From contig NZ_CP018632.1 in NCBI RefSeq assembly GCF_002215215.1, positions 452,001 through 516,000 of the forward strand: a stretch of 64,000 bases of DNA, written 5' to 3'. Of this stretch, positions 1-64,000 are shown one piece after another (position 1 is the stretch's first letter; every line of letters begins with the position of its first letter). The notes under the pieces were generated by a model. It saw nothing but the letters and a program-made list of their open reading frames with translations, was not told the origin of the DNA and ran no database searches. Source of the stretch: Granulosicoccus antarcticus IMCC3135 (GTDB taxonomy: Bacteria > Pseudomonadota > Gammaproteobacteria > Granulosicoccales > Granulosicoccaceae). The position numbers and the translations under genes were made by a program.

Positions 1-708
1 TATGATGCACTTGACAAGATACTGCCTGATACCGTGCCCGCAGAAGGTGCCGGTACTTTGTGCAACTTCCAGGTCTCATTGCGACCGCGAACAGATGACA
101 TCAGTGATGCCGCCCAGATAGCCGCACAACAGGCGGCTGGCCGAGCCGAAGTGCTGACCTTCAACTCAGGTGGTTCTGGAGCTCGTCCACGTCTGGATGG
201 CATGAATGCGACGGCCTTCCCCTCTGGTGTCATGACCATGCCCATTGAAGCGACCGAGCACACAGGTCCTGTCATTATCTGGCGCAAGGAGTTGAGACCG
301 GACAGTGGCGGTGCCGGAAAATATCGTGGTGGGCTGGGGCAATACATGGAAGTAGGTGCCGTTGAAGGACACGAGTTTGACTTTCAGGCCATGTTTGATC
401 GAGTGGATCATCCGGCGCGTGGGCGTAAAGGTGGCAGTGATGGTGCGCCGACGGTCATTCATCAGGATGACGGTACACCGATGCAAGGCAAGGGCAAGCA
501 GTTTGTACCCCATGGCCGACGCGTCATGCTCGAATTTCCCGGAGGAGCTGGTTACGGCTCACCAAAGGAGCGTGATGCCGCTCTGGTGAGGCGTGACTTG
601 GCACGCGGTTATATTTCTGCCGAAACCTGCATTACTGAATATGGATTCAGTGAGTCAGAAGTCAAAGCGGTGCTTGATGCTGTGCGCGCCGGAGAGGAAG
701 TATCATGA
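1..708 (+). CDS. Hydantoinase B/oxoprolinase family protein, C-terminal part (5' truncated)
   Basis: The reading frame is open from base 1, so the true start lies before the window. Only the last 235 residues are present. They carry the end of an HyuB-type domain: a glycine-rich GGSGARP stretch and RPDSGGAGKYRGGLG, both typical of hydantoinase B/oxoprolinase subunits, which with HyuA hydrolyse cyclic amides (hydantoins, 5-oxoproline) using ATP. The GTG at 34 is an internal codon, not a start. The stop overlaps the ATG of the next gene (ATGA at 705-708), so the two are translationally coupled and probably act on one substrate. The substrate cannot be told from the sequence. Confidence 0.85.
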   Translation, partial: YDALDKILPDTVPAEGAGTLCNFQVSLRPRTDDISDAAQIAAQQAAGRAEVLTFNSGGSGARPRLDGMNATAFPSGVMTMPIEATEHTGPVIIWRKELRPDSGGAGKYRGGLGQYMEVGAVEGHEFDFQAMFDRVDHPARGRKGGSDGAPTVIHQDDGTPMQGKGKQFVPHGRRVMLEFPGGAGYGSPKERDAALVRRDLARGYISAETCITEYGFSESEVKAVLDAVRAGEEVS

Positions 709-1922
709 GCATGTCATCGTTGCAAACGCCCAAACAGTCTTTGTACGACGTGGTGATTGTCGGCGGTGCCATGTATGGATCCTCGGTTGCCTGGTTTCTC
801 ACCGATAACCCTGATTTTGATGGTTCGATTCTCGTTGTCGAACGTGATCCGAGCTATGAATTTGCTTCGACGTCTCACACCAATAGTTGCATGCGTCAGC
901 AGTTCTCAAATGAGGTGAATATTCGGGTGTCGCAATTTGCGGCCGAATTCGTCAAGAATTTTCGTCAGTTCATGGGGGGTGATGAGCGTGTGCCGAAACT
1001 CATGTTGCATAGTTTTGGCTATATGTATCTGGCAGATAACGAAGAGTTTGCAAAGACTCTGCAGGCGTCCCAGGCAGTACAGCAACGCATGGGGGCGGGT
1101 ACTCGTTACATGACGCCTGAGCAAATACTGCAAGACTATCCTTTCTATAATCTGGATGACATTATCGGTGGCAACCATAACCTGATTGATGAAGGTTACT
1201 TCGACGGCAACACCTTGTTCGACTGGTGGAAACGTTCAGCACGTGAACGCGGTGCTGAATACCTGAGTAATGAAGTCGTCTCGATGTCGCGCAATGCCAG
1301 CGGCACAAAAGTAGAGAGCGTGACTCTGAAAAGCGGTGAAACCATCGCCTGTGGAACGGTGGTCAACGCCTCTGGACCACGGGCAATTCTGACCTCCAGA
1401 ATGCTCGGTATTGAAATTCCTGTCGAGCCTCGAAAACGCTACACATTCATCTTCGATGCCGAGCAGCCGCTTGATCGTGACTTGCCCCTGACTATCGATC
1501 CTTCAGGCGTTCATATGCGCACAGATGGAAAATACTACATGGCTGGTTGTCCGCCTGATGAAGATCCAGCCGTAGATTACGAAGACTTCGCACAAGACCA
1601 GAGCCTGTGGGAGGAAAAGGTCTGGCCCACCATTGCCAATCGTATTCCACAATTCGAAGCCATCAAGTTGGTCAACTCATGGGCCGGGCACTATGCCTAC
1701 AATACCCTTGATCAGAATGCGATCCTTGGCCCGCATACGGAAGTGAGCAACTTCTTTTTTGTTAATGGATTCTCGGGGCATGGTTTTCAGCAGTCACCGG
1801 CCATGGGTCGCGGAACGGCAGAATTTATTACCTACGGTGAGTATCGGACTATAGATCTGAGCTCGTTCAGCTATGAGCGCGTGGTAGAAGGCCGAATGTT
1901 CGAAGAAAAGGCCGTCATATAG
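705..1922 (+). CDS. FAD-dependent oxidoreductase (DAO family)
   Basis: A 405-residue flavoenzyme of the D-amino-acid oxidase/sarcosine oxidase/glycine oxidase type. The FAD-binding Rossmann motif is near the N-terminus (VVIVGGAMYGSS, residues about 16-27), an acidic residue ends beta-2 (VVERD), and the C-terminal NGFSGHGFQQSP loop is typical of DAO enzymes. No signal peptide is seen, so it is cytoplasmic. It starts inside the stop of the hydantoinase-type gene and is probably co-translated with it, which suggests oxidation of an amine or N-substituted amino acid released in the same pathway. The exact substrate is unknown. Confidence 0.85.
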   Translation: MSMSSLQTPKQSLYDVVIVGGAMYGSSVAWFLTDNPDFDGSILVVERDPSYEFASTSHTNSCMRQQFSNEVNIRVSQFAAEFVKNFRQFMGGDERVPKLMLHSFGYMYLADNEEFAKTLQASQAVQQRMGAGTRYMTPEQILQDYPFYNLDDIIGGNHNLIDEGYFDGNTLFDWWKRSARERGAEYLSNEVVSMSRNASGTKVESVTLKSGETIACGTVVNASGPRAILTSRMLGIEIPVEPRKRYTFIFDAEQPLDRDLPLTIDPSGVHMRTDGKYYMAGCPPDEDPAVDYEDFAQDQSLWEEKVWPTIANRIPQFEAIKLVNSWAGHYAYNTLDQNAILGPHTEVSNFFFVNGFSGHGFQQSPAMGRGTAEFITYGEYRTIDLSSFSYERVVEGRMFEEKAVI

Positions 1923-2045
1923 TCCAGGCGGTAAAGTGTGGGTCAGGTTGCTGTTTCCAATAGATATGACGACCTGATTCACCTGGTTGACAGCGAGTGG
2001 GTTAGTCTGTAGTTTTTCGCGAACTTCGCCGATCCGGAATCAGTA

Positions 2046-3113
2046 GTGCGGATGTCGGCAGAAGTATCCGCGTTTGAATATCGCCTATACCCACTCTCCT
2101 CATTGAAATCTAACCAGAAAAAGCCACCAACAATAAAGGACGTCGCAGAGAAGGCGGGTGTTTCTGTGGGAACGGTCTCTCGTGTGTTGGCAAAAGAGGT
2201 TGCGGTCAAGGCGGCGCTCAGAGAGCGTGTGAACCAGGCTATGGCAGAGCTCGATTACCGGGTCAATATTGCTGCCCGAGCATTGAGGACGAATCAAATC
2301 GACGTGATCGGCTTGATTCTGCCTGACATCACCAATCCATTTTTTTCTCAATTAGCCAAGAGCATAGAGCTACAGGCGGTCAAGCGGGATCATTCCGTCA
2401 TGCTTGCCAGTTCGCAGGGAGACAGTGTGATTGAGCGTTCTCATGTCAGGGCATTTCTGGACAGATCGGTCAGAGGCATTGTTGTCATTGCCGCTACTGA
2501 CAACGATTTCTCCGAATCACAATCCGATGTGCCGATCGTATCGCTCGATAGGCGATTGGGGCGTTACCCTCTGATTGCCACAGATCATGAGCGGGGTGCA
2601 GCGTTGATTGCCGATCATCTATACGGGCTGGGGCATCGGCACATTGCCTATATCGCCGGTCCGCAGGATACAGAAGTAGGGCGTCTTAGAAAGGCTGGTT
2701 TTGTGAATAGAATCAAACATCTGAGCGCTAAGGGTGAGCGCGTGAAACTTCGTATTCATCACGGTAAATTTGATTATGGCTCTGGTGAGCAGATTGCCAG
2801 AAAGTTACTTAAAACCACAGCAGGAACGCAAATTACCGCCATTGCTGCGGCGAGTGACCAACTGGCAATTGGTGCTCTGCGTGTTGCCAGGGACTTGGGG
2901 CTTCAGGTTCCCGCGGATATTTCCATTACAGGCTTTGACGATATAGATCTTGCCGCACTGGTCGTTCCGCGATTGACAACCATAAGGCAGCAGACAGATC
3001 TGTTGGCAGAATGCGCCATGGATATGGTCTTTGGAAGTATCAATAAATCACGAATCAAGACAATCGAAGGCGAGCTGGTGGTACGAGACTCTACTGCTGA
3101 AGCGCGGCAGTGA
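2046..3113 (+). CDS. LacI family transcriptional regulator
   Basis: An N-terminal LacI helix-turn-helix (PTIKDVAEKAGVSVGTVSRV) is followed by a periplasmic-binding-protein-like sensor domain (GLILPDITNPFFSQL; SITGFDDIDLA). LacI proteins normally begin only a few residues before the HTH. Here the ATG at 2046 adds about 29 residues, so an internal start such as TTG at 2103 is more likely. It lies just upstream of a ribose-type ABC operon on the same strand. A CG-centred palindrome at 3246-3257, downstream of the operon promoter, is its likely operator. The inferred role is local sugar-responsive repression of that importer. Confidence 0.9.
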   Translation: MRMSAEVSAFEYRLYPLSSLKSNQKKPPTIKDVAEKAGVSVGTVSRVLAKEVAVKAALRERVNQAMAELDYRVNIAARALRTNQIDVIGLILPDITNPFFSQLAKSIELQAVKRDHSVMLASSQGDSVIERSHVRAFLDRSVRGIVVIAATDNDFSESQSDVPIVSLDRRLGRYPLIATDHERGAALIADHLYGLGHRHIAYIAGPQDTEVGRLRKAGFVNRIKHLSAKGERVKLRIHHGKFDYGSGEQIARKLLKTTAGTQITAIAAASDQLAIGALRVARDLGLQVPADISITGFDDIDLAALVVPRLTTIRQQTDLLAECAMDMVFGSINKSRIKTIEGELVVRDSTAEARQ

Positions 3114-3200
3114 AATCACGCCAATTCCTCGGAATCCGTGACGCTGTGGAATATGTAGGTTCCTTCAAGTTAGAAAAATGTGTACCAAAGAATAGTTTCG

Positions 3201-3229
3201 TTGACATATCAACAGAGCGGCACTAGGAT
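3201..3229 (+). promoter_or_regulatory. Sigma-70-type promoter of the sugar ABC operon
   Basis: TTGACA at 3201-3206, a 17-bp spacer, then TAGGAT at 3224-3229: a consensus -35 box, ideal spacing and a one- or two-mismatch -10 box. It lies about 100 bp before the binding-protein gene. Transcription would start near 3236, just before the palindrome at 3246. Confidence 0.65.
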
Positions 3230-3245
3230 GATCTGGCTTGGAATA

Positions 3246-3257
3246 TGAATCGTTTCA
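3246..3257 (+). promoter_or_regulatory. Probable LacI-family operator
   Basis: TGAATCGTTTCA is a 12-bp palindrome with one mismatched pair and a central CG, matching the usual form of LacI/GalR operators. It falls about 10 bp after the predicted transcription start of the sugar ABC operon, where a bound repressor would block initiation. The LacI-type gene directly upstream is the likely binder (inference). Confidence 0.6.
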
Positions 3258-3325
3258 TTTATTCACCAATTCGAACATTCCTGGCCTTCGGTTACTGACT
3301 TGGAAAGTGGAACAGAGAGTTTGCT

Positions 3326-4243
3326 ATGAAACTACAGAATGCTGTTAAGTACGTTGCACTAGGTGTGGCGTTGACGATTGGTTCTGCCCATGCAGAAGAG
3401 AAACCTGTTGTCGGGTTGATCATGAAATCACTGGCCAACGAATTTTTTCAGAACATGCTGGAAGGTGCCGAGGCACACGCTACGACTCGGGGTGACTACG
3501 AGCTCAAGGCAGTCGGCATGCAGAACGAGACAGACTTCGAATCACAGATCAATGCTGTTGAGAACTTCATTACACAGGGCGTAGACGCCATTGTTGTTGC
3601 ACCTGCAGATTCTCGTGCCATGGTTCGACCATTGAAGAAAGCAATGGAGGCTGGTATTACTGTCATCAACTTTGACGTCGCTCTGGATATGGACGCAAAG
3701 AAGCAGCAGGGTTTTGAACTTGCTTTCGTTGGTCCTGATAATCGCGGTGGAGCGAAAATGGCTGGCGACGCTCTGGCAGAAAAGCTGGGTAAGGGCGGTA
3801 AGGTCGTTATTGTTGAAGGTAATCCGGGTGCCGATAATGCAACCGAGCGTCGACTGGGATTTGAAGAGTCTATTGCTGAGTTCGAATTGGATCTTCTCGA
3901 CAGCCGTACGGCACACTGGGAAACTGAAGAGGCCAATAGCGTATTCTCAACCATGTTGACTGCTCACCCTGACATTCAAGGTGTCATGGCTGCCAACGAC
4001 TCAATGGCAGTTGGTGTTGTCAAGGCACTGGAAGCTGCGGGTCGTACTGACATTCTCGTTGTAGGCTTTGACAATATTGGCGCTGTCGGTCCCATGATTG
4101 CCGATGGTCGTATGCTGGCAACGGTGGATCAGTTTGGTACGGATATGGCCGCCAATGCAATCGATCAGGCGCTTGAAGTTGTTGCCGGTGCACCTCAGCT
4201 GGAAGGTTGGGTCAAGACACCGATTGAGCTGGTAACCAAGTAA
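3326..4243 (+). CDS. Sugar ABC transporter periplasmic substrate-binding protein (RbsB-like)
   Basis: A 305-residue type I periplasmic binding protein. A signal peptide (MKLQNAVKYV, hydrophobic core, cleavage probably after AHA at about 23) is followed by VGLIMKSLANEFFQNMLEGA, the ligand-pocket strand-helix of ribose/galactose-type binding proteins. Later strands include DAIVVAPAD, VEGNPGADNATERRLGF and VMAANDSMAVGV. It would deliver a sugar or sugar-like ligand to the ATPase and permease encoded downstream. No catabolic gene is linked, so the ligand is open. Confidence 0.88.
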   Translation: MKLQNAVKYVALGVALTIGSAHAEEKPVVGLIMKSLANEFFQNMLEGAEAHATTRGDYELKAVGMQNETDFESQINAVENFITQGVDAIVVAPADSRAMVRPLKKAMEAGITVINFDVALDMDAKKQQGFELAFVGPDNRGGAKMAGDALAEKLGKGGKVVIVEGNPGADNATERRLGFEESIAEFELDLLDSRTAHWETEEANSVFSTMLTAHPDIQGVMAANDSMAVGVVKALEAAGRTDILVVGFDNIGAVGPMIADGRMLATVDQFGTDMAANAIDQALEVVAGAPQLEGWVKTPIELVTK

Positions 4244-4249
4244 TACCTC

Positions 4250-4313
4250 ACTCCAGTTAATTGCTGGAGTCTTTCGGCAGTTGTGCATCTTTTGAAGAAG
4301 ATGCACAACTGCC
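4250..4313 (+). promoter_or_regulatory. Two intercistronic stem-loops after the binding-protein gene
   Basis: A short hairpin (7-bp arms 4250-4256 and 4264-4270) is followed by a perfect 16-bp hairpin (arms 4276-4291 GGCAGTTGTGCATCTT and 4298-4313, 6-nt loop). Neither is followed by a T-run. They fill the gap between binding protein and ATPase, the usual place for structures that stabilise binding-protein mRNA and lower expression of downstream genes. Confidence 0.65.
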
Positions 4314-4321
4314 CGGTTTGA

Positions 4322-5911
4322 ATGTTTACTTCTTGTCCTGACAGACCTGATCTGATGAACTCCCCAAGCAATGCTAATCCCTCCGGTCATGAAACTATTC
4401 TTGACTGCCTTGGCCTGAAAAAATATTTTGGTGGCGTGAAGGCGCTCGATGGCGTCAGTTTCAATCTGCGTAAAGGTGAAGTGCATGCCTTGGTAGGGGA
4501 GAACGGGGCAGGCAAGTCCACATTGATAAAGACCTTGTCTGGAGCATTCTCCTGGGATCAAGGCACTGTTACGCTGTCGGGTAAATCCTATAGTCCGGCT
4601 CATCCCGGAGAGGCGAAAGACAGAGGACTTCAGGTTGTTCATCAGGAATTCAATCTGCTGAACTATTTGTCGGTAGCCGAAAATATTTGTATCGAAGCCA
4701 TGCCTCGTCGTGCCTTCGGTTTCCTTGATCGAAAAGAGATGATGGGACGGGCGCGTGCAGCGCTGGATGCCATTGGTTTGTCGGATGTCGATGTGTCGAC
4801 AAAGGTCGAGTCTTTGGGTATTGCTCATCGACAGTTGGTGGAAATTGCACGAGCCCTACAATCCAAAAGTGACATTCTAATTCTGGATGAACCAACGGCA
4901 ACGTTGACCGACAGGGAGAAAGAACGTCTTTTCGAAATAGTGGCATCCATCCAGGTGCAAGGTGTGACCGTCGTATTTGTATCTCACCATCTTGATGAAG
5001 TATTCAGAATCTGCAATCGGGTCACAGTCTTTCGCAACGGCAAGACTGTCATAACAGAGGATATTGCAGACTCATCACCAGAGCGTGTTGTGCAGCATAT
5101 GATCGGCTCCAGTCTGCAAGCCGATACGGGTAATGACGGAAAACAACGCATACTGGATACAGTTGCGTTAAGTGTCCGAGAACTTGTACATGTCCAGAAT
5201 CCGCACGGGCAGGGCGTCAGTTTTGAGCTCCGTTATGGTGAAATACTCGGTATTGCGGGGCTGGTTGGGGCGGGGCGTACTGAGATTTTACGCAGCCTGT
5301 TTGGGGTTAACAAGATTCTGTCTGGCGAGATACAGCTGGATGGGAAAAGCATTCGTTTTCGAAATCCGAATGAGGCCATCAAGGCCGGCATTGGATTTGT
5401 TACGGAGGATCGAAAGGATGAGGGGCTGATACTCGACATGTCCATCGCTGCCAATGTGTCACTGGTCAACCTGAAAGATGTCAGCACGGCTGGTTTCATG
5501 CGCTTCGGGGATGAGAAAGCAATGACTGAGAATCGCGCCAGTCAGCTCAAGTTGAAGTATGGGGACGCCAGTCATAATGCATCAAGCTTGTCGGGCGGTA
5601 ATCAACAGAAGGTGGTGTTGGCAAAGTGGCTGGAAAGTAAGCCAAGAATACTATTGCTTGACGAGCCAACCCGAGGCGTGGACGTGGGCGCTAAAGCCGA
5701 GATCTACTCGATCATCAAAGGGCTGGCTAGTGAGGGAATGGCCATACTTGTAGTGTCGTCGGAAACACCTGAACTGATGACACTGTGTGATCGTATGGTG
5801 GTTCTGGCTAATCACCAGATATCAGGAAATCTGGATCGTTCGGAATTTTCCGAAAAGACCATTCTCCAGTATGCGTATGGGCAAGGCCCGAACTCGCAGC
5901 AACAGGCATAA
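4322..5911 (+). CDS. Sugar ABC transporter ATP-binding protein (RbsA/MglA-like, two ABC domains)
   Basis: A tandem-ATPase protein. Domain 1 has Walker A GENGAGKST and Walker B ILILDEPTATLT. Domain 2 has a degenerate Walker A (GLVGAGRTE), signature LSGGNQQKV and Walker B ILLLDEPTRGVD. This pattern, one good and one imperfect nucleotide site, is characteristic of the ribose/galactose carbohydrate-uptake ATPases. The start may be ATG 4355 (MNSPSNANPSG) rather than 4322, because the longer N-terminus is not conserved in the family. The protein energises uptake from the cytoplasmic face. Confidence 0.9.
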   Translation: MFTSCPDRPDLMNSPSNANPSGHETILDCLGLKKYFGGVKALDGVSFNLRKGEVHALVGENGAGKSTLIKTLSGAFSWDQGTVTLSGKSYSPAHPGEAKDRGLQVVHQEFNLLNYLSVAENICIEAMPRRAFGFLDRKEMMGRARAALDAIGLSDVDVSTKVESLGIAHRQLVEIARALQSKSDILILDEPTATLTDREKERLFEIVASIQVQGVTVVFVSHHLDEVFRICNRVTVFRNGKTVITEDIADSSPERVVQHMIGSSLQADTGNDGKQRILDTVALSVRELVHVQNPHGQGVSFELRYGEILGIAGLVGAGRTEILRSLFGVNKILSGEIQLDGKSIRFRNPNEAIKAGIGFVTEDRKDEGLILDMSIAANVSLVNLKDVSTAGFMRFGDEKAMTENRASQLKLKYGDASHNASSLSGGNQQKVVLAKWLESKPRILLLDEPTRGVDVGAKAEIYSIIKGLASEGMAILVVSSETPELMTLCDRMVVLANHQISGNLDRSEFSEKTILQYAYGQGPNSQQQA

Positions 5912-5919
5912 CGCGAACA

Positions 5920-6900
5920 ATGAGCTCTACATCAGTAACAGCTGGCAAGTATTCCATTAAGTCTATTCTGGAGAGTTTCGGAATCGGCATCGCCTTGCTA
6001 TTGCTCATCGTGTTCTTTTCGGTAACGACAGAGCACTTTCTCAGTAGCAATAATATTACGAACATCCTGAGTCAGGTCACCATCAATCTGATACTCGCCA
6101 TTGGTATGACGTTCGTTATTCTTATAGGCGGTATCGATCTGTCGGTGGGCTCGGTAATGGCTTTCGCAGCCGTCGTTGCCGGCAAGGCAATTTCAATAGA
6201 GGGCATGGGGCCTGCAGAGCTCATCATATTGGCGTGTGTGGCCGGCTTGGCTGCTGGTTTCCTGTGCGGTCTTTTGAATGGTGTGATAACCGCTTACTGG
6301 GCATTGCCCTCATTCATTGTGACGCTGGGTATGCTCAACATTGCACGCGGTGCAGGTTTGCACATCAGTGATGCACGCACCATTTACTCGTTTCCCTTTG
6401 AGTTTGAAGAATTCGGTTCGAAGCTTTTCTATGGAGTTCCCATCGTATTTCTGGTTGCCCTGAGCCTGGTATTTGTTGCATGGGTGGTGCTGACCAGAAC
6501 CGTGTTCGGTCGAATTCTGTACGGTATTGGTAACAATGAAGAGGCTGTGCGATTAGCCGGTCATCGTGTTTTTCGATACAAGGTCGCAGCGTTCACTATC
6601 TGTGGTCTGATGGCTGGAATTGCGGCGATCGTCTACATGGCGAGACTGAATATCTCAAGCCCTATTGCAGGCATCGGCTTTGAGCTGAATGCCATTGCAG
6701 GCGTCATCATAGGTGGCACCAGTCTGAATGGCGGCCGTGGTTCAATTATCGGCACCTTGCTCGGTGTTTTCATTATTGGAGTATTGGCCAATGGCCTTAT
6801 TCTGCTAGGACTGAGTGACTTCATGCGACAGATGATTACTGGTGTCGTCATCATCGTGGCCGTTATCCTGGATCACTATCGCGCTAAATATGCCTCTTGA
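5920..6900 (+). CDS. Sugar ABC transporter permease (RbsC-like)
   Basis: A 326-residue polytopic membrane protein of the ribose-type permease family. Features include ILIGGIDLSVGSVMAFAAVVAG early on, YGIGNNEEAVRLAGHRV in the cytoplasmic coupling region, and GVIIGGTSLNGGRGSIIGTLLG near the C-terminus. It begins 8 bp after the ATPase stop, so it is co-transcribed as the last gene of the importer operon. Its last 17 bp overlap, tail to tail, the end of the ceramidase-like gene on the other strand. Confidence 0.9.
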   Translation: MSSTSVTAGKYSIKSILESFGIGIALLLLIVFFSVTTEHFLSSNNITNILSQVTINLILAIGMTFVILIGGIDLSVGSVMAFAAVVAGKAISIEGMGPAELIILACVAGLAAGFLCGLLNGVITAYWALPSFIVTLGMLNIARGAGLHISDARTIYSFPFEFEEFGSKLFYGVPIVFLVALSLVFVAWVVLTRTVFGRILYGIGNNEEAVRLAGHRVFRYKVAAFTICGLMAGIAAIVYMARLNISSPIAGIGFELNAIAGVIIGGTSLNGGRGSIIGTLLGVFIIGVLANGLILLGLSDFMRQMITGVVIIVAVILDHYRAKYAS

Positions 6901-7582
6901 TAGGCGGCATTCTGACAATCATCGCATGCAGCAAAATACCGACCATCAACCCATTGAGTAGATGCCATACAAAATGAGTGCCCATGCCTAGAGTGGCTTC
7001 GCAGCTAGTCAAATCGATGGTTCTGAATAACAATGCGGTGCAGAAAACAAGGCTCGCCACGGCCATGTGGCGTTTCGCGGGGTGAGCTCTTAGCCAGGCA
7101 ATTATCGAAAAGATAAGCAATGCCGCCAGCGCTGGTGCGTACTGTAATGAGCCGTTGAGGGGCAGCGTGCTGGTGGCGTTTACGCTGACAATATCCTGAC
7201 CAGTAAAATAGGAAATGCCAATAGTCACGAACATGGCAATGCCACTGATGCGCAGTGTTCTTGTCAGATTATGTTCTGTAGAGCGATAAATAGTCAGTAA
7301 TGCATAGCCAGCCACAAAGCTCCAAATGGGAATAACGTCGGCAGACTGTGACCAGCTATTGGCAAAGACATGAAACAGAAAGGAGCCCACACCGATGGAG
7401 CCTGCCAGCACAATGAGTAAGGCTTCCCAGATATCTCCTTGTTGACGACGCGCTCTCCATCGCCATGCAAAGATGGCAGCCAGCACAAAGGCAATGTTGC
7501 TTAAGGCATTCAATGGCTCGTTCCAGAGCTCAGCACTCGTGCGTTCGCAATACAGGTCGATCAATGCTGCGCTGGCGCTCAT
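6884..7582 (-). CDS. Ceramidase-like (CREST superfamily) membrane protein
   Basis: A 232-residue protein with about seven hydrophobic segments. An early LYCERTSAELWNEPLNALSN motif, GSFLFH in the middle and HFVWHLLNG near the C-terminus match the alkaline ceramidase/CREST pattern, where Ser, Asp and three His form a zinc-dependent amide hydrolase site. The active-site His and Asp residues (SFLFH; SADVIP; HFVWH) appear present. A bacterial substrate is unproven and could be a ceramide or another N-acyl lipid. It converges on the sugar permease with a 17-bp tail overlap. Confidence 0.75.
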   Translation of the reverse strand: MSASAALIDLYCERTSAELWNEPLNALSNIAFVLAAIFAWRWRARRQQGDIWEALLIVLAGSIGVGSFLFHVFANSWSQSADVIPIWSFVAGYALLTIYRSTEHNLTRTLRISGIAMFVTIGISYFTGQDIVSVNATSTLPLNGSLQYAPALAALLIFSIIAWLRAHPAKRHMAVASLVFCTALLFRTIDLTSCEATLGMGTHFVWHLLNGLMVGILLHAMIVRMPPIKRHI

Positions 7583-7631
7583 GTGCTTGGGTTGATCCGT
7601 TGAATAGGGCTGGAAGCCACTGGGTTAATGG

Positions 7632-9317
7632 TCAGGCGTGTGCAGCACAATAGCATTCTGCCTGCTCTGCGACGCCGGGCCAATGAGTAGAGAGTGTGTC
7701 GGTGTCTCTGCCAGATTTTTGTTGGCAGTCGTATAAGGGCTGGTCTACGCGTGTAGAGTAATTATCGTAGTTTGATTCGGCAAATTCATCTCGTTGCTTC
7801 TCTGATTTTTGCGCCTCACTGATATCACGAATATCCAGGCCATCCTTGTTCACAACGCGAAACCGGAAGCGGGTTGGATCTGATTGGCGTACGAGCTCGA
7901 ATGATTCACGGCTGTTGCGTAATGCCTTTTCGATCTCGTTGTCGGTCTGTTCTGTGGCCTGTTGCCGAATGAACTGTTCTTCGAACGCTGTTTCGAGATC
8001 ATTCACGCGCTCAATACGATATCCCCCTTCATGTACAAAAGTATGGTGTTTGCTGCATAAGCAGATGCCGTTGTCTACGCATGTAGAGCCGCCATCGGCC
8101 CAGTGCTGGATATGATGGATTTGTAAGTGCCGGGTTTGTGTACATCCAGAGTACTGGCAATGTTGATCCCGGTTCTTGATGGCGCGGGCCATAGCAGGTG
8201 GCCAGAGGCGTGATTTGCGGCCGATATCCAGAGGTTCGCCGTGTTGGTGTGTGATTGTGGAAATGCTGCAATCGCAAGCCAGTCGACGAGCGGTTTCGAT
8301 GGCAATCGGGCCTGCTCCGTTTACGATAGGGCGTTTTGTCGGAATTGGACTTGAGGGTGGCTGTTGGTCTTGTTCTGTGGGCTTGTTTACAGGTAATTCT
8401 GATGCATCCACTGAGACGATAACTTGATAGCGATCAGCAGTGGCCATTTCCCTGCCAGCGTTCTGGAGGCTATTCTCTGCCATGAGGATTGCTGCATCGG
8501 CGCGACGTTGTGTCATGGAGGCGTCAGACTCTTCGAGTTGTGCCAAGGATTGCTCGACACTGTTGAGAAATGCCTGGGCAATTTCGGGTGGCAGTGACAG
8601 CTTGATGAGAGTGTTGCCATTGCTTGCCGAGCTCCATCCGAATGATCGTGCTTCGATCTGTTGCAAGCTTCTGGCGTTCTCGCCATCGGCCATATTTTGC
8701 TCAGCATCCTGCTGCCAACGGTATTCGTTGACCAGTCGTTCTACGTCAGAGACTGATGCGTCCAAGGCTGTGTGACACAGCAGTGCTTCGTTGTCTTTAT
8801 TTGCCACGCGTGAGAGTAGGCGTACGATTGACCAGGTGAGTTTGCCAGCTCTGAACAATGCCTGAGTGATGGGAAGGCTGCGTAGCTTACGGCCGACCCT
8901 CAGATATTCCCATCCCAGCTGTAGGCTGATGCTCAATTCAAGATTCATCCAGGCTGCACAGTGACGGGAGCCGGAAGTATTCCAGCCTTCCAGGTCGTCA
9001 AATCGGACCAGTAATTCGAGTTGATCTGCCATGCCCGAAGATATGTCTTCGCCAATCTGTTTCAGTCGACGTGCTATGGCAGGTGCTTCGTCAGGCATCG
9101 CCATGTTAGAACGCTCAGAGTCAGGAGGGATGGCGGATCCGTCAGTGAGAGACATGAATAGACGGAGGTTTCGGCCGAAGGATTCTCGTGTGTCAGCATC
9201 GAAGCAGTCTGTGCCAAATGAGGTATTCTTTACATGGGGTTTGGTTTTGTTTTTTCTATGGTTAGGGCTTGTAGTATTTGTTTTGTTCCGTTCAGTTGTT
9301 CTGGTTGAATCTTCCAT
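7632..9317 (-). CDS. DUF222 (13E12-type) protein with C-terminal HNH nuclease domain
   Basis: A 561-residue protein. The first about 50 residues are polar and low in complexity. A DUF222-like helical region follows (RFDDLEGWNTSGSRHCAAW; GKLTWSIVRLLSRVA). An HNH endonuclease domain lies at about residues 385-435 (CQYSGCTQTRHLQIHHIQHW, then CLCSKHH), with two Cys pairs and the HH core. DUF222-HNH proteins occur in many copies in actinobacteria and in a few marine gammaproteobacteria. They are suspected mobile or nuclease elements without a proven role. The 5' flank at 9318-9450 is strikingly AT-rich. Confidence 0.85.
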   Translation of the reverse strand: MEDSTRTTERNKTNTTSPNHRKNKTKPHVKNTSFGTDCFDADTRESFGRNLRLFMSLTDGSAIPPDSERSNMAMPDEAPAIARRLKQIGEDISSGMADQLELLVRFDDLEGWNTSGSRHCAAWMNLELSISLQLGWEYLRVGRKLRSLPITQALFRAGKLTWSIVRLLSRVANKDNEALLCHTALDASVSDVERLVNEYRWQQDAEQNMADGENARSLQQIEARSFGWSSASNGNTLIKLSLPPEIAQAFLNSVEQSLAQLEESDASMTQRRADAAILMAENSLQNAGREMATADRYQVIVSVDASELPVNKPTEQDQQPPSSPIPTKRPIVNGAGPIAIETARRLACDCSISTITHQHGEPLDIGRKSRLWPPAMARAIKNRDQHCQYSGCTQTRHLQIHHIQHWADGGSTCVDNGICLCSKHHTFVHEGGYRIERVNDLETAFEEQFIRQQATEQTDNEIEKALRNSRESFELVRQSDPTRFRFRVVNKDGLDIRDISEAQKSEKQRDEFAESNYDNYSTRVDQPLYDCQQKSGRDTDTLSTHWPGVAEQAECYCAAHA

Positions 9318-9655
9318 GAATTCATGCCCTCCTTAGTAATATCAATATACATAGATGATGTAATTTGGTCAAATAAATATACTGTATATAAATATAGCTT
9401 AAAAGATCTGTTTGATGTATTGCTAGTGCGTATTCTTTATCGCCAGTGATTTGTCTCTATCTCAAACATACAATGCCTATTGCATATCGATTCAGCGTGA
9501 AAGGTAGTAAAGTGATGCAAAGAAGGTTGGTCTTGCCGATGCAGCCCTGCTGTGCCGCAGAGTTGCGGCCGTGACTGCGACAATAAGTCGAGCCTGGTGT
9601 CGGGAGCTGTGCGAGACTATCAATCATTCCCGGTACCGGTAATTCAGTTAGGAAT
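9318..9655. other. Intergenic region between divergent HNH and nitronate monooxygenase genes
   Basis: 338 bp. The first about 120 bp are AT-rich with several TA-rich hexamers and probably hold the HNH promoter. Near the right end is a perfect CCGGTACCGG palindrome at 9630-9639, about 17 bp before the monooxygenase start. No RNA gene or credible ORF is seen. Confidence 0.5.
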
Positions 9656-10762
9656 ATGACAATGAGTAAAATTCACGCATCGCTCAAACGTGCCAATGAA
9701 TTTGCAGAGCGTCTTGGTCTGCGGGTTCCGGTGTTATTGGCCCCTATGGCGGGTGCCTGTCCTGCCTCTTTGTCCATCGCTGTAGCCAATGCCGGTGGTC
9801 TTGGCGCTTGTGGTGTTTTGTTGATGCCACCCGCAGGGATAGAGCAGTGGGGGCGAGATTTTCGGGCAGAGTCCACAGGGTTGTTTCAGTTGAATACCTG
9901 GATTCCAGACCCAGAACCTGTGCGTGACGCAGCACATGAAGCAGAAATAAATGAGTTTTTGTCCAGCTGGGAGCTGGAAATGGGGCATGAAGAGTCGGTT
10001 CAATCCGCGTCCGCCACGCCACCGGCGCCTCTGGTATTCAGTGAGCAATGTGATGCGATGCTGGAGGCTGCACCAGTGGCTATTTCCTCCATCATGGGTG
10101 TGTATTCAGAGGCGATGCTGGCTGCCATGAAAAGCCGAGGCATTCTCTGGTTTGCAACCGCAACCACTGTGACTGAAGCTGTGATTGCGGCGAATGCAGG
10201 TGCGGATGTCATTGTTGCTCAGGGTATGGAGGCAGGTGGACATCGTGGTTCATTCAAAGCCGCTGATGCAGAGCAGTCTCTGGTTGGATTGTTTTCGCTG
10301 TTACCTGCCATTGTTGATGTTGTGGATATTCCTGTTGTGGCAACGGGAGGCATTGCTGACGCCCGAGGTGCAGCAGCAGCGTTATTACTGGGGGCATCGG
10401 CGGTCCAGGTGGGAACAGGTTTTCTGCGAGCGAAAGAGTCAGGCATATCGCCTTCATGGGCCGATGCCATTGGCCAGACATTGCCTGAGGAGACGGTGGC
10501 AACACGTGTTTTTTCGGGTAGGTTGGGGCGAGCAATACGAACCCGATATGTGGATGCTGCTACTGCTTCACAAGCACCGGTACCTGCGCCTTACCCGGTT
10601 CAACGTGGCCTGACGCAAGCTATGCGTCAGGCTGCAACTCGAGCTGACAATATTGACGCAATACAGGCCTGGGCAGGTCAGTCAGCTGGAATGTCAAAGG
10701 CGTTGCCAGCTGCTGATATCGTTGATGACATATGGCAAGGTACGCAGGCTTTACTGGACTGA
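9656..10762 (+). CDS. Nitronate monooxygenase (2-nitropropane dioxygenase family)
   Basis: A 368-residue FMN-dependent TIM-barrel enzyme oxidising alkyl nitronates. Seen are LLAPMAGACPASLSIAVANA at the N-terminus, GADVIVAQGMEAGGHRGSF (phosphate and substrate loop) and VVATGGIADARGAAAALLLGA (FMN phosphate binding). The start could be ATG 9656 or 9662. It is a single gene, transcribed toward the amidohydrolase gene and ending 46 bp from it. The physiological role is probably detoxification of nitronates (family knowledge). Confidence 0.88.
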   Translation: MTMSKIHASLKRANEFAERLGLRVPVLLAPMAGACPASLSIAVANAGGLGACGVLLMPPAGIEQWGRDFRAESTGLFQLNTWIPDPEPVRDAAHEAEINEFLSSWELEMGHEESVQSASATPPAPLVFSEQCDAMLEAAPVAISSIMGVYSEAMLAAMKSRGILWFATATTVTEAVIAANAGADVIVAQGMEAGGHRGSFKAADAEQSLVGLFSLLPAIVDVVDIPVVATGGIADARGAAAALLLGASAVQVGTGFLRAKESGISPSWADAIGQTLPEETVATRVFSGRLGRAIRTRYVDAATASQAPVPAPYPVQRGLTQAMRQAATRADNIDAIQAWAGQSAGMSKALPAADIVDDIWQGTQALLD

Positions 10763-10808
10763 TTTATCAGGCTGGATTGTCTGACTGAATTACCCCGCTG
10801 GCTTATAT

Positions 10809-11837
10809 TCAGGCGTTAAGAAATCCTTGCAATACGTTGCGTGTGTTGATACCAATTTCTTCCACGGCGTAGCCGCCCTCCATGACAAATAATGTCGGGT
10901 GCTTGCGCTTGCCGATGGCATTGCCATAGCGTGTGAAGTCGTCGCTGGTCAGCTTGAAGAAGCTGATGGGGTCTCGTTCAAAGGTGTCAACGCCGAGTGA
11001 GACAACCAGTGCGTCGGGGAAGTATTGATCGATCCTGTCCAGCGCATCGGTCAGTGCATCTGACCAGACGCTGTAGCGGGTACCAGGCAGCATGGGGTAG
11101 TTGATGTTGTAGCCCTCACCTTCATTCTTGCCGGTTTCATCGGCGTAGCCCAGAAAATAAGGGAAGGCATGACCTGGGTTGCCATGCAAGGATACGAACA
11201 GCACATCATTGCGTTCGTAGAAAATGTCCTGTGTGCCATTACCGTGATGAAAGTCGACATCAAGGATAGCTACCTTCGAGGCGCCGGCGTCTCGAAGTTG
11301 CTGAGCGGCAATGGCTGCATTGTTCAGAAAACAATAACCGCCATACAAATCGAAGCCAGCGTGATGTCCGGGTGGTCGGCACAGGGCGAAGGCTGAGGTT
11401 TCCGAGGTGCCCAGCAGGCGAGCGGCGGTTTGTGCACAGGCGGCACTGCTTTGCACCGCCTGCCAGGTAGTAGCGGTTATTGCGGTTTCGGTGGCACCGG
11501 CAAAATAGCCCAGTTTACCGTTGATGTTTTCGGGTTCACGTTGCTGCATGCGACGGTTTGGCACCGCCATGGGCAAGGCTTCACCCTGGTAGCCTTCTGC
11601 TTCCCATAGTGACCAGGCCTGAGCCAGAAAACGCAGATAGTCGTCACCGTGGACTTTCTCTACTGTTGCCATGTCCAGTGGTGTGGGCGCTTGTGGGGCG
11701 CTGAAACCACTGTTGGCCAATGCCTCGACAATATAGTCCCAGCGTTCTGGACATTCATAGGGGCGCACCAGTTCGCCTCCGGAAAGCTCTGCTTTAGGGA
11801 AGTGCAGGACGTGGTCGGTACTGGCAATAGTTTTCAT
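10809..11837 (-). CDS. Histone deacetylase-like / acetylpolyamine amidohydrolase family protein
   Basis: A 342-residue zinc amidohydrolase of the arginase/deacetylase fold. Motifs in order are RPPGHHAG (catalytic His pair), DVDFHHGNGTQ (zinc Asp and His), SLGVDTFERDP (second zinc Asp region) and MEGGYAVEEIG (Gly-Gly-Tyr near the active site). Bacterial members deacetylate acetylpolyamines or small acetylated amines; the substrate here is not determinable. It stands alone, convergent with the nitronate monooxygenase gene. Confidence 0.88.
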   Translation of the reverse strand: MKTIASTDHVLHFPKAELSGGELVRPYECPERWDYIVEALANSGFSAPQAPTPLDMATVEKVHGDDYLRFLAQAWSLWEAEGYQGEALPMAVPNRRMQQREPENINGKLGYFAGATETAITATTWQAVQSSAACAQTAARLLGTSETSAFALCRPPGHHAGFDLYGGYCFLNNAAIAAQQLRDAGASKVAILDVDFHHGNGTQDIFYERNDVLFVSLHGNPGHAFPYFLGYADETGKNEGEGYNINYPMLPGTRYSVWSDALTDALDRIDQYFPDALVVSLGVDTFERDPISFFKLTSDDFTRYGNAIGKRKHPTLFVMEGGYAVEEIGINTRNVLQGFLNA

Positions 11838-12241
11838 GGAGTAATCAGGCAGTATTCAAATACGCGTGGGAGATGAAATGTAGGGATTGTGAGACTGGCC
11901 AGTTTTCTGGTCCATTCGTAATATTGGCATTTTTTATACTGTCGTGCAGAGAAGTTACTTTATGGCACCAAGACGATAGTGGGGCATTGTGGAGGGTTAC
12001 AGTTTTGAGATTGCCAGATGATCCTCAAAAGCAAAAGCTCCATTTTAGATTTCCGCTCTTTGGTCGATACATTGCCGTGCTGCGCGCCTGGGTCTCATAA
12101 ACGCTCTTCGTAAAAGGAAATATCTGGCCAAAAGCCACTGCGCAGTTGCAGTGCCATGTTCAGAGCTTGCAGAAACGGGCAAGACATCTCAAGGCACCTC
12201 CAATATGGACGACATATACCGGTAATTGAGGCAGATTACGC
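11838..12241. other. Intergenic region upstream of the pel cluster
   Basis: 404 bp between the divergent amidohydrolase and epimerase genes. It should hold the pel promoter, but I see no clear -35/-10 pair. One doubtful small ORF (11873-12100) lies inside. The 14-bp sequence ending 12 bp before the epimerase start resembles the one before the nitronate monooxygenase (13 of 14 bases), probably by chance. Confidence 0.4.
11873..12100 (+). CDS. Possible small protein, unrecognised (75 aa)
   Basis: ATG preceded by GGGAG at good spacing; it encodes 75 residues with a hydrophobic stretch (FVILAFFILSC, residues 15-25) and a basic C-terminal half. Codon use is AT-richer than in the neighbours. I recognise no family. 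It may be a spurious ORF in the pel leader region. Confidence 0.25.
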   Translation: MKCRDCETGQFSGPFVILAFFILSCREVTLWHQDDSGALWRVTVLRLPDDPQKQKLHFRFPLFGRYIAVLRAWVS

Positions 12242-13288
12242 GTGAGTTTTCCATCCATGTCTGAGTCCGAAAACAAGAAGAGCATCCTCGTTACCGGAGG
12301 TGCCGGCTACATTGGTAGTCATGTTGTCAAGTTACTGGGCGAGCGTGGTGAGCGAATCGTCGTGCTGGACAATCTGTCCACGGGCAACGAGGAAGCCGTG
12401 CTGTATGGCACTCTTGTCAAAGGCGATACCGGTGACGAAGCACTGGTGCGGCGTATTCTTGAAGAGCATGATGTTGACACAGTCATGCATTTTGCCGCAC
12501 ATACAATCGTGCCCGAAAGTGTTGAGAATCCGTTGAAGTACTATCGTAACAATACGGGCAATACGCTTAATTTGCTGCAGTGTTGTCAGGCGGCAGGTAT
12601 CGACAAGCTGATCTTCTCTTCCACGGCTGCTACCTATGGGATTCCTGAAGACGATACAAAACCGTGTTCAGAGGAATTGCCAACGGCGCCGATCAATCCT
12701 TATGGTATGTCAAAGCTGATGTCCGAGCATATGCTCAAGGATCTTAGCTATGCCACCGATTTACGCCATGTGATCTTGCGCTACTTCAATGTTGCTGGCT
12801 CGGATCCAGATGGTCGCATAGGGCAATCAACACACAATGCGACTCTGTTGATCAAAGTGGCTGCAGAAGTTGCGTTGGGTAAGCGCGAAAAGCTGCTTGT
12901 ATTTGGCACCGATTACGCCACGCCGGATGGTACGGGTATTCGCGATTACATTCATGTATCGGATCTTGCCAGTGCGCATCTGGCAGCGCTTGACTACTTG
13001 CGCAAGGGAGGGCAGTCGACTCTGGTTAATTGTGGTTATGGCAAAGGCTTCAGTGTACGGCAGGTTATTGATGCTACCTCCAGGCTTAATGGCGCACCGC
13101 TGAATGTAGAAGAACAACCACGACGGGCGGGAGATCCACCGGCATTGATTGCGGCAGTAGAAAAAATTCACAAGACACTGGATTGGCAGCCAAAGTTTGA
13201 TGATCTGGATGTGATCGTACAGACCTCATTGGACTGGGAGAAGAAGATTCTTGCCAAAACTGCTGAAAAACAAGCAGGAAACACCTGA
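12242..13288 (+). CDS. galE: UDP-sugar C4-epimerase of the pel cluster (GalE/PelX-like)
   Basis: A 348-residue extended SDR. It has an NAD-binding TGGAGYIGSH motif near residue 18, a Ser-Thr site (FSSTAATYG) and a catalytic NPYGMSK (YxxxK). It would interconvert UDP-glucose/galactose or the N-acetyl forms. Pel contains N-acetylgalactosamine, and in some species a linked epimerase (PelX) makes UDP-GalNAc, so its place as first gene of this pel operon suggests that role (inference). The start may be GTG 12242 or ATG 12257. PelC's start follows 63 bp after its stop. Confidence 0.88.
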   Translation: MSFPSMSESENKKSILVTGGAGYIGSHVVKLLGERGERIVVLDNLSTGNEEAVLYGTLVKGDTGDEALVRRILEEHDVDTVMHFAAHTIVPESVENPLKYYRNNTGNTLNLLQCCQAAGIDKLIFSSTAATYGIPEDDTKPCSEELPTAPINPYGMSKLMSEHMLKDLSYATDLRHVILRYFNVAGSDPDGRIGQSTHNATLLIKVAAEVALGKREKLLVFGTDYATPDGTGIRDYIHVSDLASAHLAALDYLRKGGQSTLVNCGYGKGFSVRQVIDATSRLNGAPLNVEEQPRRAGDPPALIAAVEKIHKTLDWQPKFDDLDVIVQTSLDWEKKILAKTAEKQAGNT

Positions 13289-13351
13289 GTCATGTTGCCG
13301 ACAACGGATACCGTGACTGCGCCGTATCGCTCAATGCTGCGAGGGCGAAAA

Positions 13352-13891
13352 ATGAAGCGATGCCTGGCGAGTCTGGCGGCGGGGCTGTTCATGGCGATAA
13401 GTGCCGGTTGTACTACCTTGACAAGTACTCCGGCTGTCAATGCAGATGCGGCGCAAAGCTGGGCTTTGCTGCCCATGAATAATCTGTCCGAGGCGCCACA
13501 GGCAGATAGTCAGGCGCTGACCATGCTGGAGACGCAATTGCGAACAAGGGGTGTGCGACAGGTCGCAGTCTATGCACCGATGCAAAAGGTCAGTCTGCGT
13601 ACTTTACTTGACCCTGCCAGGCAACTCAACGATGCCATGGAATGGGCCAGAAAAAATGGCTATCGCTATGGCTTTACCGGCACCATCAATGAGTGGAGTT
13701 ATCGTACAGGTGCCGACAAAGAGCCGGTTGTTGGCTTGAATATGAAGCTTGTAGACATCAGCACCGGTGAGGTTCTCTGGCAGGCCAATGCGGCGCGTAC
13801 CGGGTGGGGATATGCCAGCCTGCCAGCGTTGGCGGATACGGTTATAGACGATCTGCTTGAAGGCGTGCATTTCGATAACGTCAGCCACTGA
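13352..13891 (+). CDS. pelC: PelC, outer-membrane lipoprotein of Pel export
   Basis: Starting at ATG 13352 (GAGGG 7-11 bp upstream) gives 179 residues, close to the Pseudomonas protein. A basic-hydrophobic signal ends in a lipobox-like SAGC. The domain ends GYRYGFTGTINEWSY, then VGLNMKLVDISTGEVLWQAN and LADTVIDDLLEGV. In Pseudomonas PelC forms a dodecameric ring under the PelB porin that guides the cationic polymer outward. The ATG at 13292 would bury the signal peptide and is unlikely. A second copy of this fold seems to be fused to PelA. Confidence 0.85.
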   Translation: MKRCLASLAAGLFMAISAGCTTLTSTPAVNADAAQSWALLPMNNLSEAPQADSQALTMLETQLRTRGVRQVAVYAPMQKVSLRTLLDPARQLNDAMEWARKNGYRYGFTGTINEWSYRTGADKEPVVGLNMKLVDISTGEVLWQANAARTGWGYASLPALADTVIDDLLEGVHFDNVSH

Positions 13892-13906
13892 GCACGGGTA
13901 CCAGTC

Positions 13907-15301
13907 ATGAAGCAGATTCCAGGTAGGATATTGGCGCATTTCAGAATGCCCGGCGGGTCGACCCGTACGCGCATTATCGAGCTGGTCGTATTCGCCTGCT
14001 TGTTGCCGCTGGGTGGGCTGATGATGTTCGCAGAGGATCCCACTGGATTGCAGGCGGGCTTCCCCTGGGTAATGGCAGGCGCGCTGTTGTTTGCGGCTCG
14101 TTATGGCAGCCTTTGGGGCGTTGCTTGTGCAGTGATGACAGGTGTGTTCATTAATTTACCGATGTTCGCAGGCGCTCAGACAGGTACGCAGCTGGTGACT
14201 CTGTCGCTGGGTACTCTGGTCATGAGTCTGGTTGTGGGGGATGCGGCCTCAGCCTGGCGCAAACGCAGCAGGCAGTCGGAGGCAGAGAATCAATACTTGC
14301 GCCACAGACTTAAGGAATTCAGTACTGATTACCACGTGTTGAAAGTGTCTCATGGTCAGTTGGAAGAGCATATGGCAGGGCAACGCTTGAGTTTGCGTGA
14401 GGCACTGCAGCGACTCAAACCTGTGTTGTCTTCAGGAGACGATGGTTTGCAGGCAGGCAGCGAATTGATGGCGGTGTTTTCGCAGTTCTGTTCTATTCAG
14501 GTAGCAGGACTGTATGCGATGACCAGTGATAATCGTATTGACCCGAGACCTGTGGCTATTCATGGCGACATGTTTGATCTGCCAGTATTTGATCCGATTC
14601 TGCGAACTGCGATCAAAGCGCATGAACTGGTCAGTATCAAGCTGGAATCACTGGATGAAAAACATCACGAAAACAGCTTGCTGGCGGTTGTGCCTCTGGT
14701 TGATACAAACGGGCGTATGCATGGTGTGCTGGCTATCAAGGACATGCACTTCATGGCGTTTCAGCAGCAGAATCTGAATATTCTGGCGTTGTTGGGAAAC
14801 TATGTCGGCGACATGCTGACTCGCTCCAAGGGCACGGCTACCTCTCGTACCGATTGGTTCATGGCCGAGCTGGATATCGCACTCCGATTTGCTCAATCTC
14901 ATAATACGGAGTCGGTACTGATGTCGTTCAAGTTTGGTACTGAGGCTTCATCCATCGAGGTCGCCAGCTATGTCAGTACTTCGATCCGTAGTCTGGATGC
15001 ATCCTGGATGACGGTTGCTGAAGATGGGTCGACCGTGCTGTGTCTGCTCATGCCATTGATGAATAGAGAGCAGGGGGATGCCTTTCTGGCGCGTATCGAT
15101 AATGCCGTCAAGGAGAATTTCAAGGTCTCGTTTGACAGTCTCATCCAGGGCAGGCAGATCAAGTGCATTCAACAACACGATGATCGTTCACTGTGTATGG
15201 AGTTTCTGGGCAAGCATATCGGAATGGCGACGCTTGAGGCCGAGATGACACCTTCGAAAAACGCTAGTGACCTTCAGGGGAAACACTCTGATGTTGCCTA
15301 G
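13907..15301 (+). CDS. pelD: PelD, inner-membrane c-di-GMP receptor
   Basis: 464 residues (Pseudomonas PelD 455). N-terminal hydrophobic helices at about 23-115 are followed by a coiled segment, a GAF domain and a degenerate GGDEF domain. The inhibitory-site residues that bind c-di-GMP are preserved: R361-S-L-D364 (RxxD) and R396, a constant offset of 6 from R367, D370 and R402 of the Pseudomonas protein as I recall them. Pel synthesis here is therefore expected to be switched on allosterically by c-di-GMP. PelD assembles with PelE, PelF and PelG in the inner membrane. Confidence 0.9.
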   Translation: MKQIPGRILAHFRMPGGSTRTRIIELVVFACLLPLGGLMMFAEDPTGLQAGFPWVMAGALLFAARYGSLWGVACAVMTGVFINLPMFAGAQTGTQLVTLSLGTLVMSLVVGDAASAWRKRSRQSEAENQYLRHRLKEFSTDYHVLKVSHGQLEEHMAGQRLSLREALQRLKPVLSSGDDGLQAGSELMAVFSQFCSIQVAGLYAMTSDNRIDPRPVAIHGDMFDLPVFDPILRTAIKAHELVSIKLESLDEKHHENSLLAVVPLVDTNGRMHGVLAIKDMHFMAFQQQNLNILALLGNYVGDMLTRSKGTATSRTDWFMAELDIALRFAQSHNTESVLMSFKFGTEASSIEVASYVSTSIRSLDASWMTVAEDGSTVLCLLMPLMNREQGDAFLARIDNAVKENFKVSFDSLIQGRQIKCIQQHDDRSLCMEFLGKHIGMATLEAEMTPSKNASDLQGKHSDVA

Positions 15302-16295
15302 AGCGAGTTGGCGGGCGGGACTCTTGTTATCGGCACTGGGGCAAGCCCTGCTGCTGGTTGATCTGGTGTCGGCTCGTCAGTGGATGCCATCCAATCTGTC
15401 ATGGCTGATGCTGCATATGCTGCTGAGTCTGTCTGCCACGTTCTGTGTCGGCAAACTACTGCGAACGACAACGCAGGCGCGCAGTTTTCATGCATTGCTG
15501 TTTGCCATCATTCTGCTGATGCCGGTAGTCGGCGCTGTGGGTGGTGCTGCCGCCTTCTATCTGGGTGAGCGTTATTCACGGCTACGAAAACGAGAGCCGG
15601 ACTATTGGAATATTACCCGTCGCGCCGAGCTGCCTTTTACCACTCCTGTCGGGCGCAAGGCAACGACCGTTGATGGTCGTGGTTTTGAAGAGCATCTGAT
15701 GTACTCGGATAATGAGGAGGATCTTTACCGCAAGGTGCTTTCGGCGGGGAGCATTCAGGCTTCCTTGTCGGTCTCCACATTCAAGCAGGCCATGCGACAC
15801 AAGGATGAGCGCATTCGCCTTACAGCCTACAAGATGCTGGATCGTAAGGTCAGTGAGCTGAATCGACAGATCCAGCAACTCGAAGCACAGGTTGCCGAGG
15901 CTGAAGGGCGAGAAATGTCCAATGCCTGGTTGCAGATTGCAAGCAACTACTGGGAGCTGTTGACGCTGGAGAAAGGTGAGCCGATTGCCCGTCAGCAATT
16001 GCTGGACAAAGCCGGCAAGGCTGCCATTCAGGCTGTTGCCGCATTGCCCATTAATCGTAATGCGCATTTTGTGTTGGGCAGAGTCTCATTGCTACAAGGT
16101 GACACCCGGCGTGCCAACATTGCATTCAAACGTGCGCGGGCATTGGGCATGCCAGCTGACAAGGTAACGCCCTATCTGGCAGAGACAGCTTTCATGCTTC
16201 ATGACTTCAAGCAAGTGCGTGTACTTCTGCAGCAACTTGACCCGGCTATCAGAGCCTATCCACCGTTGTCTCATGTGGCGGAGTACTGGGCATGA
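15291..16295 (+). CDS. pelE: PelE, inner-membrane TPR protein of the Pel synthase complex
   Basis: Starting at ATG 15291 (AGGGGAA just upstream, 11-bp overlap with pelD) gives 334 residues; Pseudomonas PelE has 329. Two hydrophobic helices lie in the first 80 residues, then a cytoplasmic helical region with TPR-like repeats (AHFVLGRVSLLQGDTRRANI). It is thought to scaffold PelD and the glycosyltransferase PelF. The stop overlaps the pelF start by 4 bp (ATGA). Confidence 0.85.
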   Translation: MLPRASWRAGLLLSALGQALLLVDLVSARQWMPSNLSWLMLHMLLSLSATFCVGKLLRTTTQARSFHALLFAIILLMPVVGAVGGAAAFYLGERYSRLRKREPDYWNITRRAELPFTTPVGRKATTVDGRGFEEHLMYSDNEEDLYRKVLSAGSIQASLSVSTFKQAMRHKDERIRLTAYKMLDRKVSELNRQIQQLEAQVAEAEGREMSNAWLQIASNYWELLTLEKGEPIARQQLLDKAGKAAIQAVAALPINRNAHFVLGRVSLLQGDTRRANIAFKRARALGMPADKVTPYLAETAFMLHDFKQVRVLLQQLDPAIRAYPPLSHVAEYWA

Positions 16296-17920
16296 ATAGC
16301 TCGCCACATTATCACCCCGAAGCGCGGGCGGATGTCTGCCTGTTGCTGGAAGGCACATTCCCTTATGTACGTGGCGGTGTATCTACCTGGGTGAAGCAGA
16401 TGATTGAGGGCATGCCTCATTTGAGCTTCTCCATCATCTACCTGGGAGCCGAGGCCGCTTCTCAGGGAGAGCCTGCCTATGAGTTGCCGGATAATGTCGT
16501 GCATCTGGAAACGCACTGGTTACTGGAATCTGCCATACCGGAGCCAGTGGATAGCGGGGTGATTTCCAGGGTTCGAGGTTGGGCAAGAAAATCAGGTGAC
16601 AAGTTACGTAGTCGTCAACGCTTTATCGACAACAATGTCCTGCACTCGCAGCTGCGAGCGGCAGCCTCAGCTCCTCGAGGTCACACCTTGCGCAGTAACG
16701 TGGCTGCGCGTTTTACCGAGCTGCTGGTAGGGCCGGATGCGATTACAGAAGAGGAATTGCAGCAGGATAAAGATGCCTGGGAGACCATTCGAGAGAAGTA
16801 CAACGATGCGCCGCCGGGTCTGGATTTCAATCATTTTTTCTGGTCTGTCAGAAGTATGCACGGGCCTTTGTTCACTTTGGCAAAGATTGTCAGTGATGCT
16901 CCAGAGGCGGCACTGTATCACTCAGTGTCTACCGGCTATGCAGGCTTTCTTGGGGCCATGTTGAAGAATGCCACCGGTAAGCCGTTCATTATTTCAGAGC
17001 ATGGTATCTATACAAAGGAGAGAGAGCTTGACCTGGCGCAGGTGGAGTGGATACCGCAGGAGCTGGATCCGTTCAAGGTGGGTCTGAATGACAATATGAG
17101 TTATCTGCGTAGCGTATGGATCAGATTCTTCGCATCTCTGGGGCGCATGTCCTACGGGGCTGCAGATCAGGTTTTTACGCTATATGACGGTAACCGTCAG
17201 CGTCAGTTGCTGGATGGGGCGGATGATGTTCGCCTGTCAATTATTCCCAATGGTGTGAACGTGCAGCGATTCAGAACGGTGAGACGCTCCGAGCAGGCTG
17301 AAGTGCCGCCTGTACTGGCACTGATTGGTCGGGTGGTGCCCATCAAGGATATCAAGAACTTCATCAGAGCCATGCGCATCATTCGCTCGCGTATGCCAGA
17401 GGCGGAAGGCTGGTTGTTCGGTCCGGAGGATGAAGACGAGGACTACACCCGTGAATGCAAGATGTTGGTGGAGAGCCTGGGGCTGTCCCATGTCGTCAAG
17501 TTTCAGGGTTTTGGCAAACCCGATGAAATTTTCCCGCAGGTCGGTCTATCCATATTGACGTCGGTCTCGGAAGGTCAGCCACTGGTTGTGCTGGAAGGCT
17601 TTGCTGCCGGTATTCCCGCTGTGACGACTGATGTGGGTAGTTGCAGCGAGCTGATCTACGGCGTTGATGAGGAGGATCGCAAGCTGGGCGTGGCTGGAGC
17701 GGTGGTTCCCATCGCAGACCCGGCAGCGTTTGCCGACGCTGCCATTGCTCTGCTGTCCGATCGTGAAGCGTGGCTGCAGGCCAGTCGATCGGCCATTGCC
17801 CGAGTTGAATGCTACTACGATGAAGTGGACATGATTTCGCGCTATCAGACGGTCTATGAAAACCAGATCAACGGATCGCAGGGTGATCCGGTGGTTTCCA
17901 AACCCCCAAAGGCGGCTTGA
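16292..17920 (+). CDS. pelF: PelF, Pel polysaccharide glycosyltransferase (GT4)
   Basis: A 542-residue cytoplasmic glycosyltransferase. The N-terminus DVCLLLEGTFPYVRGGVSTW is the PelF hallmark. The C-terminal lobe has the GT4 EX7E motif (EGQPLVVLE) followed by GFAAGIPAVTTDVGSCSELI. It polymerises the Pel chain from UDP-sugars at the inner membrane with PelD, PelE and PelG. Coupled to pelE by overlap; pelG starts 3 bp after its stop. Confidence 0.93.
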   Translation: MNSSPHYHPEARADVCLLLEGTFPYVRGGVSTWVKQMIEGMPHLSFSIIYLGAEAASQGEPAYELPDNVVHLETHWLLESAIPEPVDSGVISRVRGWARKSGDKLRSRQRFIDNNVLHSQLRAAASAPRGHTLRSNVAARFTELLVGPDAITEEELQQDKDAWETIREKYNDAPPGLDFNHFFWSVRSMHGPLFTLAKIVSDAPEAALYHSVSTGYAGFLGAMLKNATGKPFIISEHGIYTKERELDLAQVEWIPQELDPFKVGLNDNMSYLRSVWIRFFASLGRMSYGAADQVFTLYDGNRQRQLLDGADDVRLSIIPNGVNVQRFRTVRRSEQAEVPPVLALIGRVVPIKDIKNFIRAMRIIRSRMPEAEGWLFGPEDEDEDYTRECKMLVESLGLSHVVKFQGFGKPDEIFPQVGLSILTSVSEGQPLVVLEGFAAGIPAVTTDVGSCSELIYGVDEEDRKLGVAGAVVPIADPAAFADAAIALLSDREAWLQASRSAIARVECYYDEVDMISRYQTVYENQINGSQGDPVVSKPPKAA

Positions 17921-17923
17921 ATC

Positions 17924-19327
17924 ATGGCAGGAATCGGCTTCGAACTACGCAAGTATCTGAATGATGATTCGTTTACAGGCACACTGAAAGCCTACGGCTT
18001 TGCCGGCCTGATCAGTGCCGGACCGTGGGTGCTGTCTATTGTCGGTGTCATGCTGATCGGAATTGTGGCTTTGACGCAACCGGTCATTGGTGAAGGTGGA
18101 GGTGCCGGTGTCAAACAGTTCACCACTTCGGTCACCTGGGTCATGGGGGCGTCGCTGGTATTGACTGGTTTGTTGCAGCTTGTCTTTACCCGCTTCGTTG
18201 CCGATCGCCTGTACGAGTTGCAGGACGACATTATCAATGCCAATCTGTTTGGCGCCATGGCGCTGACAACTCTGGTCAGCGGTGGTGCAGGGCTGGTGCT
18301 CGGATTTACGCTGTTTACTCAATCTTTTGCCTATGAGTTTCTGATGCTGGCCAATTTTGTCACGCTCAGTAATATATGGATTGTCGTTATTTTTGTCGCC
18401 GGACTCAAACGATTCAAACTGATTCTCTATGCATTCGGTGTGGGCTATGGCTCAACCATTATTCTGTCGATACTGCTGCTGCCCTTCGGTCTGATTGGAT
18501 TGTTGGCAGGTTTGCTGATGGGGCATGCCATTTTGCTGCTGATGATGGTAGGCGTGGTGCTACCGGAATATCCAGTGATATTCAAAGTGCGTTTTGATTT
18601 TTTGCAGCGACAGCTTATTTTTCCCAGCCTGATTGCCATCGGCTTTTTCTACAATCTGGGAATCTGGGTGGACAAGCTATTGTTCTGGCTCAATCCAGGG
18701 ACTTCAGAAGCCATGATCGGGCCACTGCGCACATCCCTGATCTACGATCTTCCCATCTTTCTGGCCTACCTCAGCATCATTCCGGGTATGGCGGTTTTTC
18801 TGCTGCGCATCGAAACAGATTTTGCTGAGGCCTACGAAGGATTCTTTGATGCCGTCAGAGGCAATGCGACGTTGCAGGAAATCGAGATGCTGGGCAATCA
18901 TATGGTCAGCGCAGTGCGCGAAGGACTGTTTCAGATTGTTCGTGTGCAGGGTGCAACCATTCTGGTGTTGTATCTGCTGGGGCCGACCATCATCAACTGG
19001 CTGGGTATCTCAGAGCAATACGTGCATCTGTATTACATAGACCTGGTAGGTGTAGGCGCCCAGGTTTTGATGCTGGCTGTGCTTAACGTGCTTTTCTATC
19101 TGGACAAGTTGCGTGATGCCTTGATACTGACGGCAACCTTGCTGGTCTCCAATGCGGTTCTGACCTGGATAACATTACAGCTCGGGCCCCAGTACTATGG
19201 ATACGGATTTGGCTTGTCCATGACAGTGACCGCTTTTATTGGAATCATTTTACTTTCACGGGAAATGGATAACATCGAGTTCAAGACATTCATGCGTTCG
19301 CGACCTTCACTGGAGGCTGCATCGTGA
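17924..19327 (+). CDS. pelG: PelG, inner-membrane Pel transport protein
   Basis: 467 residues with about 12 hydrophobic segments. The N-terminus MAGIGFELRKYL is nearly invariant in PelG, a polysaccharide-transporter/MATE-like protein thought to carry the growing chain across the inner membrane. Its stop overlaps the pelA start by 4 bp (ATGA-type), so pelF, pelG and pelA are tightly coupled. Confidence 0.92.
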   Translation: MAGIGFELRKYLNDDSFTGTLKAYGFAGLISAGPWVLSIVGVMLIGIVALTQPVIGEGGGAGVKQFTTSVTWVMGASLVLTGLLQLVFTRFVADRLYELQDDIINANLFGAMALTTLVSGGAGLVLGFTLFTQSFAYEFLMLANFVTLSNIWIVVIFVAGLKRFKLILYAFGVGYGSTIILSILLLPFGLIGLLAGLLMGHAILLLMMVGVVLPEYPVIFKVRFDFLQRQLIFPSLIAIGFFYNLGIWVDKLLFWLNPGTSEAMIGPLRTSLIYDLPIFLAYLSIIPGMAVFLLRIETDFAEAYEGFFDAVRGNATLQEIEMLGNHMVSAVREGLFQIVRVQGATILVLYLLGPTIINWLGISEQYVHLYYIDLVGVGAQVLMLAVLNVLFYLDKLRDALILTATLLVSNAVLTWITLQLGPQYYGYGFGLSMTVTAFIGIILLSREMDNIEFKTFMRSRPSLEAAS

Positions 19328-22300
19328 TGCGCTTGAATCGCGGCTTAGTGCACCGTTTGCTGATAATCGGTATCTTGCTGTTTGTCAGCGGGTGTCAGAG
19401 TTTATCTCATACTCAAGAGTCCTCATTCTCTTTGAATGACTCCTGGCAGCTTTCAGCGCTGCAAAATCGTAGTAACAGCGTCACTGCTGCTGAATCTGCT
19501 GATGCGATTCTGGCGATGCATTTGCGCAAGCGCGGTGTTGATTTTGCTCAGCTGTCGTCAGATACCGGCTATGTGGTGGAAGGGGCGGTGTCTCGTTGGC
19601 ACTATGCCGGTGGTACCAGTGCCAGGCCTGTGGCTCAGCTCCAGCTGGATGTTCGTGATGCGTTGACGGGGGATGTGGTCTGGTCAGATTCCGCCTCTGA
19701 TACGGGTCGACGAGGTCAGAGTCTCACCGCCTTGGCAGACGAGCTGATACAGACGCTGGTTGAGGGTATTCCCTTGAATGCCGGCAAGGCTGCATCTGCC
19801 TTGCCTGTGGGGATGGTCGCGGAAGCCTCTTCTGCGAAGGCCAGTGATGTTCCTTTGATTGGCGGTATGGCGCTTAAAGTTCAGGCCTCCTCGCTTAATA
19901 CCAAGGGCATGGCAAACGGGGAACCGTTGGAAGGTCGCAGCGTCGCTTTCTACTATGGTGCGCAACCACCGGTGGACATACTGTCGCAGTATGATCGCCT
20001 TGTTCTCGAGCCTGATAATATCAAGCCTGCCGATCTACGTGCCATGAGTGCACGCGGGGCACGTGCCTACGCCTATCTGAGTGTGGGTGAGGTGGGGCCG
20101 ACACGTGCTTATGCCCGTGATATGGAGCCTGCCTGGATACTGGGCAAGAACCCGGCTTGGGACAGCAATGTGCTTGATCTGGCGAACCCCTCTCTGCGGA
20201 AATTTCTGGTCAAGCGCGCCGGACAGTTGCAGTCAGATGGTTATGGTGGATTGTTTCTGGATACGATGGATAGCTTCAATCTGATTGCAGATACAGACGC
20301 TGAACGAGAGCGTCAGCAAGCAGGTCTGGTGAGTCTGATTGCAGAGTTTGCAAAAAATTTTCCAGAAATGAAAATCATCACGAATAGGGGCTTTGAAGTG
20401 ATGGACGATATAGCCGCTCATATTGAAGCGGTGGCCGCTGAGTCGTTGTATGCCAGCTGGAATAATGCAACACAGCAGTACACCAGCGTGCCACCGGGTG
20501 ATCGTGAGTGGTTGCTGTCGAAACTGAATCATGCGCGTGATGATCTGGATCTGGATGTCATTGCTATTGACTATCTGCCACCAGCACAGCGTGACAAGGC
20601 ACGCACGGTTGCTGCACGTATTGCCGAACACGGGTTTATTCCCTGGGTGGCTAATCCGGAGCTGGACTATATCGGCATTGGTGCGTTGGAAGTGCTGCCG
20701 CGCAAAGTGCTGATGATCTTTGATAGCACCAAGGATGGGCCGCTGGAAGAGAGCCCGGTGCACAAGTTCGTCGCCACGCCAGTGGAGTACATGGGGTATG
20801 TCCCTGAATATCTGGATGTGGGGCGAGAGCCCTGGCCGGCAGGTGAGCTGAAGGGGCGCTATGCGGGGATTGTCACGTGGGCAAGTCGTCAGTTCAAGGA
20901 TCTGGCAGCCAGGCCATGGTTACAGAAGCAACTGGATGACAAGGTACCCATGGCTTTCATGGTGATGCCACCGGTGCCGATGGACAGCCGCATGAGTGAG
21001 TCGCTGGGCATCAGTGTCGTTCAGGGGCTGGATGTGGATAGCGCACAGCTGGCCTACCGTGATGAATTCATTGCACCGGAGCGCAGCATGGGGCAGCGGA
21101 TTGACTCGTTTGGGTTGATGTCCGAAAGTATTGCTGCCAGCAATACCACTCATATGAGTTATGCAGACAAGAACGGCAAACGTGCCGATATCGTCGTCAC
21201 CGGTGAATTTGGTGGCTTTGCCTGGCAGCCGGGTTTGGTTGAGGATGGTCTGGACTATGAAACCTACTGGGTGGTGGATCCGTTCAAATTCCTGCGCGCG
21301 GCGCTGAAGCTTCCCAATGCTCCCATGCCGGATGTCACCACTGAAAGTGGCAAACGCTTGTGGATGGCACATATCGATGGTGATGCCTTGCCATCGTGGG
21401 CCGAGTTGCCCGGTGGTCGCCTGGGTGCCGAGATGATCTACCGCGATATCCTGACAAAGTATCCATTGCCGCATACGGTCTCGGTAGTCGAGGGCGAGAT
21501 GACTGAGTTTGATGCCTACGATGATCGTCGCCAGAGGATGTTCGATATCGCACGCAAGACCTTCAGGCTGGATCATGTTGAGCTGGCATCCCATACCTAT
21601 AGCCATCCTTTCAAGTGGGCCAAACTGAGCGAATACCGTAAATCCGGTAAATACAACCTGCCGATAGAAGGTTATGAATATACGTCGGAACGCGATATCG
21701 GTGGCTCGATTGATTTCATTAATCGCGAGCTGGCACCGCCCGGGAAAAAGCTTGAAGTCATGCTGTGGAGCGGCGATGCCTTGCCCTTGGCCAGTGATCT
21801 GGAGGTGTTGGAAAAACGCGATGTGCCTAATCTGAATGGAGGGCTGACCTATATCACCAACGCCCGCAATACGATGACGCTGGTCAGTCCGATGGCGCGC
21901 CCTGTGGGTAAATACCTGCAAGTTTATGCGCCAATCATGAATGAGAATATGTATACCAATGATTGGTTGGGACCATTCGATGGATTTAAACGAGCGATTG
22001 AAACATTCACTCTGACGGAGACTCCGCGACGATTGAAACCGTTGAATATCTATTATCACTTCTATTCAGGTACCAAAATTGCGGCTATCAAAGCATTGGA
22101 AGCGGTTTATGACTGGTCCACTGCTCAGGATATCTATCCTATCCATGTCAGTGACTATTCGCGCAAGGTGCCGGATTTTCGTAATGCAGGGGTGGCTCGC
22201 TATCTGGATGGACGCTGGAAGCTCAGTGGTCTGGGTGAGGTGCGTTCCATCCGCATGTTGGGCAAGGGAATGTGGCCTGAGCTTCAGGGAAGTGCAGGGC

Positions 22301-22635
22301 TTGCCGGAGCACGACAACTGCACGATGGTGTCTATGTTCATACCAATGGTGCGAGCCAGGTCAGTTTTTCTCTGAGTGACAAGCCGCCAAAGGCTGTGCA
22401 TCTGGTATCCAGTAATGGACGTGTACTGCGTTGGGATGAGCGCGGTGAGGCTCTGACACTGCGAATAAGTGCCGAAATGCCGGTGGTGGTCGAGCTGGGT
22501 GGAGGCATCAGTCGTAGCTGCGCTCTGCGAGTAGGCAAGCAATCAATTAGCGGACAGGCATCATCGAATAATACGGTGGTTTTCTCGTTTACAACAAGGG
22601 ATACAGGTGATGCAATCCTCAACTGCCCAGCGTGA
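19324..22635 (+). CDS. pelA: PelA, Pel deacetylase/hydrolase with an N-terminal PelC-like lipoprotein domain
   Basis: 1103 residues; Pseudomonas PelA has about 948. Residues 1-24 form a lipoprotein signal with a VSGC lipobox. Residues about 35-150 resemble PelC (SWQLSALQN; GYVVEGAVSRWHY; LQLDVRDALTGDVVW; LADELIQTLVEGI). The GH166-type hydrolase domain follows from about 195 (VAFYYGAQPP), with E373 the likely catalytic acid. The CE18 deacetylase domain has D685 and D687 (HIDGD) and H757/H761 (HTYSH), all offset by 157 from my memory of Pseudomonas D528, D530, H600 and H604. PelA deacetylates and trims periplasmic Pel; here it would be outer-membrane anchored. The start could also be the second Met. 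Confidence 0.92.
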   Translation: MMRLNRGLVHRLLIIGILLFVSGCQSLSHTQESSFSLNDSWQLSALQNRSNSVTAAESADAILAMHLRKRGVDFAQLSSDTGYVVEGAVSRWHYAGGTSARPVAQLQLDVRDALTGDVVWSDSASDTGRRGQSLTALADELIQTLVEGIPLNAGKAASALPVGMVAEASSAKASDVPLIGGMALKVQASSLNTKGMANGEPLEGRSVAFYYGAQPPVDILSQYDRLVLEPDNIKPADLRAMSARGARAYAYLSVGEVGPTRAYARDMEPAWILGKNPAWDSNVLDLANPSLRKFLVKRAGQLQSDGYGGLFLDTMDSFNLIADTDAERERQQAGLVSLIAEFAKNFPEMKIITNRGFEVMDDIAAHIEAVAAESLYASWNNATQQYTSVPPGDREWLLSKLNHARDDLDLDVIAIDYLPPAQRDKARTVAARIAEHGFIPWVANPELDYIGIGALEVLPRKVLMIFDSTKDGPLEESPVHKFVATPVEYMGYVPEYLDVGREPWPAGELKGRYAGIVTWASRQFKDLAARPWLQKQLDDKVPMAFMVMPPVPMDSRMSESLGISVVQGLDVDSAQLAYRDEFIAPERSMGQRIDSFGLMSESIAASNTTHMSYADKNGKRADIVVTGEFGGFAWQPGLVEDGLDYETYWVVDPFKFLRAALKLPNAPMPDVTTESGKRLWMAHIDGDALPSWAELPGGRLGAEMIYRDILTKYPLPHTVSVVEGEMTEFDAYDDRRQRMFDIARKTFRLDHVELASHTYSHPFKWAKLSEYRKSGKYNLPIEGYEYTSERDIGGSIDFINRELAPPGKKLEVMLWSGDALPLASDLEVLEKRDVPNLNGGLTYITNARNTMTLVSPMARPVGKYLQVYAPIMNENMYTNDWLGPFDGFKRAIETFTLTETPRRLKPLNIYYHFYSGTKIAAIKALEAVYDWSTAQDIYPIHVSDYSRKVPDFRNAGVARYLDGRWKLSGLGEVRSIRMLGKGMWPELQGSAGLAGARQLHDGVYVHTNGASQVSFSLSDKPPKAVHLVSSNGRVLRWDERGEALTLRISAEMPVVVELGGGISRSCALRVGKQSISGQASSNNTVVFSFTTRDTGDAILNCPA

Positions 22636-25600
22636 ACGATTAGTCAGTCCGCTGAGTCTGGCTTTGATGGCAGGCTTGTTCGGACTGGCTTTCTTCGTAC
22701 TCAAGCCAGATACAGTGCCGGGGCTGGATGTCTTTGGCAAGGCCGATGGCGTAGCCGGCAACGGTACGGATATCGATGAACTGACGCTGGCCTATTTACG
22801 AGCCCAGAGTGAATCTGGAAGAGTGAGCGAGAGCGAAATGCTCAGTGTGGTTGCACGACTGGTCAAGGTAGGGCGGTTGCAAGAGGCGCAAGAACTGCTG
22901 GCGCAGAATCCAAAGATTGACGTTGGCGAAGTGCTACGATTTGAAATTGATCTTGCCAGTGCTGCCGCCGATTCACCTGTCAGTCTTTCTACGGCCTTGA
23001 ACAAGCTGATTGAGTCGCCGTACCTGCATCAGACAACGCTGCTCAACAGGGGTGTTCTGCTAAGCAAGACTTTGCAGCAACCGCGCTTGAGCGCAAGTCT
23101 TTATGCGCTGTGGGCGGCTCAGACGGAACTCAGTGCTACGGGTGTGTCACGGTATATGGAGTGTTCACGCTATTTGAATGGTCTGGGTGAACGCACATTG
23201 GCGCTTGCTTGCCTGCAGCAGGCAAAAAAGATCGCTCAGAAGGGCGGTGATACTGTGCGGGTCAATCTGGCAATGCTGCCTTTGATTGATGCGGGCAGTG
23301 CACAGCAGAACAAGTTGACCGATGAGTTGCTCGACTTGGATGATCTGAGTACAACGCAAATTGAAAACGCAGCTCAGGTCTTGTTGCAGAATGGACGACC
23401 GGATGTCTCCTATCGTCTGTATGCCAGGCTTGCCATCAAGGAGCCTGACAAGGTCGCCGAATGGCTACCGCTGGCAGCCCGGTGGGCGCAGGCGGCAGGC
23501 AAACCTGCTGATGCAGCTGTCTTTCTTGATGCGCTGGCTAATGAGACAGGACTGGGTAAACCGGCCCCTGAAGAACGGCAGCGTTTACAGAAAGAAGTGG
23601 AGTCACTGTTGCTGGCGGCAGGGCGTACAAAGGATGTATATGCTCGCACGCAAGCACGTCTGCGAAAACTGCCGCAGGACGAAGCGGCTTTGCGAGAGGG
23701 TGTGATCATTGCCCGGCAATTAGGAGAATATTCGCAAGCTCTGTATTGGAATACACAGGTATTGTCGTTCAGCCCGAAGGATATGGAAGCGATGCGCTTG
23801 CAGCGCGAGCTGGCTCAGGCTGCCAGCAAGCTGCCATTAGCCTTGAGTTGGGCTGAGAAAGTGGTTCAGCAGCAGACCGCTTCGTTGGATGATCGGGAAA
23901 AGCTTGCGCGCATCAGTGAGTGGAGTGGCAAGCCGGATGAGGCATTGGAGCATTGGCAGTGGTTAGCGCAACCCGCCAGCAAGAAGACGCTGGATAATCG
24001 CATTAGAGCACTGCGTGAAGTGGTGCGCCTGGCCGAGTTGACCCTGCGTCCGGCTCAGGCTGCTAAAGCGTTGCGAGAAATCACGTTGTACGAAGAGCCG
24101 GGAAATGACGATATTGTCCGACTGGTTTCCTTATATGAGCTGGATGGCCGGCCCGAGGCTGCCTCGGTTGCGCTACAGGATATCATCGCGTTGTATGGCC
24201 CTCAGCCCTTTGTGCTGCGTACGTTGGCCTCAAATGAATTTCATCATAGTCGCTATGAGCAGAGTCTGGCTAGCTGGGAACTCTTTGCAGATAGTTTTGG
24301 CAGTAATACCGAATCTACGCTGGCACGTATGGAGCTGCTCTGGCAACTGGATCGCAAGGATGAAGCTGCCAATGTGGCCGAGTTGCTCAAAGGGCGTTCG
24401 CAGTTGTCCGGCGCGAATGATTATCAGCTTCGCCTGATGGCAGAAATTGGCTGGCAATATCGCAAGCCCTGGTTGACCATGTTGGTGAAGCCACGACTGA
24501 ATGCGCTGAATGAAGTTGGCCAACGATCCTATTATGGTCGTCGTTCGGTTGAACTGTTGCAAGAACAGGGCGAAGACAAAGAAGCCTTGATTGAAGCAAT
24601 GCAACTGTGGGGCAGCACTGGCAATGATGACTTTGCATTCATGGCCATGCAGTTGGCTGTCAAACTGGATGACAGGTCGGCGCAGGCGCGCTTCAGTCCT
24701 GAGCAGGAAGGTACAAAGTCGTTACAGGAGAGTGCATTCTATTGGGCGCAAGTGGGCGCCGATCGATTGCGAGAAGGTGACCAGCAAGGGGCAACAGAGG
24801 CTTATGAGCGAGCATTGAGGCTGGATGAAGCGCATGTGGAATCCATCTCCGGGCTGATCTGGATGGCCATTGGTGATCAGGATGATTCGCGCACCCATTT
24901 TCTGCTCAATAAATATCAGGGCATGGCGGCAGAAACACCGGCTCTGTGGCAGGCCATGGCTCTGGGATATCTGCAGATGGGAGCTGCTGCTTCAAGCTTG
25001 CCGTGGTTTGATCGGATGCTGGATCAGATCAGTGCCGACTATGGCATGCTGCTGACCTACGCCGATGCACTGGAATATGCAGGGCGTAGTGCCAGTGCTT
25101 TCAAGGTTCGTCAATATACGCTGCAACAACTCAGACCGCTGCTGGTCGAGGGCTCAGTGAATGAACAGGCCTTGCTGCTACGACAGTACAGTCGCTTGTC
25201 AGTTCGCTATGCAGGAGTCGAGTCCAATGAACAGTTGTTCAACCATCTGCTGAAAACCGATGCGCAAGAATCGCCTTCGGGGCAGGATGATCTATGGCGT
25301 CAGGACATGGCCATTTCCTGGTTGATGTCAACGCAACAGTTTGAACATGCAAGGCTGATCATGGCGCAGATACACCATCGCCGTTTGCAGGCACCTGCCT
25401 GGCAGCAAGTTGCTCTGGCATTGAAAGATGATGACGAGGCTGCGCTGAGCAGTCTGGTACAGGCGAAAGGGCCATTGTCCGTGGGTAATCATATTCTCGC
25501 CTTGCGTCAGTTGGGTAATGATCGGGATGCTTATGCCTTGGTGCAGAAAGTCATGAGCCCGGGTGCACCACTGGCAGGTTCAAATCTTGATGATCTACAG

Positions 25601-26572
25601 CTGGCCCAGGAGCAGTACGTGTCACTGCGTGATGCGCGACCAGGTTTTGTTGCCGCTTTTGCAGGCCTGCGCAATTCGGGCAAGCTTAATATACGAGAAA
25701 CCGGTGTTCGTATCAGGCACACATTCTCCGATAGCAATCTGGGGATGTCTCTGGATCTGACCAAGCGTCAACTGGATTCAGATCGGTATGACATTGAAGA
25801 GCGGGACGAGCTGTCTGATGTTGCTCTGTCCCTGTTTTTTGGAACTGCGCGACAGGGCGGGCGTTTGACGACCGGATATCTGGACGCCGAGGATGGAGAT
25901 CTGTTTTATGGCAGTGCCAGTTATGCCAGGCGCCTGGCCAACAAACGCAGCAGGATTTCTACTGAGCTTGCCTATAACGAGGAGGTCAGCTTGTCGCCAG
26001 AGCTTCTGATCGGGGCCAGGCAGCATCGATTCACGATTGGCTACGATGCGGACATCGGGCATCTGGAATTTATCCGGGTGCAGGCAGATGCAACCGAGAT
26101 CAATACACGGGTTGAGCAGAACAAGGTAGCACGTGGGTTAGGCGGTAGCGTGGAACTGGGTGTGCGTGGCAGTTTTGGTAGTAATGCCTGGTCCACCAGT
26201 GTCAGAGCGGCTCATGCTGAGCGAGATCGTGAGCAGCGCTTGCCGGCAGAGCTGCGTTTTTCGCGAGGCAGTACCATGGATGATGTGTTAGCGGCGCAGG
26301 CACAAAGCGTGTCGATTGGCGCCTCTTTGTCACGTGGTGGAATCAATGCAGACTTTCCGCAGGTGAGTTCTCCTCGCTATTATCTGAGTGCCAACCTGGG
26401 CCACAACTGGCCAGATCGGGTTATCGGATTTCAGATGGGGGCCGGAGCAGGAATTCGAGTGCTGGGAGGCGATGAGCTGAGTTTCTCGGTATCGCATGAT
26501 ACTCAGCCTACGGTCACTAATTCTGGTGATGCGACAGCTGTGGGTATCAGCTATCGCTATCACTTTCAGTAA
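22607..26572 (+). CDS. pelB: PelB, TPR-rich outer-membrane export porin of Pel
   Basis: 1321 residues (Pseudomonas PelB 1193). It has an N-terminal transmembrane helix (LALMAGLFGLAFFVL), a very long periplasmic superhelix of TPR units at about 50-1000 (for example QQGATEAYERALRLDEAHVE), and a C-terminal beta-barrel of about 300 residues with alternating strands ending in aromatic YRYHFQ. PelB recruits PelA through its TPRs and secretes the deacetylated polymer. It overlaps pelA by 29 bp and is the last gene of the operon. Confidence 0.9.
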   Translation: MMQSSTAQRERLVSPLSLALMAGLFGLAFFVLKPDTVPGLDVFGKADGVAGNGTDIDELTLAYLRAQSESGRVSESEMLSVVARLVKVGRLQEAQELLAQNPKIDVGEVLRFEIDLASAAADSPVSLSTALNKLIESPYLHQTTLLNRGVLLSKTLQQPRLSASLYALWAAQTELSATGVSRYMECSRYLNGLGERTLALACLQQAKKIAQKGGDTVRVNLAMLPLIDAGSAQQNKLTDELLDLDDLSTTQIENAAQVLLQNGRPDVSYRLYARLAIKEPDKVAEWLPLAARWAQAAGKPADAAVFLDALANETGLGKPAPEERQRLQKEVESLLLAAGRTKDVYARTQARLRKLPQDEAALREGVIIARQLGEYSQALYWNTQVLSFSPKDMEAMRLQRELAQAASKLPLALSWAEKVVQQQTASLDDREKLARISEWSGKPDEALEHWQWLAQPASKKTLDNRIRALREVVRLAELTLRPAQAAKALREITLYEEPGNDDIVRLVSLYELDGRPEAASVALQDIIALYGPQPFVLRTLASNEFHHSRYEQSLASWELFADSFGSNTESTLARMELLWQLDRKDEAANVAELLKGRSQLSGANDYQLRLMAEIGWQYRKPWLTMLVKPRLNALNEVGQRSYYGRRSVELLQEQGEDKEALIEAMQLWGSTGNDDFAFMAMQLAVKLDDRSAQARFSPEQEGTKSLQESAFYWAQVGADRLREGDQQGATEAYERALRLDEAHVESISGLIWMAIGDQDDSRTHFLLNKYQGMAAETPALWQAMALGYLQMGAAASSLPWFDRMLDQISADYGMLLTYADALEYAGRSASAFKVRQYTLQQLRPLLVEGSVNEQALLLRQYSRLSVRYAGVESNEQLFNHLLKTDAQESPSGQDDLWRQDMAISWLMSTQQFEHARLIMAQIHHRRLQAPAWQQVALALKDDDEAALSSLVQAKGPLSVGNHILALRQLGNDRDAYALVQKVMSPGAPLAGSNLDDLQLAQEQYVSLRDARPGFVAAFAGLRNSGKLNIRETGVRIRHTFSDSNLGMSLDLTKRQLDSDRYDIEERDELSDVALSLFFGTARQGGRLTTGYLDAEDGDLFYGSASYARRLANKRSRISTELAYNEEVSLSPELLIGARQHRFTIGYDADIGHLEFIRVQADATEINTRVEQNKVARGLGGSVELGVRGSFGSNAWSTSVRAAHAERDREQRLPAELRFSRGSTMDDVLAAQAQSVSIGASLSRGGINADFPQVSSPRYYLSANLGHNWPDRVIGFQMGAGAGIRVLGGDELSFSVSHDTQPTVTNSGDATAVGISYRYHFQ

Positions 26573-26619
26573 GGGTATTCAGTAAATGCTCTCAGTCAGG
26601 GCATTCACTGCAATAGCAT

Positions 26620-26856
26620 TCAGAATGCGCGGAACGTGACTAGTGTTTCGGTATCCCGGATGCCTTCGACCTTATGGATATTTTCATTGACGAAATGACC
26701 GACATCGACTTCGTCTTCAAGGTACAGCTTGACCAGCAAGTCGAATGAGCCAGCTGTCGAGTGAATTTCGGAAGCAATTTCGAGTTCGGCAAGCTGGTTG
26801 GCGACGGTATAGGATTCGCCAAGTTGACATTTGATTCGAACAAAGTAGGCGCGCAT
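26620..26856 (-). CDS. Stand-alone Lrp/AsnC ligand-binding (RAM) domain protein
   Basis: 78 residues forming only the effector-binding/dimerisation domain of Lrp/AsnC regulators (YFVRIKCQLGESYTVANQLA; IHSTAGSFDLLVKLYLED; DTETLVTFRAF). No DNA-binding HTH is present. Such proteins can oligomerise alone or with full-length Lrp relatives, and their role is poorly defined. It lies 36 bp downstream of glpK on the same strand, so it may be co-transcribed with it, and converges on pelB. Confidence 0.8.
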   Translation of the reverse strand: MRAYFVRIKCQLGESYTVANQLAELEIASEIHSTAGSFDLLVKLYLEDEVDVGHFVNENIHKVEGIRDTETLVTFRAF

Positions 26857-26892
26857 AGGTGATCGGCTCTGGCGTTTAGGGGAGAAGGTGGG

Positions 26893-28380
26893 TTAGTAAT
26901 TGCTACGAGTACGACGCACCGCATCGGCCCATCCGGCCGTAACGCGTTTACGCAGCTCATCGTCCATGGTCGGGGTGAACTCATGTTCCTGCTGCCAGTT
27001 GGCCGTTAGCTCATCCAGCGAACCATACATACCTGTTTGCAAGCCTGCCAGATAGGCAGCACCCAGCGCCGTGGTCTCGGTTTGTCTGGGTCGTTCAATG
27101 GCGATGTCCAGCACGTTGGCCAGGTATTGAGTCAGCCAGTCATTCTTGACCATGCCGCCATCAACTCGTACCGTATTAATACTGGCGCCATCCTTGCGCA
27201 TGGCATTCAACAGGTCCATGGTCTGATAACAGACGGCTTCGAGTGCGGCTCGGGTCACGACCGCAGGTCCGGAATCACGTGTCAGTCCGAACAGGGCACC
27301 ACGCGCCTCGGCATCCCAGTGAGGCGCACCCAGTCCGGTAAATGCCGGTACCAGGTAGACACCCTGATTGTCCTCCAGGCTCATCGCCATGCTCTGGGTT
27401 TCCTCGGCCGACTGGATGATGCCGAGTCCATCGCGCAGCCACTGCACAGCCGCTCCAGCAACGAAAATGGAGCCTTCAATGGCGTAGGTTGTTACCCCAT
27501 CGAGACGGTAGGCAATGGTTGTCAGCAATCTGTGCGTGGAGGGGATGGCTTCGGTGCCGGTGTTGAGCATCATGAAGCAACCCGTGCCGTACGTGCTCTT
27601 GACCATGCCGGGCTGAAAGCAGACTTGCCCGATCGAGGCTGCGTGCTGGTCACCAGCCACGCCGGCAACAGGCAGTTCTTCACCGAGCACCGATTTGTCT
27701 GTGGTGCAGAAGTTGGCTGCTGAATCATGCACTTCTGGCAACAAAGAGCGCGGTACATCAAGCAGTGCACAAAGCTCGTCATCCCAGCTATTTGTATGGA
27801 TATTGAACAGTAGCGTGCGGCCCGCATTGGTTGCATCTGTGGCATGCACGCGACCATTGGTCAGACGCCACATCAGAAAACTGTCGATGGTGCCAAAGGC
27901 CAGCTCGCCCTTGTCGGCCCGCGCCCTTGCGCCCTCAACGTTGTCCAGAATCCAGGCAATCTTGGTACCCGAGAAATACGGATCCAGTAACAGGCCGGTT
28001 TTGCTGGCTACCTTGTCGGAATGGCCTTGTTGCTGCAGGTCCCGGCAACGCTCAGCGGTGCGCCTGTCTTGCCAGACAATGGCATTGTAGATGGGCTTGC
28101 CCGTATGACGATCCCAGATCAGTGTGGTTTCACGCTGATTGGTGATGCCGATGGTTGCCACTTTGCGATTGGCCGCGCGAGCTGTTGCCAGGGCCTCCTG
28201 GCAGACCGTAAGGGTCGTTTTCCAGATTTCCTCCGGATCGTGCTCAACCCAGCCGGATTGCGGGTAGAACTGCGTAAATTCACGCTGGGCAACGGCGAAG
28301 GTGCTGCTGTTCTTTTCAAACAGCATGGCCCGCGAGCTGGTGGTTCCCTGGTCGATGCTCAAAAGCAGAGGCGTGGTCAT
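26893..28380 (-). CDS. glpK: Glycerol kinase
   Basis: 495 residues, normal for the family. An N-terminal FGGY ATP-binding motif ([16 protein letters not shown]) is followed by [13 protein letters not shown] and [17 protein letters not shown]. It phosphorylates glycerol to glycerol-3-phosphate, supplying GlpD. It is divergent from glpR and the transporter operon; the 153-bp gap holds the GlpR-type repeats at 28484-28527. Placing the kinase opposite its regulator and importer makes one shared control region likely. Confidence 0.96.
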
Positions 28381-28483
28381 GGTAACTCCCGGTTGTTATG
28401 TCACGCATTGTACGGGTGCGCGACTGGTGACGATGCCGCGCATCCGGCTGGAAAGAGAAAAATAATCAGAACGTGCGGCAAAG

Positions 28484-28527
28484 TTTCGTTTAAGGTTTCG
28501 TTTTGCGTTCATCTGATCAAAACGAAA
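28484..28527 (+). promoter_or_regulatory. Probable GlpR operator cluster
   Basis: TTTCGTTT at 28484-28491 and TTTCGTTTT at 28496-28504 are direct repeats. The second pairs perfectly with AAAACGAAA at 28519-28527 (9-bp inverted repeat, 14-bp spacer). TTCG/CGAA-centred repeats of this kind are typical of DeoR-type glycerol repressors. The cluster ends 6 bp before the glpR ATG and about 100 bp from glpK, so it could control both directions. Confidence 0.6.
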
Positions 28528-28533
28528 CCCAAA

Positions 28534-29352
28534 ATGTCTGAAAATCGTCGCCAGTCTATTCTCGATATTGCCCGGCAAGTAGGTCTGGTAACGGTAGACG
28601 AATTGCTCACGCGCTTCAATGTGACTCCGCAAACGATCAGGAAAGATCTTAATCGCTTGTGCGATGAACGTCTGCTGACGCGCACACATGGGGGCGCCAG
28701 GTTGGCATCCAGCGTCGAAAACATGAGTTACGAAGCCCGTCGTATGCTGGCTAGTGATCAGAAGCAGGCCATCGGACGAGCCGTCGCAGCCATCATCCCG
28801 GACAACGCTTCGCTGTTCGTCAATATAGGCACGACCACCGAGGCGGTGGCTCAGGCATTGTTGCAGCACCGCCATTTGCTGGTGATTACCAACAACATCA
28901 ATGTGGCTTCTGCAATGCGTCCCTACTCGGATAACAAGGTAATTATTGCTTCGGGAGAAGTTCGTTCCAGTGATGGTGGGGTGATAGGCGAGTCTGCGGT
29001 GGACTTCATCAAGCAGTTCAAAGTGGACTTCGCGGTGATCGGGGCCTCGGCGATTGATTCGGACGGCGCCCTGCTCGATTACGACTATCGTGAGGTCAAG
29101 GTATCGCAGGCCATCCTGTCAAACGCTCGTCATGTCATTCTGGTTGCAGATAGTACAAAGCATGAGCGCTCGGCACCGATTCGCATCGGGCATATATCGC
29201 AGGCCCATTCGTTCGTCACCGATCACTGCCCGGATGCAGCCTTCAGGGCGCTGCTGAGCAGTTTCGATGTACGCACGATCGAAACCGATCTGGAGCCGAC
29301 AAGCGGTTCGCACACACCTGGCGGTCGCCGCGGAACGTCGGGTTTCGATTGA
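28534..29352 (+). CDS. glpR: Glycerol-3-phosphate regulon repressor (DeoR family)
   Basis: 272 residues starting at ATG 28534. The N-terminal DeoR HTH (RRQSILDIARQVGLVTVDEL; VTPQTIRKDLNRLCDE; RTHGGA) is followed by the sugar-phosphate sensor domain (NIGTTTEAVAQALL; VDFAVIGASAIDSDGALLDY; VADSTKHER). The frame stays open far upstream, but that part is antisense to glpK. GlpR proteins repress glycerol genes until glycerol-3-phosphate binds. It heads the transporter genes on the same strand. Confidence 0.92.
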   Translation: MSENRRQSILDIARQVGLVTVDELLTRFNVTPQTIRKDLNRLCDERLLTRTHGGARLASSVENMSYEARRMLASDQKQAIGRAVAAIIPDNASLFVNIGTTTEAVAQALLQHRHLLVITNNINVASAMRPYSDNKVIIASGEVRSSDGGVIGESAVDFIKQFKVDFAVIGASAIDSDGALLDYDYREVKVSQAILSNARHVILVADSTKHERSAPIRIGHISQAHSFVTDHCPDAAFRALLSSFDVRTIETDLEPTSGSHTPGGRRGTSGFD

Positions 29353-29361
29353 CTTTCGATT
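29343..29361 (+). promoter_or_regulatory. Possible second GlpR site before glpS
   Basis: TTTCGATT occurs twice, at 29343-29350 and 29354-29361, 11 bp apart (one helical turn), across the end of glpR and about 80 bp before glpS. The similarity to the TTTCGTTT repeats before glpR suggests a second, weaker operator, but the match is short. Confidence 0.35.
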
Positions 29362-29442
29362 TGTAGAGCATTAGTGTCGTTACGGAACGGAGGACGTGAC
29401 GAATCCTCATCGTTTCCAATCCATCGCCCTCATGAAATAAAC

Positions 29443-30552
29443 ATGCTCGAACTTGATAGAGTCAGCAAGCAAGTAGGCGCCAGCCTCCACATCACCGACG
29501 TCAGTCTGGTACTGGAGAAGGGGTCGCTGAACGTGCTTCTGGGACCCACCTTGTCGGGCAAAACCAGCCTCATGAGACTGATGGCCGGGCTCGATCGGCC
29601 GACCTCAGGTCGAGTGCTCGTCGATGGCAAATCGGTAACGGGCTTGTCGGTTCGCAAGCGTAACGTGGCGATGGTCTATCAGCAATTCATCAACTACCCG
29701 GCCATGACCGTGTACGAGAACATTGCCTCCCCGTTACGTCTGCAGGGTGCGAGCAAAGAGGTCATAGAAACCAAGGTGCGTGAAGCGGCCGAGTTGCTGA
29801 AACTGACCGAATTTCTTGATCGTACGCCGTTGAATCTTTCCGGTGGGCAGCAACAGAGGACAGCGCTGGCGCGCGCTCTGGTCAAGGGCGCTGATCTGGT
29901 GTTGCTGGATGAGCCGCTTGCCAACCTGGATTACAAGTTACGCGAAGAGCTGCGGGTGGAATTGCCCAGATTGTTTGCAGAAACCGGTGCTGTGCTTGTC
30001 TATGCAACCACCGAGCCTCATGAGGCACTGTTGCTAGGCGGCAAGACCGTCACTTTGCATGAAGGTACGGTTACCCAGTTTGGAACCACCATCGATGTCT
30101 ACAACCGGCCCGTGGATCTGCAGACGGCTCAGACGTTCTCGGATCCGCCATTGAACACGATCGGTGTGAGTGCTCGAGATGGCAAGCTGTATTCGGGTGA
30201 GCATGCACTGGGTGACACGGCTGCACAAAGCTCTGCAGCGGCTCTGACGGATGGCAGTTATACGCTGGCGTTTCGTCCGCATCACATTTCGTTGAGCCAG
30301 TCGCAGCATCACACCGTGCCCGTCAATGCCATTGTCGGAACCAGTGAAATCACCGGTTCTGAAACCTATATCCATGTCAGTGTCGAGATGGGCGGCGAGA
30401 AAGTTCATTGGGTTGTGCTGACACATGGGGTACACCGGGTCAGCAAGGGTGATGCGCTCACGGTATATCTGGATCCGTCACGTTATTACCTCTTTGCCGG
30501 CAGCGATGGTTCGCTCAGCCGAGCGCCGTCACTCACCACCAGGGCTGCGTAG
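29443..30552 (+). CDS. glpS: Glycerol ABC transporter ATP-binding protein GlpS
   Basis: 369 residues from ATG 29443. Its Walker A is unusual (GPTLSGKTS in place of GPSGCGKST); the signature is LSGGQQQRTALARAL and Walker B VLLDEPLANLD. A C-terminal MalK-type TOBE domain ends the protein. The switch position reads YATTEPHEAL instead of the usual VTHDQxEA, as in GlpS of rhizobia. With GlpT it forms the ATPase pair of the glpSTPQUV glycerol importer. The upstream in-frame ATG region is unlikely to be translated. Confidence 0.87.
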   Translation: MLELDRVSKQVGASLHITDVSLVLEKGSLNVLLGPTLSGKTSLMRLMAGLDRPTSGRVLVDGKSVTGLSVRKRNVAMVYQQFINYPAMTVYENIASPLRLQGASKEVIETKVREAAELLKLTEFLDRTPLNLSGGQQQRTALARALVKGADLVLLDEPLANLDYKLREELRVELPRLFAETGAVLVYATTEPHEALLLGGKTVTLHEGTVTQFGTTIDVYNRPVDLQTAQTFSDPPLNTIGVSARDGKLYSGEHALGDTAAQSSAAALTDGSYTLAFRPHHISLSQSQHHTVPVNAIVGTSEITGSETYIHVSVEMGGEKVHWVVLTHGVHRVSKGDALTVYLDPSRYYLFAGSDGSLSRAPSLTTRAA

Positions 30553-30564
30553 CAAGGAGATCCC

Positions 30565-31650
30565 ATGGCACAGATTACTCTCGACAAACTGGCACATTCC
30601 TACCTTGCCAATCCTAAAAGCGACGCGGATTTTGCGCTCAAACAGATTGACTATGTCTGGGAGGATGGCGGCGCTTATGCGTTGCTCGGTCCATCAGGTT
30701 GTGGCAAGACGACGTTGCTCAATATCATTTCAGGACTGCTGATTCCGTCCAGTGGTCACGTTCGTTTTGATACCACGGACGTCACAGAGCTCAGCCCAGA
30801 GGCGCGCAATATCGCCCAGGTATTTCAGTTTCCAGTCATTTACGACACGATGACTGTTGAAGAGAATCTGGCATTTCCGCTGGTAAATCGTGGTGTCGAC
30901 AAGAGCGAGATAGGCAAGCGCGTCAAGGATATGCTGGAAACGCTGGAGCTGAGCGACAAGGCCAAGCGTCGTGCGCAGGGACTCACCGCCGATGAAAAGC
31001 AGAAGATATCACTGGGGCGGGGTCTGGTTCGCTACGACGTCAACGCCATCCTGTTTGATGAGCCGCTGACAGTTATCGATCCGCACATGAAGTGGCAGTT
31101 GCGTACCAAGCTGAAAGAGCTGCATGAACAGTTCAATCACACCATGATCTATGTGACTCACGATCAGACTGAAGCGCTGACCTTCGCCGATAAGGTTGTC
31201 GTCATGTATGAAGGCGAAGTGGTGCAGATTGGTACGCCTGAAGAGTTGTTCGATGAGCCTGCGCATACCTTCGTCGGCTACTTCATCGGTTCACCGGGCA
31301 TGAATATCATGCCAGGCCAAGTGCAAGGTAATAGTGTGCGGGTGGCTGATCACAGCTTTACTCTGAATCGTGAATACCCGGCTTTGTCCGGCGTCACCGA
31401 GATCGGCATTCGACCGGAGTTTATTCGCATTGTCGATCGAGCCAATGCAGGTGCTGATGGCATAACCATGCAGGTCAATGCGGTAGAAAACATTGGCCGG
31501 CATCAGATCGTGCGAGGTCTGGTCAATGGCGTCACCATCGATGCGGTGGTCGAGGAGGGTGTTGCGATACCCACTGATGCCTATGCCGTATTCGATACCA
31601 ACCGTATGAACGTGTACCAGGATTCACATCTTGTGCGAGCAAAGATCTGA
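30565..31650 (+). CDS. glpT: Glycerol ABC transporter ATP-binding protein GlpT
   Basis: 361 residues preceded by AAGGAG. Walker A is GPSGCGKTT, Walker B ILFDEPLTVID, and the switch is VTHDQTEAL. The signature region is altered (GLTADEKQKISLGRGL, no LSGGQ), complementing the unusual Walker A of GlpS, so the pair may have composite nucleotide sites. A C-terminal regulatory TOBE domain follows. This GlpT is the rhizobial-type ATPase, not the E. coli glycerol-3-phosphate antiporter of the same name. Confidence 0.87.
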   Translation: MAQITLDKLAHSYLANPKSDADFALKQIDYVWEDGGAYALLGPSGCGKTTLLNIISGLLIPSSGHVRFDTTDVTELSPEARNIAQVFQFPVIYDTMTVEENLAFPLVNRGVDKSEIGKRVKDMLETLELSDKAKRRAQGLTADEKQKISLGRGLVRYDVNAILFDEPLTVIDPHMKWQLRTKLKELHEQFNHTMIYVTHDQTEALTFADKVVVMYEGEVVQIGTPEELFDEPAHTFVGYFIGSPGMNIMPGQVQGNSVRVADHSFTLNREYPALSGVTEIGIRPEFIRIVDRANAGADGITMQVNAVENIGRHQIVRGLVNGVTIDAVVEEGVAIPTDAYAVFDTNRMNVYQDSHLVRAKI

Positions 31651-32537
31651 TGGATAACAAACCTTTCAACAACAAGGCCTGGTTTTTTGTACTGCCAGTC
31701 TTCATTCTGGTCGCTATCAGCGCGATCATTCCCTTGATGACGGTGGTGAACTATTCCTTTCAGGACACCTTTGGCAGTAACAAGTTTTTCTGGGTTGGAA
31801 CCGAGTGGTATACAGAGGTACTCAACTCCAGCCGCTTCCATGATGCACTGATCAGGAATCTGATTTTCTCTGGCATCATTCTGGCCATCGAGATACCGCT
31901 GGGTATCGCCATTGCGCTGTCAATGCCACGCAAAGGCATCTGGGTGCCGGTCTGTCTGATTCTCATGGCCTTGCCATTACTGATTCCCTGGAATGTGGTG
32001 GGCACGATCTGGCAAGTGTTCGGGCGTGCCGATATCGGCTTGATGGGGCGTGCGCTTGCGGAGCTTGGCGTCGACTATAACTATGCAACCAACTGGCTGG
32101 ACGCCTGGGTCACCATCATCATCATGGATGTCTGGCACTGGACCAGTCTGGTGGTACTGCTTTGTTACTCCGGATTGGTGGCCATCCCTGAAGCCTACTA
32201 TCAGGCCGCTCGTATCGATGGTGCGTCCAAGTGGAAGGTGTTTCGTTATATACAACTGCCCAAGATGCAGCGCGTCTTGCTGATTGCCGTTTTGCTGCGA
32301 TTCATGGACAGCTTCATGATCTACACAGAACCCTTCGTTCTGACTGGTGGTGGTCCGGGCAACTCGACGACCTTCCTGTCTATCGATCTGGTGAAGATGG
32401 CCATTGGCCAGTTTGACCTGGGACCGGCCGCGGCGATGTCCATCATCTATTTTCTCATCATCCTCCTGATGTCGTGGGTGTTCTACACGCTGATGAGCAA
32501 CTTCGGCGTGGATGCGCCACAAAAGGAGGTGGACTGA
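31650..32537 (+). CDS. glpP: Glycerol ABC transporter permease GlpP
   Basis: 295 residues with six hydrophobic helices and the EAA-type coupling loop (IPEAYYQAARIDGASKWKVF). It belongs to the MalF-type permeases (LTGGGPGNSTTFLS). Its ATG overlaps the glpT stop by one base. It pairs with GlpQ to form the membrane channel for glycerol. Confidence 0.88.
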   Translation: MDNKPFNNKAWFFVLPVFILVAISAIIPLMTVVNYSFQDTFGSNKFFWVGTEWYTEVLNSSRFHDALIRNLIFSGIILAIEIPLGIAIALSMPRKGIWVPVCLILMALPLLIPWNVVGTIWQVFGRADIGLMGRALAELGVDYNYATNWLDAWVTIIIMDVWHWTSLVVLLCYSGLVAIPEAYYQAARIDGASKWKVFRYIQLPKMQRVLLIAVLLRFMDSFMIYTEPFVLTGGGPGNSTTFLSIDLVKMAIGQFDLGPAAAMSIIYFLIILLMSWVFYTLMSNFGVDAPQKEVD

Positions 32538-32538
32538 T

Positions 32539-33405
32539 ATGTCCGGTTCATCCATGAACAGTATTTCCCTTGAGAATGTACGGGCGCCGATCAAGCCGGG
32601 TGGCAGTAGCCGTAACCGCTGGATTGTGCCCACGCTCTATATCTTCTTCCTGTTGCTGCCGATCTACTGGCTGGTCAACATGAGTTTCAAGACCAATCAG
32701 GAAATCCTGACTGTGTTCACGCTCTGGCCGCAAAATCCGACCCTGAGCAACTACATGGTGATCTTCAATGATCCGTCCTGGTACAAGGGCTATATCAACT
32801 CCATGACCTACGTCGGCATGAACATGGTCATCTCGGTGAGCGTGGCTTTGCCTGCAGCGTATGCATTCAGTCGTTATCGCTTTCTGGGCGACAAGCATAT
32901 GTTCTTCTGGTTGCTGACCAACCGTATGGCGCCGCCTGCCGTTTTTGCTCTACCGTTCTTTCAGTTGTATTCAGCGTTCGGATTGTTCGATACACACTTT
33001 GCCGTGGCCCTGGCTCACTGCCTGTTCAACGTACCGTTGGCGGTCTGGATACTGGAAGGCTTCATGTCCGGTGTGCCGCGTGAGATCGATGAAACTGCTT
33101 ATATTGATGGCTATTCGTTTCCACGATTCTTCGTCAAGATCTTCATGCCACTGATTGCATCGGGTATTGGCGTTGCCGCCTTCTTCTGTTTCATGTTCTC
33201 GTGGGTGGAGTTGCTACTGGCACGAACTCTGACGGCAACCGAAGCCAAACCGATTACCGCCATCATGACGCGGACGGTCTCGGCATCGGGGCTGGACTGG
33301 GGAGTGCTGGCAGCCGCCGGTGTGCTGACCATCATTCCTGGTGCCCTGGTTATCTATTTTGTGCGTAACTACATCGCGAAGGGTTTCGCGTTGGGACGGG
33401 TCTGA
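32539..33405 (+). CDS. glpQ: Glycerol ABC transporter permease GlpQ
   Basis: 288 residues from ATG 32539, preceded by AAAAGGAGG inside the end of glpP; the stop of glpP is 1 bp before it. It is a MalG-type permease with six helices and the coupling motif VPREIDETAYIDGYSFPRFF. It is the partner of GlpP. The alternative in-frame start at 32512 lies within glpP and lacks a ribosome site. Confidence 0.88.
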   Translation: MSGSSMNSISLENVRAPIKPGGSSRNRWIVPTLYIFFLLLPIYWLVNMSFKTNQEILTVFTLWPQNPTLSNYMVIFNDPSWYKGYINSMTYVGMNMVISVSVALPAAYAFSRYRFLGDKHMFFWLLTNRMAPPAVFALPFFQLYSAFGLFDTHFAVALAHCLFNVPLAVWILEGFMSGVPREIDETAYIDGYSFPRFFVKIFMPLIASGIGVAAFFCFMFSWVELLLARTLTATEAKPITAIMTRTVSASGLDWGVLAAAGVLTIIPGALVIYFVRNYIAKGFALGRV

Positions 33406-33407
33406 TC

Positions 33408-33818
33408 ATGAGTACAACCGAGTCAAACAGCGAGCCGGCACGCGCATCCGCCGCATTGCGTGGCATGGGAATGTTCGTGTTTCTGATCTTGCTGGTGGCG
33501 GGCGCAGCCGCTCTGTGGTTTCAGAGCGAGAACGGCCCCAACCTGGCCTGGATGGCCTGGACCAATCCGACAGCCATCTTCTTCATTACCATTCTTTGTC
33601 TGTTGCTGGGCATGTGTATCTGGGAAGCATTCAGTCCCGGTGGCGGTCCACGTATGGGCATACTGCGTTTTGAAACCACTCGTGGTGACCGATTGTTTGT
33701 GTCACTACTGGGTAGCGGATTCATCCATCTTGCCTGGCTCGGTTTTGTGGGGCCAGAGTTGTGGAAAGCATTGGTGATATCAGTCGTCTACGCCTTGTTG
33801 GTGTTCCGGCTGGTATGA
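33408..33818 (+). CDS. glpU: GlpU, small membrane protein of the glycerol importer (DUF2160)
   Basis: 136 residues, starting 2 bp after glpQ. Three or four hydrophobic helices are visible (GMFVFLILLVAGAAALWF; FFITILCLLLGMCIW; ALVISVVYALLVFRLV). It matches in size and position the DUF2160 protein GlpU that sits between permeases and binding protein in rhizobial glycerol operons. Its biochemical role is unknown. Confidence 0.8.
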   Translation: MSTTESNSEPARASAALRGMGMFVFLILLVAGAAALWFQSENGPNLAWMAWTNPTAIFFITILCLLLGMCIWEAFSPGGGPRMGILRFETTRGDRLFVSLLGSGFIHLAWLGFVGPELWKALVISVVYALLVFRLV

Positions 33819-33829
33819 CCATCGTTAGT

Positions 33830-33857
33830 AGTAAATTGTCAGCAGTAAATTGTTAGT
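33830..33857 (+). repeat. Two tandem 14-bp near-repeats before glpV
   Basis: AGTAAATTGTCAGC (33830-33843) followed by AGTAAATTGTTAGT (33844-33857), 12 of 14 bases identical, in the 75-bp gap between glpU and glpV. It could be a small replication-slippage product or a regulatory repeat; there is no further evidence. Confidence 0.45.
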
Positions 33858-33893
33858 AGCATTACGCATCACCAATCCATAAGGAGGAGAACA

Positions 33894-35609
33894 ATGCGTC
33901 AATTCAGGCAGGCCGGAACTGCATTAGCAGTGGCCATGTTCCTGGGAAGCACCCATGTCGCGCAAGCGGATATGGCGGCTGCCGAGGAATTTCTTACAGG
34001 TGAAATAGGCGATCTGTCCACGCTTAGCGCGGATGAGCAGAACGCTGAAATGCAGTGGTTTATCGACGCTGCCAAGCCCTTTGCGGGCATGGATATCAAG
34101 GTGGTCTCAGAAACCATCGCTACCCATGAGTATGAGTCAAAAGTTCTGGCACCGGCGTTCGCTGCCATCACGGGAATCAATGTCACTCACGATCTGATCG
34201 GCGAAGGCGATGTGGTTGAAAAACTGCAGACTCAGATGCAATCAGGTGAGAATATCTATGATGCCTACATCAACGATTCGGATCTGATCGGAACTCACTG
34301 GCGCTATCAGCAGGCCCGTAATCTGACAGATTGGATGGCAGGTGAAGGTGCTGATGTGACATCACCGACGCTGGATATCGATGATTTCATCGGCAAGGAC
34401 TTCACCACAGGTCCTGACGGCAAGTTATATCAACTTCCCGACCAGCAGTTCGCCAACTTGTACTGGTTCCGTTATGACTGGTTCAACGACGAACAGAACA
34501 AGGCCGACTTCGAAGAGAAGTACGGCTACGCACTCGGGGTGCCAGTTAACTGGTCTGCCTACGAGGATATTGCCGAATTCTTTACCGGTCGCGAGATCGA
34601 TGGCCAGAAAGTCTATGGTCATATGGATTACGGCAAGAAGGATCCGTCTCTGGGCTGGCGCTTTACTGATGCGTGGTTGTCCATGGCCGGGAACGGAGAC
34701 AAGGGCGAGCCTAACGGTCTGCCAGTTGACGAATGGGGTATTCGCGTCAACGAGAACAGTCAGCCAGTGGGTTCTTGTGTGGCTCGAGGTGGAGACACCA
34801 ACGGTCCTGCAGCAGTCTATTCAATCAACAAGTACATCGAGTGGCTGAACAAGTACGCACCACCTGAAGCGGCTGGCATGGTATTCGGTGAAGCCGGACC
34901 CGTACCTGCTCAAGGTGCTGTTGCCCAGCAGATGTTCTGGTATACCGCTTTTACCGCTGATATGGTCAAAGAGGGAATTCCGGTTGTTGATGATGAAGGC
35001 AATCCGAAGTGGCGTATGGCTCCCAGCCCGCATGGCGCGTATTGGGAAGAAGGCCAGAAGCTGGGTTATCAGGATGCCGGATCATGGACTCTCATGAAAT
35101 CCACACCGGTTGATCGTGCCAAGGCGGCCTGGTTGTACGCACAGTTCGTAACTTCCAAGACCGTAGACGTCAAGAAGTCACACGTGGGTCTGACCTTCAT
35201 TCGTGAAAGTACGATTCAGGATGCAAGCTTTACCGAACGTGCGCCTAAATTGGGCGGACTGGTTGAGTTCTATCGTTCACCGGCTCGAACTCAGTGGTCA
35301 CCTACCGGCACCAACGTTCCTGATTATCCCAAGCTTGCGCAGTTGTGGTGGCAGAACATCGGTGATGCTTCTTCGGGTGCTAAAACACCTCAGGAAGCCA
35401 TGGATGCACTGTGTGCAGCTCAGGAAAAAGTCATGGCACGTCTCGAAAGAGCTGGCGTCCAGGGCGATATCGGTCCCAAGCTGAACGAAGAACAGGACCC
35501 CGAGTACTGGTTCAGCCAGCCGGGTGCTCCAAAGGCGAAGCTTGAGAACGAGAAGCCTGAGCCTGAGACTATCGACTATGACGAGCTGGTCAAAAGCTGG
35601 ACTGAGTAA
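33894..35609 (+). CDS. glpV: Glycerol ABC transporter substrate-binding protein GlpV
   Basis: 571 residues, longer than most sugar binding proteins but typical of GlpV. It has a strong ribosome site (AAGGAGGAG) and a signal peptide with likely cleavage after AQA at about residue 25. A family-1 extracellular solute-binding fold follows (YESKVLAPAFAAITGINVTHD; DAYINDSDLIGTHWRY). It captures glycerol in the periplasm. A stable hairpin follows at 35643-35678. Confidence 0.87.
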   Translation: MRQFRQAGTALAVAMFLGSTHVAQADMAAAEEFLTGEIGDLSTLSADEQNAEMQWFIDAAKPFAGMDIKVVSETIATHEYESKVLAPAFAAITGINVTHDLIGEGDVVEKLQTQMQSGENIYDAYINDSDLIGTHWRYQQARNLTDWMAGEGADVTSPTLDIDDFIGKDFTTGPDGKLYQLPDQQFANLYWFRYDWFNDEQNKADFEEKYGYALGVPVNWSAYEDIAEFFTGREIDGQKVYGHMDYGKKDPSLGWRFTDAWLSMAGNGDKGEPNGLPVDEWGIRVNENSQPVGSCVARGGDTNGPAAVYSINKYIEWLNKYAPPEAAGMVFGEAGPVPAQGAVAQQMFWYTAFTADMVKEGIPVVDDEGNPKWRMAPSPHGAYWEEGQKLGYQDAGSWTLMKSTPVDRAKAAWLYAQFVTSKTVDVKKSHVGLTFIRESTIQDASFTERAPKLGGLVEFYRSPARTQWSPTGTNVPDYPKLAQLWWQNIGDASSGAKTPQEAMDALCAAQEKVMARLERAGVQGDIGPKLNEEQDPEYWFSQPGAPKAKLENEKPEPETIDYDELVKSWTE

Positions 35610-35642
35610 TAGTAGATTTTTGAAGCTTGAAGTTTGATCCGG

Positions 35643-35678
35643 ACCGGGCACTGGCGGAGTGATCTGTTAGTGCCCGGT
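35643..35678 (+). promoter_or_regulatory. Stem-loop between glpV and glpD
   Basis: Perfect 10-bp arms ACCGGGCACT (35643-35652) and AGTGCCCGGT (35669-35678) around a 16-nt loop, with no following T-run. It sits after the binding-protein gene, mirroring the hairpin behind the other binding-protein gene at 4276-4313. It probably sets relative expression of glpV and glpD or acts as a weak terminator. Confidence 0.55.
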
Positions 35679-35819
35679 TCGAGTATTCAGATAGTCGTTC
35701 TGTTTTTAATCGCTGTTTGAAGTTGTTGTTTGAAGTGCTTGATTGAGATAGTCAGTCAATGTTGGAACCTGAGCTCGCCGGATGGCTCTTATTTGAATGT
35801 AGGCAATGCGGGGGCATTG

Positions 35820-37349
35820 ATGAGTATTTTTGATCTGGTCGTTATTGGTGGTGGCGTTAATGGCGCAGGCATCGCAAGAGATGCAGCAGGACGTGGTCTC
35901 AAGGTCTTGTTGTGCGAGAAGGATGACTTTGCCCAGCACACCTCATCGTCTAGTAGCAAGCTCATCCATGGTGGCCTTCGATACCTGGAATACTATGACT
36001 TCAAGCTTGTCAGGCATGCCCTGAATGAGCGTGAGGTTCTATTAAGAGCGGCACCGCATATCATCTGGCCGCTGCGTTTCATACTTCCACACCACAAGGC
36101 CCTGCGTCCGCGCTGGCTGATTCGTATTGGTCTGTTCTTGTATGACAACCTGGGTGGTCGCAAGCTTTTGCCGGCCTCCAACAGTGTCGATCTGACAACA
36201 CATCTGTCAGGTGCCGCACTGAAAAAAGAATTCAAAAGTGGCTTCGAATACTCTGACTGCTGGGTTCAGGATGCACGCCTGGTGGTACTCAATGTCATGG
36301 ATGCGCAAGCTCGTGGCTGTGATGTTCGTGTGCGATGCGAATGTACCGACATCATTCGTGATGAGGGGCAGTGGCAGGTCAAGCTGCAGGATCATCTGAC
36401 CGGCAAGAGTGACACGGTTACGGCCCGCGCTATTGTCAATGCTTCCGGACCATGGGTGGAGAAGACTCTGGATCTGGACGAGGAGCATGAATCACGCTAT
36501 GGCGTGAGACTGGTCAAGGGCAGTCACGTAGTGGTACCCAAACTGTTTGATCATCCCTATACCTATATTTTCCAGAATGCCGATAACCGCATTCTGTTTG
36601 CCATTCCCTATGAAAATGATTTCACCTTGCTGGGCACCACCGATGTAGAGATCGAAGGCGAGCCGGGCACTGAAGTCATCGAGCAAGACGAAATTGACTA
36701 TATCTGTCGTAATGCCAGTGAGTACTTTGATACGCCGGTCAGTCCTGAACAGGTTGTCTGGACCTACACGGGTGTGCGACCACTGTATGACGATGCGTCC
36801 GAGAATGCATCCAAGGTGACGCGTGACTACAAGCTGGACCTGGATACGCGTACCGGTGCGCCGCTGTTGTCAGTCTATGGTGGCAAGATCACCACATTCC
36901 GCAAGCTGGCAGAAGAGACGGTCGACATGCTGAAGTCCCCGTTGGGATTCAACGAAGGTGCCTGGACGGCCAGTGAGTCATTGCCTGGTGGTGATATTCC
37001 TGACGCGGATTTTGCCGGCTTTCTGGCCCAGTGCCAGGATAAATATGCCTGGATGGATGATGTTGTATTGTTGGATTATGCTCGTAACTATGGCACGTGC
37101 ATCAGTGTGCTGGTGGGCAAGGCTGGCAATATGCAGCAGCTGGGACATCACTTTGGTGGGCCACTCTATCAGGCTGAAGTGGAGTACCTGATCGCTCATG
37201 AGTATGCCCGATCGGCAGCCGACATCCTGTGGCGACGCAGCAAGAAAGGACTGCATACGCCCAAGGGAACTGAAGAGATCTTGCAGCAATGGATCGATCA
37301 GCATTATGACTTTGCTACAACTATCGACCAGCTTGCTACAGTGAGCTGA
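35820..37349 (+). CDS. glpD: Aerobic glycerol-3-phosphate dehydrogenase
   Basis: 509 residues from ATG 35820; the upstream in-frame start at 35730 would add non-conserved residues before the FAD motif. The FAD-binding VVIGGGVNGAGIARDAAGRG lies at the N-terminus, then SSSSKLIHGGLRYLEYYDFKLV and the C-terminal GGKITTFRKLAE motif. A membrane-associated flavoenzyme, it oxidises glycerol-3-phosphate to dihydroxyacetone phosphate and passes electrons to quinone, completing the pathway begun by GlpSTPQUV and GlpK. Confidence 0.95.
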   Translation: MSIFDLVVIGGGVNGAGIARDAAGRGLKVLLCEKDDFAQHTSSSSSKLIHGGLRYLEYYDFKLVRHALNEREVLLRAAPHIIWPLRFILPHHKALRPRWLIRIGLFLYDNLGGRKLLPASNSVDLTTHLSGAALKKEFKSGFEYSDCWVQDARLVVLNVMDAQARGCDVRVRCECTDIIRDEGQWQVKLQDHLTGKSDTVTARAIVNASGPWVEKTLDLDEEHESRYGVRLVKGSHVVVPKLFDHPYTYIFQNADNRILFAIPYENDFTLLGTTDVEIEGEPGTEVIEQDEIDYICRNASEYFDTPVSPEQVVWTYTGVRPLYDDASENASKVTRDYKLDLDTRTGAPLLSVYGGKITTFRKLAEETVDMLKSPLGFNEGAWTASESLPGGDIPDADFAGFLAQCQDKYAWMDDVVLLDYARNYGTCISVLVGKAGNMQQLGHHFGGPLYQAEVEYLIAHEYARSAADILWRRSKKGLHTPKGTEEILQQWIDQHYDFATTIDQLATVS

Positions 37350-37408
37350 ATCGTCAGATAGACTTGGCGCTTGTTCATCTGTCATTACCTCAAAGGATAA
37401 TAAATACG

Positions 37409-37864
37409 ATGCGATATCTGCATACCATGGTGCGCGTACAGGACATCGACGCTAGCCTGCACTTCTATTGCGAACTGTTGGGGATGAAGGAAACGCGTCG
37501 CATAGAAAACGAGAAAGGTCGGTTTACCCTGGTTTTTCTGGCGGCCGACGCTGACGAGGAAGGTTCTGTGGAGACCCAGGCACCGCTACTTGAGCTGACC
37601 TATAACTGGCCGGCTGAAGGCGAGAGTGTTGAGAACTACGAGGGCGGCAGAAATTTTGGTCACCTGGCTTACAGGGTCGATGATATCTATGCCCTTTGCA
37701 AAAAGCTGCAGGATGGCGGTGTGACCATCAATCGTCCCCCACGTGATGGTCATATGGCTTTTGTTCGATCACCCGATGGTATTTCCCTGGAGTTGCTGCA
37801 AGAAGGTGATGCCTTGCCACCAGCAGAGCCTTGGCTCAGCATGGAAAATACCGGAAGCTGGTAG
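37409..37864 (+). CDS. gloA: Lactoylglutathione lyase (glyoxalase I)
   Basis: 151 residues from ATG 37409 with an AAAGGA ribosome site. The VOC fold and metal ligands are visible: MRYLHTMVRVQDIDASLHFY (His), LLELTYNW (Glu), GRNFGHLAYRVDD (His) and DGISLELLQEG (Glu). It converts the methylglyoxal-glutathione adduct to lactoylglutathione. Its place after glpD makes sense, because glycerol catabolism yields dihydroxyacetone phosphate, the main source of methylglyoxal. Confidence 0.93.
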   Translation: MRYLHTMVRVQDIDASLHFYCELLGMKETRRIENEKGRFTLVFLAADADEEGSVETQAPLLELTYNWPAEGESVENYEGGRNFGHLAYRVDDIYALCKKLQDGGVTINRPPRDGHMAFVRSPDGISLELLQEGDALPPAEPWLSMENTGSW

Positions 37865-37922
37865 GCCCTGTCGATCTGGATGCAGCTCGTCAGAGTTGCA
37901 TCAGGGTTGCTTTGAAGCTGGC

Positions 37923-40601
37923 TTAAGTACGCCTGGGAGTTGTTTCAGGCGTCTCAGCGTGAGACTCGGTCAGTTTGAACTGATCAACCATCTGTTGCAT
38001 GTTGGTGGCAACTTCACTCAGGCGCATGAGTTCCTGTTTCACAACATTTACTGATTCCTGCGTATTGCGGGTGCCACTGACAAGCTCTGCCAACTGATCG
38101 GACATGCCGCTGGAGTTGTTGGCAACAGAGCCTATTGATCGACTGATGTCCTGGGTGGTGGAAGTCTGTTGTGTCATGGCCGATGCGGTGCCCAGCTGCA
38201 ACTGGTTTATCTGTTGCACGATGGTGTCGATGGCCCGAATGCCGATAGCGGCGCTCTCACTGTCCAGCTGAATGGTATGAATCTGAACACTGATATCCTC
38301 GGTCGCCTTGGCCGTCTCCTTGGCCAGCTCCTTGACCTCGTTGGCTACCACCGCAAAGCCTTTACCTGCATCGCCGGCGCGAGCCGCTTCGATCGTGGCA
38401 TTCAATGCCAGCAGATTTGTCTGCTCTGCAATGGAATTGATGACTTTGATCATATTGCCGATCGTATGACTGGAGCGCGATAACTGCGCAACATTGGAAT
38501 CTGCAGATTGGGTCAGTGTTACCGCTTCACTCGCCACGGTATTCGAGCGTTGTGTGTTTTTTGCAATCTCATTGATGCTGGCATTCAGCTCTTTGGCAGC
38601 GCTGGCAATGGTGTCGACGTGGTCTGAAATCGAGGTGGCACCCGAGGAGACATTGCAGGCTTTGTCAGAGGCCGATAACGCCTCGCTTTCCAGTCTGATA
38701 TTGACATCGATGACTTTGCTGGTGCTGGTGCTCAGTACCAGAGCATTGGATTTTATACGCGCAATCATGGCGGTGAGCTGCAGCACCGTCGCTTCGGCAT
38801 CGCGTTGCAGCTGTCCGAAATCACCCTTGAGTTCGGTGCCGTTCGGGATAGTCATGTTGTGACTGAAATCGCCATCAGCCATGCGATTGAACAATTGACC
38901 GGCACTTGAGATGACGGTGCCACAGATTTCCAGCATGTCGTTGATACCATCGTAAACGGGAACCAGAAACGTCGGTTTGCCTGTGCCATCAACCCGTTTT
39001 GACAAATCACCCACCAACGCTGCCTGTACAACAGCGTGTACATCGTTGCTCAATGCAGACTCGATAGCCGCCTTTTCAGTTCGATCATAAAGCTCGATGA
39101 CGGTTCCCAGAGGTTCTCCTTGCTCGTCATAAACCGGGTTGAGTGAGAGTCTGACGATGCGATTGCCCAGGGTGCGCTCTGATGTTCTCGATTGGAGTAG
39201 GCCATCCGGTGCTACCGCCTGGCTCGGACAGTTCGGGCAGAGGGATTTGATTGGCAAGCCGATCAGGGATGACATGTTGAAGTCGGGTAAGTCGCATGCC
39301 AGTTGTTCTTCATACTCTGCGAAATAATTGTATCCAGAGGTATTGCAGTAGACGATCTTGTCCTTGGTATTGGCGAACAGCACGACGCTGGAGATGCTGT
39401 CCAGTGCCTGTTTCATCCGGCCATTATGGATAAGTAGTCGACGCTCCTGCGATATACGCAGCTGCAGGTTCTTTTGCATGATGGCCAGGGTCTTGAGCAG
39501 CGTGCCAGTCTCATCACCAGAATGAATATCGATCTTGTTGTCAAAGCGATCGTCGGCGATGGCTGCGGCAACCCGGTTGGCTTCACGCAGGGTGCGCAGT
39601 ATTTCGTATCCCACCTTGAAGGTGAAGAAAACGCCGATCATGACGACCCCCAGAACACTGCCAAGCATAATGCTACGTCTGGTTTTGTCCTGAGATATCC
39701 TGGTTTGCAGCGTTGTTTGTAATTGGCTGTTGACCGAACTCTGCAATTTGTATCCCAGTGCGGCTGTCCTGTCCATCTCATCAAAGCTTGCCTGCATGAG
39801 AGCTGAATCACTATCAATCAAGGCCAGTTCTGCGTTCTTGAGAGCTGCTGTTGCGGTGGTCAGAAAATTTTGCGTCGACGAGCTCAGAAGTGCATCAAGT
39901 GATGGGTTGTATCGGGTGGCAGCATTGATCGCGTTATCAACTTTTTCAAGCATGGCCTCCAGTATTTGCAAGTTGATATGAAGCAGTTGTTGTCTGGATC
40001 CGGCTTGTGCCCAATTTTGCTCTGTGTCGGGCGTTGCACTAGCGATACTGCGATATTCATAAAGTCGCGTCAGCAGTGGTGGTAGCTGGATCTGGGTTGC
40101 ATCCACCAGATAGTAGCTGTCCAGATCGGGGTCTAGAATCAGGTTGGAATTGTCGCTAACTCTGCGCGAATGCTGTTCAAGGGCATGCAGAACCTCATGG
40201 TGGACAAGCTCGCGCGCCGAGAGTGCTGTATCGAAGGGTAAGCGCAGAAATTCTTCCACGGATTCGCGCAGGGTGGTGTAGGTCGAATTCAGCTCCGGCA
40301 GTGAGTCTAGTTGCTTGTGAACAGCCTCTATGTCGGCCATCTTCTTGCGGATATTGTCCTGACTGCGCTGCAGTTTTCCTGATTGCCTGGTGGCATCTTC
40401 GAGCAGGGCAAGGTGGTGCAAGCCCATCAGTTTCTCCAGCTGGTTCAACGGCTGGAGATACTGCGCACCGGCTACTTCCATTTCAGCCAAATAGATGGAT
40501 CGAGTCAGTACGTTGCCTAGTAGTACAGTTGCAACCGCAGTCGGCACACACAGCAGGGCCATGATCAACACGAACTTGCATCGTAATTTCAGGTATTTCA
40601 T
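37923..40601 (-). CDS. Methyl-accepting chemotaxis protein with PAS domain
   Basis: 892 residues from the ATG at 40601 ([17 protein letters not shown]); the upstream in-frame extension is polar and would bury the first membrane helix. In order: TM1 (about 8-30), a long helical periplasmic sensor (about 35-310), TM2 ([19 protein letters not shown]), HAMP, a PAS-like domain ([20 protein letters not shown]) containing a CPNC cysteine pair, a second HAMP-like stretch, then the methyl-accepting signalling domain with the hairpin tip [18 protein letters not shown]. The ligand is unknown. It is transcribed alone, convergent with gloA. Confidence 0.9.
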
Positions 40602-40871
40602 GGCTCTCAGGTCAGATGAATCACGACGTGCGATACCTGTGCTTATCGGCACGGCTCTACGAAACCGTTCCGTAGACGGTGATGGCTGACGATTGCAGGG
40701 TTTCATTTGTAACACTGCCGAGTGCCGGCTCAAAATGACAGGCTGTGCGATTAATTAGCCAATTTGATTACATCGTTGGCGTATGAGCTATAGAATCATG
40801 GCGTTAAGTACACCAAAGTCTGGCGAGTCGGGACAATTTGGTCCCAGCCCGTCCTCAGGAGACTGATTGAC

Positions 40872-41930
40872 ATGAAAGCTAGCAAGGCGGAGACGCCTGC
40901 GGTTCTGATCGAACTCGACATCGTTGAGCGCAATCTGCAGCGAGCCCAACAAATGGCCGATGGCATCAGTCTATCTCTGCGGCCGCACATCAAGACTCAC
41001 AAGCTGCCGCGCTTTGCGCAGCGGCAGATCGAGCTGGGTGCCCGAGGCATTACCTGTCAGAAGCTGGGTGAGGCCGAAGTGATGGCTGACGCCGGTCTGG
41101 ATGACATTTTTGTGTCCTACAACATTCTGGGAGCCAGCAAGCTGAAGCGTCTCAAGGCTTTGCATGATCGAATTCAGATTGCAGTGGCCGCTGACAACAA
41201 CACCGTTATCGATGGTTATAGCGCCGCTTTCACGGACAGCAATCACAAGCTCTCGGTGCTGGTTGAAATTGACACTGGTGGTGGACGTTGTGGCGTGCAG
41301 AGTGCGAAAAAGGCTGTCAAGCTGGCCAAGCGGATCAAAGCCAGCGAAGGTCTTTCATTTGGCGGCATCATGACCTATCCCCCGCGCGGTGAGATAAGCG
41401 ATGTCAATGCCAGTCTGTCACGTGCCAAAGCGGCATTGCTGGATGCGGGGCTCAAGGTCAAGTGCGTCTCCAACGGCGGCACTCCCGACCTGAGATTTGC
41501 GGGCGATGTCACATTGGCCACCGAACATCGCTGCGGTACCTATATCTACAATGATCGCATGCAAGTCTCTTACGGGCATTGCGAAATCTCCGATTGTGCC
41601 CTGAGCGTTCTGGCTACGGTGATCAGCTGCCCGGCTGAAGGCCGTGCGGTTATCGATGCGGGTACCAAGGCACTGGCGGCCGACTTCTGTGACGCCCCGG
41701 GCTACGGTCATGTGCTGGAGTATCCGGACGCTCTGGTGCAAAAGCTGTATGAAGAGCACGGTGTGCTGGATTTTTCCGCGTGCGAGTCGATGCCCGAAGT
41801 GGGCGACAAGATCCGGATCATTCCCAATCATGTCTGCGTGGTCAGCAATCTGTTCGACTCTGTGCACCTGGTGCGTAACGGTCTGATCGAAGAGACCGTC
41901 GCTGTGGCCGCACGCGGCTGCCTTGTCTGA
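40872..41930 (+). CDS. D-threonine aldolase / D-serine dehydratase-like PLP enzyme
   Basis: 352 residues of the alanine-racemase-fold, metal-activated PLP family. RPHIKTHK (about residues 37-44) contains the PLP lysine, IDTGGGRCGVQ follows, and PNHVCVVSN near the C-terminus has the His/Cys metal ligands of the DSD1/DTA group. It probably cleaves or dehydrates a beta-hydroxy-D-amino acid; which one cannot be read from the sequence. GGAG precedes the ATG. No close functional partner is linked. Confidence 0.85.
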   Translation: MKASKAETPAVLIELDIVERNLQRAQQMADGISLSLRPHIKTHKLPRFAQRQIELGARGITCQKLGEAEVMADAGLDDIFVSYNILGASKLKRLKALHDRIQIAVAADNNTVIDGYSAAFTDSNHKLSVLVEIDTGGGRCGVQSAKKAVKLAKRIKASEGLSFGGIMTYPPRGEISDVNASLSRAKAALLDAGLKVKCVSNGGTPDLRFAGDVTLATEHRCGTYIYNDRMQVSYGHCEISDCALSVLATVISCPAEGRAVIDAGTKALAADFCDAPGYGHVLEYPDALVQKLYEEHGVLDFSACESMPEVGDKIRIIPNHVCVVSNLFDSVHLVRNGLIEETVAVAARGCLV

Positions 41931-42023
41931 CTGACTGGCAGCCGGGTACGTCAAGGAGAGGCAACGCAGGCGGGGAGGCACACTGCGGCTCGCTGAACAT
42001 GAAAATATCTTCCGGTTGGACTA

Positions 42024-42461
42024 CTAGTGGCCGGGGGTATTCTTCTCGACCCAGCGAGTTTCGCCATTGAGCAGGGTCTCTTTCTTCCAGAAGGTGGCCC
42101 GGCTTTTCAGGGCTTCCATCAGAAAGCGGCAGGCATCGAAGGCCGCCGCCCGATGAGCTGAGCAGACGGCCGTCAGTACGATTGGCTGACCGGGCAGAAT
42201 GTCGCCAACACGGTGCACGATCAGGGCGTCAATGATGTCCCACTGTTGGCGGGCATCCTGGACGACTTCTTCGAGCTGTTTTTCTGTCATGCCAGGGTAG
42301 TGCTCCAGCGTCATGGCGCAGACCTGGTCGCCTTCATTGTGATTGCGCATGGTGCCTGTAAAACTTGCGGTGGCACCCACACTGCCCACCGGTAGCGTGG
42401 CTTCGAATCTGGCCAGCTCGACGCCAGGGTCGAAGGGTTCGCTATGTAGTTGAACGCCCAT
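42024..42461 (-). CDS. moaE: Molybdopterin synthase catalytic subunit MoaE
   Basis: 145 residues. Features: GATASFTGTMRNHNEGDQVCAM, LEHYPGMTEKQLEE, AHRAAAFDACRFLMEALKSR and ATFWKKETLLNGETRWV with the active-site lysines. It inserts sulfur from MoaD thiocarboxylate into precursor Z to make molybdopterin. It starts in the stop of moaD (ATGA overlap). Confidence 0.94.
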   Translation of the reverse strand: MGVQLHSEPFDPGVELARFEATLPVGSVGATASFTGTMRNHNEGDQVCAMTLEHYPGMTEKQLEEVVQDARQQWDIIDALIVHRVGDILPGQPIVLTAVCSAHRAAAFDACRFLMEALKSRATFWKKETLLNGETRWVEKNTPGH

Positions 42462-42694
42462 CAGCCGCCCGTTACCGGTGGGAAGAAGGCTACCTCATCA
42501 CCATCACTGACCGGGGCGTGAAGTTCGCGATGCTCCAGATTGACAGAGCACAGTACGTGCGCCGGTATGAGTGCATTGGCCGTGGCCCGCTGCCAGACAT
42601 CCTCGATAGTCGCCACCCCATCAGCATCGACTTGACTGTCAGCTGCTGGTAATTGCTCGCGCAGGCTGGCAAAGAATTTAACCTTGATGGCCAT
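42461..42694 (-). CDS. moaD: Molybdopterin synthase sulfur-carrier subunit MoaD
   Basis: 77 residues from ATG 42694 (MAIKVKFFASLREQL). It is a ubiquitin-fold protein ending in the required Gly-Gly (VAFFPPVTGG), which becomes the thiocarboxylate. The upstream in-frame ATG at 42724 is less likely, since MoaD begins right at this beta strand. Transcribed with moaE, divergent from moaC only 54 bp away, so the promoters share a compact region. Confidence 0.92.
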   Translation of the reverse strand: MAIKVKFFASLREQLPAADSQVDADGVATIEDVWQRATANALIPAHVLCSVNLEHRELHAPVSDGDEVAFFPPVTGG

Positions 42695-42748
42695 GGATGG
42701 GTCCGATAAAAGATATTCTGGCAACTATAACCTAACCGAGAAATTGCA

Positions 42749-43273
42749 ATGTCACAAGACCAGACCGAGGCCCCGAAGAGCGCTGCTGGGGAAGCCCACA
42801 GTGGGCTGACTCATTTCAATGCCGCCGGTGAGGCGCATATGGTGGATGTAGGCGATAAGGCCGTCACTCACCGGGTTGCCGTGGCGGGTGGCAAGATCTC
42901 AATGCTGCCAGCCACCTTCGAAATGGTCTGTGCCGGCACTCACAAGAAGGGTGATGTGCTGGGCATTGCCAGGGTGGCAGGCATCATGGCTGCCAAGCGC
43001 ACCAGCGATCTGATTCCTTTGTGCCATCCGATCGGTTTGACGCGTGTTGATGTTGAATTTCGGCCAGATGCGGCCGATAACAGCGTGCATTGCGAGGTGC
43101 GGGCTGAAACCCGTTCCCAGACTGGTGTGGAAATGGAAGCCTTGATAGGCCTGCAGGTGGCTCTGGCCACCATCTACGACATGTGCAAGGCTGTGGATCG
43201 TGGCATGCAGATGGATGCAATAAGATTGCTGGAAAAAAGCGGTGGCAAATCCGGGAACTATCACGCCACCTGA
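42749..43273 (+). CDS. moaC: Cyclic pyranopterin monophosphate synthase MoaC
   Basis: 174 residues. [21 protein letters not shown] is followed by [42 protein letters not shown] and [11 protein letters not shown] with the [10 protein letters not shown] tail: all conserved MoaC signatures with the catalytic Lys and His. With MoaA it converts GTP to cyclic pyranopterin monophosphate, the substrate of MoaD/MoaE. The N-terminus is about 15 residues longer than usual. Confidence 0.95.
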
Positions 43274-43534
43274 TGAGTCTTTTGTCTGCGTCGGAAATCC
43301 GGCGCAGATTCGTCCGAATCAGCCGAGCTTTTGCGTGCTACACGACGGCTATTTGACGATTTGACGTAACTTCACATATCGACCCTACATGATCGCAAGT
43401 GCAGGCTGTTCTACCGGTACCATAGAGAAGTGAGAATCTGAGCTGAGCTTGGGTTCTGGTGGGATGACGTTCGCCATTCGCGGGCACAGATAACAGATTT
43501 GAGTCGGAACAAGACTCAGGCAAGAGGCGTTGAC

Positions 43535-45796
43535 ATGAAACTCCTGAAATGGCTGCTTGGAACGGTTGCCGTACTGGTACTGATCATCGGTGTGGGCATT
43601 GCTGCGCTGGTGTATCTGGTTGACTGGAACGATTTCAAGGATACGATTCAAAACCAGGTCAAGAAGCAGACCGGTCGCGATCTGCAGATCACTGGTGATC
43701 TGAGTCCTTCTGTTTTTCCCTGGGCTGGCATATCCATTGGGGAAATCTCACTGGCCAATGCGACCGGCTATGGCGATACACCGTTTGCCAGTATCGACAG
43801 CGCTGATGTCAAGGTCAAGCTGCTGCCGCTGATCAAGCGTGAAATCAATGTGCGCACCGTGCAGCTCAAGGGGCTGCAACTGGATCTGCAACAGGCCAGC
43901 GATGGCAGCACCAACTGGGACGACCTGCTGACCAGCGCCACCACCACGACCACCAAGGTTGATGAGAACAACACCGATACTCAGGTAACCAAGGAAGTTG
44001 AAGGCAGCAGTGCAACCATTGCCGCATTGTCCGTGGGTGGCATTGAGATTCTGGACGCCAATGTGAGCTGGAAAGATGCTGCGACCGGTACAGATGCGCT
44101 GTTGTCGGGCTTCAACCTCACTACCGGGGCGATCGAGCTGGAAAAGCCGTTTGCTCTGAACGTCGATTTTTCGATTGCCAGCCAGAGCATGGATCTGAAT
44201 GCTGATATAAGCGGTGCCGGTGAACTGATGATCGATCTGGATAGTCAGGTCTATTCGGTCAAAGGTCTTACTCTGACAACCGATGCCAAAGGCGGTGCAT
44301 TGCCCGCAGGGCAATTGGTTGCAACCTTGGGTGCGGATGTCACCGCCCAGTTGGCTGAAGACACCGTCGATGTATCCTCACTGAGCTTGTCCACTCTGGG
44401 TATAGAGCTTGGTGGTGCAATGACGGTGACCAATCTGGAGACCGATCCCGCCATCAGCGGTCAGTTCTCCAGTAATGAGTTCAGCCCCAGAGAGCTGTTT
44501 GAAAAGCTGGGTATCGAGGCTCCTGTCACCGCCGATGAGTCGGTGCTGAGCAAGGCAAGTCTCGAACTGGCCCTGGCTGCAACACCTGCCAGTGCGGCAT
44601 TGACGGATCTGAAAATCACACTGGATGATACGCACTTTACCGGTGAGGCCAGCGTGCCGTCACTGGCGGGTGAAATACCACCAATACGCTTTGATTTTGC
44701 CGTGGACTCCATCGATCTGGATCGCTACTTGCCGCCTGTCAGTGAGGCAGGTGACGAGGGCGATACGCCCGCACCTGAAAGTGGTGTGGCAACCACCGGT
44801 GATGAGGTGATCGAGCTGCCTGCCGAGATGATGCGACAGTTGGACATTGATGGAACTTTTCGCGTCGGTGATGTGAAGATCAGCAATCTGACCACACGCG
44901 ACATCGTGATTCCCGTGAAGGCCGCTGGTGGCAAGCTGGCCCTGCAGGATATGCAGGCGCAATTGTACGAAGGCAAATTTGACGGTACTGCAAGCATTGA
45001 TGTGACAGGTAATACTCCAAAATTTGGTGTGACCATGGATCTGGCTGGTATCAAGGCTGAGCCACTACTGGCTGATCTGCTGCAAAAGGATTCTTTCCTG
45101 AGTGGCGGAGGCGAGGTGTCAGCGAACATCACTACCGCTGGCAATACCGTCAACAGCATCACGGCGGGCCTGAATGGTCAGTTCGCAACGGCCTTTACCG
45201 ATGGTTCAATCAACGGTATCAATATCGGTTACCAGATTCGGCGTGCCAAGGCTCTGCTGAGCGGCAAGTCGTTGCCAGAGGAAGAGGCAGGCAGTGTCAA
45301 GACAGACTTCTCCTCACTGGCGGTCGGTGGCACCTTTACTGATGGGGTCATGAATTCTGATGATCTTGATATGCGTTCACCGCTACTGCGTCTGAGTGGC
45401 ACCGGCCAGGTAGATCTGCCTGGGGAAAACGTGGACTACACCATGACCACACTGATTTCGGGTACTACTCAGGGGCAAGGTGGTGCGGACCTGGAGTCAC
45501 TCAAGGGTGTCAAGCTCGATATTCCGATTCGAGGTACTTTTGATGAGTTGTCAGCCAATTTTGCCGGCGTTATCTTCTCTGGCATGAAAGACAACATCAC
45601 GGGGAACCTGAAGAATCAGGCGAAGGCTTTGGCTGACGAGAAAGCGGCCGAGCTGAAAGCGCAAGCTGATGAATTGAAAAAGGCCAATGAGGCCGAACTC
45701 AAGGAGAAAGAAGCGGAGCTCAAGAAACAGGCCGAGGAAGCTGCCGACAAGGCGGTGGATCAAGCCAAGGACAAACTCAAGGGGCTGTTCAAGTAG
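43535..45796 (+). CDS. AsmA family protein
   Basis: 753 residues from ATG 43535 ([21 protein letters not shown], an N-terminal membrane anchor). The AsmA N-terminal domain follows ([31 protein letters not shown]), with long beta-rich repeats and the C-terminal AsmA domain ([19 protein letters not shown]). It ends in a charged helical tail of Lys/Glu/Ala (about 700-750). AsmA/TAM-like proteins are periplasmic and span or bridge the envelope, probably in phospholipid traffic. The stop sits exactly where mutY should begin. Confidence 0.87.
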
Positions 45797-46866
45797 ATAC
45801 CGAATTTGCAAGTCGGGTACTGAGCTGGTTTGATGAGTTCGGGCGCAAGCATCTGCCGTGGCAGCAGGACAAGACACCTTATCGAGTGTGGGTGTCCGAG
45901 ATCATGCTGCAGCAAACGCAGGTGGCTACGGTCATTCCGTACTATGAGAAATTCATGGCACGGTTTCCGACCCTGCAGGCATTAAGCGAGGCCCCCGAGG
46001 ATGATGTGCTCGCTCACTGGTCTGGTCTGGGATATTACGCCCGGGCCAGGAATCTGCATAAATGTGCCCAGATAGCTCAGCGTGAGCATGATGGAGAATT
46101 GCCGCAGGAGCTGGACGCTCTGGTGGCAATGCCCGGTATTGGACGTTCCACTGCCGGCGCCATACTCAGCCTGGCGCTGGACCAGCCGCATCCGATTCTG
46201 GATGGCAATGTGAAGCGTGTATTGGCACGTCACCAGGCGGTTGAAGGCTGGCCGGGCAAGAGCGATGTGCTCAAACAGCTCTGGATGCTGTCCGAAGAGC
46301 TGACACCGCTGCAGCGTACAGCTAGCTTTAATCAGGCGATGATGGATCTGGGGGCTACAGTCTGTACTCGCAGTCGGCCCGCTTGTATCCGTTGCCCGCT
46401 GGCCAGTGATTGTCAGGGGTTGGCTGGCGGCGAGCCGACCCGTTTTCCGGGTAGCAAGCCAAAAAAGGTGACGCCCGTCAAACAAACAGTGATGCTTGCC
46501 CTATCGCTGAGTACCGACGATGCTCATCCTCAGGCCGGTGGTACCTTATTGGAGCGCAGGCCTTCATCGGGTATCTGGGGCGGATTGTGGAGTCTGCCTG
46601 AGATTGACACTCTGGAGCAGCTGGATGAATGGTTGCATGCTGCCGGATTGATCGCTACAGAATCCCCTGCCAGCGTTGCCAGATTGCGGCATACCTTCAG
46701 TCATTATCATCTTGATATCGACGTGCAGGCCCTTGCGGTTAAGGTAAACGATGGCCATGTTATGGAGCACAGAGAGCGTGTCTGGTATAACAGTGGGCCA
46801 TTACCGGGAGGCGTTGCTGCCCCGGTGTCCAGAATCCTGAATAATCTAGTTGGAGAATTACTTTGA
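45793..46866 (+). CDS. mutY: A/G-specific adenine glycosylase MutY, start codon unclear
   Basis: A base-excision glycosylase removing adenine opposite 8-oxoguanine. Seen are [10 protein letters not shown] (catalytic Glu), the helix-hairpin-helix [24 protein letters not shown], the four iron-sulfur cysteines ([11 protein letters not shown] then PLASDC) and a C-terminal NUDIX-like 8-oxoG domain. Family similarity begins at about 45793, next to the asmA stop, and includes the conserved LPWQ at 45853-45864, yet no ATG, GTG or TTG exists in frame before GTG 45886. The start given is where homology begins, not a proven codon. Confidence 0.88.
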
Positions 46867-47135
46867 CAACTCGCATGGTGCAATGCGTCAAGCTGAACAA
46901 GGAGGCTCCTGGCCTCGAACGTCCTACCTACCCGGGGGATCTTGGCAAGCGTATCTATCTCAACATATCCGCTGAAGCCTGGCAGTCATGGGTATCTCAT
47001 CAAACCATGCTGATCAATGAATATCGCCTGACACCGGTAGACCCCAAGGCACGCAAGTTTCTGGAAGAGGAAATGGATAAATTCCTGTTCAGTGACAACG
47101 CTGCCATGCCTGATGGGTATGTTCCTCCCGAGTAG
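46863..47135 (+). CDS. yggX: Probable Fe(2+)-trafficking / oxidative damage protection protein YggX
   Basis: 90 residues with the YggX signatures [27 protein letters not shown] and [17 protein letters not shown]. The conserved Cys is at position 8. TTG 46863, overlapping the mutY stop by 4 bp and with GGAG upstream, is the likely start; ATG 46875 is the alternative. The mutY-yggX pair is common in gammaproteobacteria and links iron-sulfur protection with repair of oxidised DNA. Confidence 0.94.
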
Positions 47136-47238
47136 TGTCAGTCGTCGGTCTGTTGGAGGTAACGTTACATAGCCAACGCTTCGTATTCGCTGAATAACGC
47201 TGGAATGGACTATCATCGATAATTGACAGTTTTTCAGG

Positions 47239-50200
47239 ATGGTAGTTTTGGCACATCCCTCGGTTAGAAGTGAGGCAGATCGACTGGAATCACTCCGGAG
47301 TCTGAACGTTCTTGATAGCGAGCCGGAGGCTGAGTTTGATGCGCTGGTACGGATCGCTGCAAAGATCTGCAACGCTCCTATCAGCTTGATTTCCCTGGTT
47401 GATGAAACCAGGCACAGGTTCAAGGCCAATGTCGGCTTGCCGCATATTACAGAGACGCCTCGCAGCCTGGCATTCTGTCATTACGCTATTCAGCAGCAGG
47501 GCATACTCGAAATAGGCGATTGTCTGCTGGATAAGCGTGTCGCCGCTAACCCTCTGGTTACCGGTGAGCCTGGCTTGAGATTTTATGCTGGGGCTCCGTT
47601 GTGTCTAAGCGACGGGGCCCGAGTGGGCAGTTTGTGTGTCCTGGACAAAAAGCCTGGCATGCTCACAGAAGATCAGCGTGAGATGCTGATGCACCTGGCA
47701 AGAGTGGCATCAATTGCCCTGGAGTCACGTCGAGCCGTAAAAGAGCTGATGGTCAGTGAGTCCCGTTTTCGTTGTCTGAGTATTGACTCTTCGCAGCTTT
47801 TACAGCAAACAAGCGAGTTGGCGAAGGTGGGTGGATGGGAGCTGGATCTGGCCAGCAACAAGTTGACCTGGTCAGAACAAACATGTCGCATTCACGGACT
47901 GCCAGCGGACTACGAACCGCAAATAGATACCGCTATCGAATTCTTCGCTTTAAAGTCGCGCGAAAAAATCAGGTTGGCAATTGAGCGCCTGATGCACGAT
48001 GGCACGCCCTACGATATGGAATTGCAACTGCTCAGAGCTGATGGCCGCTGTATCTGGGTGCGAGTCTTGGGAGATGCCGTCAAAGTCGATGGCAAGACGG
48101 TTCGTCTGCGCGGCGTCATTCAGGATATTGATGAGCACACTCGCCAGCGAGTTGCACTGCAGAATGCGCACGAGAGAATTACGCTGGCAACTGATAGTGG
48201 CGAGATCGGTATCTGGGAATGGGGTATCAGGGATAACCGCCTGGAGTGGTCACCTCAGGTATTCAGACTGCACGGTATCGAGCCGGCAACTGAATCCCCG
48301 GGCGCTGAGGGCTGGATGGAGCTGGTACACCCGGACGACAAAGTCCGTGTGATGGATACACTGCTTCAAACTCTGGACGGCACTGGAAATTTGGTGTGCG
48401 ATTTTCGCATCGTCTGGAAAGATGGCAGCGTACGTCATCTTCGTAGTACCGCTCACGTCAAACGTAATTCCGTCGGTCGAGCTGTGGCTCTGCTCGGCGT
48501 TAACTTTGATGTAACGGATATGCGGCGTCTTAGTAGTGAGCTGGCCCAGCAACAGGAGTTGCTACAAGTCACTCTGCAGTCGATTGATGAAGCCGTTATC
48601 ACTGTAGATACCCAGGGCCAAATTGTCTGGCTGAACCCGGCGGCTGAATCGCTGACAGGCTGGGCATGTCATGACGCGCTGGGAAAGTCGCAGGAACTTA
48701 TCTACAAAATCGTTCATGAAAAAACCGGCCTGATGCAGGAAAGCTCGGTTAGCGCGTGCTTGCGTGAGGGTCGGCGAGTCAGCCGGAAACATGATCTTGT
48801 ATTGCGGGCTCGCGGTGCACGGGAATACGGGGTCGAGGACTCGGCATCGCCTATACTCGACGCACAGGGACAACTATTGGGCGTGGTACTGGCGGTTCGT
48901 GATGTCAGTGAACAGCGGCGCTTGTCGCAGTTGATGACACATCGGGCCACCGTTGATGAACTGACGCAGACATTCAATCGATCAGAGTTCGAGGTGCGTC
49001 TGTCTGCGCTGATCGACGAGGTGCAAGAGAGGCCGGGCGAACATGCCTTGATGTTCATCGATCTGGATCAGTTCAAGCTGGTCAATGATACTTGTGGTCA
49101 TCCGGTCGGCGACTTGTTGTTGCGGCAGATAGCGGGCATTTTGCGCCAATCGATACGACATGGGGACACTCTGGCGCGGTTGGGCGGTGATGAGTTCGGG
49201 ATCATCTTGCGAAGCTGTGATGCTCAGCGTGCAGGTCGTATCGCTCAGGAGATTTGCGACAGCATGCACAGATCCCGTTTCTCGCATGATTCGCACCGGT
49301 TCCGCATTGGGGCCAGCATCGGCCTTGTGCCGCTGGATGATCGCTGGGGCTCAATGGCCGCCATCATGCAGGCAGCTGACACATCGTGTTATGCGGCCAA
49401 GGAGGCGGGTCGTAATCGAGTGCACATCTGGTTTGATACCGATCATGCCATGCGTGCCCGACGGGGTGACGCGCAATGGGCAGAAAGGCTTGAGCAGTCT
49501 CTGGATGAGAGCCGCTTTGAGTTGTACGCGCAGCGACTGGTAACAATGGGTAGTCGTGTGGCAGGTTTGAATGCCGAGGTGTTGATTCGTCTGCGTGATG
49601 ATCAGGGCAACATCATACTGCCAGGCGCTTTTCTACCCGCAGCCGAGCGCTTTCATCTGGCGACCCGGGTTGATCGATGGGTGTTGCAGAAAGCTATTGA
49701 GGCTCTGGTCGAGTTGCCAGATTTGTCCGGTATCGAACTGCTGTGGGTCAACCTGTCAGGTCAGTCAGTCGGGGATCGTGAGTTCCAGCGGGATGCCATT
49801 CAGATGCTGGACAGGGCGGGGAGCGATATTCGGCAACGAATCTGCCTGGAAATTACTGAAACAGCGGCAGTCACCAATATAGCGGATGCGGCCGTTTTTA
49901 TCGAGAAGCTCAGAACCCTGAACGTACGTACCGCACTGGATGATTTTGGTGCAGGAGTCTCATCGTTTGGCTATTTGAAAAGCCTGCCTGTGGATACTCT
50001 GAAGCTGGATGGGCAATTCATTAGTAACATCATCAACGATCCATTGGCGGCTGCCGCTGTGCGGTGTTTTGTGGACGTGGCAGAAGTGGTCGGCTTGACG
50101 ACGGTTGCCGAGCATGTTGAAAATGCCGAGGTACTGGCACGAGTCCAATCGCTGGGAGTGGACTATGTGCAGGGATTCCTGTTGCATGAGCCAGAGCCGA

Positions 50201-50253
50201 TTGGTCAGGTACTTGAGTGTGCAACAATTTCCAGCTATGCCTCCCATGGCTGA
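47239..50253 (+). CDS. GAF-PAS-PAS-PAS-GGDEF-EAL protein (c-di-GMP turnover)
   Basis: 1004 residues, no membrane helix. A GAF domain (about 15-160), two PAS_3-type domains (GGWELDLASNKLTWSEQTCR; IGIWEWGIRDNRLEWSPQVF) and a third PAS (EAVITVDTQGQIVWLNPAAE) precede a GGDEF domain with intact GGDEF at 649-653 and an EAL domain with EVL in place of EAL (E780). Other catalytic EAL residues look intact (LEITET; LDDFGAG; KLDGQFI; QGFLLHEP). It may therefore make and degrade c-di-GMP. It is paralogous along its length to the next gene. Confidence 0.92.
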   Translation: MVVLAHPSVRSEADRLESLRSLNVLDSEPEAEFDALVRIAAKICNAPISLISLVDETRHRFKANVGLPHITETPRSLAFCHYAIQQQGILEIGDCLLDKRVAANPLVTGEPGLRFYAGAPLCLSDGARVGSLCVLDKKPGMLTEDQREMLMHLARVASIALESRRAVKELMVSESRFRCLSIDSSQLLQQTSELAKVGGWELDLASNKLTWSEQTCRIHGLPADYEPQIDTAIEFFALKSREKIRLAIERLMHDGTPYDMELQLLRADGRCIWVRVLGDAVKVDGKTVRLRGVIQDIDEHTRQRVALQNAHERITLATDSGEIGIWEWGIRDNRLEWSPQVFRLHGIEPATESPGAEGWMELVHPDDKVRVMDTLLQTLDGTGNLVCDFRIVWKDGSVRHLRSTAHVKRNSVGRAVALLGVNFDVTDMRRLSSELAQQQELLQVTLQSIDEAVITVDTQGQIVWLNPAAESLTGWACHDALGKSQELIYKIVHEKTGLMQESSVSACLREGRRVSRKHDLVLRARGAREYGVEDSASPILDAQGQLLGVVLAVRDVSEQRRLSQLMTHRATVDELTQTFNRSEFEVRLSALIDEVQERPGEHALMFIDLDQFKLVNDTCGHPVGDLLLRQIAGILRQSIRHGDTLARLGGDEFGIILRSCDAQRAGRIAQEICDSMHRSRFSHDSHRFRIGASIGLVPLDDRWGSMAAIMQAADTSCYAAKEAGRNRVHIWFDTDHAMRARRGDAQWAERLEQSLDESRFELYAQRLVTMGSRVAGLNAEVLIRLRDDQGNIILPGAFLPAAERFHLATRVDRWVLQKAIEALVELPDLSGIELLWVNLSGQSVGDREFQRDAIQMLDRAGSDIRQRICLEITETAAVTNIADAAVFIEKLRTLNVRTALDDFGAGVSSFGYLKSLPVDTLKLDGQFISNIINDPLAAAAVRCFVDVAEVVGLTTVAEHVENAEVLARVQSLGVDYVQGFLLHEPEPIGQVLECATISSYASHG

Positions 50254-50364
50254 TGGCATTATGGTCTGTCTTATCATGAGGCTGAAATAACAGTAACCTG
50301 TTGTTCCTACGGCACTCGTCTGGCGATGATAGTATTTTTGTTATTCGTCCTCAGGCTTGTTTTC

Positions 50365-53300
50365 ATGTCATCGATGTCAGTGAATGAAAACGCTCGAATG
50401 GCTGCCGTTCTGGGCCTTGATCTTCTAGACACCGAACCGGATGCCGAGTTCGACTCCATCGTTCAGGCAGCCTCAGCGTTGTGTGATATGCCCATGTGCC
50501 TGATCGCTTTGCTGGATGAGCATCGGTATTGGTTCAAGGCTGCGATCGGCATGTCGGGTATGACAGAGGTGGCCAAGGAGATTTCGTTCTGCAAGCTGAG
50601 TATCGATTGTCAAGGCTTGCTCCAGATTCCTGATTGCACGCAGGATGTTCGCTCAGCCGACAATCCACTGGTGCTGGGTGCGCCCGGCTTGCGCTTCTAT
50701 GCCGGTATTGCATTAAGCCTGAGTGACGGTACCAGGGTGGGAACTCTTTGTATCCTGGATACAAAGCCGGGAGCCCTGTCAGACATGCAAAAGCAGGTCT
50801 TGACTCATCTGGCACAGGCGGCCTCCTATGCGTTGGAATCACGGCGAGTGGCACTCACGCAGATCGCCAGCGAGTCGACGTTTCGGACGTTGTGTGCGGT
50901 GTCGCCACTGGGAATTTTCTCCACGGATATCCACGGTTTCTGTACGTATACCAATGAGCGTTTTCAGGCGTTGTTTGGGCTCAGCGAGCATGAGTCCCTG
51001 GGCTCCGGATGGCGTCAGGCTGTGCATCCTGACGACAGAAATCAAGGCTTTGCGGCTTGGGACAGTGGCATTGGCAGCAGGGTCGAGGTCGTGCGTGACT
51101 TTCGTGTCTGTCACATGGATGGGCGTGTTCTAACGGTTACGGGAACGCTGCGCCCGGTTTTTACGGCTGATAACAAGCTGATCAGTTTTGTTGGTTCGGT
51201 TGAAGATATCACCGAGCGGAGGAATCATCAGGCGCAGATGGAGCGCAGTCTGACGTTCATGCGGCAGACTGGCGCGCTGGCTGGGGTTGGTGGCTGGGAG
51301 CTCAATCTTAGTACTTCTCAGGCTTTCTGGTCTGATCAGACTTGTATTATTCATGGCGTGGATACCGAATATCAACCGGATATTCAAGCCGGACTCGATT
51401 TTTTTCTGCCGGAGGCGCGCGACATTCTCGTCAATGCGCTGCAGGCACTGACAGCCGATGGTGACACTCTGGACGAAGAGTTACGGCTGCGTCGTGCTGA
51501 TGGCCGGATTATCTGGGTCAGGGTGAGGGGGGAGGCCGTGTTGCGTGAGGGCGAAGTTGTCAGACTGCGCGGTGCCATCCAGGATATTGATAACGAGGTT
51601 CGCCAGCGTATTGCCCTGAAAAATGCGCATGATCGCATCAGCATTGCCACGCAAAGTGGTGATATCGGGGTGTGGGAATGGGATGTGGAATCAGGCCATA
51701 TCGACTGGACGCCACAGATGTATAAACTGTACGGCGTTGAGCCGGATGCCACGTCGCTGAGCCTTGATTGGTGGAGTCAATTGATTCATCCGGATGACCA
51801 GCAGGTAGCGGAAATCATGTTGTCAGGCTTGATGGAGGGTGAGGGTGATCTGGATACCGAATTCAGGGTTGTCCGGCCCGATGGTTCGGTGCGGCACCTG
51901 CGAAGTTGCGCCCACATCCGGCGTGATGTTAATGGGCGTGCATTGACATTGCTGGGTGTGAATTGGGATGTAACCTCCTTGCGCCAGCTGAGTATGGAGT
52001 TGGCAGAACAACATGAGCTGCTGCATGTGACCCTGCAATCCATTGAAGATGCGGTGATCACAGCGGACACCGCAGGCTTGATTGTCTGGTTGAACCCTGC
52101 GGCTGAGTTGTTGACGGGGTGGGGCTGTGGTGATGCTCTGGGTAAACCACTGGAAGATATTTACAAGGTCTGTGACGAACAGTCAGGGCTGCCCCTGAAG
52201 AATCCGGTGACTGAATGTCTGGTGCGAGACCAGCCCTTGAATTGCGGCCGGGACGCGGTATTGCTGGCTCGGGATGGTTCACGCTTTGGTATCGAGGAAT
52301 CTGCGGCACCGATTCGAGATTCCCAGGGGCAGTTGTTCGGTGTGGTGCTGATCTTTCGCGATGTGACCGAGCAGCGCCGGCTGAGAGCTGAGATGAATTT
52401 TCGGGCAACGCATGATGAGCTGACTCAGATATTCAACCGCTCTGAATTCGAATCGCGTCTGCGCAAGACGCTGAACAGTTTGCGTGACAACACTGAGCCC
52501 TGTCATGCGTTGATGTTCATTGATCTGGATGAATTCAAGCTGGTCAATGACGCCTGCGGTCATCCCGTGGGTGATCACCTGCTGCGCCAGATTGCCGGCT
52601 TGCTGGGCCAGACACTACGCGCTGAGGATACGCTGGCGCGATTGGGAGGGGACGAGTTTGGCGTGATTCTGAATAATTGTAGCGTCACGCATGCCCAGCA
52701 GATCGCCCAGCAGATCTGTCATCGCATGGATGACTTCCGGTTTGCCCATGGCATACGACGATTCCGTGTGGGAGCCAGCATTGGCCTGGTGCCGCTGAAT
52801 GATCGCTGGGCCAGTCCTGCTTCTATCATGCAGGCCGCAGACACCTCCTGCTATGCAGCCAAAGAGGCTGGACGCAATCGCGTACACCTGTGGCTGGAGT
52901 CCGATCAGAACATGCGTAACCGACGCGGCGACATGCAATGGGCCGCTCGACTGGAGCAATCTCTGGATGAGAATCGCTTTGAGCTGTATGCACAAAAGCT
53001 GGTATCACTAACTGATGACTGTGTCGGTCTGAGTGCCGAGGTGCTGATCCGTCTGTCCAGTGAGGGGGGGAGGGTCATTCTTCCCGGCGCATTCCTGCCG
53101 GCTGCTGAGCGCTTTCATCTGGCCACTAGAATTGATCGCTGGGTGCTGCAAAAATCCATACAGACCCTTGCAGAGTTACCGAGTCTGAAAGATGTCAGGC
53201 GGTTGTGGATCAACTTGTCAGGCCAGTCGGTAGGGGATCGCGAATTTCATCGTGATGCCATTGAGATGCTGACTCAGGCAGGTAGCGAGATTTGTGAGTG

Positions 53301-53733
53301 CATCTGTCTTGAAATCACTGAAACGGCTGTTGTGATCAATATCAATGATGCCGCCGATTTCATTCTAAGCCTACGTGCCTTGAATGTTAAAACAGCCCTG
53401 GATGATTTTGGCGCAGGCGCCTCCTCTTTCAGTTATCTGCGGAACCTGCCAGTGGATGCCTTGAAGATCGATGGGCAGTTCATCGGCAATCTTGTCGAGA
53501 ATCCCTTGAATGCTGCGGCCGTTCGCTGTTTTGTGGATGTTGCAGAGGTGGTGGGTCTGAGGACGGTGGCTGAATACGTGCAGACTCCTGAAGCCCTGGC
53601 CTACGTCAAAGAGCTGGGGGTGGATTTCGCCCAGGGTTTTTTGATGCACGAACCAGAGCCTATAGGGCAGTTACTGCGCCGCTCGCTGGGCGCTCAAAGC
53701 GAATCCAATGAAGTGGGTGGTGCGCTTGTCTAG
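50365..53733 (+). CDS. GAF-PAS4-GGDEF-EAL protein, tandem paralogue
   Basis: 1122 residues from ATG 50365 (start 50326 would add a hydrophobic stub not seen in the paralogue; ATG 50374 is also possible). GAF domain, an extra PAS not present in its neighbour (LGIFSTDIHGFCTYTNERFQ), then three PAS domains matching those of the upstream protein, GGDEF intact at about 761-765, and EAL with EVL. Catalytic residues are retained. It probably arose by duplication with gain (or loss in the neighbour) of one PAS. It may feed or drain the c-di-GMP sensed by PelD (inference). Confidence 0.92.
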   Translation: MSSMSVNENARMAAVLGLDLLDTEPDAEFDSIVQAASALCDMPMCLIALLDEHRYWFKAAIGMSGMTEVAKEISFCKLSIDCQGLLQIPDCTQDVRSADNPLVLGAPGLRFYAGIALSLSDGTRVGTLCILDTKPGALSDMQKQVLTHLAQAASYALESRRVALTQIASESTFRTLCAVSPLGIFSTDIHGFCTYTNERFQALFGLSEHESLGSGWRQAVHPDDRNQGFAAWDSGIGSRVEVVRDFRVCHMDGRVLTVTGTLRPVFTADNKLISFVGSVEDITERRNHQAQMERSLTFMRQTGALAGVGGWELNLSTSQAFWSDQTCIIHGVDTEYQPDIQAGLDFFLPEARDILVNALQALTADGDTLDEELRLRRADGRIIWVRVRGEAVLREGEVVRLRGAIQDIDNEVRQRIALKNAHDRISIATQSGDIGVWEWDVESGHIDWTPQMYKLYGVEPDATSLSLDWWSQLIHPDDQQVAEIMLSGLMEGEGDLDTEFRVVRPDGSVRHLRSCAHIRRDVNGRALTLLGVNWDVTSLRQLSMELAEQHELLHVTLQSIEDAVITADTAGLIVWLNPAAELLTGWGCGDALGKPLEDIYKVCDEQSGLPLKNPVTECLVRDQPLNCGRDAVLLARDGSRFGIEESAAPIRDSQGQLFGVVLIFRDVTEQRRLRAEMNFRATHDELTQIFNRSEFESRLRKTLNSLRDNTEPCHALMFIDLDEFKLVNDACGHPVGDHLLRQIAGLLGQTLRAEDTLARLGGDEFGVILNNCSVTHAQQIAQQICHRMDDFRFAHGIRRFRVGASIGLVPLNDRWASPASIMQAADTSCYAAKEAGRNRVHLWLESDQNMRNRRGDMQWAARLEQSLDENRFELYAQKLVSLTDDCVGLSAEVLIRLSSEGGRVILPGAFLPAAERFHLATRIDRWVLQKSIQTLAELPSLKDVRRLWINLSGQSVGDREFHRDAIEMLTQAGSEICECICLEITETAVVININDAADFILSLRALNVKTALDDFGAGASSFSYLRNLPVDALKIDGQFIGNLVENPLNAAAVRCFVDVAEVVGLRTVAEYVQTPEALAYVKELGVDFAQGFLMHEPEPIGQLLRRSLGAQSESNEVGGALV

Positions 53734-53852
53734 CTAGTCCAACCGGAAGATATTTGCGGGTTCAGCGCTGAGTGGCAGATGTACAAGAGATGTAGCGAGG
53801 GTTGAGTGCAGCGCTATAGTGTCGGCCTATTCGAAATACGACGAAGGCCAGA

Positions 53853-54566
53853 ATGCCCATGAGCGATTCAAGTAACTCCGACTCCCGCGTACTGTTGATT
53901 ACCGGGGCTTCCAGCGGAATTGGTGAGGCCACTGCACGTCAGGCGGTTGAGGCTGGCTGGCAAGTGGTGCTGGCTGCCCGGAGTGCGGACAAGCTGCAGG
54001 CTCTGGTTCAGGAGCTGGGTGTGAGCAATGCCATGGCGATCACAGTAGATGTCACCAGCTATGAAGAGCAAGTGGTCATGGTGGAGACCATTCTCAAGCA
54101 CTACGGACGTCTGGATGCGGTGTTTGCCAATGCCGGTACCGGCGGTGAGGCTGGAGGCTTTTCAGGCGCTCCAGTGGGCTCTTGGGAGACCATGGTGAAC
54201 GTCAATGTACTGGGTGCGGCCTACACTATGCGGGCGACGCTGGATACGCTGAAGCAGAGCCAAGGGCATCTGTTGCTGACGGGGTCTGTAGCGGGTCGTC
54301 GTACGCTGGCAGGATCCATGTATTCGGCGACCAAATGGGCGGTGACGGCCATGGGTTATGGGGTGCGAGAAGAGCTGCGAGGCACGGGTGTGCGGGTGAC
54401 TCTGATAGAGCCCGGTCCGGTGGATACCCCGTTCTTTGACAAGCCGATGGATAATTCTCTGATGCCTGAGGATGTGGCTCGGACTGTCATGTTTGCTCTG
54501 TCTCAGCCAAAGCATGTCGACATTCATGAGTTAATGGTGCTGCCGACGCCGGCGGTGGAGCAGTAG
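53853..54566 (+). CDS. SDR family oxidoreductase
   Basis: 237 residues; classical short-chain dehydrogenase. The NAD(P) motif TGASSGIGEATARQ is near residue 14, NAG in VFANAGTGG, the catalytic Ser in LTGSVAG and YSATK (YxxxK) near residue 155. An Arg (AARSADK) after beta-2 suggests NADP preference. Substrate unknown. ATG 53853 or 53859 may start it. It is the last gene before tRNA-Phe. Confidence 0.88.
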   Translation: MPMSDSSNSDSRVLLITGASSGIGEATARQAVEAGWQVVLAARSADKLQALVQELGVSNAMAITVDVTSYEEQVVMVETILKHYGRLDAVFANAGTGGEAGGFSGAPVGSWETMVNVNVLGAAYTMRATLDTLKQSQGHLLLTGSVAGRRTLAGSMYSATKWAVTAMGYGVREELRGTGVRVTLIEPGPVDTPFFDKPMDNSLMPEDVARTVMFALSQPKHVDIHELMVLPTPAVEQ

Positions 54567-54632
54567 AAACAGGCGTGCTGGCGTGTTATTGGAGTTTTTT
54601 GGCCCGAGTTGGCAGAATTTAGTGATTCTTGC

Positions 54633-54661
54633 TTGACGTGGCCGCTGGATTTAGTTCTAAT
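54633..54661 (+). promoter_or_regulatory. Promoter of tRNA-Phe
   Basis: TTGACG at 54633-54638, a 17-bp spacer and TCTAAT at 54656-54661, one mismatch each from consensus. A GC-rich discriminator (ACGCGC) follows, as in stringently controlled stable-RNA promoters. The tRNA starts 24 bp after the -10 box. Confidence 0.6.
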
Positions 54662-54684
54662 ACGCGCTTCGCGCAAGACCTGAT

Positions 54685-54760
<76 letters not shown>

Positions 54761-54782
54761 TTAGTTTTCAAGGTCTTAGCCA

Positions 54783-55802
54783 TCATTCTTCGGTTTCTGA
54801 ATTTGCAGGTTGTGACAGTTTTGTGTCATCCAACCGATTAGCGACCTCCCGAAGATGATCACCAGCCAGATGTGCGTACCTCAATACCATCTGATAAGAC
54901 GACCAACCACCTAGCTCCATCAGTTCCTGCAAGCTCGTGCCTTTCTGCACATGCCAGGACGCCCATGTGTGCCTGAGATCATGCCAGCGGAAATCTGTTA
55001 TTCCAGCTCGATTCAAGGCATTGGTCCACGCCTTGGTCGAAGTTCGATGCAAAGGTTGATCATGAAAGGTGAAGGCGTACACCTCATTGATTCCGGCCCT
55101 TCTAGCTAGAACGGACATCGCTCCACGATTTAGGGGAACCGTGAGAGCTTTGGAGTTTTTGGAGTCTTCTGCATGGATCCAGGCCAATTGACGTTCCAGA
55201 GAGATTTGGTCCCACTTGAGATAGCTGACATTTGATTGTCGGAGGCCGGTGTTGAGGGAAAACTCTGCCATGTCGGCCAGGTGCGTAGGCAGCTCTGAGA
55301 GGAGCGTTCTTGCCTGATCTTGCGTAATCCAGCGAACACGTTTTTTTGGTTCTTTGTAGAGCCTGATTTTTGGGGCTTTGTCGATCCAATCCCACTCATC
55401 GCGTGCCATGATGAGGATCGCTCGAATTACAGCCAGATACCGATTTGCAGTTGAAGCGCTTGCCTCGGAGCGTTTTTTTTCTGCAATATGGTCAATGACG
55501 TCACGGTCGATTTCATCAAGGTATAAGTCAGCGAGAAAGCCGTCAAGCCAGCAGAGTTTGGCAATGTCTTTGTTGTGGTCTGCCTTGTGTTCTGTGTTGC
55601 TCAGCCAGCGCACAACAGCCTCCTGCCATGTTCGGCGAGGCTTGTCACCAAGTTGTTCAACACGCCATAGTTCTGCCTTTAACCGGTCTTCGAATTCTTG
55701 TGCTTGTTTCTTGTTTTGAGTCCGAGCAGAGCGTCGTATTCTTTCCCCCTTCGGAGACGTGAAGTGGACCCACCAGTTGGCGCCCCTTTTGTAGATTGAC
55801 AT
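54783..55802 (-). CDS. int: Tyrosine-recombinase integrase
   Basis: 339 residues. An N-terminal Arm/SAM-like DNA-binding part is followed by the catalytic domain with the first Arg (NTGLRQSNVSYLKW), HxLRH (WHDLRHTWASW), and the C-terminal GGWSSYQMVLRYAH with the nucleophilic Tyr. It lies 22 bp from tRNA-Phe and points toward it, typical of integrases of tRNA-targeting islands. Its 5' end overlaps the excisionase-like gene by 124 bp in another frame. Confidence 0.93.
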   Translation of the reverse strand: MSIYKRGANWWVHFTSPKGERIRRSARTQNKKQAQEFEDRLKAELWRVEQLGDKPRRTWQEAVVRWLSNTEHKADHNKDIAKLCWLDGFLADLYLDEIDRDVIDHIAEKKRSEASASTANRYLAVIRAILIMARDEWDWIDKAPKIRLYKEPKKRVRWITQDQARTLLSELPTHLADMAEFSLNTGLRQSNVSYLKWDQISLERQLAWIHAEDSKNSKALTVPLNRGAMSVLARRAGINEVYAFTFHDQPLHRTSTKAWTNALNRAGITDFRWHDLRHTWASWHVQKGTSLQELMELGGWSSYQMVLRYAHLAGDHLREVANRLDDTKLSQPANSETEE

Positions 55803-56011
55803 TGTGTGTTCCTCAGATCACAGCCAACCAGCGGTACATGCTGTTGGACTCGATAAAGTGATCTGATGTATTCGATGAGGTCTTCTTCGAGAAATACCCA
55901 TCGCCTTCCAGGCTTTGCGGCTTTGACGATCCCTGAGCGAGCCTTCTGGCTGAGTGCTCCTGTGCTCATCTTGAGAAGCTCGGCAGCTTGAGCGATATCC
56001 AGGGTAATCAT
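55679..56011 (-). CDS. Helix-turn-helix excisionase-like protein
   Basis: 110 residues. The first about 55 form a MerR/Xis-type winged HTH (DIAQAAELLKMSTGALSQKA; GRRWVFLEEDLIEYIRS); the rest is basic and unstructured. Such proteins direct excision or regulate the integrase. Its ATG follows the original stop of the rep gene without a gap (TGA at 56012-56014, ATG at 56009-56011), so rep, this gene and int were one leftward operon before the IS insertion. Confidence 0.8.
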   Translation of the reverse strand: MITLDIAQAAELLKMSTGALSQKARSGIVKAAKPGRRWVFLEEDLIEYIRSLYRVQQHVPLVGCDLRNTQCQSTKGAPTGGSTSRLRRGKEYDALLGLKTRNKHKNSKTG

Positions 56012-56244
56012 TCATTCTCCGCTAGCCTCATTAGGCGCGTCAGGCAGCTTGAGACGCTTAGGGACGCCGTCAGCGTGAAGTAGGGATACAACGGCCTCAT
56101 GGTTGCCCTCGTAATGGAGCATGACGTTAACCAGTGGTCCGTATGCTCGTTTTGCGTGTCGTACTAGTGGTGTAACCGCTTGATAAATTCCAGTTATAGT
56201 CTAACTTCATAATAGTACTTTGCAACCTGTTGAAGTGATTGAGA

Positions 56245-56727
56245 ATGCCTAAGCGTCATGTGGTTAAGTTGTCCGAAGAAGAGTGCCATGCTCTGGAGCA
56301 GATCTGTAAAACGGGACGCATAGCGGCGCAGAAGCGACGACATGCACAGATTTTGTTACTGGTTGATCAAGGAGAGCATGGTCCTTCGATGACCGATGCC
56401 GAGGTTGCTGAGCGAATGGAACTGACCACCCGTTGCATCGCAAAGACACGCCAGCGATGTGTGGAAGAAGGATTGGAACTGGCGCTGCAGCGTAAGAGAC
56501 GCAGTCGAGAGCGAACGGCAAGATTGGATGGCGATGCGGAGGCCAGGCTAGTAAGCCTGGCTTGCAGTGATGCGCCAGAAGGCCAGGTGCGTTGGACGTT
56601 GAAGCTGTTGAGCGAGCGTCTGATTGAGCTGGAAATTGTCGAAAGCGTGGCTTATGAAACGGTGCGTCAAGTTTTAAAAAAACATCATAAAACCTTGGCA
56701 GAAACGCATGTGGTGCATAGCGCCTAA
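56245..56727 (+). CDS. IS630 transposase, N-terminal part (orfA)
   Basis: 160 residues from ATG 56245. Helix-turn-helix DNA-binding region (MTDAEVAERMELTTRCIAKT) and linker, ending in the frame that overlaps orfB. At TTAAAAAAAC (56675-56684, seven A) the conserved IS630 continuation KPWQKRMWCI lies in the +1 frame, so a shift at this run would join both halves into one transposase. Confidence 0.85.
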   Translation: MPKRHVVKLSEEECHALEQICKTGRIAAQKRRHAQILLLVDQGEHGPSMTDAEVAERMELTTRCIAKTRQRCVEEGLELALQRKRRSRERTARLDGDAEARLVSLACSDAPEGQVRWTLKLLSERLIELEIVESVAYETVRQVLKKHHKTLAETHVVHSA

Positions 56728-57382
56728 AGAGGACGCGGGGTTTGTCTGCCAGATGGAGGCTGTACTGGATGTGTATAAAAGACCTTTTGATGCAGAGTAT
56801 CCTGTGGTTTGTATGGACGAGACAACCAAACAATGCACGCGTGAGGTACAAAAACCGATCCCGGCATCGCCTGGCCAAAGTGAGCGCTACGACGGAGAGT
56901 ACGAGCGCAATGGAGTTGCCCACCTGATGGTGTTCTATACGCCATTGGAGAGTCGACGCACGGTGCGTATTGCCGACAATCATGCGTCGGGCGAATGGGC
57001 CGAAGGCGTCCGTGACCTGGTGGAGAATCAATACCCCCACGCGAAAAAGATCACGCTGGTTATGGACAACCTGAGCACTCATAGCGGAGCCTCCCTATAC
57101 AGAACGTTCGAACCCGCCGTGGCACATGCGCTTATGCAGAAGCTTGAGTTTGTCTTTACACCCAAGCATGGCAGTTGGTTGAATATGGCTGAATGTGAGT
57201 TCAGCGTTCTGGCCAGGCAATGTTTGGATCGACGCATTGCCGACGTGCCTACGCTGACCAAGGAGATAGCCGCATGGCAGACCCATCGCAACGAGAACGC
57301 CAAGCCTGCCGACTGGCGCTTTACAACCGACGATGCTCGTATCAAACTCAAAAGGCTTTACCCGAAAGTATCATGCTGTTAA
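56708..57382 (+). CDS. IS630 transposase, catalytic part (orfB)
   Basis: 224 residues containing the DDE catalytic core: D37 (VCMDETTKQ), D120 (LVMDNLSTHSG) and E162 (GSWLNMAECEFS). The catalytic triad looks intact. The ATG at 56708 is internal to the native family sequence, so the protein is probably made by frameshifting from orfA rather than from its own start. Confidence 0.87.
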   Translation: MWCIAPKEDAGFVCQMEAVLDVYKRPFDAEYPVVCMDETTKQCTREVQKPIPASPGQSERYDGEYERNGVAHLMVFYTPLESRRTVRIADNHASGEWAEGVRDLVENQYPHAKKITLVMDNLSTHSGASLYRTFEPAVAHALMQKLEFVFTPKHGSWLNMAECEFSVLARQCLDRRIADVPTLTKEIAAWQTHRNENAKPADWRFTTDDARIKLKRLYPKVSCC

Positions 57383-58338
57383 CCTACTAGATGCTCGTAA
57401 GAAATCTCGGCTGTTTTGTTCAAAGTCGCTATCCGGCAGTCGTCTTCTGTCACCCAGGTCATTACTGCATAAGCACCAGCAACATAACCGCCGATGTTCA
57501 CCAAAACATCCCATGGTATTTCTCGGTCTTTGCTGTGTAGCTCGAGTTCCCAGCGAACCCATGGACTATTGGCATCGCCGAGTTGTTTTCCTTTCTCATA
57601 GGTGCGGATCATTTTGCCGTTCTTGCGCTTGCCTACCTCAAAGGTTCTGCCGCGACCATCTGGACAAATCCAGTTTCCATGCTGGCAGCAGCTTGGCTTG
57701 TTGCCGCCTGTGCTGAATTCACCGGCTTGATACTGCCCAACCGCCCAGTCGACGGAGTGTTCTCCCCCGAAGTCATCAACAGCGCCGTCCCAGCGAGTGA
57801 TCTTTCCTTTGTATTGGGTGTTCATGAGATGGGTGAAGTCCAGCCACGCACGGCGAGTAAACAGTGCGCAGGCTTCACCGGGCAGGCTGATGAATGCAGT
57901 GCCGTTCTGGCCGCCAATTGCGAACATCGCACTTGTGTCGCCAAACTTGTAGGAGCGTTTCCACCCGTGTAGTCCCCCTGGTCTTTCAATGACTGACCAG
58001 AAGCGTTCGCCTGTGATCTGATTGAATTCTTTGAAGAACTCGCTTAAGGATTCGGGGGTATTGGTGAGGGGGAACGTGACATTCAGCCAGTCGGTTAAGG
58101 CAGCGTTTTTAGAAACGCCTGGGCGAGGGACGGGTATGTCTATGGGGATTGGGGTGCCATCTCGCAGGAATCGGTATTCAGTCCGAGTCTGCGAACTTTC
58201 CCCCCGTATTACCGTACGGGGGAAGGCGTCGCCATCGATTGTCGCCTGGGGGGCGACTATCTTGTCGACGCTACTCTTCGTCGATACTGTTGAATTTAGA
58301 ATAGGGATTTTCATAACCCCTAATGTATACATCTAAAA

Positions 58339-58355
58339 AGGGGTAATCAATACCC
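58339..58355 (-). promoter_or_regulatory. Inverted repeat over the rep translation start region
   Basis: GGGTA-N5-TACCC at 58341-58355, between the 124-aa gene and rep and 9 bp upstream of the 58332 ATG. A similar GGGT-N7-ACCC lies 11 bp before the next gene's ATG (58742-58756). The purine-rich strand could act as ribosome site, so the stem may control translation, or both may be operator copies. Confidence 0.35.
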
Positions 58356-58356
58356 T

Positions 58357-58731
58357 CTATGAAATATCCTGACGATTTTCAACTTTTGTGTCGCCACTGA
58401 CGATTTTCCAGTACCCTCCGAGCCTTAGCGCCCAACTGTAGCCGTTCGATCTTTCAGCGCTGGGGCCAGCTTCAGGGAAAAACTCCCTCACCGTGATACC
58501 CAAAATTTCCTCGTATTTTCTGATAGTTCGTTTGTTGTGGACGATGAGAAGAACGCGCCAGCCGAAGTGGTCTCCCATGTGAAGCATTCCGAGGGCGGAA
58601 GATAGTTCTGGGAGTTGTCCTGAGAAGTTGGCAATTGCTTCTCTCTCAACGGCGCTTAGCTCTCCTGCACGCTTTGGATCTAACGCTGCAAGCGATTGAA
58701 GATTTTCTCTATATTTTGGGTTCTTGGACAT
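58357..58731 (-). CDS. Unrecognised element protein (124 aa)
   Basis: 124 residues, acidic-basic mixed, without signal or membrane segments. The middle (WRVLLIVHNKRTIRKYEEIL) looks like a compact alpha/beta segment. I recognise no family. It lies upstream of rep on the same strand and 24 bp away, in the place where small elements with a Rep_trans protein often carry a regulatory or accessory gene. It ends at the GGGTA inverted repeat in front of rep. Confidence 0.6.
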   Translation of the reverse strand: MSKNPKYRENLQSLAALDPKRAGELSAVEREAIANFSGQLPELSSALGMLHMGDHFGWRVLLIVHNKRTIRKYEEILGITVREFFPEAGPSAERSNGYSWALRLGGYWKIVSGDTKVENRQDIS

Positions 58732-59137
58732 TAGAGTGTAAGGGTTGTTAAGACCCCTAATTGTAGCGAGTTCCCATTAAACGGCTAGGTTTGTCGTAGT
58801 ATTTCTCAACGTCAGAAATTAGTAGCTAGTGGTAAATGGCAGAGGCAGTAGTTTACGAGGGGGTGAGGGCGCGGTTCTTTTTACTTAGAAGAGGTTTTGA
58901 CAGCGCCAAAAGTTATGATTTTGAGGAAAGCTATATGTGTTGGATTTTGCTCCCAAATTGCCAGCGTTTGCTGTTAAAACCTATGGTTGAACAGATGAAA
59001 ACTGAATATTAGCCCTCAACATTGGTCAATGCGTTTGTTGTGGTAGCCTAAACATACAATGTGAGCAGGTTGTCGCTACAACTAAATTTCCTGTAAGGCG
59101 TTGTTTGTAATGAATTTTTTAAATTCTTGGTCCGCAG
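58732..59137. other. Central control region of the element
   Basis: 406 bp separating the leftward replication/integration genes from the rightward cargo operon. Near the left end is GGGT-N7-ACCC (58742-58756) and the ACCCCTAAT word (58753-58761) that recurs at 58316-58324. It should hold divergent promoters and possibly the replication origin, but I cannot identify either. A 58-codon ORF (58836-59012) lies inside. Confidence 0.4.
58836..59012 (+). CDS. Possible small protein in the element control region (58 aa)
   Basis: ATG to TAG gives 58 residues (MAEAVVYEGVRARFFLL at the start), mixed aromatic and basic. No good ribosome site precedes it and no family is recognised. It points the same way as the cargo operon. 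Its existence is uncertain. Confidence 0.22.
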   Translation: MAEAVVYEGVRARFFLLRRGFDSAKSYDFEESYMCWILLPNCQRLLLKPMVEQMKTEY

Positions 59138-59983
59138 ATGAAAACTAATACAGGTATCGAGTTGCCAACGAGTAAGGACTTTCTGTACGAAATAGCACCT
59201 CTCGTCGAAGTGATCGCAGAAATTCATTGGAATCTGGTGCCGATTCAGAGTGCTCCAGGCAATGCCATAGATCCATACTTCCAAGACTTCAAAATTTCTT
59301 TTCAAGAAGAAATAATAAAGGCTGGATTTGGGTACGTAGAACCGTTGGTGCCTGATAGCGTCCCTTTGGAATTTATGGCGAACAAGCCTTTGCATAGGTA
59401 TCGACAGAAGGAAGGAAAATGGCCTCTGTATCAAATAGGCCCAGGAGTGTTGACTATCAACATCGTCCCTCCTTATCAAGGTTGGGCGGACTTTTACAAA
59501 TACATCGAATTGGGCATTGAATGTCTTTACAAGTGCTACCCAGTCTCCGAAAGGTATTTGAACATAGTGTCACTTGACCTTCGTTATCTGGACGCTTTCA
59601 CAAAGGATCATGGTGTTGAGGATCGATTCGATTTTTTGAGAGATGATCTGAATCTTGCTGCGGAGCTGAATCCACGAATATCAGAGTTGGCAGCCGAGAC
59701 TGATGAGGCGGTTCTCCAAGCAGCGAACTTATCCATCAATCTTAAATCCCCGGAGCGTACTGTTGCAAACGTATCTTGCCAAAATGGAATGTCAGGGCGT
59801 GATCCAGCCACTATAGTTACGTTTCAAACGACAAATTCGAATATTCTTGATAGTGAAAAATCAGCACCAGATGTGGCTCAATGGTTTCAGCTTAGCCATG
59901 TAGTGTTACATGACCTGTTTGATGCAATGCTGTCTGATCGAGTGAAAAAATTGCTAGGAGCGAAAATGGAGATAAGGCAATGA
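59138..59983 (+). CDS. TIGR04255 family protein
   Basis: 281 residues. The N-terminal APLVEVIAEIHW (residues 20-31), LYQIGPGVLTIN and GWADFYKYI match the sporadically distributed TIGR04255 family, which has no established function and often occurs on mobile elements. No signal or membrane segment is seen. It is the first gene of a rightward cargo operon; its stop overlaps the next ATG (ATGA at 59980-59983). GC content is lower than in the flanking chromosome. Confidence 0.78.
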   Translation: MKTNTGIELPTSKDFLYEIAPLVEVIAEIHWNLVPIQSAPGNAIDPYFQDFKISFQEEIIKAGFGYVEPLVPDSVPLEFMANKPLHRYRQKEGKWPLYQIGPGVLTINIVPPYQGWADFYKYIELGIECLYKCYPVSERYLNIVSLDLRYLDAFTKDHGVEDRFDFLRDDLNLAAELNPRISELAAETDEAVLQAANLSINLKSPERTVANVSCQNGMSGRDPATIVTFQTTNSNILDSEKSAPDVAQWFQLSHVVLHDLFDAMLSDRVKKLLGAKMEIRQ

Positions 59984-60723
59984 GTTCAACTGGAACAGCT
60001 GAATGGATGCTTTCAGGTGCTGGTCAACCAAGTATGCCTACTTCACTGCTTATCAAAGGAATTAACAACTTGGGCGGCTCTCTATTCGAGACCTCGTCTG
60101 AGTCAGCGTCTACTGTTCAATCTGAAGTTCGGGCTGGTAATGAAAATTCTTCGTCTGTGGATCGGTATGTGTTGTCGATCAAGGAAAGCTCTGTTGAAAA
60201 TACTCGAATGTTCAAAATTAGAGAGTCGGGAAGAAAGCTATGGAAAGATCATTTTCCGACAGCTGCTGTGGATTTTTTAGAGCTTCAAAATTTTGTGAGT
60301 GCACGCACAGACTCGCAGAAAATTTGGAGTGATTATCCTCTTAAGACGATTCGAGAGAACGCTTGGCATAGATCATGTAATTTTTATGGAATGATTGAAG
60401 CCGCTAAAAAACTAACCGAGTTTCCTGAAAATTGGAACGGATGCGGCGGTGTGCCCCTGACAATTGACAATTTCAATCGAAGTATCGATCTTCTGTACTT
60501 GCTGTCTAAATACGAAGTCCACAATCCTTATTTATACCCTTCGCCGCGTGGAGGCCTGATTGCTGAAGTGGGGTCGAAGAATTCAAGAATAACTATAATT
60601 ATAGATTCTGATATTGGATTGCTTCACACCAGAAATCAATCCGAGCAAATTGAGTTTGATTTCAGTTTAGGCGATAGTTTCAACAATCTTTTGAAACACT
60701 TAAGTGGGCTTTTGGACAGATAG
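59980..60723 (+). CDS. Unrecognised cargo protein with WNGCG motif
   Basis: 247 residues. The N-terminal third is Ser-rich. Residues 148-157 (FPENWNGCGG) followed by a helix and then YPSPRGGLIAEV resemble the WDGYGA-type proteins seen as hypotheticals in many bacteria: Trp-Asp/Asn-Gly, a helical segment, then a Pro-Ser/Thr-Gly beta region. No enzymatic residues can be named. It overlaps the TIGR04255 gene by 4 bp and is followed 10 bp later by the third cargo gene, so all three are probably made together. Confidence 0.7.
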   Translation: MSSTGTAEWMLSGAGQPSMPTSLLIKGINNLGGSLFETSSESASTVQSEVRAGNENSSSVDRYVLSIKESSVENTRMFKIRESGRKLWKDHFPTAAVDFLELQNFVSARTDSQKIWSDYPLKTIRENAWHRSCNFYGMIEAAKKLTEFPENWNGCGGVPLTIDNFNRSIDLLYLLSKYEVHNPYLYPSPRGGLIAEVGSKNSRITIIIDSDIGLLHTRNQSEQIEFDFSLGDSFNNLLKHLSGLLDR

Positions 60724-60733
60724 GTCGCAGGAT

Positions 60734-61306
60734 ATGGTTTGGACACCGAATTCATCCGAAGTTAGGAAAAGTGAAATATTGGGGCGTAGGGTTTATATGG
60801 CTCCAGTATTTGATGCCTCAGACAGGCTCAGGGTAGATCATTTTTACGATAACCGATTAGAAAATGATCTATCTGTTGATAGGCTTGGCGAAGGTCAAGC
60901 CTTGGCTAAAGTAAAGGTGCAGTTGGCCCCAAAGGCCAAAGAGGATAACGCTGCTCATCCGTTCAAGGGGTGGGCAGGTTTGAAAGTAAAATCACTTGTT
61001 GTTCCTGCTAAAACTGCTGTGTCGCTACTGCCAACACCTTTAGTAGATAACGCATATCACGCTGACATATCACGTGAGGATTACAGAACCGCGAGCGCTG
61101 CGTATGCATTAGCTTTTAGACTCAGAGAAGTTTCAGAGTCTGATTTTACAGAGCTTCTAGTGGATGGCAATATAGCGGTTGCTGACGTGAAGCCGGTAGA
61201 AGTGGCTACAGAGGTATCAGCAAATGTAACTACCGAAGCACCCCAGATTGCCCTCCCGAGATGGTGGGCGATTTTTTCTAAATTTCTACCGAGTGGCAAG
61301 AGCTAA
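60734..61306 (+). CDS. Unrecognised cargo protein with LSVD motif
   Basis: 190 residues from ATG 60734; GTG 60704 inside the preceding gene is the alternative. The N-terminus reads GRRVYMAPVFDASDR, and LSVDR at 46-50 is a motif I have seen in short hypothetical proteins but cannot tie to a function. The C-terminal 40 residues are a flexible Val/Thr/Ala stretch ending in a basic hydrophobic patch (RWWAIFSKFL). Last gene of the cargo operon, 130 bp from the right attachment site. Confidence 0.65.
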   Translation: MVWTPNSSEVRKSEILGRRVYMAPVFDASDRLRVDHFYDNRLENDLSVDRLGEGQALAKVKVQLAPKAKEDNAAHPFKGWAGLKVKSLVVPAKTAVSLLPTPLVDNAYHADISREDYRTASAAYALAFRLREVSESDFTELLVDGNIAVADVKPVEVATEVSANVTTEAPQIALPRWWAIFSKFLPSGKS

Positions 61307-61610
61307 AAAGCACTGTGTCTGTTTTGTGTCAATCTCAGTAAACGTCAGTCTAAATCAAGCATACAAATTGTTCAGTTTGCTTAGGTTGTCCTTTTAATTC
61401 TGCATATGTTCCTATTTTCAATTTGAGACTTTACTGACTGAAAATCCCCGAGTCGGCACAGTGGGTGTGTACGCCAACAGGGAGGCACTCACAAAAAGGG
61501 CAGGCTGCGGCGCGCCCAAGGGTCCCGTCGTGCAAACGTTGCTTGATGCGCAGTGCAGTATTCTCTTTCATCCTTTCAAAACTGGACGCAAATATCTGAA
61601 TACGACCTGA
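61307..61610. other. Element-chromosome junction region
   Basis: 304 bp from the last cargo gene to cardiolipin synthase. The left part is AT-rich element DNA up to the right attachment site (61436-61458); the right part is GC-richer chromosome and should hold the synthase promoter. No gene is seen. Confidence 0.5.
61436..61458 (+). repeat. Right attachment site (tRNA-Phe fragment)
   Basis: A 23-bp direct repeat of 54714-54736 in tRNA-Phe with one mismatch (61451). It marks a clear change in base composition from the AT-rich cargo to the chromosome, supporting the right boundary of the element. Confidence 0.75.
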
Positions 61611-63209
61611 TTGGGTTTATGGTGTACAAGAACTCTAACCGTAGCGGCCTTCATGCTATTTGATGCCTTGGCCAGAGGTGCTGGCCTAATGCCTGAGAGT
61701 CTGTGGACCGCCGTCTACGTTCTCTGGATTATCGGCGGCACCGTCTTTCTTCTGCTGAGACGACGGCGTCCAACAACGACGCTGGCGTGGATAATCGCTT
61801 TCTGGGGTCTGCCGCTTATCAGCGGCGTCGGCTATTTCATGTTTGGCCCCCGTCGCCTTGATGATCAAAGCGGTCTGCGTCAGCGCGCTCGGCAAGCTGC
61901 GGCCGATCACATACCTCCCGTAACAGAAGACTTACAGCAAGCCTTTATTGCCAAGTTCGATCTTGCATCGCTGGCGCGCGTATCGCAAACGGACGATGAC
62001 CCCGAACCAGGTCCCAAGCAGGCAAGAGCGGTGCAACTGTTCGCCGATGGTGACAGCGCCTTCCCCGCCATTCTGAAGGCCATCGAGCAAGCCGAAGAAA
62101 CCTTGCATCTGGAGTATTACATCTGGGAACCCGATGTGATTGGCACGCGCTTTCGTGACGCGCTGGCCGAGAAAGCCCACCAGGGAGTTACGGTACGTAT
62201 CATTGTCGACGCCATTGGCGGCCAGGACTGTCGCGGAGAATTCTGGCAGCCCATCGTTGACGCCGGCGGTGAGGTAAGAAAATTCAACCCACCGCATATA
62301 CTCAAACCGCAACCCGGCAAACTCAATTTCCGAACTCACCGAAAAATCGTTCTCATTGATGGTCATATCGCTTTCACGGGCGGAATCAATGTCAGCGATA
62401 GCAGCAGATCGTTTGACAACGGTGAAGGCGAACCGGCATGGCGCAACACACATCTGTCTATTGACGGCGCGCCGGCCACTGGCATTCAGTCGATTTTCCT
62501 GGAGGATTGGCTGTATTCAGTGTCGGTTGATGCCGTGAATCGTGGAGAGCGCAATGCTGCCGACCTGCTGCCGAAGTCCGAGAAAAAACCGGCCATTCCC
62601 GATGACATCTGGCGCTGGTTTCCAGATAGAGACGCCGAATCAACCACTCCCATGACTGATGATGCTCCCTGGGTGCAGATCGTGGACTCGGGACCCGACG
62701 AAAAAAGTGAGGATATTCATCTGCTGTTCTTCACAGCCATAACCAGCGCTAAAAGACGACTGTGGATAACGACTCCCTACTTTGTGCCCGACCCCCCAAT
62801 TGAAACCGCGCTTGCCAGTGCTTGCGCCCGCGGGGTGGATGTAAGAATCATTATCCCTGCCGACAGCGATTCGAAGCTGGCCAAGGCGGCAGCGAAAACC
62901 TTCTCTGCTGACGCGTCTGACAGGGGAGCGAAAATCTGGCTTTTCGAGCCTCACATGAATCACTCAAAGACAATGATAGTCGATGATGAATTGAGTATCG
63001 TTGGCACAGCGAACATGGACAACCGCAGTTTTCGGCTGAACTTCGAGTTGGTTGCCGCCATCTACGATCACAATGTCAACGCAGAACTGGCCGAGATGTT
63101 CGAACGTGATCAAAGCAACTCCCGACCGTTTGAATCTGACGAAGACAATGCTGGGCTGGTCAATCGCCTGATGGCGAATACCTCACGATTACTTGCGCCA
63201 TTGCTCTGA
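61611..63209 (+). CDS. cls: Cardiolipin synthase (phospholipase D family)
   Basis: 532 residues from TTG 61611; ATG 61653 or 61689 may be the real start. Two N-terminal membrane helices (ESLWTAVYVLWIIGGTVFLL; TLAWIIAFWGLPLISGVGYF) are followed by two HKD motifs, HRKIVLIDGHIAFTGGIN and HSKTMIVDDELSIVGTANMD, the paired active sites that condense phosphatidylglycerol into cardiolipin at the inner membrane. The next ORF begins immediately after its stop. Confidence 0.92.
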   Translation: MGLWCTRTLTVAAFMLFDALARGAGLMPESLWTAVYVLWIIGGTVFLLLRRRRPTTTLAWIIAFWGLPLISGVGYFMFGPRRLDDQSGLRQRARQAAADHIPPVTEDLQQAFIAKFDLASLARVSQTDDDPEPGPKQARAVQLFADGDSAFPAILKAIEQAEETLHLEYYIWEPDVIGTRFRDALAEKAHQGVTVRIIVDAIGGQDCRGEFWQPIVDAGGEVRKFNPPHILKPQPGKLNFRTHRKIVLIDGHIAFTGGINVSDSSRSFDNGEGEPAWRNTHLSIDGAPATGIQSIFLEDWLYSVSVDAVNRGERNAADLLPKSEKKPAIPDDIWRWFPDRDAESTTPMTDDAPWVQIVDSGPDEKSEDIHLLFFTAITSAKRRLWITTPYFVPDPPIETALASACARGVDVRIIIPADSDSKLAKAAAKTFSADASDRGAKIWLFEPHMNHSKTMIVDDELSIVGTANMDNRSFRLNFELVAAIYDHNVNAELAEMFERDQSNSRPFESDEDNAGLVNRLMANTSRLLAPLL

Positions 63210-63467
63210 GTGATCACACGCACACACTCTGATGCCGCTGTGCCCTACTATGAAAAACCCTACTACGTGGTGTCGGCCGGTGAACTGGCATACGAGGCCT
63301 ATATCGTGCTGCGCGAAGCGCTGAGAGACAGTAGCAAGGTCGATATCGGCCAGCTTGCGGTGCGAGGCTCCGAGCATCTGGTCAGTCTCAAGCCCTGCGG
63401 CAATGGTCTGGTCCTGGAAGCCCTGCGCTATGCCGATGAAGTGCACCAGGAACTGCCGGACATGTAG
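63210..63467 (+). pseudogene. Ku-domain fragment
   Basis: 85 residues starting at GTG 63210, directly after the cls stop. YYEKPYYVVSAGELAYEAY, then LREALRDSSKVDIGQLAVRG and LEALRYADEV, match the central part of bacterial Ku, the DNA-end-binding partner of LigD in non-homologous end joining. A full Ku has about 260-300 residues; the N-terminal barrel half and the C-terminal arm are absent. No ligD is in view. It is either a decayed ku gene or a very short Ku-like protein. Confidence 0.65.
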
Positions 63468-63553
63468 CGACAGTCAACGTGACAAGGTTACTGAAGTCTG
63501 TGTGTAATTGCGTAGCATGAGTACCAGCAAACGAATTCGAAAGGACACATCTA

Positions 63554-64000
63554 ATGCAATACCATCCATCCTCATCCGCCCCTTGCAGCCCGGACGTGGC
63601 GGCGTTCTACGAAAAGGCTACCGGGTCCTGGCAATACGTGGCCTGGGATCCGAACAGTCGCAAGGCCATCATCGTGGACCCTGTTCTGGACTTCGATCCG
63701 GCCTCGGGCGCCACTTGGACAGACAGTGCCGATGAAATACTGCAATTTGTGAACGACAGGAAGCTGGACGTGGAATGGGTTCTGGACACTCATCCCCATG
63801 CGGATCACATCTCCTCGGCGCACTACCTCAAGGAAAAACTGGGCAACAAGCCGCAGCAGGCCATCGGTCGGAAGGTGCTGGATGTGCAGAACATCTGGGC
63901 TGACCTGTATGCAGACGACAGCATGAAGCAGCAGCCGCAGTTCTGGGACAGGCTGTTCGACGACGGAGACAGCTTCCAGATCGGTGATTGTCAGGTGGAG
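63554..64000 (+). CDS. MBL-fold metallo-hydrolase, ETHE1/Blh-like (3' truncated by window end)
   Basis: 149 residues are visible from ATG 63554. A beta-lactamase-fold N-terminus (AIIVDPVLDFDPASG) precedes the metal motif THPHADH and HYLKEKLG. This combination matches persulfide dioxygenase-like (ETHE1/Blh) hydrolases, which oxidise glutathione persulfide in sulfide detoxification. The remaining metal ligands lie beyond the window, so the subtype is tentative. Confidence 0.82.
   Translation, partial: MQYHPSSSAPCSPDVAAFYEKATGSWQYVAWDPNSRKAIIVDPVLDFDPASGATWTDSADEILQFVNDRKLDVEWVLDTHPHADHISSAHYLKEKLGNKPQQAIGRKVLDVQNIWADLYADDSMKQQPQFWDRLFDDGDSFQIGDCQVE

Follow-up and report, generated by a model that had tools for sequence, protein, structure and literature searches.

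A PelC-like lipoprotein domain at the front of the Pel deacetylase/hydrolase PelA in Granulosicoccaceae

Introduction

That Pel export depends on a ring of twelve PelC lipoproteins is described as puzzling in the discussion of PMC12141448. One option offered there is a part for PelC in positioning PelA, and a model is presented with PelA reaching PelC subunit K; section 10 of the PelA structure paper has a model of its own, in which PelA and PelC do not interact (PMC12022489). A pel operon of Granulosicoccus antarcticus IMCC3135 raises the question in another form, as its PelA, the deacetylase/hydrolase, begins with a lipoprotein signal and a domain resembling PelC. What is this domain, how did it come to be there, and does it place PelA in the ring, beside it, or only at the same membrane? 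We analysed a window of 64,000 nucleotides (NZ_CP018632.1 positions 452,001-516,000, forward strand; assembly GCF_002215215.1), following up an earlier note made from its sequence; coordinates below are those of the window.

Results

The pel genes of the window are as follows.

13352..13891, + strand: pelC, the separate ring lipoprotein, with Asp119 and Trp149 equivalents (sequence, alignment)
13907..15301, + strand: pelD (Pfam PelD_GGDEF 2.9e-13)
15267..16295, + strand: pelE, assigned by position only, with no family model at cut-off
16292..17920, + strand: pelF (NCBIfam PelF 3.6e-189)
17924..19327, + strand: pelG, overlapping the pelA start (Pfam PelG 1.1e-141)
19324..22635, + strand: pelA, N-terminally fused form of 1102-1103 aa (open reading frame; fold match to PelA 9cgy, E 8.1e-89)
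22607..26572, + strand: pelB, TPR and beta-barrel porin (Pfam PelB_C 1.8e-56)

A separate pelC is retained in all 19 fused genomes mapped, in one of them (G003) on another contig. Its place several kb ahead of pelA recurs outside Granulosicoccaceae (L127-L130, L149). Within pelA, which has candidate starts at GTG 19324 and ATG 19327, and immediately upstream of it, we distinguish these elements.

19312..19316, + strand: Shine-Dalgarno-like GGAGG (sequence, read by eye)
19327..19395, + strand: lipoprotein signal peptide, residues 1-22, and lipid-attachment Cys23, VSGC (sequence)
19411..19779, + strand: PelC-like domain, residues about 29-151 (sequence, profile and fold matches)
19786..19917, + strand: flexible linker, residues 154-197, 44 residues with pLDDT <50 (AlphaFold2 model)
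19957..20664, + strand: glycoside hydrolase domain, residues 211-446 (Pfam GH114 E 2.5e-19)
21376..21606, + strand: deacetylase (CE21) residues Asp684, Asp686, His756 and His760 (alignment to PMC12022489 numbering)

By eye, the GGAGG lies 7 nt ahead of the GTG and 10 nt ahead of the ATG. The signal ends in ...LLFVSGC23QS, bearing out the VSGC lipobox that the earlier note had described, and the Cys is aligned in each of 19 sequences of this PelC-like N-terminal part of fused PelA (PelA-N), a set that leaves out one genome itself fused (G027, the same as L150). The strict pattern [LVI][ASTVI][GAS]C is matched by 15 of the 19, the other four deviating at -3. Asp at +2 is the usual inner-membrane retention signal of lipoproteins; the residue here is Gln, and none of the 19 has Asp. 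A translation start after residue 160, the possibility on which the note's reading would have foundered, is ruled out to the extent that sequence permits, the frame, the lipobox Cys and the domain being retained in 18 relatives. On rough estimates (dS was mostly about 1 or >1), PelA-N appears to be under purifying selection, with dN/dS of 0.12-0.30 in the five of eight genome pairs where it was computable (three were not); PelC gave 0.05-0.11 in seven of the eight.

The three matches between PelA and the PelC of the same operon listed in the note proved real, all lying within one alignment (a single blastp comparison; E 8e-18, 29% identity, 165 columns). Profile-profile comparison of PelA-N with PelC gave 1.5e-34, in a whole-genome search PelA matched, apart from itself, nothing but the PelC of its operon (E 3.2e-8), and the top four phmmer matches among PDB sequences were all PelC (9h80_C 3.6e-13, 5t0z 6.5e-9, 5t11 5.3e-8 and 5t10 6.1e-8), followed by a first other match at 0.3. 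AlphaFold2, given PelA-N sequences only, returned a PelC fold and not an unrelated one (pLDDT 88; against Pseudomonas PelC, VIA Z 17.1 and rmsd 1.9 over 123 residues), the next family in the fold comparison being CsgG (Z 12.6). The profile search and the superposition, both suggested in the note, support the view that PelA opens with a lipoprotein signal followed by a domain homologous to PelC, and for this reason PelA is predicted to be, and probably is, anchored in the outer membrane, as the note had supposed for the deacetylase/hydrolase. The fold list extends to a long series of further lipoproteins with this overall architecture, among them CsgG, TraT, LptE and PqiC; ranking below PelC, these we read as instances of a common fold. 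HpaA and a homologue named neuraminyllactose-binding hemagglutinin appear among the weaker matches (3bgh E 2.7e-4; 8t8d Z 9.4).

Beyond the linker, the protein is an ordinary four-domain PelA (9cgy, TM by target 0.92), in which the hydrolase domain (fold match 5tcb, E 2.2e-27) precedes the deacetylase residues at 684-760. The latter, which supply the catalytic base and bind the metal, are offset from Asp528, Asp530, His600 and His604 of Pseudomonas PelA (section 4 of PMC12022489) by a constant +156 counted from the ATG, or +157 counted from the GTG, and it is from the GTG that the shift of 157 given in the note (685, 687, 757, 761) is correct. Measured between profile borders, the linkers of 18 fused PelA span 52-78 aa.

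The survey of pel operons in relatives that the note had called for found the fusion in 20 Granulosicoccaceae genomes and in no PelA examined outside the family. Twelve family genomes have unfused PelA. Sec-type signals stand at the front of PelA in the unfused relatives that were read, with one possible lipobox outside the family (L147, below). These counts derive from 37 family genomes with a match, of which five without a visible PelA N-terminus were left out (G007, G013, G028, G040, G041); G030 is scored as fused with PelA-N at a contig end and the core on another contig, and in G033 and G003 PelA is cut inside the core. Outside the family, all nine outgroup operons read in detail were plain, and the fusion was absent from all 25 PelA with a visible upstream frame (of 26 with most of the core), two sets that share one genome or more (G270, the same as L134). 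In a class sample of 369 genomes, the only PelA matches starting in the N-terminal part were those of the two family members with a match, and a scan of genome contigs found PelA-N at 16 of 75 loci, all labelled Granulosicoccus or Granulosicoccaceae. In a phylum sample, 37 of 398 genomes matched the PelC profile, and besides the window PelA only one match fell in a frame >800 aa (G601).

That open frame was rejected as a fusion, being GC-rich and ending in an ordinary PelC, as were the long frames in G580, G506, G536 and G541, which encode other proteins, not PelA. The 1311-aa frame in L133, a candidate PelB-PelC fusion, is likewise a GC-rich stop-free frame near whose end PelC begins. Among PelA outside the family, L147 has one possible lipobox, LAAC; LASC in L129 and L130 falls ahead of the likely start.

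PelA-N forms one clade (support 100/98), and the trees firmly indicate that the fusion arose once. In the PelA-core and concatenated trees the unfused family clade is nested within the fused ones, and in the PelC tree it stands beside them; a constraint holding the fused sequences together was not rejected (AU p 0.23 and 0.316), and one of these two tests labelled G013 unfused although its pelA is not on the contig used. Later loss of the fusion in the unfused clade is the history that we tentatively favour. The fusion is dispensable for the Pel pathway, since 12 family members lack it, with the surrounding pel operon mapped in 10 of them.

PelA-N has lost several of the features by which PelC is seated beneath PelB. 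In PMC12141448, Asp119 of PelC is assigned to docking to PelB and Trp149 to a clamp for lipid anchors, section 7 describes a capping loop-helix at residues 70-98, and section 8 reports that W149A by itself removes PelC from PelBC in Pseudomonas. The corresponding positions in the window PelA are these.

19606..19629, + strand: equivalent of the PelC D-loop, residues 94-101, AGGTSARP, with Ser98 at PelC Asp119 and Arg100 at Glu121 (alignment)
19708..19710, + strand: Arg128 in place of PelC Trp149 (alignment)

Of 32 columns conserved in PelC, PelA-N keeps 18 and has lost nine. The shared core comprises Trp36, Asn43, Ala50, Leu62, Gly66, Gly107, Trp112, Trp140 and Gly148. Asp119 is found in none of the 19 PelA-N, against Asp or Glu in 39 of 40 PelC (Asp in 46 of 49 in an overlapping set), and Trp149 is likewise found in none, against 36 of 40 PelC (49 of 49 in a set overlapping the 40); Trp149 is not universal in PelC, four outgroup PelC lacking it. 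Changes to Arg or Lys account for 15 of 19 residues at Glu121, 10 of 19 at Glu111 and 10 of 19 at Trp149. PelA-N is also short of about 25 residues between the first helix and the second strand, the site of the capping loop-helix: the columns of Gly66 and Tyr103 are separated by 11 residues in the window PelA, by 11-25 in 17 of 19 PelA-N, by 40-41 in G042 and G005, and by 36-42 in 41 PelC. This shortened cap region had escaped the earlier note. The fused protein of G027, read by eye, likewise lacks Asp at 119 and Trp at 149 but has a long cap region. The lost columns include some without a link to ring seating, such as Pro48 (kept in 1 of 19) and Val138 (kept in 2 of 19).

Mean net charge over the whole domain does not differ (PelA-N -0.9, PelC -1.1), and the mean charge of the D-loop is +1.1 in PelA-N versus -0.5 in PelC. 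Mean identity over 171 genome pairs is 49% for PelC and 31% for PelA-N, which evolves fast, as few constraining contacts would lead one to expect. The note's suggestion that PelA-N mixes into the PelC ring is unsupported as stated, with Asp119 and Trp149 absent from all 19 sequences and the cap mostly lost in 17.

The partner PelC of the 19 fused genomes has Ala, Pro or Thr at 118 and Lys or Arg at 120, whereas the PelC of 19 unfused genomes (10 from the family, with G013 left out, and nine outgroup) has Leu, Val or Ile at 118 (one Thr) and Asn, Gly or Ser at 120, differences spotted after the fact; an overlapping PelC set for this comparison comprised 11 unfused family and 24 outgroup members. 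Clade-specific columns number 4 of 159 in PelC (2.5%), no excess over the 0.4-5.2% of other Pel proteins, and three of the four fall at 110-120. We treat this clustering as a lead only, because it is based on one or two evolutionary events.

Discussion

We consider it on balance probable that PelA is held at the outer membrane, next to the PelBC portal, by a repurposed PelC paralogue. In a single event early in Granulosicoccaceae, a duplicated PelC would have become the N-terminal part of the Pel deacetylase/hydrolase, giving a PelC-like globule that would lie at the periplasmic side of the outer membrane, held by its acyl anchor, while the flexible linker would bear the four-domain enzyme. 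Recruitment of PelA by the TPR repeats of PelB is known in Pseudomonas; the fusion would, besides this, keep PelA permanently at the PelB-PelC portal. Such a PelA would be lipidated, located at the outer membrane, docked at PelBC, as we infer from the fusion and the homology, and perhaps more efficient in processing. Because the fold is kept and the residues that seat PelC are lost, PelA-N would most likely dock beside the ring, or within it via different contacts, and not as a normal ring subunit. Against this reading weigh the fast evolution of PelA-N, the lost columns without a link to ring seating, the unchanged net charge of the whole domain and the dispensability of the fusion. More tentatively, and as an idea we would not call probable, PelA-N may be a specialised seat of the portal, its new and partly charge-reversed contacts serving to build one PelA into the PelBC ring or clip it on, and the partner PelC may have co-evolved with it.

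The alternative that survives best, though we think it rather unlikely, is that PelA-N is a membrane tether or spacer that makes no specific contact with PelC or PelB, lipid and linker being sufficient. The loss of PelB- and ring-facing residues, the rapid evolution of PelA-N, its dN/dS above that of PelC and the long, variable linker all fit a tether of this kind; a bare lipobox would do as well, however, and yet the fused members have kept a whole PelC fold, apparently by purifying selection, and several of the lost positions have turned basic (Glu121, Glu111, Trp149) in a way that looks selected. It is improbable that PelA-N occupies any of the twelve positions in the PelC ring as an ordinary member. 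The closeness of its predicted fold, its place in the same operon and its presumably identical membrane address speak for such a role, the four outgroup PelC show that absence of Trp149 alone is no bar to a seat, and the ring is asymmetric around PelB, which makes one odd seat conceivable (section 7 of PMC12141448); against it stand the absence of both Asp119 and Trp149 throughout the 19, the shortened cap in 17 and the effect of W149A in Pseudomonas. More improbable still is a primary role in binding the Pel chain or regulating the enzyme, with nearness to the ring secondary. The earliest proposal for PelC was that of an electrostatic funnel for Pel (cited in PMC12141448), the D-loop charge has changed, and HpaA and the hemagglutinin homologue appear among the weaker fold matches, but cationic Pel should be repelled by a loop that has become more basic, the sugar-binding names rank far below PelC in a fold common to many other listed lipoproteins, and the linker leaves PelA-N free of the enzyme. 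An artefact, whether a misassigned start codon or a resemblance arisen by chance, found no support and can, as far as sequence goes, be practically dismissed given the upstream GGAGG, the blastp and profile-profile matches, the frame conserved in relatives and the dN/dS values.

Anchoring of PelA beside the portal, the reading we prefer, would bear on the published disagreement over contact between PelA and PelC (PMC12022489 versus PMC12141448). With a PelC paralogue joined covalently to PelA, the family amounts to a natural experiment on this question, with its unfused relatives as controls, and hints that the enzyme which trims Pel acts right where the polymer leaves through the outer membrane. 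Should the specialised seat prove true, an ancestral role of the PelC ring would be that of holding PelA, and this would go some way towards explaining why a ring is needed for Pel export, unlike that of cellulose or PNAG. A literature search of titles and abstract openings found no mention of a PelC-PelA fusion.

Comparison with known systems

Pseudomonas PelA is 948 residues long and, to our knowledge, has no lipid anchor; the window PelA exceeds it by about 155 residues, as the earlier note had estimated, the excess being lipobox, PelC-like domain and linker. The four-domain enzyme (CE21 deacetylase and GalNAc hydrolase) is common to the window PelA and to that of P. aeruginosa and P. thermotolerans (PDB 9CGY), the same catalytic Asp/His set stands at a constant offset, and in both the gene belongs to a pel operon, next to pelB; as described in part of PMC12022489, the Pseudomonas protein has a signal sequence and no PelC domain. 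PelA-N shares with PelC (PDB 9H80, 5T0Z, 5T10, 5T11) a lipobox Cys followed by the PelC fold, and differs from it in being part of PelA, in lacking Asp119 and Trp149, in having mostly Arg or Lys at Glu121 and in its short cap (17 of 19). With an outer-membrane lipid anchor predicted from the lipobox and the +2 residue, the fused PelA is a dual deacetylase/hydrolase that parallels PgaB, in which we know of no PelC-like domain. PgaB, as the relevant part of PMC9384988 describes it, is a periplasmic deacetylase/hydrolase of the PNAG system that is lipid-anchored in the outer membrane and works with a TPR-porin; its domain order is reversed, with the deacetylase first, and its polymer is different, so that the likeness is functional only. 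The BcsZC, BcsAB and GT-PgaB fusions, in the account given in part of PMC7112194, also fuse parts of synthase-dependent exopolysaccharide machines, joining whole components or adding a GT domain, whereas in PelA a duplicated paralogue has been fused and the original ring protein retained.

Results

PelA carries an N-terminal PelC-like lipoprotein domain

The PelA encoded in the window is a real, new variant of the protein, in which a lipobox and a PelC-like domain (together PelA-N) stand ahead of a linker and the four-domain deacetylase/hydrolase core. The genes and sites concerned were placed in window coordinates as follows:

12242-13288, GalE-type epimerase (NCBIfam galE, 4.4e-136), just upstream of pelC
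13352-13891, pelC of the same operon
19312-19316, GGAGG before pelA, from the sequence
19324 (GTG) or 19327 (ATG) to 22635, pelA frame, from the sequence

Counted from the ATG, residues 1-22 form the signal, which ends in VSG and is followed by Cys23 and Gln, and the deacetylase residues are 684, 686, 756 and 760, or the Pseudomonas numbers published in PMC12022489 plus 156; both the VSGC lipobox and the deacetylase placement agree with an earlier note made from the sequence. The PelC-like domain proposed in that note is likewise confirmed, by pairwise alignment of PelA-N with its own operon's PelC (29% identity, E 8e-18) and by profile-profile comparison of 17 PelA-N with 28 PelC (probability 99.9, E 1.5e-34, 138 columns). 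A whole-genome search with PelA as query returned that same PelC as the sole other match (E 3.2e-8), and against PDB sequences the top four matches of PelA-N were all PelC, with none of the remainder below 0.3. PelA-N reached no curated Pfam cut-off (DUF4136, 19 bits with 32.8 needed), and the operon's PelC exceeded that of LpoB (26.2 vs 22.3).

Structure prediction, which the earlier note had proposed, also models PelA-N as a PelC fold. We built the AlphaFold2 model (pLDDT 88.3, pTM 0.80) from PelA-N sequences only, preventing PelC from dictating the fold; Foldseek ranks 1-19 were PelC chains (best 9h80_A, E 1.6e-11) and the first non-PelC match was GNA1162 (4.1e-7), while VIA-align gave Z of 16.5-17.1 to four PelC entries, with CsgG next (12.6), and an rmsd of 1.9 over 123 residues to 9h80_A. 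The full mature PelA model (pLDDT 89.3) best matched PelA 9cgy (E 8.1e-89); its residues 132-175 (precursor 154-197) have pLDDT under 50. Delimited by profile borders, the linkers of 18 fused PelA are 52-78 residues long.

The fusion arose once and, as far as sampled, is restricted to one lineage

As far as sampled, the fusion is restricted to the Granulosicoccaceae lineage. Matches were present in 37 of 48 family genomes: 20 carry the fused form (19 aligned, plus G027), 12 an unfused PelA whose signal reads by eye as Sec-type, and in five the PelA N-terminus is not visible. A loose lipobox pattern flagged a Cys in three of ten unfused family PelA checked, the strict pattern in none of them. 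Outside the family, this survey of related operons, another proposal of the earlier note, found PelA-N in 0 of 9 class-sample operons and 0 of 25 PelA with a visible upstream frame, a set overlapping the nine. No PelC-PelA fusion is described in the available portions of PMC12141448, PMC12022489, PMC7112194 or PMC7112168, the third of which reports that pel operons have been rearranged and pelB split, and describes fusions from other systems.

In a domain tree of 40 PelC, Pseudomonas PelC and 19 PelA-N, the latter form one clade (100/98) adjoining family PelC (98/95), a placement indicating a single origin from a PelC duplicate; its stem is long (0.89 changes per column). A tree of the PelA core groups the unfused PelA of the family in a clade (99/98) nested among the fused; constraining the fused together was not rejected (p-AU 0.23), and a concatenated tree, in which one genome (G013) was mislabelled as unfused, gave the same picture (p-AU 0.316). 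Mean identity over 171 genome pairs is 31% for PelA-N versus 49% for PelC, PelA-N being lower in 170, and dN/dS is 0.12-0.30 for PelA-N (5/8 pairs computable) and 0.05-0.11 for PelC (7/8), values indicating that PelA-N diverges faster than PelC, yet under purifying selection.

The genes of the window's operon were named from family models (PelD, PelB, PelG, PelF, GalE), and pelE by position. All 19 mapped fused genomes have a separate pelC (in G003 on a different contig) and, within contig reach, the order (galE) pelC D E F G A B; nine class outgroup operons run pelA B C D and onward. A GalE-type epimerase gene lies directly upstream of pelC in 17 of these 19, and no galE was found near pel in the available stretch of 10 unfused family operons (one of which extends only 0.4 kb upstream). 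The epimerase may supply UDP-GalNAc, its distribution being confounded by common descent.

PelA-N keeps the fold of PelC and loses much of its seating surface

We numbered residues by Pseudomonas PelC, took as conserved any column in which a single residue occurs in 85% or more of 40 PelC, and called it kept in PelA-N when retained in 13 or more of 19 sequences and lost when retained in 2 or fewer; the 32 conserved columns divide into 18 kept, 5 intermediate and 9 lost. Kept columns include Cys19 (19/19), Trp36 (17), Asn43 (17), Ala50 (19), Leu62 (19), Gly66 (18), Gly107 (18), Trp112 (19), Asp132 (18), Trp140 (17) and Gly148 (17). Lost are Pro48 (retained in 1/19), Trp95 (0), Glu111 (1), Lys115 (0), Asp119 (0), Glu121 (0), Val138 (2), Trp149 (0) and Gly150 (1), with Arg replacing Glu111 in 9 and Gly150 in 9, and Arg/Lys replacing Glu121 in 15 and Trp149 in 10. 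The PelC set has Asp/Glu at 119 in 39/40 and Trp149 in 36/40. Between Gly66 and Tyr103, where the cap lies, PelC has 36-42 residues, 17 of 19 PelA-N have 11-25 and the other two 40-41; whole-domain net charge is similar (PelA-N -0.9, PelC -1.1).

In the PelBC structure (PMC12141448), PelC docks through Asp119 onto arginines of PelB, and loop-helix 70-98 caps the subunit beneath. Trp149 acts as a clamp for the acyl anchors, and PelC with the W149A change is lost from the complex. Compared with these roles, the losses indicate a domain that kept the PelC fold and lost much of the surface seating PelC in its ring of twelve under PelB; some lost columns have no apparent link to seating.

Two observations concern PelC itself. 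The outgroup PelC of G194, G253, G308 and G402 lack Trp149, a residue reported necessary in Pseudomonas, and the anchor clamp is therefore not universal. In the D-loop, residue 118 is Ala/Pro/Thr in fused species and Leu/Val/Ile (one Thr) in others examined, and residue 120 is Lys/Arg and Asn/Gly/Ser, respectively; the loop possibly co-evolved with the fusion, on the basis of one or two events.

Other PelA- and PelC-like proteins

The genome-contig scan also returned frames of ~390-450 aa with only the PelA hydrolase half (L153-L164 and L174; mostly Thiotrichaceae, Leucothrix, Cocleimonas), with no PelC found within the stretch examined, and, in Nitrosomonas (L129, L130), a separate hydrolase-like frame (279, 350 aa) immediately ahead of full PelA. 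Another protein group in the phylum (L178-L181) has a PelC/TolB-like N-terminal domain, in some with a lipobox, followed by apparent fibronectin-like and beta-helix repeats (types judged by eye).

Discussion

After export, PelA would most likely receive a lipid at Cys23 and be sorted to the outer membrane, where the PelC-like globule and linker would hold the enzyme at the PelB-PelC portal. Asp at +2 is the usual signal that retains lipoproteins in the inner membrane, and it follows the lipobox Cys in 0 of 19 PelA-N. Of the role the earlier note gave the fusion, outer-membrane anchoring is likely, given the lipobox and a +2 residue that is never Asp, but mixing into the ring as an ordinary PelC subunit is unlikely, given the lost seating surface. 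That PelA is covalently fused to a PelC paralogue speaks, in the Rosetta-stone sense, for proximity; the altered, partly charge-reversed surface argues for contacts changed rather than absent, and fast evolution for fewer constraints. PelA-N may have a specialised docking role at the portal.

On kelp blades, Granulosicoccus is among the dominant members of the biofilm and occurs in clusters (PMC8944128), which is compatible with a use for Pel without demonstrating it. In Pseudomonas, PelA reaches the outer membrane via PelB TPRs 9-14, according to PMC12022489, whose model has no PelA-PelC contact; as the window's PelB has both TPR and barrel matches, the lipid anchor probably supplements this recruitment. 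PMC12141448 suggests a model in which PelA extends to subunit K of PelC, and calls for tests. As an anchored dual enzyme, fused PelA functionally resembles PgaB (PMC9384988), the anchor of PelA being predicted.
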